From Acidobacteriota bacterium (lineage in GTDB: Bacteria > Acidobacteriota > Thermoanaerobaculia > Gp7-AA8), in the NCBI GenBank assembly GCA_021325515.1, contig JAJPHC010000053.1, positions 1 to 41,141 on the forward strand: DNA of 41,141 nt, in the 5' to 3' direction. The notes beneath the pieces were generated by a model. It was given only the letters and a program-made list of their open reading frames with translations. It did no database searches and had not been told where the DNA came from. Shown piece by piece: positions 1-41,141 of this stretch. Within the stretch, counting starts at the first letter, position 1. Every line of letters begins with the position of its first letter. The translations under genes and the position numbers were made by a program.

Positions 1-1073
1 CGGTTGAGAATCAGGAGGAAATCGGCCTTCTTCAACTGCCGCGCGTCATACGCGCCGGAGATGTCTTCCATCCGGATGACGGCGCGGCCGTTCGGCGTGT
101 ACGACGTGTCGAAGTAGTCGATCTTCCCCGCATCGTTCTGCGAGACGTTCTCGAGATACGCATACTCCGAGGCGCAGGCGTAGTAGATCGTCGGCTCGTC
201 GTTCGGATTGAGGCCGAAAGTTTTCGCGAAGCAACCGTTCTCCGTCGCGTAGATCTTGCCCCCAGGCATCAGCGCGCAGAAGTCGTCCTGCACCGGCGAG
301 GAGTTGTTCTGCTTGGTGAACGTCGTCGTCGTCTTTCCGGTTCCGGAGAGGCCGACGATGAGACCGACGCGATCGGTGCCGTTCACCGGAATGACCTTGC
401 AGCCGGCGTGCAGCGCGAGACCGCCGCGCTCGTACACCAGCTTGTTCCACATGCGCAGCCCGCCCTTCTTCGACTCACCGAAGTAGTCGGAGTTGAACAC
501 GCGCGTCGTGTAGCCCTCGAGATCGACTGCGATCAGCCGCTCGTCCGGATACCCCTCGGCCTTCAGGTTCGGCGTGTAGATGACCGTCAGCACCGGCTCG
601 AAATGCTCGAGCTCTTCCGCGGTCGCCGGGTAGTAGAGGATGTGCTGCATCGCGGCGATATTCGCGTTCGCCTTCTCCATGATCAGGCGTGTGGCCACGC
701 GGAAGTCGGGATCGTTGCCGATGAATCCCTCGACCACGAGCATGTCGCGCGTCTTGATGTACTCGTTCTGCAGCTTCGCCACGCGATCGTACTCGGCGCG
801 GCTGATCGTCTGATCCGAGTGCTGCTCGGGCGTATCGGTTGCGATGAAGGTCGAGAGCTTGGAGCGCGAGACGACCTTCGTTGCCACATTGACGTTGTTG
901 AACTCGGTCTTGCGGCAGTTCGGCATCTCCTCGGTGAAGCGCCGCAGCTCGGCCGGCGACGGATTCCAGACCACCGACTTCGGCTCGACGGGCAGCGTTT
1001 TCGCCTTCGCCGCCTTCCCGGCGGCGCGGTGCGGCGTCGAAACCGCAGTCGTGTTGGGAAGAAGTTCTGTCAT
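1..1073 (-). CDS. pckA: Phosphoenolpyruvate carboxykinase (ATP), 3' end outside window
   Basis: This is the N-terminal 357 codons of an ATP-type PEP carboxykinase, which decarboxylates and phosphorylates oxaloacetate to PEP in gluconeogenesis in the cytoplasm. The reading frame starts MTELLPNTTAVSTP and remains open to the window edge. The kinase-1a P-loop GLSGTGKTTTT lies at about residues 241-251, followed by the QDD kinase-2-like acidic motif and a GGKIYATENGCFAKT segment typical of the family. A GAGGAA Shine-Dalgarno sequence sits a few bases before the ATG at 1073. It is divergent from the DinB-like gene. The C-terminal part, with the adenine-binding region, lies beyond base 1, so integrity cannot be judged. 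The family assignment is firm from the P-loop context; the ATP versus GTP choice rests on overall resemblance. Confidence 0.9.
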   Translation of the reverse strand, partial: MTELLPNTTAVSTPHRAAGKAAKAKTLPVEPKSVVWNPSPAELRRFTEEMPNCRKTEFNNVNVATKVVSRSKLSTFIATDTPEQHSDQTISRAEYDRVAKLQNEYIKTRDMLVVEGFIGNDPDFRVATRLIMEKANANIAAMQHILYYPATAEELEHFEPVLTVIYTPNLKAEGYPDERLIAVDLEGYTTRVFNSDYFGESKKGGLRMWNKLVYERGGLALHAGCKVIPVNGTDRVGLIVGLSGTGKTTTTFTKQNNSSPVQDDFCALMPGGKIYATENGCFAKTFGLNPNDEPTIYYACASEYAYLENVSQNDAGKIDYFDTSYTPNGRAVIRMEDISGAYDARQLKKADFLLILN

Positions 1074-1154
1074 GAAGTTCCTCGATTACTTAGGTTTGTC
1101 GTTGCGGGGATGCAAGAGACGCACCCCGAGGTCGCGCAATGAAGACGCAGATTT

Positions 1155-1160
1155 TACACT
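1155..1160 (+). promoter_or_regulatory. -10 box TACACT, 6 nt before the DinB-like ATG
   Basis: TACACT ends six bases before the ATG at 1167, so a transcript beginning the usual 6-8 nt after the hexamer would start at or next to the start codon. No Shine-Dalgarno sequence is seen in between, and the -35 region is weak. One of about eleven similar arrangements in the window. Confidence 0.45.
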
Positions 1161-1166
1161 AGATGG

Positions 1167-1682
1167 ATGAACGATCCTCTGACCTACATACTTTCCGCTC
1201 TCCGGACCCGGATCACCAGAACATTTCCCTCTCAGATCCGCGAATGCCTGGCCGTCCTGAACGAGGAACAGATCTGGTGGCGCCCGAACGAGGCCTCGAA
1301 CTCGATCGGCAATCTCGTCATCCACCTCACGGGATCTCTCAACCACTACCTCAACTTCCGAATCGGCGGGCTCGAGTATCACCGCGACCGTCCGGCCGAG
1401 TTCGCCGAGCGCCGGCATCTGCCGAAGGCGGAGCTCCTCGCGATGTTCGACGACATGATCGCCAACGCCGAAAAGACGTTCGACTCGCTGACCCTCGAAC
1501 GCCTTGGCGATCCCTCACCCGAGCAGAAGATGTACACGGTGCTCGCGGAGGATCTCATCGCGGTGATGTCGCACATCGCGAGTCACGCAGGGCAGATTCT
1601 CTACATCACGAAGTTCATGAACGACGGCGGGCTCGACGAGCTCTGGATCAAAACGCACAAGCAGACACGCGCGTGGAAGTAA
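1167..1682 (+). CDS. DinB-like (DUF1572-type) four-helix protein
   Basis: A 171-residue soluble protein resembling the DinB/YfiT superfamily, in particular the DUF1572 branch. The family folds as a four-helix bundle that often binds a metal through three histidines. Candidate ligands are His in NLVIHLTGSLNHYL (about residues 50-63) and the pair in the C-terminal SHIASHAGQIL segment (about 130-140). Members include thiol-dependent transferases, but no substrate can be named from the sequence. The ATG at 1167 follows a -10-like TACACT by six bases. An overlapping open frame starting at 1163 is a shadow. It is divergent from pckA and converges on the DUF885 gene, with a hairpin between the stops. 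Family assignment is good; function unknown. Confidence 0.8.
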   Translation: MNDPLTYILSALRTRITRTFPSQIRECLAVLNEEQIWWRPNEASNSIGNLVIHLTGSLNHYLNFRIGGLEYHRDRPAEFAERRHLPKAELLAMFDDMIANAEKTFDSLTLERLGDPSPEQKMYTVLAEDLIAVMSHIASHAGQILYITKFMNDGGLDELWIKTHKQTRAWK

Positions 1683-1705
1683 CGGTCGAGATCGTGATCG
1701 AAACC

Positions 1706-1732
1706 AGTGATCGGGCGAGGCGCCCGATCACT
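1706..1732. repeat. 12-bp-stem hairpin at converging gene ends (GTGATCGGG family)
   Basis: AGTGATCGGGCG and CGCCCGATCACT pair around a three-base loop. The hairpin lies after the DinB-like stop and contains the TGA stop of the DUF885 gene. There is no T-run, so a simple rho-independent terminator is not clear. The same motif, with similar flanks (GAGATCGTGATCG upstream, GCGTGACGC downstream), recurs at 27113-27196 at the 3' end of murJ. Confidence 0.75.
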
Positions 1733-3437
1733 GCGCGCGTGACGCGGGCGCGCCGAACATCATCTCCTTGACGTACTTCGAAGCAGGAGAGCCGAAGGAC
1801 AGCATCGTGTCGTGCAGTTTCTTCAGATCCTTCTTCCCATGCTTCTTCTCCCACGCGGAGCGGATGTCGTTCATCTCCATGTTGCCGACGAAATACGACG
1901 AGAGCTGCGTCGAGGTGAGGATCGCGCGGCGCCACTTCCCTGCCGCCTCCCCTTCCTCCTGATAGCCCTCGTTCATCATCAGATCCATCGCCTCTTTTTC
2001 CGTCATGCCGGCGGTGTGGATCTTCTGATCGATGATCGCGTTGATGATGAGGCGCAGCCGCATCTTCAACTGCTGCATCCTGACTTCCGGCCCGCCGTAT
2101 CCCGCCTCGGCCATCAGCTGTTCGGCGTATGTCGCCCATCCTTCGACGAAAGGGCCGTTGCCGTAAATCGCGCGGATCTTCGTCGGCGCATGGAACCTGT
2201 TCGAGTGCGCGAGCTGCAGGTAATGCCCCGGCATCGCCTCGTGCACCGTGAGGTCCTGCAGCATGTAGTTGTTGTACTCGCGGAAGAACGTCTCCACGCG
2301 CTGCGGCGACCATTCGGCGGGTGTCGGCGAGATGTAGAAGAACGTCTTGCCGTTCTTCTCGAGCGCTCCGGGCGAGTTGCACGACGCGACGGCGACACCG
2401 CGGTTGTACTCCGGCATCGGCGTCACCTGAATCGGCTCGTCCGGTACGGTAACGAGGTCGTGCTTGCGGACGAATGCCGTCGTCTCCGCGAGGTCTTTTT
2501 CGGCGAGCGCGATGATCGTCTCGTTCGTCGGATGCTGATCGGCGAGCTTGTCCAGCACGGACCGGATCACCTTGCGATGGTCATCATCCGGTTTCGCGCC
2601 GAGCTTCAACGCCGTTGCGTACATGGCGTCCTGCGTCTTCTTCAACTCTTCCTCGGCGCGGCGGAGGATCTCTTCTTTCGTCAGATCGGTATCGAGCGCG
2701 AGGCCTAGCTTGCGGCGGTACTTCTCTTCGCCAAGGCGGAAGTCACCATTGGCGCGGGGAAGAAGATCATTCTGAAGCCAGGTGCCGTAGGCGGTTAGTG
2801 CGTCGATCGCAGTCTTCTGCGCGGCTTCGGCTTCCGCCTGCAGCTCCGGCGCGGCCTTCTTGAGCGGCTCGAGATCGTTCCTGATCAGCGAGATCGTTCC
2901 CTTGTTCTGCGTGATCGCCGTTTCGACGTGGATCTTCGGCGGATTCTTCAGATTCGCCTTTGCGGCGGCGACGACGTCGGGCACCTGATTGAGACGGCCG
3001 ATGATGCTCTTCAGCCGCGCCGATGGCGGCGCGAACTCGCGCGAGAGCAGCGAGTCGACGGCGCGGCCGATGTTGTAGGTCTGCGGGTTCCACTCCCAGC
3101 CGCGCAGCACCTGCGCCGAGTAGATCTGATACTGCAGCGTGTTCTCGAGAATGCGGAGATCGACGCGATTCGTGGCGCTCAGTTTCTCCCGTTTGATCTT
3201 CGAGAGTGCGGCGAGCGTGTCCTGATTGAACCTGATCTGCGCATCGACACCGGCGCGAGAGTAGTCATCGAGCCGGCTGTCGTAGCGGTGATCGCCGAGC
3301 TCCGTCGCGGTCTCCGGACTCAGCTTCAGCAGATCTTCCACGTACTTGTTGGCGATGGCTTCGAACTTCGCATCTTCGCCCGGGATCCCGTGTACGGGCG
3401 CGGCGGCGAGGAGAAAGGCAACGATCGCGATCTTCAT
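1728..3437 (-). CDS. Secreted DUF885 family protein (putative metallopeptidase)
   Basis: A 569-residue protein of the DUF885 family (PF05960), whose members resemble zinc peptidases. The start at 3437 gives MKIAIVAFLLAAAPVHG, a classic signal peptide. The open frame extends upstream to 4442 only because the 99-bp repeats there contain no stops; that extension is not coding. The family hallmark HEAMPGHYLQL is present near residues 395-405, a gluzincin-like HExxxGH arrangement, with a downstream GPFVEGWATYAEQL segment whose Glu could be the third ligand. Expected location is periplasmic or extracellular. The last residues GAPASRAQ and the TGA stop fall in a palindromic repeat shared with murJ. 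Substrate unknown; peptidase activity is inferred from family motifs. Confidence 0.85.
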   Translation of the reverse strand: MKIAIVAFLLAAAPVHGIPGEDAKFEAIANKYVEDLLKLSPETATELGDHRYDSRLDDYSRAGVDAQIRFNQDTLAALSKIKREKLSATNRVDLRILENTLQYQIYSAQVLRGWEWNPQTYNIGRAVDSLLSREFAPPSARLKSIIGRLNQVPDVVAAAKANLKNPPKIHVETAITQNKGTISLIRNDLEPLKKAAPELQAEAEAAQKTAIDALTAYGTWLQNDLLPRANGDFRLGEEKYRRKLGLALDTDLTKEEILRRAEEELKKTQDAMYATALKLGAKPDDDHRKVIRSVLDKLADQHPTNETIIALAEKDLAETTAFVRKHDLVTVPDEPIQVTPMPEYNRGVAVASCNSPGALEKNGKTFFYISPTPAEWSPQRVETFFREYNNYMLQDLTVHEAMPGHYLQLAHSNRFHAPTKIRAIYGNGPFVEGWATYAEQLMAEAGYGGPEVRMQQLKMRLRLIINAIIDQKIHTAGMTEKEAMDLMMNEGYQEEGEAAGKWRRAILTSTQLSSYFVGNMEMNDIRSAWEKKHGKKDLKKLHDTMLSFGSPASKYVKEMMFGAPASRAQ

Positions 3438-3479
3438 GGCGCGCGATGATGCCACGCCGGAAGCCGGAAGTGGAGCGCG

Positions 3480-3890
3480 GAAGTCGCGCCGTAGAGGCAG
3501 CGGTGCTCCGTGGCGTCCATGTGCGGACGAGACGTCCGCACCCCACTTGGTGTGATGGAGCGCGGACGCCTCGTCCGCGAGCCGCTGCCGTGGAGGCAGC
3601 GGTGCTCTGCGGCCACCATGTGCGGACGAGGCGTCCGCACTCCACTTGGTGTGATGGGGCGCGGACGTCTCGTCCGCGAGCCGCTGCCGTTGAGGCAGCG
3701 GTGCTCTGTGGCCACCATGTGCGGACGAGACGTCCGCACTCCACTTGGTGTGATGGGGCGCGGACGTCTCGTCCGCGGGCCGCTGCCGTCGAGGCAGCGG
3801 TGCTCTGTGGCCACCATGTGCGGACGAGACGTCCGCACCCCACTTCATTTCGTCCCACCATGTGCGGACGAGGCGTCCGCACTCCACTTC
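3480..3890. repeat. 99-bp tandem repeat array, about 3.5 copies, plus a partial unit
   Basis: This fills the 469-bp gap between the divergent DUF885 and PanE-like genes. The phrase GAGGCAGCGGTGCTC recurs at 3494, 3593, 3692 and 3791, exactly 99 bp apart. Each unit carries two hairpin motifs of the type GCGGACG-AGA-CGTCCGC, one as GAGACG/GAGGCG and the other in its inverted form. A further truncated piece lies at about 3856-3890, next to the PanE-like promoter. Because 99 is a multiple of three, long meaningless frames run through it in several phases. There is no spacer variation of the CRISPR type. Confidence 0.9.
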
Positions 3891-3893
3891 GTA

Positions 3894-3899
3894 GTAACT
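3894..3899 (+). promoter_or_regulatory. -10-like GTAACT, 7 nt before the PanE-like ATG
   Basis: GTAACT is followed by TGTTCTT and then the ATG at 3907, with no ribosome binding site. It fits the close -10/start spacing seen at several other unit-leading genes in the window, although the first base departs from TAnACT. Confidence 0.3.
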
Positions 3900-3906
3900 T
3901 GTTCTT

Positions 3907-4845
3907 ATGCGATTTGCGGTCATTGGGGCCGGCGGCGTCGGCGGATATTTCGGCGGGAAACTCGCGCAGAACGGGGCGGATGTCACCTTCATCGTGCGCG
4001 GCAGGTCACTCGAGGCACTGCAGACGAACGGGCTGCGTGTCGACAGCATCGGCGGCGATTTCGTTCTGTCGAAGGTGAACGCGACCGACGACCCGAAAAG
4101 CGTTGGCGACGTCGATGTCGTGCTGCTGGCCGTGAAGACAGCGCAGGTCGCCGAAGCGATTGAAGCCGCACGGCCGATGGTGGGCGAGCACACCGTGGTG
4201 ATTCCGCTGGAGAACGGGATGGACGCGCCGGAGCAGATCGCGCGCGAGCTGGGACGAGGCCATGCGATGGGCGGGCTCTGCGCCATCGTCAGTTTCCTCG
4301 TCGCACCCGGCCACGTGCGCCATGCCGGCTCGGATCCGTTCATCATGTTCGGAGAGCTCGACAACTCGAAGTCGGAGCGCGCGCTGCGAATCCGCGACGC
4401 GATGATCGCGGCCGGCATCGTTGCCGAGATTCCCTCCGACATTCATCGCGCGATGTGGACGAAGTTCCTTTTCATCTCGCCGATGAGCGGCATCGGTGCC
4501 CTGACGCGCGTGCCGGTCGGCGCGTGGCGCAACATCCCCGAGACGCGCGAGCTCGCGCGGCGCGCGATCGCGGAGATCGCCGCACTCGCCTCCGCGCGCG
4601 GCATCCAGCTCACGCCCGACGCGGTCGAACAGACCCTCGGGCGCTACGACGGACTGCCCGCCGACGCGACGTCGTCGCTGCAGCGCGACATCATGCAGGG
4701 CAAGCCGTCGGAGCTCGATGCGCAGATCGGTGCAGTCGTTCGCATGGGACGCGAGTCGAAGGTGCCCGTGCCGGTGCACGAGATGATGTACGCGCTCCTC
4801 GCGCCGGCACATTCAGAGTTTATCCGGCGCGAAGACGCAGGATAA
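3907..4845 (+). CDS. Ketopantoate reductase family protein (PanE/ApbA-like)
   Basis: A 312-residue NAD(P)-dependent reductase of the 2-dehydropantoate 2-reductase family, which makes pantoate for coenzyme A. The N-terminal Rossmann motif GAGGVGG is at residues 7-13, with an FIVRG segment after beta-2 that suggests NADPH preference. The C-terminal helical domain contains the catalytic-lysine region as MWTKFLFISPMSGIGALT, with Lys186. In characterised PanE enzymes an Asn sits four residues after this Lys; here it is Ile190, so the substrate may differ. The gene is preceded by repeats and followed 12 bases later by kdsD. CoaD is also in the window, but the Asn change argues against assuming a pantothenate role. 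Confidence 0.82.
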   Translation: MRFAVIGAGGVGGYFGGKLAQNGADVTFIVRGRSLEALQTNGLRVDSIGGDFVLSKVNATDDPKSVGDVDVVLLAVKTAQVAEAIEAARPMVGEHTVVIPLENGMDAPEQIARELGRGHAMGGLCAIVSFLVAPGHVRHAGSDPFIMFGELDNSKSERALRIRDAMIAAGIVAEIPSDIHRAMWTKFLFISPMSGIGALTRVPVGAWRNIPETRELARRAIAEIAALASARGIQLTPDAVEQTLGRYDGLPADATSSLQRDIMQGKPSELDAQIGAVVRMGRESKVPVPVHEMMYALLAPAHSEFIRREDAG

Positions 4846-4848
4846 ACT
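4843..4848 (+). promoter_or_regulatory. -10 box TAAACT overlapping a stop codon, 9 nt before kdsD
   Basis: TAAACT begins with the TAA stop of the PanE-like gene and ends nine bases before the kdsD ATG. It forms the right arm of a perfect 9-bp inverted repeat (AGTTTATCC at 4817-4825, GGATAAACT at 4840-4848), which could be an operator or a weak hairpin. A nearly identical GGGATAAACT serves the gene at 28892. Confidence 0.45.
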
Positions 4849-4857
4849 GCGCGCGCG

Positions 4858-5826
4858 ATGCACGATCACCCTGCCCTTGCCGAAGCGCGCCGCGTTCTCG
4901 AAGTCGAATCGGCGGCCATTCTCGGCCTCATCGACCATCTCGATCAGACGTTCATCGACGTCGTCGAATTGATCAACGGCATCACCGGGCGCGTCGTGTC
5001 GATGGGACTGGGGAAGAGCGGCATCATCTGCAAGAAGATCAGCGCGACGCTCGCATCGACCGGTACGCCTTCCTTCTTCCTTCATCCTGCCGAGGCGATT
5101 CATGGCGATCTCGGGATGGTGGTGAAGGGGGATGTCGTCCTCGCGATCTCCAATTCGGGAGAGACCGAGGAACTGGTGCGGCTGATCCCGAGCCTGAAGA
5201 GGATCGGCGCCGACATCGTCGCAATCACCGGCAATCCTTCGTCGTCGCTGGCGAAGGGTGCCGATCATCATCTCTCCGCCGCGATCTCGAAAGAGGCGTG
5301 TCCGCTCGGCCTCGCGCCGACGGCGTCGACGACGGCGACGCTCGCTCTGGGCGACGCGCTGGCGATGGCATTGCTGCTGCGCAAGGGATTCAAGGAAGAG
5401 GATTTCGCATTCCTCCATCCGGGGGGACGCCTCGGCAAGCGCTTCCTGCGCGTCGTCGATCTGATGCACGGCGGCGAGGCGGTCCCGGTCGTCGCCACCG
5501 GGACGGAGATGCACGATGTGATCTATGAGATGTCGCAGAAGGGATTCGGCGTCACGGCGGTTGTCGACGCGGAGCGGCGTCTGCAGGGCATCATCACCGA
5601 CGGAGATCTCCGCCGGCTGCTGCAGCGCGACGAAAACATCCTGAAGAAAAACGCAGCGCAGTCAATGCACGCGAACCCGCTGACGATCGACGGAAACGAG
5701 CTCGCCTCCGTGGCATTGCAGATCATGGAGCAGAAAAAAGTGACGTCTCTTTTTATCGTTGATGAAGAACGTCGCGTCGCAGGTATCATTCATCTCCACG
5801 ACCTCTGGGGGCTCGAGCTCTTCTAA
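4858..5826 (+). CDS. kdsD: D-arabinose-5-phosphate isomerase
   Basis: This enzyme converts D-ribulose 5-phosphate to D-arabinose 5-phosphate, the first step toward Kdo in LPS core synthesis. At 322 residues it has the usual length (about 325). The N-terminal SIS domain has the sugar-phosphate motif GLGKSG at about residues 50-55, the AIHGDLG segment at 80-86 and SNSGET at about 98-103. HPGGRLGKR follows at about 195, and two CBS domains fill residues 205-322. It leads a tight plus-strand group: the next gene overlaps its stop by one base, then lolA, yajQ and a prenyl synthase, all envelope or basic functions. GutQ is the paralogue that could be confused with it. Assignment is strong. Confidence 0.93.
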   Translation: MHDHPALAEARRVLEVESAAILGLIDHLDQTFIDVVELINGITGRVVSMGLGKSGIICKKISATLASTGTPSFFLHPAEAIHGDLGMVVKGDVVLAISNSGETEELVRLIPSLKRIGADIVAITGNPSSSLAKGADHHLSAAISKEACPLGLAPTASTTATLALGDALAMALLLRKGFKEEDFAFLHPGGRLGKRFLRVVDLMHGGEAVPVVATGTEMHDVIYEMSQKGFGVTAVVDAERRLQGIITDGDLRRLLQRDENILKKNAAQSMHANPLTIDGNELASVALQIMEQKKVTSLFIVDEERRVAGIIHLHDLWGLELF

Positions 5827-6197
5827 TGATGTACGAAGACGGACACGTGATACTCCGCTACCGCGACGGGCGCATCGAGCGAGCGACGGCCGCCGACGTC
5901 GACACAACCAACGAACGCCTCAATGCGACGCTCGCCGACGACAGCGCGAAGATCCAGGTCGCGTACGAGGACTTGAAAGCAGTCTTCTTCCCGCGGGTGA
6001 CCCCCGATGAAGAGCTGCCGGAGCCGCAGGGCAGCCTGATCGCCGTCGAGTTCGATGATGGCGAGGTCATCCGCGGAAACGCGACCTTCGATCCCTCGGC
6101 CAGCGGCTTCTTCCTCACTCCACTCGATCGGAGCAAAAACGAGCGGATCTTTGTTGTGAGATCTGCGATCGCTTCGATCGAAGTGGAGAGACTCTGA
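5826..6197 (+). CDS. Small hypothetical protein between kdsD and lolA
   Basis: A 123-residue acidic soluble protein. The ATG at 5826 shares its A with the kdsD stop (TAATGATG); a second ATG follows immediately at 5829. The sequence reads as two similar beta-rich halves: HVILRYRDGRIERAT followed by VAYEDLKAVFF, and LIAVEFDDGEVIRGN followed by RIFVVRSAIASIEVERL. This repeated 'V-x-F/Y-x-DG-x-I/V' layout resembles the small DUF6982-like proteins of Acidobacteriota, but I cannot confirm the family. There is no signal peptide or membrane segment. The overlap suggests translational coupling with kdsD, and lolA starts one base after its stop. Function unknown. Confidence 0.75.
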   Translation: MMYEDGHVILRYRDGRIERATAADVDTTNERLNATLADDSAKIQVAYEDLKAVFFPRVTPDEELPEPQGSLIAVEFDDGEVIRGNATFDPSASGFFLTPLDRSKNERIFVVRSAIASIEVERL

Positions 6198-6198
6198 C

Positions 6199-6801
6199 TT
6201 GAAACCATCACTACTGCTATTCCTCTCGTTCCTCACCCTTTCCATCCACGCCGCGGAAATCGACAAGGTCTCGGCGGTCCTCGCCGGCAAAGAGGCGTCG
6301 TTCACGCAGCGCTTCACACCGAAGGGCTTCAAGAAGCCTCAGGTGGAGAGCGGCAAAGTCCTTTTCGGCGCGCTCCCGCAGATGCGCTGGTCGTACTCGA
6401 GTCCGGAGCAGAAGCTCTTCGTGTATGACGGCAACAAGTCGTGGTTCTATGTGCCGGCTGACAAGCAGGTGACGGTTGCGGCGATCGACGCGCAGCGCCG
6501 CCGCGATCTGCCGTTTCTCGTGATCGGCGATCCTGCTGCGCGCGAAAAGGCATTCACCGTCAGGGAACAGCCGCGCGGCAGCAGCATCGTCACGACACTC
6601 ACGCCGCGCGATGCGCACGGACTCCTCGCGGCGATCGTCGTCACGTCATCGGCATCGACGCATCTCATCGAATCGGTGGAGTACACCGACCGCCAGGGAA
6701 ATCGCACGGTTTTCGAGCTGTCGGGGTATCATCCCGCCGCCCCGGCGCCCGACGCGTTCCGGTTCACGCCTCCCGCGGGTGTCCAGCAAATCGAGCAATA
6801 A
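6199..6801 (+). CDS. lolA: Outer-membrane lipoprotein carrier protein LolA
   Basis: LolA is the periplasmic chaperone that receives lipoproteins from LolCDE and hands them to the outer membrane. This 200-residue protein starts at a TTG (6199) with GGAGAG upstream; the start gives MKPSLLLFLSFLTLSIHAAE, a good signal peptide. The mature part has the family pattern: a SFTQRFTPKGF strand, SGKVLFGALPQMRWSY (the usual 'G-x-x-x-P-x-x-x-R-W-x-Y/F'), LFVYDGNKSWFYVPADKQV and a C-terminal IESVEYTDRQGNRTVFEL. A LolD-like ATPase exists at 20614-21288, but it sits in an efflux operon. Co-location with kdsD links this group to outer-membrane building. Confidence 0.9.
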   Translation: MKPSLLLFLSFLTLSIHAAEIDKVSAVLAGKEASFTQRFTPKGFKKPQVESGKVLFGALPQMRWSYSSPEQKLFVYDGNKSWFYVPADKQVTVAAIDAQRRRDLPFLVIGDPAAREKAFTVREQPRGSSIVTTLTPRDAHGLLAAIVVTSSASTHLIESVEYTDRQGNRTVFELSGYHPAAPAPDAFRFTPPAGVQQIEQ

Positions 6802-6810
6802 GGATTCACG

Positions 6811-7305
6811 ATGGCCCAGGAATTCTCATTCGACATCGTCTCGAAAACCGAGATGCAGGAAGTGGCCAACGCCGTGCAGCAGGCGCAGAAAGAGCTCGCG
6901 CAGCGCTTCGACTTCAAGGGAAGCAAGAGCTCGATCGAGCTTACGAAGGACGAGATCGTTCTCGTCAGCGACGACGAAGGAAAGCTTCGCAGCCTGAAAG
7001 ACATCCTGGAGACAAAGCTCATCAAGCGCGGCGTGTCGCTGAAGGCCGTTGATTACGCGAAGCTGGAGGATGCAGCGCTCGGCACGGTCCGGCAGAAAGC
7101 GAAGATCGTGCAGGGCATCGAGAGTGAGAAGGCGAAGGCGATCGTGAAAGCGATCAAGGACGCAAAGCTCAAAGTTCAGGCTTCGATTCAGTCCGACCAG
7201 GTGCGTGTCACCGGCCGGAACAAGGATGACCTGCAGAAGGCGATCAGCCTGGTCAAGGAAAAAGACTTCGGCATCCCTCTGCAGTTCACGAACTACCGCG
7301 GTTGA
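6811..7305 (+). CDS. yajQ: YajQ family nucleotide-binding protein (UPF0234)
   Basis: A 164-residue cytosolic protein, close to the usual length of about 163. YajQ proteins have two RNP-like ferredoxin folds; some bind nucleic acid or nucleotides, and a Xanthomonas member binds cyclic di-GMP. The hallmark N-terminus MAQEFSFDIVSKTEMQEV, the AQRFDFKGSKSSIEL segment and the C-terminal FGIPLQFTNYRG are all present. AAGGA lies six to nine bases before the ATG. The TGA stop overlaps a possible TTG start of the next gene. The family call is very strong; the physiological role in this organism is open. Confidence 0.95.
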   Translation: MAQEFSFDIVSKTEMQEVANAVQQAQKELAQRFDFKGSKSSIELTKDEIVLVSDDEGKLRSLKDILETKLIKRGVSLKAVDYAKLEDAALGTVRQKAKIVQGIESEKAKAIVKAIKDAKLKVQASIQSDQVRVTGRNKDDLQKAISLVKEKDFGIPLQFTNYRG

Positions 7306-7324
7306 GACGCAATCCTTCATCGAT

Positions 7325-7330
7325 TATTCT
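7325..7330 (+). promoter_or_regulatory. -10-like TATTCT, 7 nt before the prenyl synthase GTG
   Basis: TATTCT is followed by seven bases and a GTG at 7338. The spacing matches the close -10/start arrangement seen at coaD and others and is the main argument for preferring the GTG over the upstream TTG at 7302. Confidence 0.3.
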
Positions 7331-7337
7331 TGCCCGA

Positions 7338-8351
7338 GTGACAGCCCCTTCACACGCCGTCAATGAGCAGCTATCGCGAGCCGAGCGTCTGCTCGAGCCG
7401 ATCGCGCCCAAGCTCCAGATGGTCGAAGAGGAGCTGCGCCGCAATTTCCAGTCGAAGGTCAAGACCATCCACGACGTCGGCGAGCACATCCTCGGCGGCG
7501 GCGGCAAGCGCCTGCGCCCTGCCCTGCTGCTGCTCGTGTCGAAGCTGCTCGAGTACGAGGACTATCGCGATGTGGTGTATGCCGCGGTCGTGGAGTTCAT
7601 CCACAACGCGACGCTCGTGCACGACGACATCATCGACGAGGCGGAGATCCGCCGCGGCCGTACGTCGATCAACTACCGGTGGGGCAACAACCTCACGGTG
7701 CTCGTGGGCGATTACCTCTACACGCATTCGATGAGCCTCGCGCTGGCCGAGGGGAATCTCGACATCCTGCGGCTGCTGTCGGACACGACGATCCGGATGA
7801 TCGAGGGCGAGATCATCGGACTGGAGCAGAACGGCCATGCCGATCTGACGATCGACGACTACTTCGACGTCGTGACCCGCAAGACCGGGCTGCTCTTCGG
7901 CGCGTGCTGCCGCATTCCTGCCTATCTCGCCGACAACGTGCCGGAGAGCACCGCGCAGGCGCTCTACGACTACGGCCTCAACCTCGGCATCTGTTTCCAG
8001 CTCATCGACGACCTCCTCGACTTCACCTCGAGCACCGAAGTCCTCGGCAAGCCGGCGCTGTCGGATCTGAAGGAAGGGAAGGTCACGCTGCCGTTGATCC
8101 TCGCCATGCCGCGCGCGACCGCACGCGAGCGCGAGATGATCGCGCTCGTGGCAGAGAACAAGTCGTTCGACGGGATCGACCCCGCGGAGATCGGGAGCAT
8201 CGTGCGCAAGTACGGCGCACTCGACGAAGCGCGCGCCATCGCCCGCGATTACGCCGCGCGTTCACGCAAAGCGCTGGAGTCGTTCCCCCCTTCCGACGCG
8301 AAGGAGACGCTGGAGATGGCACTCGACTTCGTGATGGAGAGGGATAAGTAG
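7338..8351 (+). CDS. ispB: Polyprenyl diphosphate synthase (trans-, long chain)
   Basis: A type I isoprenyl diphosphate synthase that extends FPP or GPP with IPP to a long all-trans chain, most likely for the quinone side chain. The first aspartate-rich motif is LVHDDIIDEAEIRRG (DDxxD) at about residues 83-97 and the second is QLIDDLLDF at about 214-222; GGGGKRLRPAL and the KTG and EGK segments are also typical. From the GTG at 7338 it is 337 residues, near IspB and HepT size. A TTG at 7302, overlapping the yajQ stop, would add 12 residues. The small residues before the first motif suggest a long product, but chain length cannot be read reliably. It ends just before an inverted-repeat element. 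Confidence 0.88.
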   Translation: MTAPSHAVNEQLSRAERLLEPIAPKLQMVEEELRRNFQSKVKTIHDVGEHILGGGGKRLRPALLLLVSKLLEYEDYRDVVYAAVVEFIHNATLVHDDIIDEAEIRRGRTSINYRWGNNLTVLVGDYLYTHSMSLALAEGNLDILRLLSDTTIRMIEGEIIGLEQNGHADLTIDDYFDVVTRKTGLLFGACCRIPAYLADNVPESTAQALYDYGLNLGICFQLIDDLLDFTSSTEVLGKPALSDLKEGKVTLPLILAMPRATAREREMIALVAENKSFDGIDPAEIGSIVRKYGALDEARAIARDYAARSRKALESFPPSDAKETLEMALDFVMERDK

Positions 8352-8354
8352 TAC

Positions 8355-8461
8355 TTCATCCCGAGCGCATTCAAACCAAAGAGGCAGAACGACCGAGTGA
8401 TGCTCCTGGCTTTCTTCGCTGCCGGTGTAGCCGCTGATCCCTCGCTGGCGCTCGGGATGAA
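8355..8461. repeat. 107-bp element with 14-bp perfect inverted ends
   Basis: TTCATCCCGAGCGC at 8355-8368 is repeated in inverted orientation at 8448-8461. The element lies between the converging prenyl synthase and TPR genes. Its ends resemble the TCATCCTGAGCGAAGCG ends of the elements at 31673-31790 and 33052-33167, so it may be a diverged relative. A bidirectional transcription stop is possible, but there is no T-run. Confidence 0.7.
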
Positions 8462-8466
8462 CGTAC

Positions 8467-8853
8467 CTACGACAGCATCTCCATGATCTCCGCCATCGCG
8501 GCGCGCGCGCGAAGATGCACCGGCTCTTCCTGACGATCGCTCGTCAGCCGGATCACCTTGTTGTACTGCTCGATGGCGCGGGAGTAGTCCTTGAGACAGC
8601 GGTGATAGATCTCGGCTTTGCAGAGCTTGGCTTCGACGTTCCTCGGCTCCAGCTCGAGGATCTTGTTGAGGAAGATCATGGCGGTGTCGAACTTCTGCTC
8701 TTCCATCGCCATCTTGTAGCGAAGGCGATAGAGCGCCACGAGCTCGTTCTGCTTGGGATCGATCCAGGCTCCGGGCAGATAGGTGCGGATCGTCGAGAGG
8801 AGTCTGGTTTTGAGCGCGGGATTCGAGCGCTTCACCGGAATCTGCTGCCGCAT
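8467..8853 (-). CDS. Small TPR-repeat protein
   Basis: A 128-residue cytosolic protein with two tetratricopeptide-like units: ALYRLRYKMAMEEQKFDTAMIFLNKILELEP and AKLCKAEIYHRCLKDYSRAIEQYNKVI, with the usual small residue and Ala-x-x-x-Tyr/Phe spacing. TPR units mediate protein-protein contacts; no partner is evident. GGGAGGG sits five bases before the ATG and a TAAACT -10 box lies about 40 bases upstream, so this gene appears to have an ordinary leader. It is divergent from coaD across a 105-bp shared promoter region. The TAG stop lies a few bases from the inverted repeat at 8355-8461. Function unknown. Confidence 0.8.
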   Translation of the reverse strand: MRQQIPVKRSNPALKTRLLSTIRTYLPGAWIDPKQNELVALYRLRYKMAMEEQKFDTAMIFLNKILELEPRNVEAKLCKAEIYHRCLKDYSRAIEQYNKVIRLTSDRQEEPVHLRARAAMAEIMEMLS

Positions 8854-8892
8854 TCACACCCTCCCATCCGTCATGTCACTCGAACTGCGTAA

Positions 8893-9450
<558 letters not shown>

Positions 9451-9460
9451 AAGCGGGCGG

Positions 9461-10579
9461 TCACGGCATCCCGCAAGGCGCCGCACTCGAGCAGTTCTTC
9501 GATAATTGCGGGGTGAAATCGCGATTCCCGCTGAAGCAGGCGTCCACCGTTTTCGTTCCGAACGTTGACTCCACTTCGGCCGGCACGTCCGCTCGCTTCA
9601 CTTCGCGGAAGTCCACGGTCAGCGTTCCATCCGCGGCGATCGTGACGAGGTAATAGCCATAGACGTCGGTCTGCGCGCGGCTCACAGGCATTCCCGCCGT
9701 CGTATCCGGCAATCGATAGCGTTTCGCGCCGGCGGTGCCGATGATCCATCCCGGAATCACGCCGCCGTTCGCGCGCCAGTACTCGGTGTCATAGGAGTTC
9801 TCGAGCTTGAAGTGTGAATGGCTCGCGAAGGAATAGACCTTCTTCCCTGCCTTCATCAGATCCAGCAGTTGCCTGTAGACGGTCACGCCGCTCCGCTCGC
9901 CGTTCGCGGTCTGGTTCATGCTGTGATTGCAACTGAGGCTGTGCGGCAGGGCGCCATGTCCCCCCAGCACGACCGCCTTGATCTCCGGATGCGCCTTGTC
10001 GTATTCGAATCGCTCCTTCAGCCAGCGAAGTTGATCGCTGTCATATGCGTAGTCGGCGTTGTCGGTGTTGATGAAGTCGACGCCATTCTCGATCCAGTGG
10101 TAGTAGGCCCGCAGTTGATGATCACTCGGATCGTCGGCGAGCCGCTGCGCAACGATGTTGGGCTTCGTCAGCCAGTCGCCGAACTGCACGATCCATTCGT
10201 TCCTCGTCTTCGGCTCATACAGCTCGTGATTGCCGATGCCGAGGTACACGGGCAGAGGGCCGAAGGGCATCAGTTGATTGCTGATGAAGTCGGGCCAGGC
10301 CCTCCGGTTGTAGTCGCGGATGCTCAACGTCGTCTGCTGATCGGGCGGAAGCGCCGCGTTCTTCGTGGCGATCGCACCGAGCATGTCCTGATCGATGTCG
10401 AGCAGCCAGCGAAAATCGCCGAGGTGCCAGTAGAACGCGGCGTTCGTCGACCGGACCGATTTCGCGATCGCCGGCATGACGATGTCTCCGCAATTGCGCG
10501 AGTCGCCGGCCACGGCGAACTGGATCTGCGCCGAGGCCTGGATCGCGAAGAGAAGAAGGATGAGTAGCGATTTACGCAT
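9461..10579 (-). CDS. Secreted metallophosphoesterase
   Basis: A 372-residue calcineurin-like phosphoesterase with a signal peptide (MRKSLLILLLFAIQASA). The metal-binding blocks appear in order: AVAGDSR near residue 24 (D-x-H variant with Asp-Ser), WHLGDFRW, GIGNHELYE (GNHE), VVLGGHGALPHS and FASHSHFKLENSY (GHxH-like). The first block lacks the usual DxH histidine, as in several secreted purple-acid-phosphatase-like proteins. A phosphomonoesterase or phosphodiesterase role in the periplasm is likely; the substrate is unknown. A TACCAT -10-like box ends nine bases before the ATG. The gene follows the OppC-type permease by 56 bp containing a hairpin repeat, so it may or may not share that transcript. 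Confidence 0.83.
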   Translation of the reverse strand: MRKSLLILLLFAIQASAQIQFAVAGDSRNCGDIVMPAIAKSVRSTNAAFYWHLGDFRWLLDIDQDMLGAIATKNAALPPDQQTTLSIRDYNRRAWPDFISNQLMPFGPLPVYLGIGNHELYEPKTRNEWIVQFGDWLTKPNIVAQRLADDPSDHQLRAYYHWIENGVDFINTDNADYAYDSDQLRWLKERFEYDKAHPEIKAVVLGGHGALPHSLSCNHSMNQTANGERSGVTVYRQLLDLMKAGKKVYSFASHSHFKLENSYDTEYWRANGGVIPGWIIGTAGAKRYRLPDTTAGMPVSRAQTDVYGYYLVTIAADGTLTVDFREVKRADVPAEVESTFGTKTVDACFSGNRDFTPQLSKNCSSAAPCGMP

Positions 10580-10588
10580 CGAGTGCAG

Positions 10589-10594
10589 ATGGTA
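10589..10594 (-). promoter_or_regulatory. -10-like TACCAT, 9 nt before the phosphoesterase ATG
   Basis: On the minus strand TACCAT is followed by nine bases and the ATG at 10579. It overlaps the left end of the hairpin repeat at 10592-10640. Weak by itself; listed because of the recurring spacing. Confidence 0.3.
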
Positions 10595-10640
10595 CAGGAG
10601 AGCGGCCGGCGGCTGCGGCCGGAACGCCGGCTCTCCTACC
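10592..10640. repeat. GC-rich imperfect inverted repeat carrying the OppC-like stop codon
   Basis: GTAGGAGAGCCGGC (read on the minus strand from 10639) pairs imperfectly with GTACAGGAGAGCGGCCGGC read from 10592, with a second internal stem GGCCGC/GCGGCC. The TAG stop of the permease (10636-10638) is part of GTAGGAGAGC. The leading GTA(A/G)GA plus AGC resembles the repeats at 25066-25090 and 40565-40591. Confidence 0.65.
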
Positions 10641-11613
10641 CTCGCGGATCGAGCGCTTCGCGCAAGCGGTCGCCGACCACGTTGAACGCGGCCACCGTGG
10701 TGAAGATCGCGACGCCGGGAAACAGCACGAGCCACCAGGCGTAGTCGATGTACTGCTCAGCCAGACTGAGAATGCCTCCCCATGAGGGAGCAGGCAGCGG
10801 AACGCCGATGCCGAGGAAGGAGAGCGACGACTCGGTGAGGATCGCCGCCGCCATCGAGAAGTTCGCCGACACGAGAGCCGGTGCGAGTGCGTTCGGCAGC
10901 AGATGTCTGAAGATGATCCGCACGTCGCGCGCGCCGATTGCCCGCGCGGCATGCGCGAACTCCAACTCGCGGATGCGGAGGATCTCTCCTCGCACATAGC
11001 GCGCCGTGTCGGTCCACGTCGTGATGCCGAGCGCGATGACGATCGTGTACATCGACGGCCGGAACAATCCGACGATCGCCACGACGAGAAAGAGAAAGGG
11101 GAAGCAGAGGACGATCTCGATGACGCGCGACACGATCCAGTCGAGCGCTCCGCCGTAGAACCCGGCGATGGCGCCGAGGACGGCACCGACGAGCAGCGCG
11201 ATCGCCGCAGCGAGAAAACCAACCGTGAGCGAGACACGGGCGCCGTGAATCAGCCGCGTGAGCACATCGCGGCCGACGTCGTCGGTTCCGAAGCGGTGTT
11301 GCGAAGAGGGCGGCTGCAGCCTGCGCATCAGATCGAGCTCGTTCGGCGAATGCGCCACGAGCGCGCGCAGGACCACCTTCCCCTCCCACTGCTCCTCGGC
11401 ACCCTGCGCCTCACCGGCGAGATCGTGCACCGCCGGAAACCGAAGTCCCTGCGGCGTGCGCAGGATCAGCGGCTTCGAGTTCGCGATGATCGGCGCGAAG
11501 ATCGCGCAGAGCGCGACCATGCAGCCGTAGATCAGCGCAACGATGGCGATCGTGCTGCGGCGGAAACGCCGCCACACCTCGCGCCATGGCGCGCCGGCCT
11601 CGTGCGGCTTCAT
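10636..11613 (-). CDS. Oligopeptide/dipeptide ABC transporter permease, OppC/DppC type
   Basis: A 325-residue inner-membrane permease of the BPD-transp-1 family, the second membrane subunit of a peptide importer. It begins MKPHEAGAPWREVWRRFRRS, followed by a first helix (TIAIVALIYGCMVALCAIFAPII), a periplasmic stretch with HRFGTDDVGRDVLTRLIHGARVSL (an OppC hallmark) and five further helices. The coupling (EAA) loop reads EFAHAARAIGARDVRIIFRHLLPN. The ATG at 11613 overlaps the upstream permease stop by four bases (ATGA); a longer open frame to 11883 is a shadow of that gene. The usual partners, binding protein and OppB type, lie directly upstream; the ATPases are at 25-27 kb. Confidence 0.9.
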   Translation of the reverse strand: MKPHEAGAPWREVWRRFRRSTIAIVALIYGCMVALCAIFAPIIANSKPLILRTPQGLRFPAVHDLAGEAQGAEEQWEGKVVLRALVAHSPNELDLMRRLQPPSSQHRFGTDDVGRDVLTRLIHGARVSLTVGFLAAAIALLVGAVLGAIAGFYGGALDWIVSRVIEIVLCFPFLFLVVAIVGLFRPSMYTIVIALGITTWTDTARYVRGEILRIRELEFAHAARAIGARDVRIIFRHLLPNALAPALVSANFSMAAAILTESSLSFLGIGVPLPAPSWGGILSLAEQYIDYAWWLVLFPGVAIFTTVAAFNVVGDRLREALDPRG

Positions 11614-12596
11614 CGCGGCCCCTCGACGCGCACGCGCGGATCCGCCACCGCATACAGCACGTCGGCGAGCACGCTCGCCAGCAGCGTGAACACCGCCGTC
11701 ACGACGGTCAGCGCGAGCACCGTCGGATAGTCGCGGCTGATCAGCGATAGAAAATACAGACGGCCGATCCCGTCCCACTGAAAGATCGACTCGACGATCA
11801 CGCTGCCTGACAGCAGATACGGAATCGTGAGTCCGAGGAGCGTGATCAGCGGAAGGAGCGCGTTGCGGAAGGCGTGATGCCACAGCACGGCCGGCTGGCT
11901 GACGCCCTTCGCGCGCGCGGTCGTGATGAAATCCTGATGGATCACTTCATCGAGCGCCGACTTCGTGAATCGCGCATAGAACGCCAGTTGTGCGTAGGTC
12001 AGCGTCAGCACCGGCAGAATCATGTGCTGCCCGCGATCGATCATCCTGCCGATCGCCGAACGAAACTCGTAGTCATCGGAGGTCATGCCGAAGAGCGGCA
12101 GCCAGTTGTGATGAACCGCGAACAGTTCCATCAGCAGGAGCGCAACCCAGAATGAAGGGAGCGAGTAGAGCAGAAAGAAGACGACCGAGGATCCGCGCTC
12201 GAGCAGATGCCCGGAGCGTGACGCGCTCCAGAGCCCGATCGGGATGCCGGTGATCGCGGCGAGCAGAAAGGCGAGCCCGTTCAGCACGACGCTGTTGGGC
12301 AGCTTCTCGAGAATGCGCGACATCGCCGGCTGGTGATCGATGACGGACGGCCCGAAGTCGAGCGTCATCACGCCGCGAAGCCACCAGCCGTACTGCTTCC
12401 ACAGCGGCTCATCGAGGTGATACTCGTGGCGCACGGCCGCCAGGACGGCGGGAGGAATCGTGTGCGGTCCCGCCTTCCCGATGTAGAAGGTCACCGGATC
12501 GCCCGGCACGCTGTGAATCAACGCGAACGTGACGACGGTGATGCCGAAAAACGTGAGGACTGCGTACGCGAAGCGCCTCGCGAGGTACGCCGTCAT
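11610..12596 (-). CDS. Oligopeptide/dipeptide ABC transporter permease, OppB/DppB type
   Basis: A 328-residue inner-membrane permease with the typical OppB N-terminus MTAYLARRFAYAVLTFFGITVVTFALIHSVPGDPV (first helix, then PGDP). Other marks are YHLDEPLWKQYGWWLRG, LPNSVVLNGLAFLLA, the TIPYLLSGSVIVESIFQWDGIGRL block and the EAA loop DFITTARAKGVSQPAVLWHHAFRNALLP. Six membrane helices are visible. It begins seven bases after the binding-protein stop and overlaps the OppC-type gene by four bases, so the three form one transcript. Substrate class (peptide, nickel or sugar oligomer) cannot be settled from the permease alone. Confidence 0.92.
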   Translation of the reverse strand: MTAYLARRFAYAVLTFFGITVVTFALIHSVPGDPVTFYIGKAGPHTIPPAVLAAVRHEYHLDEPLWKQYGWWLRGVMTLDFGPSVIDHQPAMSRILEKLPNSVVLNGLAFLLAAITGIPIGLWSASRSGHLLERGSSVVFFLLYSLPSFWVALLLMELFAVHHNWLPLFGMTSDDYEFRSAIGRMIDRGQHMILPVLTLTYAQLAFYARFTKSALDEVIHQDFITTARAKGVSQPAVLWHHAFRNALLPLITLLGLTIPYLLSGSVIVESIFQWDGIGRLYFLSLISRDYPTVLALTVVTAVFTLLASVLADVLYAVADPRVRVEGPR

Positions 12597-12603
12597 CCGC
12601 CCC

Positions 12604-14268
12604 TCACTTCGGCTTCGCCGCCGCAGCCGGCGTGTCGTGCGTCCGCTCGTTCACGGGAATCCACCAGTCGAACTCACCCGGATACCAGAGGAACAGGCCG
12701 TACAGCTTCGACTCCTTCGCGCCATGCACGCGGCGGTTGATCGCCCACTTCACCGATGGCTGCATCGTCCACGTGTACGGCTGATCAGCAGCTACGACCT
12801 CGTGCAGCTTGTGGTAGATGTCGACGCGCTTCGACTGGTTGAACTCTTTCCGCGCCGCGTCGATCAGCGCATCGGCTTCCGGATTCTTGTAGAAGACGAC
12901 GTTCTGTCCGTGCGGCGGCCACTGCGATGAATGCAGCAGAGGATACGGATCGGGGTCGGGATCGAGATCCCACGCGAGATAGGCCGAATCGAAATTGCCG
13001 GCGAGGATCCGCTGCAGCATCGCGGTGCCGTCCATCTGCGAGATCGTCAGCACGACGCCGATCTTCTTCAGCTCCGATTCGAGGAGCTGTGCGAAAGGCA
13101 GCGACGCGGAATTGCCCGACGTGACGAGGAGCTCGATCTTGAGCGGCTTGTGATCCTTGTCGAGCACCCCGTCATGATCCGTATCGAGCCAGCCGATTGC
13201 ATTGAGCTCGCGCTTCGCAGTGAGTGGATCGAATTCGATGACCGGCACGTTCGGGTTGTACGCCCATTGATCGGGCGTGAAGGGCCCGTTCATCGCCCGT
13301 GCCGTCCCGTGGTAGAAGTTGTTGATCATCGACTTCATGTCGACGCATTTCGCGAGGGCGAGCCGCACGCGCTTGTCGGAGAGGATCGGGCCGCGGTTGT
13401 TCCAGGCGATCGTGTTGTACGCCAGATAGTAGAAGCGGCGGAAGTCGAGCATCTTCTGCAGCTCGGGCCGCGTCGAGCTCATCATCCAGACATCGGCACT
13501 GATCTGCGATTCATCGACATCGCCGCGCTTGACGGCGTTCCATGCCGTGTTGTCGTCCACGATCGTCTTGAAGACGACTGTCTTGAGATACGGCTTCTTC
13601 CCCCAGTAGTCTTCGCGGCGTTCGAGGACGATGTCCTTGTCCTCGCTGCGACGGACGAGCCGGTACGGGCCGCTGCCGACTGCATTGAAGTTGAACGCGG
13701 TCTTGAAGTCGCCCTTCGAGTAGACGTGCTCGGGCAGCACCAGCACGTCGTTGAAATGCGCGAGCTGAGGAGCAAACGCTTCCTTGAACGCGACGACGAG
13801 CGTGTGATCGTCGACGGCTCTCGTCTGCGCGATGTCGATCTTGTCGAACTCGCCGGCGACCTGCGAAGCCTCGACTGCCGGATCGACGATCTTCTTCAGC
13901 GTAAAGAGGACGTCGCTCGCACGAACGGGAGTGCCGTCGGAGAACGTCGCCTTCGGATCGAGGTGGAAGGTGTAGATCAACCCGTCCGAAGAGATCTCCC
14001 AGCGGGTCGCCAGCCCGGGAATGCAGCGCAGCTCGCTGTCGAAGTAGACGACCGGCGTGAAGATGTAGTTCATGACGAGCCGGTCGTAGCGGCTCGTTGC
14101 GACGACGGGATTGAGCGTGGCGACTTCGGTGGAGAGCCGCCGGATCAGCGTGCCGCCTTCCTGCGGCGCATTCTCATCGACGACGGCCGGCGAAACCGGC
14201 GTTCTGGCTTCGCGGCTGCACGAGACCGCGAGAATGAACGTGAAGGCGGCGATCAGAGTGCGGCGCAA
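12604..14268 (-). CDS. Extracellular solute-binding protein, family 5 (peptide-type lipoprotein)
   Basis: A 554-residue periplasmic binding protein (SBP_bac_5), the substrate receptor for the two permeases downstream. The start is a TTG at 14268: it gives a short signal sequence with a lipobox-like LAVSC (Cys17). The preceding TATAAT ends nine bases before the TTG. The frame stays open much further upstream only because of the 78-bp repeats. Family features are GGTLIRRLSTEVATLNPVVATSRYD, the LATRWEISSDGLIYTFHLDPKATFSDGTPVRASDV block (family signature) and KRELNAIGW. Peptide or dipeptide is the usual ligand, but family 5 also binds nickel, heme and oligosaccharides. Confidence 0.9.
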   Translation of the reverse strand: MRRTLIAAFTFILAVSCSREARTPVSPAVVDENAPQEGGTLIRRLSTEVATLNPVVATSRYDRLVMNYIFTPVVYFDSELRCIPGLATRWEISSDGLIYTFHLDPKATFSDGTPVRASDVLFTLKKIVDPAVEASQVAGEFDKIDIAQTRAVDDHTLVVAFKEAFAPQLAHFNDVLVLPEHVYSKGDFKTAFNFNAVGSGPYRLVRRSEDKDIVLERREDYWGKKPYLKTVVFKTIVDDNTAWNAVKRGDVDESQISADVWMMSSTRPELQKMLDFRRFYYLAYNTIAWNNRGPILSDKRVRLALAKCVDMKSMINNFYHGTARAMNGPFTPDQWAYNPNVPVIEFDPLTAKRELNAIGWLDTDHDGVLDKDHKPLKIELLVTSGNSASLPFAQLLESELKKIGVVLTISQMDGTAMLQRILAGNFDSAYLAWDLDPDPDPYPLLHSSQWPPHGQNVVFYKNPEADALIDAARKEFNQSKRVDIYHKLHEVVAADQPYTWTMQPSVKWAINRRVHGAKESKLYGLFLWYPGEFDWWIPVNERTHDTPAAAAKPK

Positions 14269-14277
14269 AACGGAACC

Positions 14278-14283
14278 ATTATA
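14278..14283 (-). promoter_or_regulatory. Perfect -10 TATAAT, 9 nt before the binding-protein TTG
   Basis: On the minus strand TATAAT is followed by nine bases and the TTG start at 14268. Transcription would begin close to the start codon, giving a leaderless or nearly leaderless message for the importer operon. The -35 region falls at the edge of the 78-bp repeat array and is not consensus. Confidence 0.55.
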
Positions 14284-14289
14284 GGGGTA

Positions 14290-14710
14290 CTGCGCGAGTG
14301 CGTGCTTCGCACGCGGCGCATGTGCGTGCCTTCGGCATGCGGCGCGGGGCGCTAGGCGCGAGGCGCTGGGCCGAGTGCGTGCTTCGGCACACGGCGCATG
14401 TGCGTGCCTTCGGCACACGGCGCGGGGCGCTAGGCGCTTGGCGCTGGGCCGAGTGCGTGCTTCGGCACACGGCGCATGTGCGTGCCTTCGGCACGCGGCG
14501 CGGGGCGCTAGGCGCGAGGCGCTGGGCCGAGTGCGTGCTTCGCGCGCGGCGCATGTGCGTGCTTCGGCACACGGCGCGAGGCGCTGGGCCGAGTGCGTGC
14601 TTCGCACGCGGCGCACGTGCGCTGCATATTTCGGCTGATCGACATTCTCGTCTTCAGCCGATGCATCACCGTGCGCCCAGCGCCTCGCGCCTCGCGTGCG
14701 AAGCACGCTA
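14290..14710. repeat. 78-bp tandem repeat array with inverted fragment at its end
   Basis: This occupies the 439-bp gap between the binding-protein gene and the 720-residue secreted protein. GAGTGCGTGCTTCG recurs at 14296, 14373, 14451 and 14529 (77-78 bp apart) and at 14591 after a shortened 62-bp unit. Units contain hairpins such as GTGCCTTCGGCAC and GTGCTTCGCAC, plus GGCGCTAGGCGC. A less repetitive segment (14625-14670) is followed by an inverted unit fragment (14675-14708) whose GTAGCGTGCTTCGCACGC abuts and completes the TAG stop of the next gene. Long frames through the array are artefacts. Confidence 0.88.
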
Positions 14711-16870
14711 CGGCATCGTCACGGATGTCGTAGCCACGTTGTAGAACGAGTCCGTCGCGCGGATGATCACGAACTTTCCTTCCACGGCGCTGCGCTTCAA
14801 CTTGTAGGTCTCGTCGCCCGAATCGGCGATTCCGTCGGCCGGCGTGAGGCGAATCCACTTCGTCGCGTCCGCCGAGTATTCGACTTTGCCGATCGTGGAG
14901 AGTTTGTCGGTGACGCGGATGATCGCCTCATCGCCCGCCGCCGTCACGCTGATCGAAGGGGGCGTGTTGTCGATCTGGAACAGCACGCCTTCTTTCGTGT
15001 CGGTGAGCGGCGCGTCGGGATTGTCATTCGCATCCGTAACAGTCAGCCGCAGCTCGTACGTGCCGTCGGGAAGCTGCGACGTGTCGAAGTTCATCTGCGT
15101 CTCATCGAGGTTGTCGCGGAGGCGCAGCCACTTCTCGCTTCCCTTTCTGCGGAATGCGAGCGAATAGCGCAACTGATCGCCGTTCTCGTCGCGGGCACGC
15201 CAGGTGATCGTGCGGAATCCTTTGCGAAAGACCTTCTTACCCTGATCGCTCTTGTCGCGCGGCGTGTCGAGACTCGTGAAGATCCCGTACTCGTCGGGAT
15301 TCGTCGCCTCGACGACCTGCGGTGACGACGGATACGACGAACTGATGAAGACGACCGCCGGATCCTGCACCGAAACGCTGTCGATCGTCGGCGCGACGTT
15401 GCGATTGACGTACGCGACCGTCACGTTGTCGATCGAGACATCGGCCGCCGGCTTCGGCATCGTGATCCTGTATTGAATGTATCTTCCCGGCGGCGCGGTG
15501 ATCGATCCCTCGGCCGCGGCGACGGGGCTCGTCCATCCGCTCCAGGAAGAATCGGGCGTCCGCGTGTTGCCGCTGCGGAACGCGACTGCGATGTGGCCGT
15601 CGCCGAGGTTGCTTCCTTCGACGCGGAAGTGTCCGAAGTGCGAGAAGCGCTCGACGTCCTTCGCGGCGGAGCGGAACTCCGGCTTCGCGGCCGGCGCGTT
15701 GCTCATGCGATAGACAGCGCCGCTGTTCGTCGTCGTGATCAGCGTTTCACCGTTCGTAGCGGAGATCGACACGACCTGCTTCTCGGGTACGGAGGCGATC
15801 AGCGCAGTCTCGCCATCCTTGATCTCGTAGATGCGGCCCTGCGGTCCGGTCGACAACAGGATGCCGCCGTTGCGTGCAGCGTTGATCGCATACACCATCT
15901 CGCGATCGAACTTGCGCACGACTTCGACGAAGCCATCCGTGTTGATCCTGTAGATCTCTCCGCTGCCGGCCTGTGACGACGCGGATGAAGTGTCTTCGAA
16001 GGAGACGCTCACGTCGACGGCCGGCGTGGGTTCCGCGTTGGCGTCCTTCTTCTCGCCTGAGGACGAGCTCGCGCTCTGGCCGCCCTGCTTCGGCTGCGCC
16101 TTCTGCGGGGCGCTCGAAGGGAGAACGCTGCTGACACCGGCGGCCCATGCGATGCCGGTCGACGGCTCGACATAGATCGCAGAGATCTCGTTCAGCGCGG
16201 AGTCATAGAGCGCGTGCGCGGAGCCGTCGGCGCGCACTTCGTAAATGCGCCCTTTGCCCGAGCTTCCGACGAGGAGCGAGCCATCGCCGCGCGCTGCGAG
16301 TGATCGGAGGTGCGTCTCCGGCGCGTCGTACCAGACCTTCCCCTCGCCTTTCGGCGTGACGCGAAACAGCTTTCCCTCGACGCCGGTCGCGATGGCGAGA
16401 TCGCCGTTGCTGAGAAAGTCGATCGCCCAGATGTACGCCTGCTTCGGATCGAAGAAGACCGACGACTTTCCATCCGTCGGATCGACGCGATAGATCTTTC
16501 CGTTCGGCGAGCTGCCCGCATACAGCGCACCATCGTGAAACGCGAGCGTGTAGATCTCGGGCTCCGTCGCGGTGAAGAGCAGCTTCATCTCTTTGCCGCG
16601 AAGGCGATACACCTTACCGTCGTTGCCGGTCCCGAAGAAGCGATCTCCGTTCGGCGCTACCGTCTGCGAGAGCACGAAGGGATCGGTGAACGTCGCGATT
16701 TTCTCCAGCGACGGCCCCGGCCTCAATTCCCCTCGGGCCGTGACGGCGAAGCCGTTGATCTCGCCGGCCAGGTATTCATCGGCATTGCGTGTGCGCCAGA
16801 ACTGGGGAACGACGGCGAAGGCGGAAACGGTTGAAGCGAGGACGACTGCGAGCGCGAAACGAATGCGCAT
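14708..16870 (-). CDS. Large secreted beta-propeller-like protein
   Basis: A 720-residue secreted protein with signal peptide MRIRFALAVVLASTVSAFA. Residues 50-240 hold repeated blade-like strands (RFFGTGNDGKVYRL, ALYAGSSPNGKIYRV, DLAIATGVEGKLFRV, SLLVGSSGKGRIYEV), resembling NHL, PQQ or two-component-regulator type propellers. A low-complexity Ser/Gln/Lys/Pro stretch at about 250-300 interrupts the propeller, and blades resume (SGEIYRI, GPQGRIYEI, NSGAVYRM). The C-terminal 300 residues look like a galactose-binding or beta-sandwich domain (WSGWTSPVA) followed by Ig/Fn3-like modules (PPSISVTAAGDEAIIRVTD). AAGGGG precedes the ATG by seven bases. The TAG stop touches the repeat array. No enzyme motif is seen; a surface-binding or adhesive role is only a guess. 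Confidence 0.8.
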   Translation of the reverse strand: MRIRFALAVVLASTVSAFAVVPQFWRTRNADEYLAGEINGFAVTARGELRPGPSLEKIATFTDPFVLSQTVAPNGDRFFGTGNDGKVYRLRGKEMKLLFTATEPEIYTLAFHDGALYAGSSPNGKIYRVDPTDGKSSVFFDPKQAYIWAIDFLSNGDLAIATGVEGKLFRVTPKGEGKVWYDAPETHLRSLAARGDGSLLVGSSGKGRIYEVRADGSAHALYDSALNEISAIYVEPSTGIAWAAGVSSVLPSSAPQKAQPKQGGQSASSSSGEKKDANAEPTPAVDVSVSFEDTSSASSQAGSGEIYRINTDGFVEVVRKFDREMVYAINAARNGGILLSTGPQGRIYEIKDGETALIASVPEKQVVSISATNGETLITTTNSGAVYRMSNAPAAKPEFRSAAKDVERFSHFGHFRVEGSNLGDGHIAVAFRSGNTRTPDSSWSGWTSPVAAAEGSITAPPGRYIQYRITMPKPAADVSIDNVTVAYVNRNVAPTIDSVSVQDPAVVFISSSYPSSPQVVEATNPDEYGIFTSLDTPRDKSDQGKKVFRKGFRTITWRARDENGDQLRYSLAFRRKGSEKWLRLRDNLDETQMNFDTSQLPDGTYELRLTVTDANDNPDAPLTDTKEGVLFQIDNTPPSISVTAAGDEAIIRVTDKLSTIGKVEYSADATKWIRLTPADGIADSGDETYKLKRSAVEGKFVIIRATDSFYNVATTSVTMP

Positions 16871-16886
16871 CTACCACCCCTTTACA

Positions 16887-16975
16887 AGTACCGAGTGCTG
16901 AGTGCTGAGTCAGTTGTGTCCAGCCCTGCGCGAGCCGTTGACCAACTCAGTACTCGGCACTCAGCACTCAGTACT
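16887..16975. repeat. 89-bp inverted-repeat element without a gene (AGTGCTGAGT family)
   Basis: The left arm at 16887-16910 reads AGTACCGAGTGCTGAGTGCT and continues GAGT; the right arm at 16945-16975 is its inverse with one extra ACTCAGTACT unit. Only 34 bases lie between the arms. The same iterated ACTCAGCACT motif bounds the four-helix-bundle cassette at 20126-20611, so this looks like an internally deleted or non-autonomous copy. It lies between the starts and stops of two minus-strand genes. Confidence 0.8.
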
Positions 16976-16980
16976 GCATT

Positions 16981-18843
16981 CTAGATTTGCGGCTTGATCT
17001 CGAGATCGATCTTCACGGCACCGTCGACGATGTAGCCGAGCGAGTGCGCCTGCTGGTTGGATGTGAAGTATTTCACCGGTGCCTGCGAACCGTTCGACGT
17101 GTCGGCGGCGACGACCGCGCGAATGCTCGGCGGAAGACTCGGCATGTACACCCCTGCCGTCACCGCCCCTTCGCCGTTCGAGTAAAGGCCGACGGTGAGA
17201 TCCGTCGACGGCTTCAGACGCTCGAGTACCGCAAGCACCTGTTCCAGCGTGCGGGGGTCGGGAGGCACGAGCGTGAAGTCGATCTGATTCGCAACCGTTC
17301 CGCTGCCGACGAGGAGATAGGCATTCCCGGGCAGCTGATTGTCAGGCACCTTCACGTCGAAGGTCTCGACGAACGAGTCGCCGCGGAATGGCTTGAGCAC
17401 CGCGCGGACCTTGACGTTGTCGCCCGGTGCGATGCGGCCGTTCGCGGGGGGAACGATCGAGGCTTCGACGAGCTTCGCGATCTTCAGCGAGTCATCGTGA
17501 TGAAGGTGCAGCTTCACGTTCTCGATCTTCGCATCGCGAAACTCGTTCGACATCAGATAGCCGGAGATCACGGCGAGGTAGGAAGGAATCGCCTGGCGCG
17601 CCTGCGCGCCTGCCCATCCTTCGCGAAGATGAATCGGAGCGAAGCCTTTGAGGTTGATCTCCGCATCCATCATCACGGTCCGTTCGCCGGCCGCCTTCTG
17701 TGCATTCGCAATGACGCTGTCCGCGGCCATCGCCAGCATGAGCGGCGTGAGCTGCGGATGGCGGATCATGTTGACGTGATACGTGCGTGACGGGCCGCTG
17801 CCGTCGAGCGTTAGCTCGATCGGAATCGTGCTGGCCGTCTCGCCGACGACGCCCATGATTCCGTTTGCGCGGTCCTGCTGCAGCGCGCCGACGACCGCGC
17901 CGGTGTTCGCGAATTTGAACGAGGTCGCGAGACTCGGCATGACGCCGACGATCTCCGACTGCGCCATCGGGAAGCTGATCTCGCCCATGTCGAGGAACGG
18001 ATGGCCGAATGCGTAAACGCGATTTCCGTCGGTGTAGGTGACGGTTCCCGTCGCGGCAACGTTGAAGTCGCCATTGAGAAGCACGGCGCCGATCGGATCG
18101 CCGGGCTTGAACGGTTTCGCGTCCTTCGAGGGCACGACCGACGACGAGGACGAGCTCGCGCCGCTCGGCACCGCCACGAAATTCATCGCGTCGATGTACT
18201 TGCCGAACCGCGAAACGGTCTCCGGTGCAAACGAGGAGAGGGAGAGCGGAATCGCGATCGGCTTCGCGCCGCTGATCGTGCTCATCTGCCGCGCGCCGAA
18301 CTCCGCAGCAATCTTGTCGAACACGGCTTCGCTCTTCGCGTTCGCAATCGTGTTGAGGAACTCGGCGCCGCTCATGCGCGGGGAAGCCGCGGGCAGCGTC
18401 GGAGAAAGGCTGCCTGCGCCGGTGTTGTCGGCGATCTTCAGCATCTCTTCGATCGGCGTGATGCCGGCCACCGGCTCCTTCGCGAACTGCCAGGCGAAGG
18501 CCAGAGCTCCGATCACCTTGCCGTCGATGAAGACCGGCGACCCGCTCATCCCGGCGATGACACCGGCGCGCTGCACGACGGGCGAGTCGACTCTGGCCAG
18601 GATCAGATCCTGATTCGGGCCGATGTTATTCAGGACACCGATGATCTCGACGTCGAACTTCTCGATCTTGTTGCCTTCGAAGACCGTCAGGCCGTAGCCC
18701 TTCATCCCCTTGACAACCTGCGAGAGCGGCATCGTTTCCGCCGCCGCGGACACCGAAGTGAGCAGTACGAAACATGCGAAGAGAACTGCAGCTTTGCGGG
18801 ACTGGCGCACGTTGGAAGTAACACTCCTCGGGCGCGGGAACAT
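16981..18843 (-). CDS. Secreted SpoIVB-S55-like protein
   Basis: A 620-residue secreted protein related to the SpoIVB peptidase family S55. After the signal peptide (RKAAVLFACFVLLTSVSAAA) comes a segment very like the end of SpoIVB: KIEKFDVEIIG, then DLILARVDSP and GMSGSPVFIDGKVIGAL (residues 98-114, candidate nucleophile Ser100). A second block, VTYTDGNRVYAFGHPFLDMG, supplies the candidate His281. In SpoIVB the His block precedes the Ser block, so the order here is reversed. A Ser-rich linker lies near 229-240, and the last 250 residues look beta-rich without a known motif. The start could instead be a GTG at 18810. It follows the MacB-type permease by 51 bp. Peptidase activity is inferred only. 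Confidence 0.78.
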   Translation of the reverse strand: MFPRPRSVTSNVRQSRKAAVLFACFVLLTSVSAAAETMPLSQVVKGMKGYGLTVFEGNKIEKFDVEIIGVLNNIGPNQDLILARVDSPVVQRAGVIAGMSGSPVFIDGKVIGALAFAWQFAKEPVAGITPIEEMLKIADNTGAGSLSPTLPAASPRMSGAEFLNTIANAKSEAVFDKIAAEFGARQMSTISGAKPIAIPLSLSSFAPETVSRFGKYIDAMNFVAVPSGASSSSSSVVPSKDAKPFKPGDPIGAVLLNGDFNVAATGTVTYTDGNRVYAFGHPFLDMGEISFPMAQSEIVGVMPSLATSFKFANTGAVVGALQQDRANGIMGVVGETASTIPIELTLDGSGPSRTYHVNMIRHPQLTPLMLAMAADSVIANAQKAAGERTVMMDAEINLKGFAPIHLREGWAGAQARQAIPSYLAVISGYLMSNEFRDAKIENVKLHLHHDDSLKIAKLVEASIVPPANGRIAPGDNVKVRAVLKPFRGDSFVETFDVKVPDNQLPGNAYLLVGSGTVANQIDFTLVPPDPRTLEQVLAVLERLKPSTDLTVGLYSNGEGAVTAGVYMPSLPPSIRAVVAADTSNGSQAPVKYFTSNQQAHSLGYIVDGAVKIDLEIKPQI

Positions 18844-18894
18844 TTCGACCGGCGTGCCAGAATGGGAACGGAGATGCGAAGGGCACCTCAGGCT

Positions 18895-20124
18895 CTACTC
18901 GTATCGCAGCGCCTCGATCGGATCGAGCTTCGACGCTTTGGCGGCGGGATAGATACCGAAAAGGATTCCGAGGAGTGCGCAGAAACCGAAGGCCAGCGCG
19001 ACCGCCCAGAGAGGCGTGTGCGCCGGCGGCAGATTCAGCGCAGGAAACGAATGATTCAAGACGAGGCGCGCGCCGGCCGCGAGGAAGTAGCCGCCGGTGA
19101 TTCCGATCACCCCTCCGATGCCCGATAGCGCAACGGCCTCAACCAGGAACTGCACCAGCACATCGCGGCGCCGTGCGCCGATCGATTTGCGCACGCCGAT
19201 CTCGCGCGTCCGCTCGGTGACGGAGACGAGCATGATGTTCATGATGCCGATGCCGCCGACGAGCAGTGCGATGCCGACCACGGCGCCCATCACCGCCGTC
19301 GTCGTCGTCAGCGCGCCGGAGATGATCTTCAGAATCTCTTCCTGCGCGAGGATGCGGAAGTCGTTCGCCTGTCCCTTCTTCAGATGATGGCGTGAGCGCA
19401 GGAGGTCGGTGATCTGCTCCTTGGCCAGATCGAGATCGCTGCCGCTGCGCATTTGAAACGCGAGGACGAGCCGATCCATGTTCTCCCGCCCGTACGACGC
19501 CGATGCGGTGGCGAAGGGGATGTAGACGACGTCGTCCTGATCCTGCCCGAACATCCCGCCCTTCTTCTCCATCATTCCGATGATCGTGTAGTCATCGTTG
19601 TTGATGCGGATGTTCCTGCCGAGGGGATCAGCGATGTGCAGTTTCTCGGCGATCGTTGCGCCGATGATGCAGACGCGCTTCGCCGCTTCCTCATCGAGCG
19701 GACCGAAGAAGCGGCCATGCTCGACCCACCGATTGAAGATCTCCTGAAACTGCGAGTTGACGGCCCACAGTTGCGCGCGATGCGTGGCGCCGCCCGATTT
19801 CGTCTCGACGTTCGAGAGGTAGATCGGAGTGAACTGCCTGATCGCCGTCGCCGACTTGCGCACCGCTTCGGCATCATCGAGCGTGAGCCGCGGCAGCTTC
19901 TGCAGCGCAGCATTGCGATCCTCGCCCGCGTCCGGAAACACTTCGATGTAGTTCGACCCGATCGTCTGCAGATCGGCCGAGAGCTTGTACTGCATCCCCT
20001 GCACGAGGGAGACGACCGCAATGACCGCCGCCACCCCGACCATCACGCCGAGGACGGTGAGGATGGAGCGCATCTTGTTGGCGTAGATGGCGCGAAGGGC
20101 GATGCTTAAGTTCTCGCCAAACAT
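18895..20124 (-). CDS. MacB-type ABC transporter permease (FtsX family)
   Basis: A 409-residue inner-membrane protein with the MacB layout: N-terminal helix (MFGENLSIALRAIYANKMRSILTVLGVMVGVAAVIAVVS), a periplasmic MacB_PCD domain (about 45-240), and three C-terminal FtsX helices. TERTREIGVRKSIGARRRDVLVQFLVEAVALS between the helices and YPAAKASKLDPIEALRYE at the end are signatures. In E. coli the ATPase and permease are fused; here the ATPase is the separate gene at 20614-21288. MacB couples ATP use to extrusion of macrolides, peptides or siderophores through MacA and TolC. Its ATG (20124) shares bases with the TGA of the inserted four-helix-bundle gene (TGATG). Confidence 0.92.
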   Translation of the reverse strand: MFGENLSIALRAIYANKMRSILTVLGVMVGVAAVIAVVSLVQGMQYKLSADLQTIGSNYIEVFPDAGEDRNAALQKLPRLTLDDAEAVRKSATAIRQFTPIYLSNVETKSGGATHRAQLWAVNSQFQEIFNRWVEHGRFFGPLDEEAAKRVCIIGATIAEKLHIADPLGRNIRINNDDYTIIGMMEKKGGMFGQDQDDVVYIPFATASASYGRENMDRLVLAFQMRSGSDLDLAKEQITDLLRSRHHLKKGQANDFRILAQEEILKIISGALTTTTAVMGAVVGIALLVGGIGIMNIMLVSVTERTREIGVRKSIGARRRDVLVQFLVEAVALSGIGGVIGITGGYFLAAGARLVLNHSFPALNLPPAHTPLWAVALAFGFCALLGILFGIYPAAKASKLDPIEALRYE

Positions 20125-20531
20125 CAGTGCTGAGTGCCGAGTGCTGAGTGCTGAGTAACCCCGGATCTCCGCGGCCGGCTCGCCGATTTTCGTAATCCGC
20201 CAACCAATCGACCGACCTCTTCCGCATCACGAAGTAACGACGTCAATGTTTGCTCGTCTATGTGACCAACGTCGTAAGCAATATAGAGCTGCGTTCTCAA
20301 TTCAGCGCACGACCCCTTCGCAATGACGAGAAACTGATGAAATTGAGCACCCCATCCTCGTTCAAAGCCTTCGGCGATGTTTGAAGCGATCGAAACAGAT
20401 GCTCGCCTCATCTGATTGCGGAGACCGAAATCCCGTCCAAACCGACTTCCTTCAGTTTCACGATAGATGCGCCTCGTGAGCTTACGCGCCTTTTGCCACG
20501 CGATCAGCTCTTCGAATCGTTCAATTCTCAT
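20124..20531 (-). CDS. Four-helix-bundle protein (23S rRNA IVP / S23 family)
   Basis: A 135-residue protein of the four-helix-bundle family found in 23S rRNA intervening sequences and as stand-alone genes (PF05635/TIGR02436 type). Conserved blocks are FEELIAWQKARKLTRRIY, FGLRNQMRRASVSIASNIAEGFERG and FLVIAKGSCAELRTQLYIA. No catalytic residues are known for the family. The ATG at 20531 is preferred because the family starts just before FEEL. The last 12 residues (GVTQHSALGTQH) are translated from the left repeat arm, and the TGA overlaps the permease ATG. By eye the gene is less GC-rich than its neighbours. It lies inside the inverted-repeat cassette at 20126-20611 and splits a transporter operon, which suggests insertion. 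Function unknown. Confidence 0.88.
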   Translation of the reverse strand: MRIERFEELIAWQKARKLTRRIYRETEGSRFGRDFGLRNQMRRASVSIASNIAEGFERGWGAQFHQFLVIAKGSCAELRTQLYIAYDVGHIDEQTLTSLLRDAEEVGRLVGGLRKSASRPRRSGVTQHSALGTQH

Positions 20532-20611
20532 GGATAGATCGTCCAACCAAAGAGGAAACGTGGCAAGAAATTCTACGGTCGGTGGAGACTCAGCACTCAG
20601 CACTCAGCACT
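20126..20611. mobile_element. Inverted-repeat cassette carrying a four-helix-bundle gene
   Basis: The left arm (20126-20156) is built of AGTGCTGAGT units and the right arm (20588-20611) of the inverse ACTCAGCACT units. Between them lies only the four-helix-bundle gene. The cassette sits exactly between the TAG of the MacB-type ATPase (20614) and the ATG of its permease (20124). Removing it would leave the two transporter genes adjacent, as expected for the pair. A gene-less copy with the same arms is at 16887-16975. No transposase is encoded, so movement would need an enzyme supplied elsewhere or RNA-level spread. Mobility is inferred, not shown. Confidence 0.65.
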
Positions 20612-20613
20612 CT

Positions 20614-21288
20614 CTACTGAATCCTCCCATCCCGAATGCGGATGATTCGCTGGGCCTCGTGCGCGACGTCGTCCTCGTGCGTGACCATGATGATCGAGTT
20701 GCCTCGCTCGTGAAGTTCCTTGAAGAGATCGAGGATCTCGCGGCCTGTCTGGGAATCGAGATTTCCGGTCGGCTCGTCGGCGAGCAGCAGGGATGGTTTG
20801 TTCACCAGCGCGCGTGCGACCGCGACACGCTGGCGCTGGCCGCCGGAGAGCTCGTTCGGCTGATGGTGCATCCGATCGCCGAGACCGACTGCCGCGAGTG
20901 CCTCTTCGGCCATCTCGCGCCGTTCATGCCGCGGCACGCGCGCATAGATCAGCGGAAGCTCGACGTTCTCCAGCGCCGTGGTGCGCGCGAGCAGATTGAA
21001 CGTCTGGAACACGAAGCCGATCTTCGTGTTGCGGATCGCCGCGAGCTCGTCGTCGTTCAATGATTCGACCGGGACGCCGTCGAGCAGATAGCGTCCCGAC
21101 GTCGGAGTGTCGAGGCAGCCGACGATGTTCATCAGCGTCGACTTGCCCGATCCCGAAGGACCCATGACCGCGACGTACTCGCCCCGCTCGATCACGAGAT
21201 CGACGCCGCGCAGCGCGTGAATCTCCTGGGGGCCGAGCTGATAAACGCGCGTCAGCTCGTGCATCTCAATCAGATGTGGCTCTGCCAT
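20614..21288 (-). CDS. MacB/LolD-type ABC transporter ATPase
   Basis: A 224-residue ATPase of the MacB/LolD/FtsE group. Walker [10 protein letters not shown] is at about residues 42-50, the Q-loop in FVFQTFNLL, the signature [15 protein letters not shown] near 140, Walker [13 protein letters not shown] and the switch His in MVTHEDDVA. The sequence ends at [11 protein letters not shown]. It starts six bases after the MacA-type stop and ends just before the inserted cassette, after which the permease follows. The lolA gene elsewhere in the window makes a LolD role conceivable, but linkage to MacA, TolC and a MacB-type permease supports efflux. Confidence 0.93.
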
Positions 21289-21294
21289 GCGCCG

Positions 21295-22527
21295 TCAATC
21301 CTTCCCGCTCTTCGCGGTCTTCTTCTCATCGGTTACTTCGACTTCCGCGTCGTCATGAAGTTTCTTCAGCACCCGGAACGGACCGGTGATCACCTGATCG
21401 CCTTCCCTCACTCCGGAGAGAATCGCCACATGCGTCGCGTCGCTGATGCCGGTGGTCACCTCGCGCTGCTTCGCGTGCCCTTTCTCGACGACGAAGACGT
21501 ACTTCTTCTTCGGCGCACTCGACTCCTCTTCGTCATCGTCCTTCTTCGCGCCCGGCACGCGCTCCACGACGCTCTGGATCGGAACCGCGATCGCATCGGC
21601 GGTCGTGGTGACGATCGAAACCTGGGAGGTCATCCCGGGCCGCAGCCGGTCATCCGCGTTGGTGAACGCCACCTTCACTTTGAAGTAACGCATCCCAGAG
21701 CCCGAAGTTGCACGGACAGCGGCGGAACTTCCGATCTCTGCGACGGTGCCTGCGTAGTCCTTGTCGGGAATCGCGTCGACATGGATCTTCGCCGGCTGTC
21801 CGATTTTGATCCCGACGACTTCCGTCTCCCCCACCTCGGCTTCGACGAGGATCTGCGACATGTCGGCGATGACGGCGAGCACGGATCCGGGATTGTTCAT
21901 CGTGCCGGGAATGACGACTTCACCCTCGCGCGCGTTGAGCTGCACGACTTTCCCTGTCGTCGGCGACGTGATCGTGGTGTAGGACAGATCCGTTTCCGCC
22001 TGGACGATCGTGGCGCTCCCCTGCTGCACGCCCTGCTGCGCGGCGCGATACGCGGCGCGCGCGTTCTCGAGGTTCAGCCGCGCCTGATCGAATGCTTCCT
22101 GCGCCTGGATCCCCTGATCGCGCAGCTTCACGACGCGATCGTAGGCAACCTGCGCCGTCTCGAGCGCCGCCCTGGCGCGCGCGACCTCGACACGCCGCGC
22201 CTCGAGCTGCGCGCGCACGTTGTCGCGCGCGGCGAGAAACGACGGCTTCTCGAGCTCGATCAGCTTCTGACCTTTGGCGACCGTGTCGCCCTCATTGAAG
22301 TAGAGGTGCTCGATCTTGCCGATCACGTGTGCGCTGATGTTGACCTTGAACTTCGGATCGACTTCGCCCGGCGCCGTCACCGTCGCTTCGATCTTCTGAC
22401 GGCGTGCTGCCTCGGCGTAGACCTTCTCCGTTTCGCCGCCGCTGCCGCGAACGCTGAAGAAGATGATGAGGCCGAGGATGACGAGGGCCGCGATGACGAT
22501 CGCAGTCCGCTTCCCCGCAACCGTCAC
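21295..22527 (-). CDS. MacA-type periplasmic adaptor (membrane fusion protein)
   Basis: A 410-residue HlyD/MacA-family adaptor linking the inner-membrane transporter to TolC. The start is a GTG at 22527 that overlaps the upstream TGA by four bases (GTGA); the longer frame upstream is a shadow of the Yip1 gene. An N-terminal anchor (TAIVIAALVILGLIIFFSV) is followed by the barrel-sandwich strand IEATVTAPGEVDP, a long coiled-coil hairpin rich in Ala, Arg and Glu (about 95-190), the returning lipoyl half (TTITSPTTGKVVQL) and a beta-barrel domain (GMTSQVSIVTTTADAIAVP). A Lys/Asp/Glu/Ser-rich insert (GAKKDDDEEESSAPKKK) breaks the C-terminal domain. It lies in the order TolC, Yip1, MacA, ATPase, permease. 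Confidence 0.9.
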   Translation of the reverse strand: MTVAGKRTAIVIAALVILGLIIFFSVRGSGGETEKVYAEAARRQKIEATVTAPGEVDPKFKVNISAHVIGKIEHLYFNEGDTVAKGQKLIELEKPSFLAARDNVRAQLEARRVEVARARAALETAQVAYDRVVKLRDQGIQAQEAFDQARLNLENARAAYRAAQQGVQQGSATIVQAETDLSYTTITSPTTGKVVQLNAREGEVVIPGTMNNPGSVLAVIADMSQILVEAEVGETEVVGIKIGQPAKIHVDAIPDKDYAGTVAEIGSSAAVRATSGSGMRYFKVKVAFTNADDRLRPGMTSQVSIVTTTADAIAVPIQSVVERVPGAKKDDDEEESSAPKKKYVFVVEKGHAKQREVTTGISDATHVAILSGVREGDQVITGPFRVLKKLHDDAEVEVTDEKKTAKSGKD

Positions 22528-23273
22528 TGCACTCTCCGTGCGGCCATCGCCTGCAGCGCCGCTCCCGCGACCTGGAAGAACACGACCACGGCCCAGAGCG
22601 AGACGATGATCGCCGCGGACTTCGTGCGCGAGAAGCGCGACATCGCCGCGAAGCCGATCGTCAGGAGCACGAGGTACCAGATCGAGAAGAGATCGAAGCT
22701 CGAGAGAAACGTCGCCAGCACCGGGTGCGCCTTCATGCTGATGAAGTATCCGATGTTCGAAGCAATGGGATTCTTCAGCATGTCCAGCGAGATCGACTTC
22801 TTCGCCAGCAGCAGCACCGTACCGAGCACTCCCTTGATCATCATCGGCATCCAGGCGTACGCCGTGATCGACAGAGCCTGAGGAAACTCGCCATCGCCGC
22901 CAAAGACTTTGAAGGCCGCGAAGACGATGCCGGCGATGATCACGAGCGAGATGATCGAGAAGAAGGGAGCGCAGAAGAAGGCGACCTTCATGAATCCGCC
23001 CATGAACTTCGCCTGCTTTTCGATCATCTCGGGAGACATCCGCGGATTGTTCTGCAGCGCCTCGCGCATCAGCGCGGCGGTGTCGATGCGCAATCCGGCG
23101 AGCACGCCGCCGATGACCGCGAAGAAGGCGATGAGGCCGATGGGAACGACGAAGTCGGGCTTGCGGACAATCGACGCAAACGTAGCGCCGGGGTCGAAGA
23201 AGACCCCGGCGATTCGTTCGAACGAGTTGGTTTGTTCGGGAGGTGTTGGAGGTGTGAAGTCCGTCTCCGTCAT
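22524..23273 (-). CDS. Yip1 domain membrane protein
   Basis: A 249-residue inner-membrane protein of the Yip1 family (PF04893). A cytosolic start (MTETDFTPPTPPEQTNSFERIAGVFFDPGATFASIV) leads into five hydrophobic segments, roughly residues 44-62, 97-125, 135-160, 185-210 and 218-240. FFDPGATF and the Pro-containing helices are typical. Bacterial Yip1 proteins have no settled function. Overlaps of four bases with both tolC (ATGA) and the macA-type gene (GTGA) show strict operon membership, so a role in assembling or regulating the efflux complex is possible. The assignment rests on topology and the N-terminal motif. Confidence 0.8.
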   Translation of the reverse strand: MTETDFTPPTPPEQTNSFERIAGVFFDPGATFASIVRKPDFVVPIGLIAFFAVIGGVLAGLRIDTAALMREALQNNPRMSPEMIEKQAKFMGGFMKVAFFCAPFFSIISLVIIAGIVFAAFKVFGGDGEFPQALSITAYAWMPMMIKGVLGTVLLLAKKSISLDMLKNPIASNIGYFISMKAHPVLATFLSSFDLFSIWYLVLLTIGFAAMSRFSRTKSAAIIVSLWAVVVFFQVAGAALQAMAARRVQ

Positions 23274-24952
23274 TTCGCAGCATCCTCCGCTTTCAGCCGG
23301 TGCTCGTAGTTCAACCAGCCGTAGCGGTCGAATGCGCGGCCGAAGAGCTTCGGCTCGTCCGGAGTGTCGTCTTCCACCTTGATGTTGCGGACGTCGAGCA
23401 GATCACCGACGGCGCGGTGATAGTTGGCGACGGCCTTGTTGTATCCGACGAGTGCCTGCAGCTCGCGCACGCGGGCATCCGAGAGCTGCTGCTGAATCTG
23501 CAGCACGTTGAAGTTCGTCGTCATGCCGTTCTCGTAGCGCTTGCGCTCCGCGTCGAGGTTCTGCTCGGCCGCATCGCGCGCAGTGCGCGACGCGACGATC
23601 TCCTTCGCCGCGAAGTCGATGTCGCGAACGGCCTTGCGGACGTCGGTGACGATCACCTGCTTCGTCTGATCTTCGCTCGCCTTCGACTGCTCGTAGTCGA
23701 GCTTCGCCCGCCGTGCTTCGGCGCGCGCGCCGATGTTGAGGATGGGAACGCCGACGTTCACGCCGACCGACCAGCTCGGGAAGTCGCCGCTGACGATCTG
23801 GCGGAGCGCGTGCGGATAGTTGCTGGAGGTCAGGCCGGTCGGCTGCCCCTGCGAGTCGGCGGCGAGCGCACGGCCGGCAACGCCTGCCGCGCCGTAATCG
23901 ACGAATGCATCGAGCTTCGGCAGCACCTGATTGCGCGCGTAGAGATACTGAATCTTCCGCGTCTGGGTCGTGAGACTGTTCTCGCGAAGCTCGGGACGAA
24001 GAGTCAGCGCCTGCGCCACTGCCTGATCGGTGTCGATCGTCATCGGCGTGTAGGCGACGTTATCCGTCGGCACGATGGGACGGTTCCACTCTTCCTGCGG
24101 AAGGTTGAGCAGCGCCCGCAGCCGGTCTTCTGCATCGCGCACCGAGGCAACCGCGGCGATCAACTGTTCCTCGGTCGTCGCGATCTGCACGCGCGGCTGA
24201 AGAATGTCGAGCGGTGCCGAGGCGCCGACGTCGATGCGGATCTGCGTGATCCGCGATTGATCGCGCGCCAGGAAGAGCGAGTCTTTGACGACGTCGACGT
24301 TCCGGCGGGCATAGACGAGATCGAGATACGCCTGCTCCACCGAGACCGCGGTATTCATCAGCACCGAGCGGAAAAGCTCCTTGTTGATGCCGAGCGTGTT
24401 GCGCGCGATGTTGATGTTGCGGTTCGTGACGTCCAGTCCGAAGTTTCGCATCAGCGGCTGGCTGATGGAGACACCGAAATCGGAGCTGTAGCTCGGATTG
24501 ATGAGCGTGCCGAAGCCTGCCTTGTTGGCGCGGGTGTTGTTGAAGTTGAAGCTGTAGTTGCCGCCTGTGGGCAATGTCTGCGCGACGCCGGCATTTGCGA
24601 CGACGCTCCGCTGCGAGGCAGTCTGCAGCGAGTTGCTCGTCGGAAACGCAGTCGATGAGGCCGAGAGCAGTCCCGAGGTGTACCAGTCATAGAGACCGTA
24701 CTGCTCAACGAGAGACTCGCCCGCCATCTTGTAGTCATAGCGCTGGATGGAGATGCCTAGGTTGCGCTCCATCGTCGTGCGCACGGCTTCATCGAGACTC
24801 AGACGAAGTGCGCGCGGATTCTCGATGTCCTTATCCGTCTCGGCCGACACCGGCTCGGTGCGCGGCGTAGCAGTCGAAGGCTGCTGTGCCAACGCTGCCG
24901 CCGCGGCGAGCGAGACAACGAGAATCGAGAAGAACCGTCGAACTGCGGTCAT
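23270..24952 (-). CDS. TolC-family outer-membrane efflux protein
   Basis: A 560-residue outer-membrane channel subunit (OEP repeats), first gene of the efflux operon. The ATG at 24952 is fixed by AGGAGG six bases upstream and gives MTAVRRFFSILVVSLAAAAALAQ as signal peptide; an in-frame codon 18 bases upstream is not needed. Two repeats of long amphipathic helices and strands are visible, for example AVSVEQAYLDLVYARRNVDVVKDSL and VRKAVRDIDFAAKEIVASRTARDAAEQNLDAERKRYENGM. It is somewhat longer than E. coli TolC, with an extended N-terminal stretch. A TACAAT -10 box lies about 60 bases upstream, so this gene has a normal leader. Confidence 0.9.
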   Translation of the reverse strand: MTAVRRFFSILVVSLAAAAALAQQPSTATPRTEPVSAETDKDIENPRALRLSLDEAVRTTMERNLGISIQRYDYKMAGESLVEQYGLYDWYTSGLLSASSTAFPTSNSLQTASQRSVVANAGVAQTLPTGGNYSFNFNNTRANKAGFGTLINPSYSSDFGVSISQPLMRNFGLDVTNRNINIARNTLGINKELFRSVLMNTAVSVEQAYLDLVYARRNVDVVKDSLFLARDQSRITQIRIDVGASAPLDILQPRVQIATTEEQLIAAVASVRDAEDRLRALLNLPQEEWNRPIVPTDNVAYTPMTIDTDQAVAQALTLRPELRENSLTTQTRKIQYLYARNQVLPKLDAFVDYGAAGVAGRALAADSQGQPTGLTSSNYPHALRQIVSGDFPSWSVGVNVGVPILNIGARAEARRAKLDYEQSKASEDQTKQVIVTDVRKAVRDIDFAAKEIVASRTARDAAEQNLDAERKRYENGMTTNFNVLQIQQQLSDARVRELQALVGYNKAVANYHRAVGDLLDVRNIKVEDDTPDEPKLFGRAFDRYGWLNYEHRLKAEDAAK

Positions 24953-24958
24953 GTAAAT

Positions 24959-24964
24959 CCTCCT
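24959..24964 (-). promoter_or_regulatory. Consensus ribosome binding site AGGAGG of the tolC-like gene
   Basis: AGGAGG stands six bases before the ATG at 24952 and decides that start against the upstream in-frame alternative at 24970. Confidence 0.8.
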
Positions 24965-25012
24965 GGACACGCGTGCTTGTACGAAAGGACGAAGCGGAAG
25001 TTTCGCCGGCGC

Positions 25013-25018
25013 ATTGTA
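25013..25018 (-). promoter_or_regulatory. -10 box TACAAT of the efflux operon
   Basis: TACAAT on the minus strand would start a transcript about 55 bases before the tolC-like ATG. No good -35 hexamer was found at 16-18 bases. Confidence 0.4.
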
Positions 25019-25065
25019 TGCGATACGTAAGACGCGTCCGGCTGTTGAAAGGTTGGGGCAGGACA

Positions 25066-25090
25066 GACAAGCTGAGAGCTTGTCTTACAC
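25066..25090. repeat. Palindrome GTGTAAGACAAGC... carrying the DppF stop codon
   Basis: GACAAGCT-GAG-AGCTTGTC is a perfect 8-bp stem with a three-base loop, followed by TTACAC. On the minus strand it reads GTGTAAGACAAGC, whose TAA is the stop codon of the ATPase gene. A close relative lies at 40565-40591, and longer relatives are inside mutS2. Confidence 0.8.
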
Positions 25091-26088
25091 CGGCGCGCCC
25101 GCGAAGTGGCATGCCGCGAGCTGCCCCGGCTGATGCTCAACCAGCGGCGGCACCACGTCCTTGCAGATGGGGAACTGCGCGATCGGACAGCGCGTATGGA
25201 ACACGCAGCCGCCCGGAGGATTGAGCGGCGTCGGTATGTCGCCCTTGAGAATGATCCGCGACTTCTTCACCTTCGGATCGGGAATCGGAACCGCGGAGAG
25301 CAGCGCCTTCGTATAAGGATGCAGCGGATTCGCGTAGAGAGCCGCGCGCGATGCGAGCTCCATGATGCGGCCGAGGTACATGACGGCGACGCGTGTGGAG
25401 ATGTGCTCGACGACCGAGAGATCGTGCGCGATGAAGAGATACGTCAGCCCCAGCTCGTCCTGCAGATCCTGAAGAAGGTTGACGACCTGCGCCTGCACCG
25501 ATACATCCAGCGCGGACACCGGCTCATCGAGCACGAGAAACTTCGGATTCGTCGCCAGCGCGCGGGCCACGCCGATGCGCTGCCGTTGTCCGCCGGAAAA
25601 CTCGTGCGGATAGCGCTTGCGATACTCCGGTTGCAGTCCGACTTTCTCGAGGAGCTGCGCCACGCGGTCGTTGCGCTCATCACCGTTCGAGACGCCGTGA
25701 ATGATCAGCGGCTCGGCGATGATCGATCCCACCGTCATGCGCGGATTCAGCGACGCATAAGGATCCTGAAAGACGATCTGCATGTGGCGGCGCATGCGCC
25801 GCATGCCGCCCGAATCGAGTCCGAGGATGTCGGTGTCTTCGAAGCGGATGGTTCCGGACGTCGGCTCGATTAACCGAAGGATGCACCTGCCGACCGTCGT
25901 CTTTCCCGAGCCCGATTCGCCTACGAGGCCGAGGGTCTCACCCGTCGCGAGAGAGAAGCTCACACCGTCGACCGCTTTGACCTGCGCGACCGTGCGGCCC
26001 AGGATGCCTCGCTTGACCGGGAAGTACTTCGTCAACGCGTCGACGGTAAGGAGCGCGCGCGGTTCGGGCTGTCTTGCGAGCTCTGTCA

Positions 26089-26089
<1 letters not shown>
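25085..26089 (-). CDS. Oligopeptide/dipeptide ABC transporter ATPase, DppF/OppF type
   Basis: A 334-residue ATPase. Walker [10 protein letters not shown] (about 60-68), Q-loop [14 protein letters not shown], signature [15 protein letters not shown], Walker [15 protein letters not shown] and switch [12 protein letters not shown] are intact. The C-terminal oligopeptide/dipeptide region contains [15 protein letters not shown], the cysteine-rich segment of this family that can bind an iron-sulfur cluster. The chosen ATG (26089) shares one base with the upstream stop (TGATG); a GTG one codon earlier is possible. The TAA stop is supplied by the palindromic repeat at 25066-25090. It pairs with the DppD-type gene and probably powers the permeases at 10.6-12.6 kb, since no other peptide permeases are near. 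Confidence 0.93.
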
Positions 26090-27093
<1,004 letters not shown>

Positions 27094-27112
27094 CGTAGCA
27101 AGAACGGTGCAG

Positions 27113-27196
27113 CGGAGCGCGGGCGTCCCGCCCGGCGACGGAGATCGTGATCGGACGAGGCGTCCCGATCACTGCAGGCGTGACGCCCGCGCTCCG
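27113..27196. repeat. 84-bp nested inverted repeat at the 3' end of murJ (GTGATCGGG family)
   Basis: The outer arms CGGAGCGCGGGCGT (27113-) and ACGCCCGCGCTCCG (-27196) are inverted, as are the inner arms GTGATCGG-ACG (27147-27157) and CGT-CCGATCAC (27161-27172). The TGA of murJ lies in the inner stem and the residues GARASRLQ are encoded by the right half. The core recurs at 1686-1755, where it ends the DUF885 gene. Confidence 0.8.
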
Positions 27197-28842
27197 GTGA
27201 ATCTTCGCATCGTCGCTGATGCCTCGGGTACATCGAGCGCGAACGCCACGAAGAAGTAGAAAGCGCCAAACGCGCCGCAGACGAGCACCGCGGCGCTGAT
27301 GTGCGGGAACGGGAGGTGGCGGAGCAGCCCGCCGATCATCGTCTCGAACGCGACGGCGACGATGCCGGCCGCGATCGCCGCGCCCCAGAGGCGCAACTGA
27401 AATGCAGCGGGGAATGGCACGTGGCCGATTCTCTTCTGCAGTGCGCGGCGAAGAAGAACGAACTCCAGCCACCCTGCGATGCCGGCAGTCGCCGTCAGTG
27501 CGATCGCACCGAGCGAGATCCACGAACCGCCGATCGCCGGCAGCGGTATGTGCGCGAACTGGAGAGCGCGAATCAGCATCGGGCGGAGCGGAATCGCGAA
27601 GATCCATCCGAGGGCGGCGGTGAGCGCGACGCGAATCATCGCGAAGCGCAGCGGCGTCCGCGTGTCGCGCAGCGCATAAAACGCATTCGAGTAGAGGCGG
27701 CCCAGCGTGACGGCGAGCAGCCCGAGTGTCGAGCCGATGAGGATGTACCAGACGAGCATCGTGTCATCGGACTTGAAACGCCCGCCCTGATACAGCGCGG
27801 CAACGATCACATTTCCGATCGCCACGAACGCGACGGCCGTCGGAATGACGAAGAACGCGATCTGCCGCAGTCCCCGCTCCAGCCGCTTCCGCATCGCGGC
27901 CGCAATCTCCTCGCCCGTCCCTCGCAGGCCGGACATCTGCGGAAGCTCGGCCGCGGCCACCGACATCCCGAACAGGCTGATCGGCAACATGTTGACGATC
28001 TGGGCGTAGGAGAGCGCCGACACCGCGGCGGTGCCGAGCAGTGTGGCCAGCAGGTTGTCGATGTAGCCGCTCAACTGCACGACGCCTCGCCCAACGACGA
28101 CGGGCGTGAAGTTGCGGATCACTTCCCGCACCGGCTCGAGCGTCGTGTCGAGCGCGAAGCGGAGGTGCGCCGAGTATCGAAACACCGCCGGCAGTTGGAT
28201 CACGAACTGCGCGAACGCGCCGACCACCATGCCCCATGCCGCGATGACCACGAGCGAGCGATCATTGCTGCGCGCTCCGAAGATCACGAGCGTCGCGATC
28301 ATCACGATGTTCATGAAGACCGGCGCAACGTACGAGAGAAAGAATTTTCGGTGGCTGTTGAGGATGCCGAGACACCAGGCGGAGAGAACGAGGATGCCGA
28401 CACCGGGCCACATGATTCGCACCACGGTGATCGTCAGCGCGCGAATCTCGCCCTTGTAGCCGGGCGCGATCGCGATCAGCAGCCATGGCGTCAGGATCAC
28501 GCCGAGCAGGACGAGCACCGCCATCGCGAGCGCGAGCAGCGAAGCGACGATGCCCGCCACGCGGCCCGCGGTCTCCTCTTCCGCATCTGCGAGCAGCCGC
28601 GCGTAGACCGGGATGAACGACGCGGAAAGCACGCCCTCGCCGAAGAGGTTCTGGAGCACGTTCGGAATTCGGATCGCAGCGCGGTAGATGCCGGCCGCAT
28701 CGGAGTTGCCCAGGAAATGGGCAAAGACCTTCTCGCGCACGAAGCCGGAGATTCGCGTGAGAAAAATGCCGGCGGCGACGAGCACGGCGAAGCTGCCGCC
28801 GCGCGAGGCAGGCTTTCTACTGGTAACGGTCGTGTTTGTCAT
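27169..28842 (-). CDS. murJ: Lipid II flippase MurJ (MviN)
   Basis: MurJ flips lipid II across the inner membrane for peptidoglycan synthesis. The 557-residue protein has about 14 hydrophobic segments and family landmarks: TRISGFVREKVFAHFLGNSDAAGIYRAAIRIPNVLQNLFGEGVLSASFIPVYARLL near the N-terminus, SYAQIVNMLPISLFGMSVAAAELPQMS and RLYSNAFYALRDTRTPLRFAM. The ATG at 28842 is chosen because the 15 residues upstream look non-homologous and lie across the promoter. A TACACT -10 box is 12 bases before it. The C-terminal GARASRLQ and stop come from the palindromic repeat at 27113-27196. It is divergent from the FAD oxidoreductase gene. Confidence 0.94.
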   Translation of the reverse strand: MTNTTVTSRKPASRGGSFAVLVAAGIFLTRISGFVREKVFAHFLGNSDAAGIYRAAIRIPNVLQNLFGEGVLSASFIPVYARLLADAEEETAGRVAGIVASLLALAMAVLVLLGVILTPWLLIAIAPGYKGEIRALTITVVRIMWPGVGILVLSAWCLGILNSHRKFFLSYVAPVFMNIVMIATLVIFGARSNDRSLVVIAAWGMVVGAFAQFVIQLPAVFRYSAHLRFALDTTLEPVREVIRNFTPVVVGRGVVQLSGYIDNLLATLLGTAAVSALSYAQIVNMLPISLFGMSVAAAELPQMSGLRGTGEEIAAAMRKRLERGLRQIAFFVIPTAVAFVAIGNVIVAALYQGGRFKSDDTMLVWYILIGSTLGLLAVTLGRLYSNAFYALRDTRTPLRFAMIRVALTAALGWIFAIPLRPMLIRALQFAHIPLPAIGGSWISLGAIALTATAGIAGWLEFVLLRRALQKRIGHVPFPAAFQLRLWGAAIAAGIVAVAFETMIGGLLRHLPFPHISAAVLVCGAFGAFYFFVAFALDVPEASATMRRFTGARASRLQ

Positions 28843-28854
28843 GAAGCGCGGCAA

Positions 28855-28882
28855 AGTGTATCCCGCGCTGTCGGGATAAACT
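28855..28882. promoter_or_regulatory. Back-to-back -10 boxes for murJ and the FAD oxidoreductase
   Basis: TACACT on the minus strand (28855-28860) serves murJ and TAAACT on the plus strand (28877-28882) serves the gene at 28892. They are the outer parts of an inverted repeat, TATCCC (28859-28864) and GGGATA (28873-28878). Both lie 9-12 bases from the start codons. Polymerase could hardly occupy both at once, so the two promoters may exclude one another. Confidence 0.5.
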
Positions 28883-28891
28883 CGCAACCAC

Positions 28892-30034
28892 GTGACTGCT
28901 CATCAGCCGATTCGCATTGCAGGCGCGGGGCCATCCGGCCTCAGCGCAGCCATCGCCCTCGCCCGCGCGGGCTATGACGTCGAAGTGCATGAGGCCAAGC
29001 GCGACGTCGGAATGCGCTTCATCGGCGATCTTCAGATCATCGAAGGATCCTCGGAACGCGAACCGGTGCCGCACTTCCTCGATCGCATCGGGATCGCGCG
29101 CAACTTCTATTTTCGTCCCGCTGACTGGTCGACCTTCTACGACGCCGCCGGCAACGCGAGGGTCATCCGCAGCAGCGAGCCCTACGGATACTTCATCAAG
29201 CGAGGCGCCGAGGAGGGAACGCTCGATCGGGGTCTCCTGGCGCAGGCGCGCGAAGCCGGCGCACGCGTCATCTTCAACAGCCGCATCAGCGAGGCCGACA
29301 TCATGGCTACCGGGCCCGCCACGCCGGACGGACTGGCGAAAGAGATGACGTGGCACACCGGCGAGCCGGAGCGCATCGACGTCTTCTTCAATCACAAACT
29401 CTCGCCCGGCGGCTATTCGTATCTGTTCATTCTCGACGGACTCGCCACGTTCGGCTGCGCGATTGTCTCGAGCTTCAAGCAGATCGACGACTTCTTCGAT
29501 CATTCGCTGCAGGCCGCGCAGAGCCTGCATCGCTTCGAGTTGCCCGAGCAGCGCCGCTACGGCTACTCCTACATGAACTTTCATCTGAAGACGCGCGCGA
29601 CGGCGAATGGCTCTCGCTTCGTGGGAGAAGCCGCGGGGTTTCAGGATTACCTCTTCGGACTCGGGATCCGCTACGCGCTCACGAGCGGCTGGCTCGCCGC
29701 GCAGAGCATCATTCATGGCCGAGACTTCGACGAGCTGTGGCGTGAAGCGCTGGCCGGAAAGCAGGAGACGAGCCTCGTCAACCGCTTCCTTTATGAGAGC
29801 GGCGGCAATTTCGGACTCTCGATGTTCGTGCGGCAGGCGGCGCGCACGAAAGACTTTCAGGGCTATCTTCGCTCGTGGCATGCGCGAACGTGGTGGAAGC
29901 GACTTCTCTCCCCCATCGTCCGCAGAGTGTGGCAGCATCGCGGCCGGTGCCAGCACAAGCCGGGTGAGCACTGGTGCCGCTCGCGCGACACCGAGATGCG
30001 CGTACCGGAGCTGGGGCCGATACAGGATCCATGA
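28892..30034 (+). CDS. FAD-dependent oxidoreductase (geranylgeranyl-reductase/monooxygenase-like)
   Basis: A 380-residue flavoprotein starting at GTG. The ADP-binding beta-alpha-beta motif is GAGPSGLSAAIALARAGYDVEVHE (residues about 10-33), and a later FVGEAAGFQDYLFGLGIRYAL matches the second FAD-binding GD-like block (here G-E-A-A). The middle part resembles geranylgeranyl reductases and aromatic-ring hydroxylases, but no clear substrate motif is seen. The C-terminal tail has two Cys (RGRCQHKPGEHWC). Its stop overlaps the phytoene/squalene synthase start by four bases, so an isoprenoid or carotenoid substrate is likely by context. It does not look like the amine-oxidase-type HpnE or CrtI desaturases. 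Confidence 0.78.
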   Translation: MTAHQPIRIAGAGPSGLSAAIALARAGYDVEVHEAKRDVGMRFIGDLQIIEGSSEREPVPHFLDRIGIARNFYFRPADWSTFYDAAGNARVIRSSEPYGYFIKRGAEEGTLDRGLLAQAREAGARVIFNSRISEADIMATGPATPDGLAKEMTWHTGEPERIDVFFNHKLSPGGYSYLFILDGLATFGCAIVSSFKQIDDFFDHSLQAAQSLHRFELPEQRRYGYSYMNFHLKTRATANGSRFVGEAAGFQDYLFGLGIRYALTSGWLAAQSIIHGRDFDELWREALAGKQETSLVNRFLYESGGNFGLSMFVRQAARTKDFQGYLRSWHARTWWKRLLSPIVRRVWQHRGRCQHKPGEHWCRSRDTEMRVPELGPIQDP

Positions 30035-30894
30035 CTGCGATCGACGACGCGTACGACCAATGCCGTGCCATCGCGCACAAACACGGTGCGAACTTCTCCG
30101 TCGGATTCCGGTTCCTGCCGCGCGCGAAGCGACGCGCGGTCTACGCTGCGTACGCGTATTGCCGCGTTGCGGATGACATCGCGGATGAGGTCGACCAGGC
30201 GGTCAGCCTGGACGATACGGCGCAACGCCTCGACGCCTGGCAGCGCGAGCTCGACGCCTGTTACGAAGGCCATCCCGCGCATCCGATTACCATCGCGCTC
30301 GCCGACGCGCTCACCCGCTTCGCGATTCCGAAGAGCGCGTTCATCGCGCTGATCGACGGTTGCCGGCAGGACATGGTGAAGTCGCGCTACGAGACATTCG
30401 AAGAGCTGCTGCATTACTGCGATCTCGTCGCCACGTCGATCTCCGACATCTCGCTGGCGATCTTCGGCTACAAGTCCGAGCGCGCCCTCGAGTACGGGCG
30501 CAATCTCGCGACGGCGCTGCAGCTCACGAACGTCACGCGCGACGTCGGCGATGATCTCGCGCGCGACCGCATCTATCTCCCTCGCGAAGAGCTCCGCCAA
30601 TTCGGCGTGAGCGAAGAGGAGATTCTCGGGCGAGTCGAAAACGATCGCGTGCGCACTCTCATCGAGTTCCAGATCGCACGCGCAGAACGATATTTCCGCG
30701 AGGCCGAGCCGCTGCTGCAGGAGCTCGACTTCGACGCACGCTTCGGCGTGCTCCTGATGGGCGGCATCTACGCAACCGTTCTTTCCAAGCTCCGAAAGGA
30801 TCCGCTCGTCGTCATCCGCAGGCGCCTCTCGCTGACGAAACTCCAGAAGGTCATGGTCGTCGGTACGAGAATGCTCCGGCCTCACTTCGTGTAA
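30031..30894 (+). CDS. Phytoene/squalene synthase family protein
   Basis: A 287-residue head-to-head prenyl synthase. The first Asp-rich motif is CRVADDIADEVD (about residues 48-59), the second is TNVTRDVGDDLARDRIYLP (about 170-188); both are intact, as are the KRRAVYAAYAYCR and SDISLAIFGY blocks. Such enzymes condense two FPP (squalene or hydroxysqualene, HpnD) or two GGPP (phytoene). The sequence alone does not decide. The ATG at 30031 overlaps the flavoprotein stop (ATGA), indicating co-translation. There is no squalene-hopene cyclase, HpnC or HpnE in the window, so a carotenoid product or a hopanoid precursor are both open. Confidence 0.87.
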   Translation: MTAIDDAYDQCRAIAHKHGANFSVGFRFLPRAKRRAVYAAYAYCRVADDIADEVDQAVSLDDTAQRLDAWQRELDACYEGHPAHPITIALADALTRFAIPKSAFIALIDGCRQDMVKSRYETFEELLHYCDLVATSISDISLAIFGYKSERALEYGRNLATALQLTNVTRDVGDDLARDRIYLPREELRQFGVSEEEILGRVENDRVRTLIEFQIARAERYFREAEPLLQELDFDARFGVLLMGGIYATVLSKLRKDPLVVIRRRLSLTKLQKVMVVGTRMLRPHFV

Positions 30895-30900
30895 CCGATC

Positions 30901-31668
30901 GTGACGCGCAATCGTCTACGAGCCGTGACCGCCCCGAAGATCCTGCTGCTGCTGTTGCTGGCGAGCCCGGCGCTGGCGCAGGAGTCGAGGGAGAGCGTTC
31001 GCGTCGTCGTTCCCGTGGCCGGCAGCGTGCTCGGAGCGAACGATGTGCTGTGGCGAACCGCGCTCGAACTGACCAACGACACCGGCAGCGAAGCAACCGT
31101 CGCGATCACGATGATGGCCGTCCCCGATCAGCCGGCGATGCTGACGACGATCGCCGCCGGCGACACGGTGCGATTCTCCGATGTGGCGCCCGAAGCGTTC
31201 GGAGTGGACAAACTGCTCTCGCCGATCGTGGTCGAGACGATGGGCCGCCGCTCCGTCAGCGTGCGCGCAACCGCTTACGGCACGCGCGGGGACAAGGTGT
31301 TCAAGCCGCAGCCGATCGCAGTCACGAACGATGCGCTCTGGTATCCATTGCGTGTGCTGCGAGGGCTCTCCTTCAACGACTCCTTCCGCACCAACATCGG
31401 CTTCGTCAACCTCGGCGAGACCGAGGCGACGTTCACCGTCGCCGCGCAGAGGCTGCCCGGCCGCAACCTCGCCGTGACGCGCGTGCCGATGCCGCCGTTC
31501 TCGATCTGGCACGTGCCGATCCAGTTTCTCTTTCCCCTCATCACGAAGGGCGACGACTTCTCGCTGGTCGTCGAGACCTCGAACCGTGAGACGTATGTGT
31601 ATGCCTCGGTGATCGACAACGAGACGAACGCCGCGACGTTCGTGCAGCCGCAGGTGGGGACGCCGTAA
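30901..31668 (+). CDS. Secreted protein of unknown function
   Basis: A 255-residue exported protein starting at GTG (30901), six bases after the synthase stop. The signal peptide is ILLLLLLASPALA, cleaved before QESRESVRV. The mature protein is Val/Thr-rich and beta-like, with two similar halves: WRTALELTNDTGSEATVAITMM and RTNIGFVNLGETEATFTVAAQ. This 'TxLxLTNxGxxxAxVxVxxY' pattern is common in secreted bacterial proteins with Ig-like folds. No catalytic motif and no anchor are seen. It may be in the same transcript as the prenyl synthase, but no link in function is visible. Confidence 0.78.
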   Translation: MTRNRLRAVTAPKILLLLLLASPALAQESRESVRVVVPVAGSVLGANDVLWRTALELTNDTGSEATVAITMMAVPDQPAMLTTIAAGDTVRFSDVAPEAFGVDKLLSPIVVETMGRRSVSVRATAYGTRGDKVFKPQPIAVTNDALWYPLRVLRGLSFNDSFRTNIGFVNLGETEATFTVAAQRLPGRNLAVTRVPMPPFSIWHVPIQFLFPLITKGDDFSLVVETSNRETYVYASVIDNETNAATFVQPQVGTP

Positions 31669-31672
31669 GCGA

Positions 31673-31790
31673 TTCATCCTGAGCGAAGCGAAGGATCATC
31701 CATGGCGCGGGGAGAAAGAAATCTTCGAGACCACGGCCTGAAGCACGTCAACCGTGGCGCCTTGGTTGATGCTTCGCTTCGCTCAGCATA
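31673..31790. repeat. 118-bp inverted-repeat element, copy 1 (TGAGCGAAGCGAAG ends)
   Basis: The left end reads TCATCCTGAGCGAAGCGAAG-GATCATCCATGGCGC and the right end is its inverse with small changes (GGCGCCTTGGTTGATGC, then TTCGCTTCGCTCAGCAT). The inner 48 bases differ from copy 2 at 33052-33167. It lies between the secreted protein and the zinc-ribbon gene, and its right end forms part of that gene's promoter. Confidence 0.82.
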
Positions 31791-31794
31791 AACT
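31766..31794 (+). promoter_or_regulatory. Promoter TTGATG-17-TAAACT formed by the repeat end
   Basis: TTGATG (31766-31771) and TAAACT (31789-31794) are exactly 17 bases apart, and the ATG at 31802 follows seven bases later. The -35 and spacer belong to the right arm of the inverted-repeat element; the -10 starts at its last base. Confidence 0.55.
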
Positions 31795-31801
31795 CACCGC
31801 G

Positions 31802-31963
31802 ATGGGCGACGAACCTGAATACCTCATCTGTCTCCAGTGCGAGACGCCGACGTATCAGTTCGAGTACCACAACGGGAAGCTGGCGCAGGTCGTCTGCAAC
31901 ACGTGTGGCGCCGATGACGTCTCCGACTTCGTCACGGAAGCAGAGCTCGAGGAGCAACCCTAG
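31802..31963 (+). CDS. Tiny zinc-ribbon-like protein (53 aa)
   Basis: A 53-residue acidic protein, MGDEPEYLICLQCETPTYQFEYHNG and so on, with two CxxC knuckles (C-L-Q-C and C-N-T-C) spaced 19 residues apart, as in a single rubredoxin-like zinc ribbon. The surrounding residues (YQFEYHNGKLAQVVCNTCGADDVSDF) are consistent with a short beta ribbon. It starts seven bases after a TAAACT -10 box and ends five bases before udk. The frame extends upstream to 31754 through the repeat but without plausible protein sequence. Possible roles such as nucleic-acid or protein binding cannot be distinguished. Confidence 0.75.
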   Translation: MGDEPEYLICLQCETPTYQFEYHNGKLAQVVCNTCGADDVSDFVTEAELEEQP

Positions 31964-31968
31964 ACCGG

Positions 31969-32586
31969 ATGCAGACACCAGTCATCATCGGGATCGCGGG
32001 CGGAACCGGCTCGGGCAAGACGACTGTTGCCAGGTCGATCTATGACCGCGTCGGCCGCGATCGCATCGAGTGGATTTCCCACGATTCCTACTATCGCAAC
32101 TTCGACGCGCTGACGCCCGAGGAGCGGCACAAGATCAACTTCGATCATCCTGATGCGCTGGAGACCGAGTTGCTCGTGCGCCACCTCGATGTGTTGTCGA
32201 AGGGCTCATCGGTCGACGTCCCCGTCTATGATTTCACATCGCACAGCCGCAAGCAGGAGACGCAGCGCGTCGAGCCGCGAAAAGTGCTGATCGTCGAAGG
32301 CATTCTGATCCTCGCCGAACCGGAGCTTCGCCGCCGCCTCGGCATCAAGCTCTTCGTCGACACGCCGGCCGATATCCGCTTCATGCGCCGGCTGATGCGC
32401 GATATCCGCAGCCGCGGCCGAAGCCTGGAATCGGTCGTCGAGCAGTACATGACGACGGTCCGGCCGATGCACGAGGAATTCGTGGAGCCGTCCAAGCGGC
32501 ATGCCGACCTGATCATTCCCGAGGGTGGGGAAAACCAGGTGGCGCTCGACGCGATCATCTCGCGGGTCGAGCATCTTCTCGCGTAA
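31969..32586 (+). CDS. udk: Uridine kinase
   Basis: Uridine/cytidine kinase of the pyrimidine salvage route, making UMP or CMP from the nucleoside with ATP or GTP. At 205 residues it matches the usual 205-215. Walker A GGTGSGKTT is at 11-19, followed by ISHDSYYRNFDALTPEER (substrate region), INFDHPDALETELL, VPVYDFTSHSR, VLIVEGILIL (Walker B-like) and RLMRDIRSRGRSLESVVEQY (the RRxxRDxxxRGR lid). Uridine kinase, rather than the related phosphoribulokinase, fits from the FDHPDA and YDFxxHxR signatures. It is five bases after the zinc-ribbon gene. Confidence 0.95.
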   Translation: MQTPVIIGIAGGTGSGKTTVARSIYDRVGRDRIEWISHDSYYRNFDALTPEERHKINFDHPDALETELLVRHLDVLSKGSSVDVPVYDFTSHSRKQETQRVEPRKVLIVEGILILAEPELRRRLGIKLFVDTPADIRFMRRLMRDIRSRGRSLESVVEQYMTTVRPMHEEFVEPSKRHADLIIPEGGENQVALDAIISRVEHLLA

Positions 32587-32594
32587 GTTACTGA

Positions 32595-32694
32595 TTCTAC
32601 GATTCTTAGTTCTAAAGTCCGCGTTGTGCGCTCCGCATTTCGCTCCTGTGTGCACTGAATTCGGAACGCAAAACACAGAATGAAGAATTTAGAA
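32595..32694. repeat. 100-bp AT-richer imperfect inverted repeat (TTCTAnnATTCTT ends)
   Basis: The left part TTCTACGATTCTTAGTTCT... and the right part, read inverted as TTCTAAATTCTTCATTCT..., align over about 40 bases with small gaps, including GTTnTGCGnTCCGnATT. The composition is visibly lower in GC than flanking genes. It fills the 3' side of udk ahead of the rpsU promoter. The iterated ATTCTnnATTCT style recalls the ACTCAGCACT arms of the four-helix-bundle cassette, but the sequence is different. Confidence 0.6.
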
Positions 32695-32723
32695 ACCTAG
32701 GAATGCGGCTCCCATCCCTCCCG

Positions 32724-32752
32724 TTGAACAGCCTGTTTAGCCAGCGTAGAAT
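32724..32752 (+). promoter_or_regulatory. Sigma-70-type promoter of rpsU (TTGAAC-17-TAGAAT)
   Basis: TTGAAC (32724-32729) and TAGAAT (32747-32752) are 17 bases apart, the best full promoter in the window. The transcript would begin near 32759 and give a 30-base leader containing the G-rich ribosome binding site of rpsU. Confidence 0.7.
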
Positions 32753-32789
32753 CTGGCGATCTGATGCAGAAGGGGGGGAGATCGGGGTC

Positions 32790-32996
32790 ATGCCTCTCGT
32801 CCACGTTAAAGAAGACGAAACGTTCGAGAATGCATTGCGCAGATTCAAGCGCAAGTGTGAGAAGTCGGGGATCCTCTCTGAGTTGAAGAAGCGCCAGCAT
32901 TACGAAAAGCCGAGCACGAAGCGGAAGCGTAAAGCGATTGCTGCACGCAAGAAGGTTCTGCGCAAGCTCGCAGAAGAACGTCGCGCCGGCTACTAG
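32790..32996 (+). CDS. rpsU: Small ribosomal subunit protein bS21
   Basis: bS21 is a small basic protein of the 30S subunit involved in start-codon selection. The product has 68 residues, [49 protein letters not shown]..., a textbook bS21 with the FExALRRFKRxxEKxG signature and Lys/Arg-rich tail. The ATG at 32790 is chosen over the in-frame codon at 32703 because of the G7AG ribosome binding site at 32772-32780 and homology. A strong terminator follows. Its neighbours mutS2, dnaG and rpoD recall the rpsU-dnaG-rpoD macromolecular synthesis operon, but rpsU is separated by the terminator, a repeat element and mutS2. Confidence 0.97.
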
Positions 32997-33021
32997 CTTT
33001 CATCCATTGCAGTTTGATATT

Positions 33022-33046
33022 GGGCTCGCGCAAGCGAGCCCTTTTT
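33022..33046 (+). terminator. Rho-independent terminator after rpsU
   Basis: GGGCTCGC-GCAA-GCGAGCCC followed by TTTTT. It should end the rpsU transcript before the repeat element and mutS2. Confidence 0.9.
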
Positions 33047-33051
33047 CTTCG

Positions 33052-33167
33052 TCATCCTGAGCGAAGCGAAGGATCAGCCAAGGCGCCGGAAGCTTTCGTT
33101 CAGGCGTTGAGCGGTGAACGCACAGTTTCGCGACGCCTTGGTTGATGCTTCGCTTCGCTCAGCATGA
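33052..33167. repeat. 116-bp inverted-repeat element, copy 2 (TGAGCGAAGCGAAG ends)
   Basis: The ends are the same as in copy 1 at 31673-31790: left TCATCCTGAGCGAAGCGAAG then GATCAGCCAAGGCGCC, right inverted GACGCCTTGGTTGATGC then TTCGCTTCGCTCAGCATGA. The central 45 bases are unrelated to copy 1. The right end contains the ATG of mutS2 (AGCATGACACT). Confidence 0.82.
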
Positions 33168-35575
33168 CACTCAGCGAAATCGAATTCGATCGCGTGCTCA
33201 CCCTCGTCGCGATGGAGGCGAAGAGCACGCCGGGCAAGGCCGCGATCGCGCGGCGCAGGCCGCACACGTCGTTCGAGGCGTGCGAACGTGCGCAATCCGA
33301 GCTCGCGGAGATGAGCCTGTTCTATCTGCGCGAGGGGCTGCTGCCGATCGCGGGGCTGACGGACGTCCGGCCGCTGTTCGATCGCGAGAGCGTGCTCGAA
33401 CTCGAGGAGTCGTGGCAACTCGTGCGCGCCGCGCGGGCGACACAGGCCATTCGCGAGACGTTTCTCCGCGGCGAGCTCTACCCTCACCTCATTGCGATCG
33501 CGCGCGACATCCCCGACCTCGGCGAGATGCTCGCGAAGGCTGCAAAGTACTTTACGAAAGATGGCAAGCTGCGCGAGGAAGCATCGGCGGAACTGCGCGC
33601 GATCCGTCAGCGCGTGCAGCAGAAGCGCAACGCGATTCAGCGCGTGTTGAACGACGTGATGAACCGCAGCGTCGACGCGATTCAGGAGCCGCTCATCGTC
33701 ATGCGCGGCGATCGCTTCTGCATCCCCGTCCGCTCCGATCATCGCAACGCCGTGCCGGGAATCCTGCACGAGCGCTCCGGCTCCGGCGCGTCGTTCTTCA
33801 TCGAGCCGCTGCAGGCGGTGGAGCTCAACAACGATCTCGCGGATCTTCTGATCCAGGAGCGCGAGGAGATCGCGCGCATCACACGCTTCATCTCGCAACT
33901 GCTCGTCGACGAAGCAAAGAACGTCATCGCGGCCGCGGACATCGCGGGCGAGTTCGATGCGCTGCAGGCGTGTGCGATCTTCGGCAGCACGGTCAAAGCG
34001 GCGCGGCCGATCTTCAGCACCGGCTGCGAGCTGCGCATCCTCAACGGACGCCATCCGCTGCTCGATGAACGCCTCGCCTCCGCGCGCGAAGAAGCCTTCG
34101 GCGAAGAGCCTTCCTCGCGCAGGGTTGTGCCGATGACGATCGAGCTAGGTGTACGACAGGCGCCCCCGCCTGTCGATGAGGAGGACAGCCGGGGGCAGCT
34201 GTCTTACACGCAGGCTCTCGTCATCAGCGGTCCCAACGCCGGCGGCAAGACGGTCGCTCTCAAGACCGCGGGTCTCCTCGTCGCGATGGCGATGAGCGGC
34301 CTCCCCGTTCCCGCCGACGACGGCACGACGATCCCCATCATCGATGCGATTCACGTGCTGATCGGCGACGACCAGAGCGTGCTCGAACATCTTTCGACGT
34401 TCTCCGCCTACCTCGTGCGGCTGAAGCGCGTGCTCGCGCGCGCCACCAATCGCTCGCTCGTGCTGCTCGATGAGCTCGGATCGGGAACGGATCCCGAGGA
34501 GGGGGCGGCACTCGCGGCGGCGGTCGTGGAGCATCTTCTCGAAACGGGAGCGCTGCTCATCGTGACCACGCACCTTTCGTCGCTCAAGACCTTCGCGGTC
34601 GACGACGGCCGGATTCTCAACGCGTCGATGGAGTTCGATGTCGCGACGGGACAGCCGACGTATCGGATGATCGCCGGCATCCCCGGCCGCAGCCGTGCGA
34701 TCGACGTTGCGCAGATGATCGGTCTCCCCTCGCCCGTCATCGCTGCTGCACGCGCGCGTCTCGGCGACCGCTACGGCGAAACCGACACGCTGCTCGCCAC
34801 GCTGCAGAAGAAGAGGTCGGAAGTGCTCGCGCAGCAGGACGAGGCAGTGCGCCTCAGAAATGCGATCGAGGACGAGCGCAGAGCGATCGCCGAGAAGTCT
34901 GCGCAGCTCGAGAAGGAGAAAGCGCGCCTCGGGACTTCGTATCGAGATGAGCTGGAGAGGCTGCGCGACGATGTCGCCCGCCAGGTGACGAATGAAATTC
35001 GGAATTTGCGCGACATGGATCGCAATGCACGTGCGTCGATCGATGCGAAGCAGGTCGTGCAGACGGTGACCAAGCCCGTGGATCGCGCGATGGAGTTCAT
35101 CCCCGCCGAGCAGCGCGAGATCCACGTGGGCGACAAGGCCGAGCATCGCAAGTTCAAGGTGAGCGGACGCGTCGTTTCCGTCGACGGTAAGAAGGCCGTG
35201 CTCGACGTGAACGGGCGGAAAATGACGGTCGAAGTGCGGGATCTCGTGCCTGTAGGATCGGCGCCATCAACTGTCAAACGGCAGGGACAGGCGGGGGCGG
35301 CTGTCGGGCACAAGGACCTCACGCCTGTGGTCAGCGCAGAGCTCAATCTGATCGGTCAACGTGTTGACGATGCGCTGGAAGAGTCGGACAAGTTCCTCGA
35401 TCGCGCATTGCTCGAAGGAAAGCAGGCCGTACGCATCATCCACGGCTTCGGCACCGGCGCGCTCCGCAAGGCGCTGCGCGATCACCTGCGCAAACATCCT
35501 GCGGTTTCGAGCTGGCGGCCGGGCGACGACAATGAAGGAGGCGATGGTGCGACGATTGCGGTACTCGGTACGTAA
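33164..35575 (+). CDS. mutS2: Endonuclease MutS2
   Basis: MutS2 is a MutS-family ATPase with a C-terminal Smr nuclease domain, known for suppressing recombination and for rescuing collided ribosomes. The 803-residue product has the core/lever regions (SDHRNAVPGILHERSGSGASFFIEP), Walker A SGPNAGGKTVALKT (about residue 354-367), Walker B LVLLDELGSGTDPEEGAALAAA, a long coiled coil (about 540-640), a KOW-like segment (DKAEHRKFKVSGRVVSVDGKKAVLDVNGRKMTVEVRDL) and the Smr domain ending LNLIGQRVDDALEESDKF...HGFGTGALRKALRDHLRKHP. Two palindromic repeat segments are translated in frame (about residues 329-349 and 708-716), one just before Walker A. The ATG is inside an inverted-repeat element. Confidence 0.94.
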   Translation: MTLSEIEFDRVLTLVAMEAKSTPGKAAIARRRPHTSFEACERAQSELAEMSLFYLREGLLPIAGLTDVRPLFDRESVLELEESWQLVRAARATQAIRETFLRGELYPHLIAIARDIPDLGEMLAKAAKYFTKDGKLREEASAELRAIRQRVQQKRNAIQRVLNDVMNRSVDAIQEPLIVMRGDRFCIPVRSDHRNAVPGILHERSGSGASFFIEPLQAVELNNDLADLLIQEREEIARITRFISQLLVDEAKNVIAAADIAGEFDALQACAIFGSTVKAARPIFSTGCELRILNGRHPLLDERLASAREEAFGEEPSSRRVVPMTIELGVRQAPPPVDEEDSRGQLSYTQALVISGPNAGGKTVALKTAGLLVAMAMSGLPVPADDGTTIPIIDAIHVLIGDDQSVLEHLSTFSAYLVRLKRVLARATNRSLVLLDELGSGTDPEEGAALAAAVVEHLLETGALLIVTTHLSSLKTFAVDDGRILNASMEFDVATGQPTYRMIAGIPGRSRAIDVAQMIGLPSPVIAAARARLGDRYGETDTLLATLQKKRSEVLAQQDEAVRLRNAIEDERRAIAEKSAQLEKEKARLGTSYRDELERLRDDVARQVTNEIRNLRDMDRNARASIDAKQVVQTVTKPVDRAMEFIPAEQREIHVGDKAEHRKFKVSGRVVSVDGKKAVLDVNGRKMTVEVRDLVPVGSAPSTVKRQGQAGAAVGHKDLTPVVSAELNLIGQRVDDALEESDKFLDRALLEGKQAVRIIHGFGTGALRKALRDHLRKHPAVSSWRPGDDNEGGDGATIAVLGT
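34149..34209. repeat. 61-bp inverted repeat inside mutS2, translated in frame
   Basis: GTGTACGACAGGCGCCCCCG (34149-) and its partner, read inverted from 34209 as GTGTAAGACAGCTGCCCCCG, flank a 9-bp centre. It encodes roughly GVRQAPPPVDEEDSRGQLSYT, with no counterpart I know in other MutS2 proteins, just before the strand leading to Walker A. The GTGTAAGACA start is shared with the intergenic palindrome at 25066-25090. Confidence 0.8.
35286..35311. repeat. Half-copy of the same repeat, second site in mutS2
   Basis: GACAGGCGGGGGCGGCTGTC then GGGCAC is the inverse-oriented equivalent of one arm of the 34149-34209 repeat. It is translated as part of GQAGAAVGH in the linker between the KOW-like segment and the Smr domain. 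Confidence 0.7.
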
Positions 35576-35593
35576 TCAGCCTGCTGCCTGAAC

Positions 35594-37339
35594 ATGGCTC
35601 TCGTCGACCTCAACGATCTCGTCATCTCGCAGGTCCGCTCCGCGGCGGACATCGTGGAGTTCGTCTCGCAGGTCACTCCGCTCAAGCTCGCCGGCAAGAG
35701 CTACAAGGGCCTCTGCCCGTTTCATCGCGAAAAGTCGCCGTCATTTCACGTCGATCGCGACAAGGGACTCTTCTACTGTTTCGGCTGCGGTGCGGGAGGC
35801 GACGTCTTCAAGTTCCTCTCGATGACGGAGCGCTTCACCTTTCCGGAGGCGGTCGAGCATGTCGCCGCGCGCTACGGCATCGACCTGCCGCGCCGCCGCA
35901 AGACGCAGCGCGATACCGACAAGGACGATCTGCTCGAAGTGCTCGACGACGCGTCGGAGGCATTTCACCAGGCGCTGGGCTGGGGCGACAACGCGGCGAA
36001 GCGCTATCTCGAAGAGCGGCGCGTGCCGCACGACATCGTCAAGAAATACGGCTTCGGCTATGCGCCCGACTCGTGGGACTACATCCTTCGCCGGCTCGGC
36101 CAGAAGCATGGCGAAGAAAAACTGTTCAAGGCAGGACTGCTCTCCGAGCGGAAAGAGAAGAAGGGCTACTACGACCGGTTCAGAAACCGGCTGATCATTC
36201 CGATCCACAGCGAGACCGGTGCGCTGGCCGGCTTCGGCGGCCGTTCACTCGACGGCAGCGATCCGAAGTATCTGAACTCGCCGGAGTCGGAGATCTTCAA
36301 CAAATCACGGCTGCTCTACAACCTTCATCGCTCGAAGGATGCGATGCGCCGCATCGACCGCGCGATTCTCGTCGAGGGATATTTCGACGCGATCGCGATC
36401 GATCATGCCGGTGTGCCGGGAGTCGTCGCGTCGATGGGCACGTCGCTGACGGCGGGACAGGCGTCGCTGCTGCGGCGCTACACGCGGAAGTGCGTGATCG
36501 CTTATGACGGCGATCCGGCGGGACGCGCGGCGACGCTGCGCGCGGCGCCGGTGCTGCTGAGCGCCGGCCTCGACGTGCTCGCGCTCGATCTCCAGGGGGC
36601 GAAGGATCCCGATGAGATCGTGCAGCAGCGCGGCGTCGATGGTTTTCTCGAGGTGCTCGGCAACTCGATGGACATCTTCACGTTCGGCCTCAAGGAGTGG
36701 GCCGCGGATGTCTCATCGCTGACGGGACGCGAGAAATCGGAGCGCATCGAGCAGTTCATGCCGCTGCTCTCGGCGGTGCCCGACCCGGTGGTGAGAAACG
36801 ATGCCGCGCAGCGGATCGCGGACGCGTTCCGGCTCGAGTTCGAAAGCGTCTGGTCGCGTGTCAAAGGAAGGGCGGCTTCACCGCTTGCCGCGAAGGAGCG
36901 GCAGCCGAATGCACCGCAGGCCAGCGGAGAGAAATTCGTGCTGCAGGCCGCAGTTCAGGGGAAGCTCGGGGCCGATGTGCTGGGGAGGCTGAACGAGGAA
37001 CTGTTCGAGGATCCGGCGTGCAAAACGCTCTTTTCTATCATGAAAAATGATCTCGTAACAGGTAACCCTATTGATTTCGGCGAAATCACGACCCATCTTA
37101 GGGGCGAAGTGGAGCTGGCGCTCCTTTCGGAGCTGCTGCTGAGCGAGGAGATCGACGATCCAACGCTCCAACGAATCGACGAGAACCTGCGTCCCATGGA
37201 ACGCGGCTATCTCAATCGCCGCCGAATCCAGATACAAAGAGAGATCGTGGAAGCGGAGAAAGCGGGGGATTCCGAACGTTTGCGCGAGCTCGACCGCGAG
37301 AAGACGGAGCTGTCGCGTATGTTGAGTACGCTGAAATAA
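35594..37339 (+). CDS. dnaG: DNA primase
   Basis: DnaG makes RNA primers for replication with DnaB helicase. The 581-residue protein has the CHC2 zinc finger Cys41-His44-Cys62-Cys65 (CPFHREKSPSF and YCFGCGAGGDVFKF), an N-terminal catalytic lobe (KYGFGYAPDSWD, RNRLIIPIHSETGALAGFGGRSLD, PKYLNSPESEIFNKSRLLYNL) and the TOPRIM motifs ILVEGYFDAIA and VIAYDGDPAGRAA. The C-terminal helicase-binding region (about 440-581) is less conserved. It begins 18 bases after mutS2 and is followed after 101 bases by rpoD. Size matches the family (about 580-600). Confidence 0.96.
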   Translation: MALVDLNDLVISQVRSAADIVEFVSQVTPLKLAGKSYKGLCPFHREKSPSFHVDRDKGLFYCFGCGAGGDVFKFLSMTERFTFPEAVEHVAARYGIDLPRRRKTQRDTDKDDLLEVLDDASEAFHQALGWGDNAAKRYLEERRVPHDIVKKYGFGYAPDSWDYILRRLGQKHGEEKLFKAGLLSERKEKKGYYDRFRNRLIIPIHSETGALAGFGGRSLDGSDPKYLNSPESEIFNKSRLLYNLHRSKDAMRRIDRAILVEGYFDAIAIDHAGVPGVVASMGTSLTAGQASLLRRYTRKCVIAYDGDPAGRAATLRAAPVLLSAGLDVLALDLQGAKDPDEIVQQRGVDGFLEVLGNSMDIFTFGLKEWAADVSSLTGREKSERIEQFMPLLSAVPDPVVRNDAAQRIADAFRLEFESVWSRVKGRAASPLAAKERQPNAPQASGEKFVLQAAVQGKLGADVLGRLNEELFEDPACKTLFSIMKNDLVTGNPIDFGEITTHLRGEVELALLSELLLSEEIDDPTLQRIDENLRPMERGYLNRRRIQIQREIVEAEKAGDSERLRELDREKTELSRMLSTLK

Positions 37340-37364
37340 TTATCGTCCACTAAAGATTACGTCA

Positions 37365-37381
37365 GTGTCCTCTGCGGACAC
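37365..37381 (+). other. Short hairpin in the dnaG-rpoD gap
   Basis: GTGTCC and GGACAC pair around a five-base loop. No T-run follows, so it could be a processing or mRNA-stability hairpin ahead of rpoD instead of a terminator. In E. coli the dnaG-rpoD junction is an RNA-processing site; whether this one is comparable is only a suggestion. Confidence 0.3.
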
Positions 37382-37440
37382 CGTTCGAACCGTCGTAACC
37401 CGTGGGGCGAACCAACGCTGCCCGGTGAGGAGCGCATCCA

Positions 37441-39262
<1,822 letters not shown>

Positions 39263-39276
<14 letters not shown>

Positions 39277-39973
39277 GTTGCACAGATTCTGGTCAGGGGC
39301 GGCCTTCGCGGCCGCCCTTTTCGTCTCCGCCGCAACCTCCGCAGCCACTCGCCCGTTTCATCTCGTGCTCGAGGCAAATCCTGCGGCCCCGTTCCCCTTT
39401 CTGGGCCGCTTCGGCGAAGTCGAGCTCCACGTCTATCCGCACGGCGTGCGCGCCGAGACGATCTGGCTGAAGGGCTTCAGCGCCAACGGTTCGCGGGACC
39501 TCACCGTCGAGAATCCTCTCTCCAGGATGTACACCAACGTGCCCGTGGCACACCTCGGATCGATGATTCACACTCTCGCCGGTTCGGCGCTGACGAAGAT
39601 CGATCCGCAGACGCCGCCCCCTGTGCTCGCTCCGGTGTCCGGCACCGTGCACGGAATCGCGGCGCAGCGTTATCGCATCGTCTACGGTGAAGACGCCTGG
39701 ATCGATCTCTGGACGACTCGGACGCTCGGCGACTCTCCGCAACTGCGCGCGCTCGTTCAGCAGCTCGTCTCCGGTATCTCGCCGATGACCGGCAGAAGTG
39801 CGGCCGCGATTCCCGGCGTTCCGGTCTACGTCGAGCTGAACTTCAGCCATTACAAGAGGCTGCCCCTCCTGAAGGTCAAGAACTTGACCTTTTCTGCGGA
39901 TGACGAAGAGTCCGCTTTGAAGGTTGGCAGGCTCTACGCTGAAGCGCCCCTTCCCGACTCGATCTGGAAGTAA
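39263..39973 (+). CDS. Secreted protein of unknown function, downstream of rpoD
   Basis: A 236-residue exported protein. The ATG at 39263 overlaps the rpoD end by 14 bases; a TTG at 39278 is an alternative. Either gives a signal peptide, [21 protein letters not shown]. The mature part, [46 protein letters not shown]..., is beta-rich, with a later segment [32 protein letters not shown]. It loosely resembles DUF4412-type periplasmic proteins that report on lipoprotein-like barrels, but I do not assign it. The rpoD terminator hairpin lies within its signal-peptide codons. An M23 peptidase gene follows after 28 bases. Confidence 0.72.
39297..39321 (+). terminator. Terminator-like hairpin of rpoD inside the next gene's signal-peptide codons
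   Basis: GGGCGGCC-TTCGC-GGCCGCCC followed by TTTT. It lies 21 bases after the rpoD stop and within codons 12-20 of the secreted-protein gene. It may end part of the rpoD transcripts. Confidence 0.65.
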
Positions 39974-39988
39974 CGGGGGGTTATTTGC

Positions 39989-39994
39989 ATTACT
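39989..39994 (+). promoter_or_regulatory. -10-like ATTACT, 7 nt before the M23 GTG
   Basis: ATTACT is followed by CCTGAGC and the GTG at 40002. It is weak on its own; the spacing equals that at coaD and at the zinc-ribbon gene. Confidence 0.3.
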
Positions 39995-40001
39995 CCTGAG
40001 C

Positions 40002-40568
40002 GTGGACAGACTACGCCTGGCGGGCACAGCCATCGTCGCGCTCATCGGCCTCTCGATTCTGGGAGAACAGTTGCTGAGGCCTGAGGCGAGCGTCCGTCCC
40101 GTTCACGTGGCGCAGACCGCTCGTCCGCTTGCGGCCGCAATCGCCGGCGGTCTGCTGATTCCCGTCGACGGCGTTCAGCGCGCCGCGCTCCGCGATTCGT
40201 TCGCCGCACAGCGCAAGGGACACATCCACGCCGCGATCGACATTCTCGCGCCGCGCGGCACACCCGTTCGCTCCGCCACCGACGGCATCGTCACCAAGCT
40301 CCGCGTCAGCTCCCTCGGCGGCCTCACGGTCTACATCCACGATGATGCCGGCGTCGAGTACTACTACGCGCATCTCGATCACTACGACGCATTCCTCCAC
40401 GAAGGCATGCGCGTGCATCGCGGTGAAGTGATCGCGTATGTCGGCACGACCGGAAACGCACCACCGCAGACGCCGCACCTCCACTTCGCGATCGAGCAGA
40501 ATGGAAGCGCGGTGGATCCCTACCCGCTGCTGATGGGCGAACGGCAGACTCTCAGCCTGCTCAGGTGA
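40002..40568 (+). CDS. M23 family metallopeptidase (LytM domain)
   Basis: A 188-residue membrane-anchored or secreted endopeptidase of the M23/LytM type, likely acting on peptidoglycan cross-links or as an amidase activator. A GTG at 40002 is preferred, since upstream residues overlap the preceding gene and look unrelated; it is followed by an anchor-like helix (LAGTAIVALIGLSIL). The zinc-site motifs are HIHAAIDILAPRGTPVRSATDG (H-x-x-x-D) and HLHFAIEQNG (HxH); the YYYAHLDHYD segment supplies the further catalytic His. All residues for activity seem present, so an active enzyme is plausible. Its TGA stop is in the palindrome at 40565-40591. Confidence 0.87.
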   Translation: MDRLRLAGTAIVALIGLSILGEQLLRPEASVRPVHVAQTARPLAAAIAGGLLIPVDGVQRAALRDSFAAQRKGHIHAAIDILAPRGTPVRSATDGIVTKLRVSSLGGLTVYIHDDAGVEYYYAHLDHYDAFLHEGMRVHRGEVIAYVGTTGNAPPQTPHLHFAIEQNGSAVDPYPLLMGERQTLSLLR

Positions 40569-40591
40569 GACAAGCTGAGAGCTCGTCCTAC
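40565..40591. repeat. 27-bp palindrome containing the stop codons of two converging genes
   Basis: GTGAGACAAGCT-GAG-AGCTCGTCCTAC. The plus-strand TGA (40566-40568) ends the M23 gene and the minus-strand TAG (40590-40588) ends the kinase gene. Nearly the same sequence ends the DppF-type gene at 25066-25090. Confidence 0.8.
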
Positions 40592-41141
40592 GCTGCTGCC
40601 GGAATCTGCAGCTTGTCGAGCGCGTGCAGAAGATCTCCGGCGTTCGCGAAGCGCGCTTTCGGATCCTTCTCGAGGCAACGCATGATGATCGCGTTGAGCG
40701 GCGCCGGAATCTCAGGCCGCAGCTCGACAGGCGGCCGCGCCTTCTCGGTGATGTGCGCGGTGAGCACGCCGGTGAGCGAGCTCGACTCGAACGGGCGGCG
40801 CCCGGCGAGCGTCTCGTACATCATCACACCCATCGAATAGACGTCGCTGCGCGCGTCGAGGTTGTCGCCCCGCACCTGCTCGGGACTCATGTAGTGCGGC
40901 GTGCCGACGATCAGTCCGGCCTGCGTCATTCCTTCATGAGTCTCCGCCATGCGTGCGATGCCGAAGTCCATCAATTTCACTTCGCCCTTGTGATCGATCA
41001 GGACGTTCTGCGGCTTGATGTCGCGGTGCACGACGCCCTGCTCGTGTGCGGCTTCGAGCCCGCGGCTGATCTGCCGCGCGAGGCCGACAGCGAGCCGCGG
41101 CGCCATCTGTTTGTTCGGCGCCTCATCCAGCAGCTCGTTCA
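40588..41141 (-). CDS. Serine/threonine protein kinase, catalytic domain C-terminal part (partial)
   Basis: The C-terminal 184 codons of a Hanks-type kinase; the N-terminal lobe with the glycine loop and lysine lies beyond the window. Present are the catalytic loop VVHRDIKPQNVLID, the Mg-binding DFG in KLMDFGIARMAE, the activation segment GTPHYMSPEQVRGD (APE as SPE), DVYSMGVMMYETLAGRRPF and the final CLEKDPKARFANAGDLLHAL. The protein ends right after the kinase domain (KLQIPAAA), with no transmembrane, PASTA or TPR extension at the C-terminus. It converges on the M23 gene. Kinase activity is expected; targets are unknown. Confidence 0.92.
   Translation of the reverse strand, partial: NELLDEAPNKQMAPRLAVGLARQISRGLEAAHEQGVVHRDIKPQNVLIDHKGEVKLMDFGIARMAETHEGMTQAGLIVGTPHYMSPEQVRGDNLDARSDVYSMGVMMYETLAGRRPFESSSLTGVLTAHITEKARPPVELRPEIPAPLNAIIMRCLEKDPKARFANAGDLLHALDKLQIPAAA

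Follow-up and report, generated by a model that had tools for sequence, protein, structure and literature searches.

The mutS2 gene and its inverted repeat

The window, meaning the whole analysed stretch of 41,141 bp from an Acidobacteriota bacterium, carries a mutS2 gene whose 803-residue product matched the mutS2 equivalog model of NCBIfam with 698.7 bits against a cut-off of 400. A 61-bp inverted repeat lies within this gene, and the features concerned are as follows:

33164..35575, +, mutS2, uninterrupted ORF of 803 aa with MutS domain V, MSSS SH3 and Smr domain
34133..34147, +, beta strand preceding the insert, residues 324-328 (AlphaFold2 model)
34149..34209, +, REPIN, a head-to-head REP doublet of 61 bp, translated as VRQAPPPVDEEDSRGQLSYT, net gain of 17 residues relative to relatives
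34149..34174, +, left REP arm, 25 of 26 positions identical to the consensus GTGTAGGACAGGCGCCCYCGCCTGTC, tag changed from GTAG to GTAC
34175..34183, no strand, REPIN spacer of 9 bp, length 0 mod 3
34184..34209, -, right REP arm with 4 mismatches, tag changed from GTAG to GTAA
34214..34228, +, beta strand running into Walker A, residues 351-355 (AlphaFold2 model)
34229..34252, +, Walker A motif GPNAGGKT, residues 356-363, intact
35286..35311, -, third REP unit with 4 mismatches, carrying GCCC where the consensus has GTAG, in the linker that joins the SH3 and Smr domains
35342..35563, +, Smr domain, residues 727-800, intact

The repeat is laid out as GTGTACGACAGGCGCCCCCGCCTGTC - GATGAGGAG - GACAGCCGGGGGCAGCTGTCTTACAC, and this imperfect inverted repeat, folded as single-stranded DNA with short flanks, reached -23.3 kcal/mol against -13.9 +/- 2.4 for shuffled sequences (z -3.9), with none of 200 shuffles equally stable. 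The preliminary description had placed a 61-bp inverted repeat at exactly 34149-34209, translated in frame just before the Walker A strand, and both points were borne out, the former by the sequence and its fold and the latter by the intact ORF, in which the frame is open throughout and VRQAPPPVDEEDSRGQLSYT stops just ahead of that strand. The family has three units in the window (34155, 34184 and 35286), all of them within mutS2, with 0.02 expected by chance, and GTAG is absent from all three (GTAC, GTAA and GCCC instead). The third unit brings almost no net length change relative to relatives.

Other repeats were also observed in the window. A third inverted-repeat family, TCATCCTGAGCGAAGCGAAGGATC, is represented by copies at 31673-31792 and 33051-33168; 21 matches of this family were found in 2.39 Mb, none of them wholly inside genes, and since the ATG at 33164 falls in the last arm of the 33051-33168 copy, the repeat appears to supply the mutS2 start codon. 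These intergenic neighbours had been assigned to the same family as the mutS2 repeat, which does not hold within the window, although intergenic copies of the mutS2 family do abound elsewhere in the genome. Tandem repeats of 99 bp containing the second REP family of the genome, GTGCGGACGAGRCGTCCGCAC, which also flanks the RAYT-type locus L007, extend over 3488-3892 upstream of a DUF885 gene, and this array is probably 5' non-coding, as in the called ORF the DUF885 domain does not begin until residue 203. A family 5 solute-binding protein gene (12604-14418, -) has tandem repeats of 78 bp (GCACGCGGCGCATGTGCGTGCC...) at its 5' end, at 14295-14621.

Insertion relative to other MutS2 proteins

In 21 aligned Acidobacteriota MutS2 rows, spanning from the same family to the same class, the stretch from a leucine to 'ALVISGPNAGGKT' counts 5 residues, against 22 here (net +17), and the corresponding DNA measures 54 bases in every relative shown and is 51 bases longer in the window mutS2. 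The insert is missing from about 50 other MutS2 proteins aligned, and a wider alignment including Firmicutes MutS2 gave a consensus without it; the same residues, looked for in orthologues of near and distant relatives, were present in none of them. The 61-bp repeat is a lineage-specific insertion, as had been suspected, and takes the place of a portion of a beta-turn of 5 residues. With the loss of about 10 bp from this ancestral turn, the reading frame is kept (61-10=51) and the gene gains 51 bp, or 17 residues, so that the insertion foreseen in the preliminary description stands, whereas its size of about 20 residues was too large.

The surface loop beside the ATPase core that had been envisaged is what the AlphaFold2 model predicts (32 sequences, mean pLDDT 82), in which residues 331-350 form a coil with a pLDDT of 58-63 flanked by two confident strands, while the third REP stretch at 35286-35311 falls in a disordered linker with a pLDDT near 32. 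On the solved B. subtilis MutS2 (8QPP, 7QV3), the insert falls in the gap between two aligned blocks. The insert is probably an extra flexible and harmless loop, and MutS2 would then be functionally indifferent to it.

The REP family and a REP-flanked RAYT gene in the genome

The REP scan covered 2.39 Mb, 44% of the window genome (G000), with genes called by a simple in-house hexamer model; a minority of the sampled blocks had been picked for listed REPs, which affects density and not frame. In this sample the family consensus GTGTAGGACAGGCGCCCYCGCCTGTC consists of GTAG followed by a near-perfect palindrome, and 37 exact copies were found when it was written as GT-GTAG-GACAGGCGCCCYCGCCTGTC. 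Allowing up to 2 mismatches to the 26-mer, 76 matches were obtained and none in the reversed-sequence control, where no match came under 7 mismatches, and the 20-base core occurs at 196 sites genome-wide against 9 for a control pattern. The matches form 56 elements, 22 of them head-to-head (+-) doublets whose arms are about 1 to 32 bp apart; 33 elements lie between genes or at gene ends, though 90% of the sequence is coding, and the other 23 lie wholly within called genes. A 24-mer pattern matched 148 times in the window genome and, among 60 relatives, once in each of two and never in the other 58; by this pattern the family is limited to the window genome among the 61 compared.

Seven Y1_Tnp matches were detected in the window genome, one of which is surrounded by inverted copies of exactly the mutS2-family REP, at 18687(+), 19233(-) and 19270(-):

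G000:C11:18713-19174, -, RAYT gene flanked by REPs (NCBIfam and structure match)

This gene scored 99.4 bits against the NCBIfam model REP_Tyr_transpos NF047646 (cut-off 80), resembles the solved TnpA-REP 4ER8 and has its TAG stop codon at a REP edge. A second RAYT-type locus, L007 (G000:C54:67915), is flanked by a different REP, GTGCGGACGCCTCGTCCGCAC; REP families thus appear to be matched to RAYTs in line with the REPtron model, and a RAYT (HUH tyrosine transposase) is presumably responsible for the spread of the mutS2 family. Four features reported for GTAG REPs and REPINs were found, namely a 20-50 nt palindrome preceded by GTAG, a high copy number mainly outside genes, foldable doublets and a REP-flanked RAYT gene, and the mutS2 insert is a degenerate GTAG-type REPIN.

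Reading frame of the intragenic copies

Among the intragenic units with up to 2 mismatches, 21 of 22 are translated in one frame, whichever the orientation of the REP, giving the peptides (V)GQAP(S/P)PV or GQAGAPVLH. All 15 independent insertions obey this frame rule in at least their better arm (p 3e-5 against an even use of the two open frames), and spacers of 1 mod 3, which set both arms in the good frame, were observed in 6 of 8 intragenic REPINs versus 4 of 19 other REPINs (p 0.025). The frame carrying the stop, GTG TAG, is used only at gene 3' ends, as a stop codon: where an element overlaps a gene in part, the gene ends inside the REP in 17 of 17 cases, mostly on the TAG of GTGTAG. Examples of genes ending within a REP are found at C2:179605-179630 and C9:27337-27426. 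The third frame (CRTGALAC / TGGGACPT) is open and bears cysteine, and its one good unit is the second arm of the REPIN at C61:117570. Two apparent exceptions to the frame rule, C61:63888 and C61:116514, are weak, with 4 mismatches each, and were judged chance matches.

The mutS2 REPIN follows the rule in its left arm only, read as V-R-Q-A-P-P-P-V, and since its spacer is 9 bp long (0 mod 3) the right arm is in another frame (D-S-R-G-Q-L-S-Y-T), of which it is the sole intragenic unit in the sample; the mutS2 copy is therefore an imperfect example, while the third mutS2 unit also keeps the common frame (GQAGAAVGH). A single-frame lock was sought in the second REP family of the genome, GTGCGGACGYCTCGTCCGCAC, and its frames were mixed: two are used within genes and the Cys-bearing frame is rare.

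Host genes and fate of the copies

A scan of other coding genes for the same repeat had been suggested, and at least 15 independent in-frame insertions were found, the family being present in more than a dozen housekeeping genes besides mutS2. By Pfam the hosts are E2 acyltransferase, NuoG, an Fe-S oxidoreductase subunit, UvrA, Obg, aconitase, a nitrate reductase beta-type protein, DnaE, DsbD, a class A PBP, an HI0933-type flavoprotein, 2-oxoacid dehydrogenase E1, an M28 peptidase and pyruvate:ferredoxin oxidoreductase (PFOR). Insertions lie outside Pfam domains in 16 of 17 cases versus 7 expected from a domain cover partly estimated by hand (p about 1e-6), and copies sit between the domains of UvrA, DnaE, Obg, NuoG and PFOR. 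The linkers of UvrA and DnaE vary in all relatives and are of ordinary length here, and as the own linker length is near that of the relatives at these two sites and at the second MutS2 site, replacement instead of clean insertion is possible there. In PFOR, in-frame expansion with an 18-bp unit has turned the insert into a series of GQAWAP repeats and made it about 22 residues longer than in relatives. In the DnaE of two other genera the corresponding linker also holds a REPIN, read in this frame as well and resembling in its loop the REP family of the genome concerned; the DnaE linker may be either a hot spot struck several times or the seat of an old insertion rewritten in place. The loci are:

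L124:4849-8490 = G000:C61:164849-168490, -, PFOR gene with expanded REP insert
L293 near 4290, DnaE REPIN of another genus, GQAGLPVLH
L296 near 2195, DnaE REPIN of another genus, GQAGKPVLH

The intragenic units have diverged further from the consensus, with 2.1 mean mismatches versus 0.8 for the others, and GTAG is intact in 10 of 32 intragenic versus 41 of 59 other units (p 8e-4), a loss that may also stem from codon choice. No purifying selection on the inserted peptide was seen (about 48 nonsynonymous versus 18 synonymous changes), and with this near-neutral ratio the peptide is not visibly conserved. The intragenic inserts look like tolerated passengers, probably immobilised, and not like conserved functional peptides.

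Proposed explanation and its alternatives

We consider it highly probable that the mutS2 insert is a decayed GTAG REPIN and that the intragenic survivors of its family were sieved for frame, loop or linker position and a tolerated peptide. A RAYT would spread REPINs to many landing sites, of which those surviving within genes would be the ones that keep the frame and lie in a loop or interdomain linker, the surviving frame yielding a flexible peptide rich in Ala, Pro, Gly and Gln (GQAP[S/P]PV...GQAGAPVLH), with the TAG frame retained solely at gene 3' ends and the Cys frame (CRTGALAC) almost absent. At mutS2 the element would have hit the beta-turn before the Walker A strand, where the loss of about 10 bp of target restored the frame and left a flexible loop, and since then the GTAG of both arms has disappeared from the copy, which is probably immobile. 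Such a countable rule (one frame, linkers only, the stop frame at gene ends, the tag lost) suggests selection sieving mobile DNA in proteins; the inserts would reveal which loops and linkers of core enzymes are tolerant, and any REP-rich genome offers a test of the frame rule.

The frame bias could instead arise from insertion chemistry, with the RAYT preferring a target at one codon position of a GC-rich genome, as IS200/IS605-type enzymes and TnpA-REP recognise particular sequences for cleavage (CT/CA; PMC8266576) and base use in GC-rich codons depends strongly on position. We regard this as improbable: single REPs of both orientations share the codon phase, the bases beside the tail vary (G, A, C), spacer length is phased in genes and not elsewhere, and the second REP family uses two frames and again largely avoids the Cys-bearing one. 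Since orientation is irrelevant and spacers are phased too, we infer that selection against certain peptides explains the bias better than target preference. An equally small chance is given to positive selection, by which inserts were adopted as useful linkers altering the flexibility or regulation of MutS2, DnaE, UvrA and others, comparable to the mutator idea of Di Nocera et al. Replication and repair genes do recur (UvrA, DnaE and MutS2 here; uvrA, dnaE2 and recBCD in PMC3733652), MutS2 holds two insertions, the PFOR insert has expanded in frame, and in three genera the same linker of DnaE contains a REP, each of the genus's own type; the targets, however, also cover respiration, cell wall, redox and peptidases, the intragenic copies diverge at a near-neutral ratio, and neutral inserts are expected in linkers too. 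A somewhat better, though still doubtful, idea is that the REP itself is shaped for translatability, its stem and tail encoding, on either strand and in one frame, a harmless linker peptide (GQAP.PV / GQAG.PVLH), so that a mobile element of a gene-dense genome could also live inside genes. Sister families keep this peptide frame with a changed loop, and three genera share the DnaE linker as a site for REPs of their own types.

Two further readings appear extremely unlikely. The presence of the insert in a single genome would fit an ancestral feature of MutS2 that the relatives have lost, or an error of assembly, but aligned orthologues of the family, the class and Firmicutes are without the insert, and point changes separate the mutS2 copy from every other copy found in the genome, so it is no misplaced duplicate of any of these. 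Descent from a Rickettsia palindromic element (RPE) acquired horizontally can be given hardly any weight either. The outcome is the same, a palindrome in frame in conserved genes, and to this extent the likeness drawn in the preliminary description stands, but kinship does not, in view of the GTAG tag, the sequence, the 26-nt units and the REP-flanked RAYT gene. R. conorii RPE-4 and RPE-6 belong to the CGTC type, with which no transposase gene is associated (PMC3733652), and with GTAG and a RAYT present here, kinship was rejected on these described features. Two genomes of this bacterial family have sister families that differ in the loop, which points to vertical descent and against a horizontal RPE origin. 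The preferred reading remains that of a GTAG REPIN sieved by selection.

Comparison with known systems

With RPEs (Ogata et al. 2000, as cited in PMC10969869), the present family shares in-frame palindromic mobile DNA in many conserved genes with a recurrent peptide, and its at least 15 independent in-frame insertions in genes of unrelated proteins represent shared behaviour and not kinship. RPEs are larger, about 150 bp according to that review, whereas the window family consists of 26-nt GTAG units with a RAYT and, unlike RPEs, lies mostly at or between gene ends.

Within the bacterial family of the window genome, the sister families of G008 and G009 share the tail and stem GTGTAGGACAGGC...GCCTGTC and have a REPIN in the same DnaE linker and reading frame, their loop being mainly TTTCCA against GCCCYC in the window family; a pattern that allowed any loop gave 22 exact matches in G008 and 38 in G009.

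The placement with GTAG REPs and REPINs follows from the GTAG tag, the sequence, the unit length and the REP-flanked RAYT gene. The literature searched, which consisted of openly accessible main texts, yielded no description of intragenic REPs being held to a single frame, nor of the linker rule or tag decay; REP-encoded residues are listed in the supplements of PMC3733652. In particular, neither the one-frame lock nor the mostly lost GTAG was found in the main text of PMC3733652, and MutS does not occur in its text. The window family further differs from the REPs of that study in its Acidobacteriota host and its own stem and loop sequence. Common to both (PMC3733652, PMC8266576) are GTAG beside a short palindrome, head-to-head dimers, a high copy number and a RAYT between inverted REPs, and, in PMC3733652, copies wholly inside ORFs encoding 20-30 aa, replication and repair targets, and neighbouring ORFs that use the TAG of the REP as stop codon. 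The earlier remark that such insertions are not expected in this type of bacterium was too strong, as intragenic GTAG REPs are known in Verrucomicrobia (Opitutus terrae) and several Proteobacteria, with Thauera and Thioalkalivibrio among the hosts (Di Nocera et al. 2013, PMC3733652). The mutS2 insert itself therefore follows a known pattern, and extends the invasion of coding sequences by REPs to Acidobacteriota and to MutS2.
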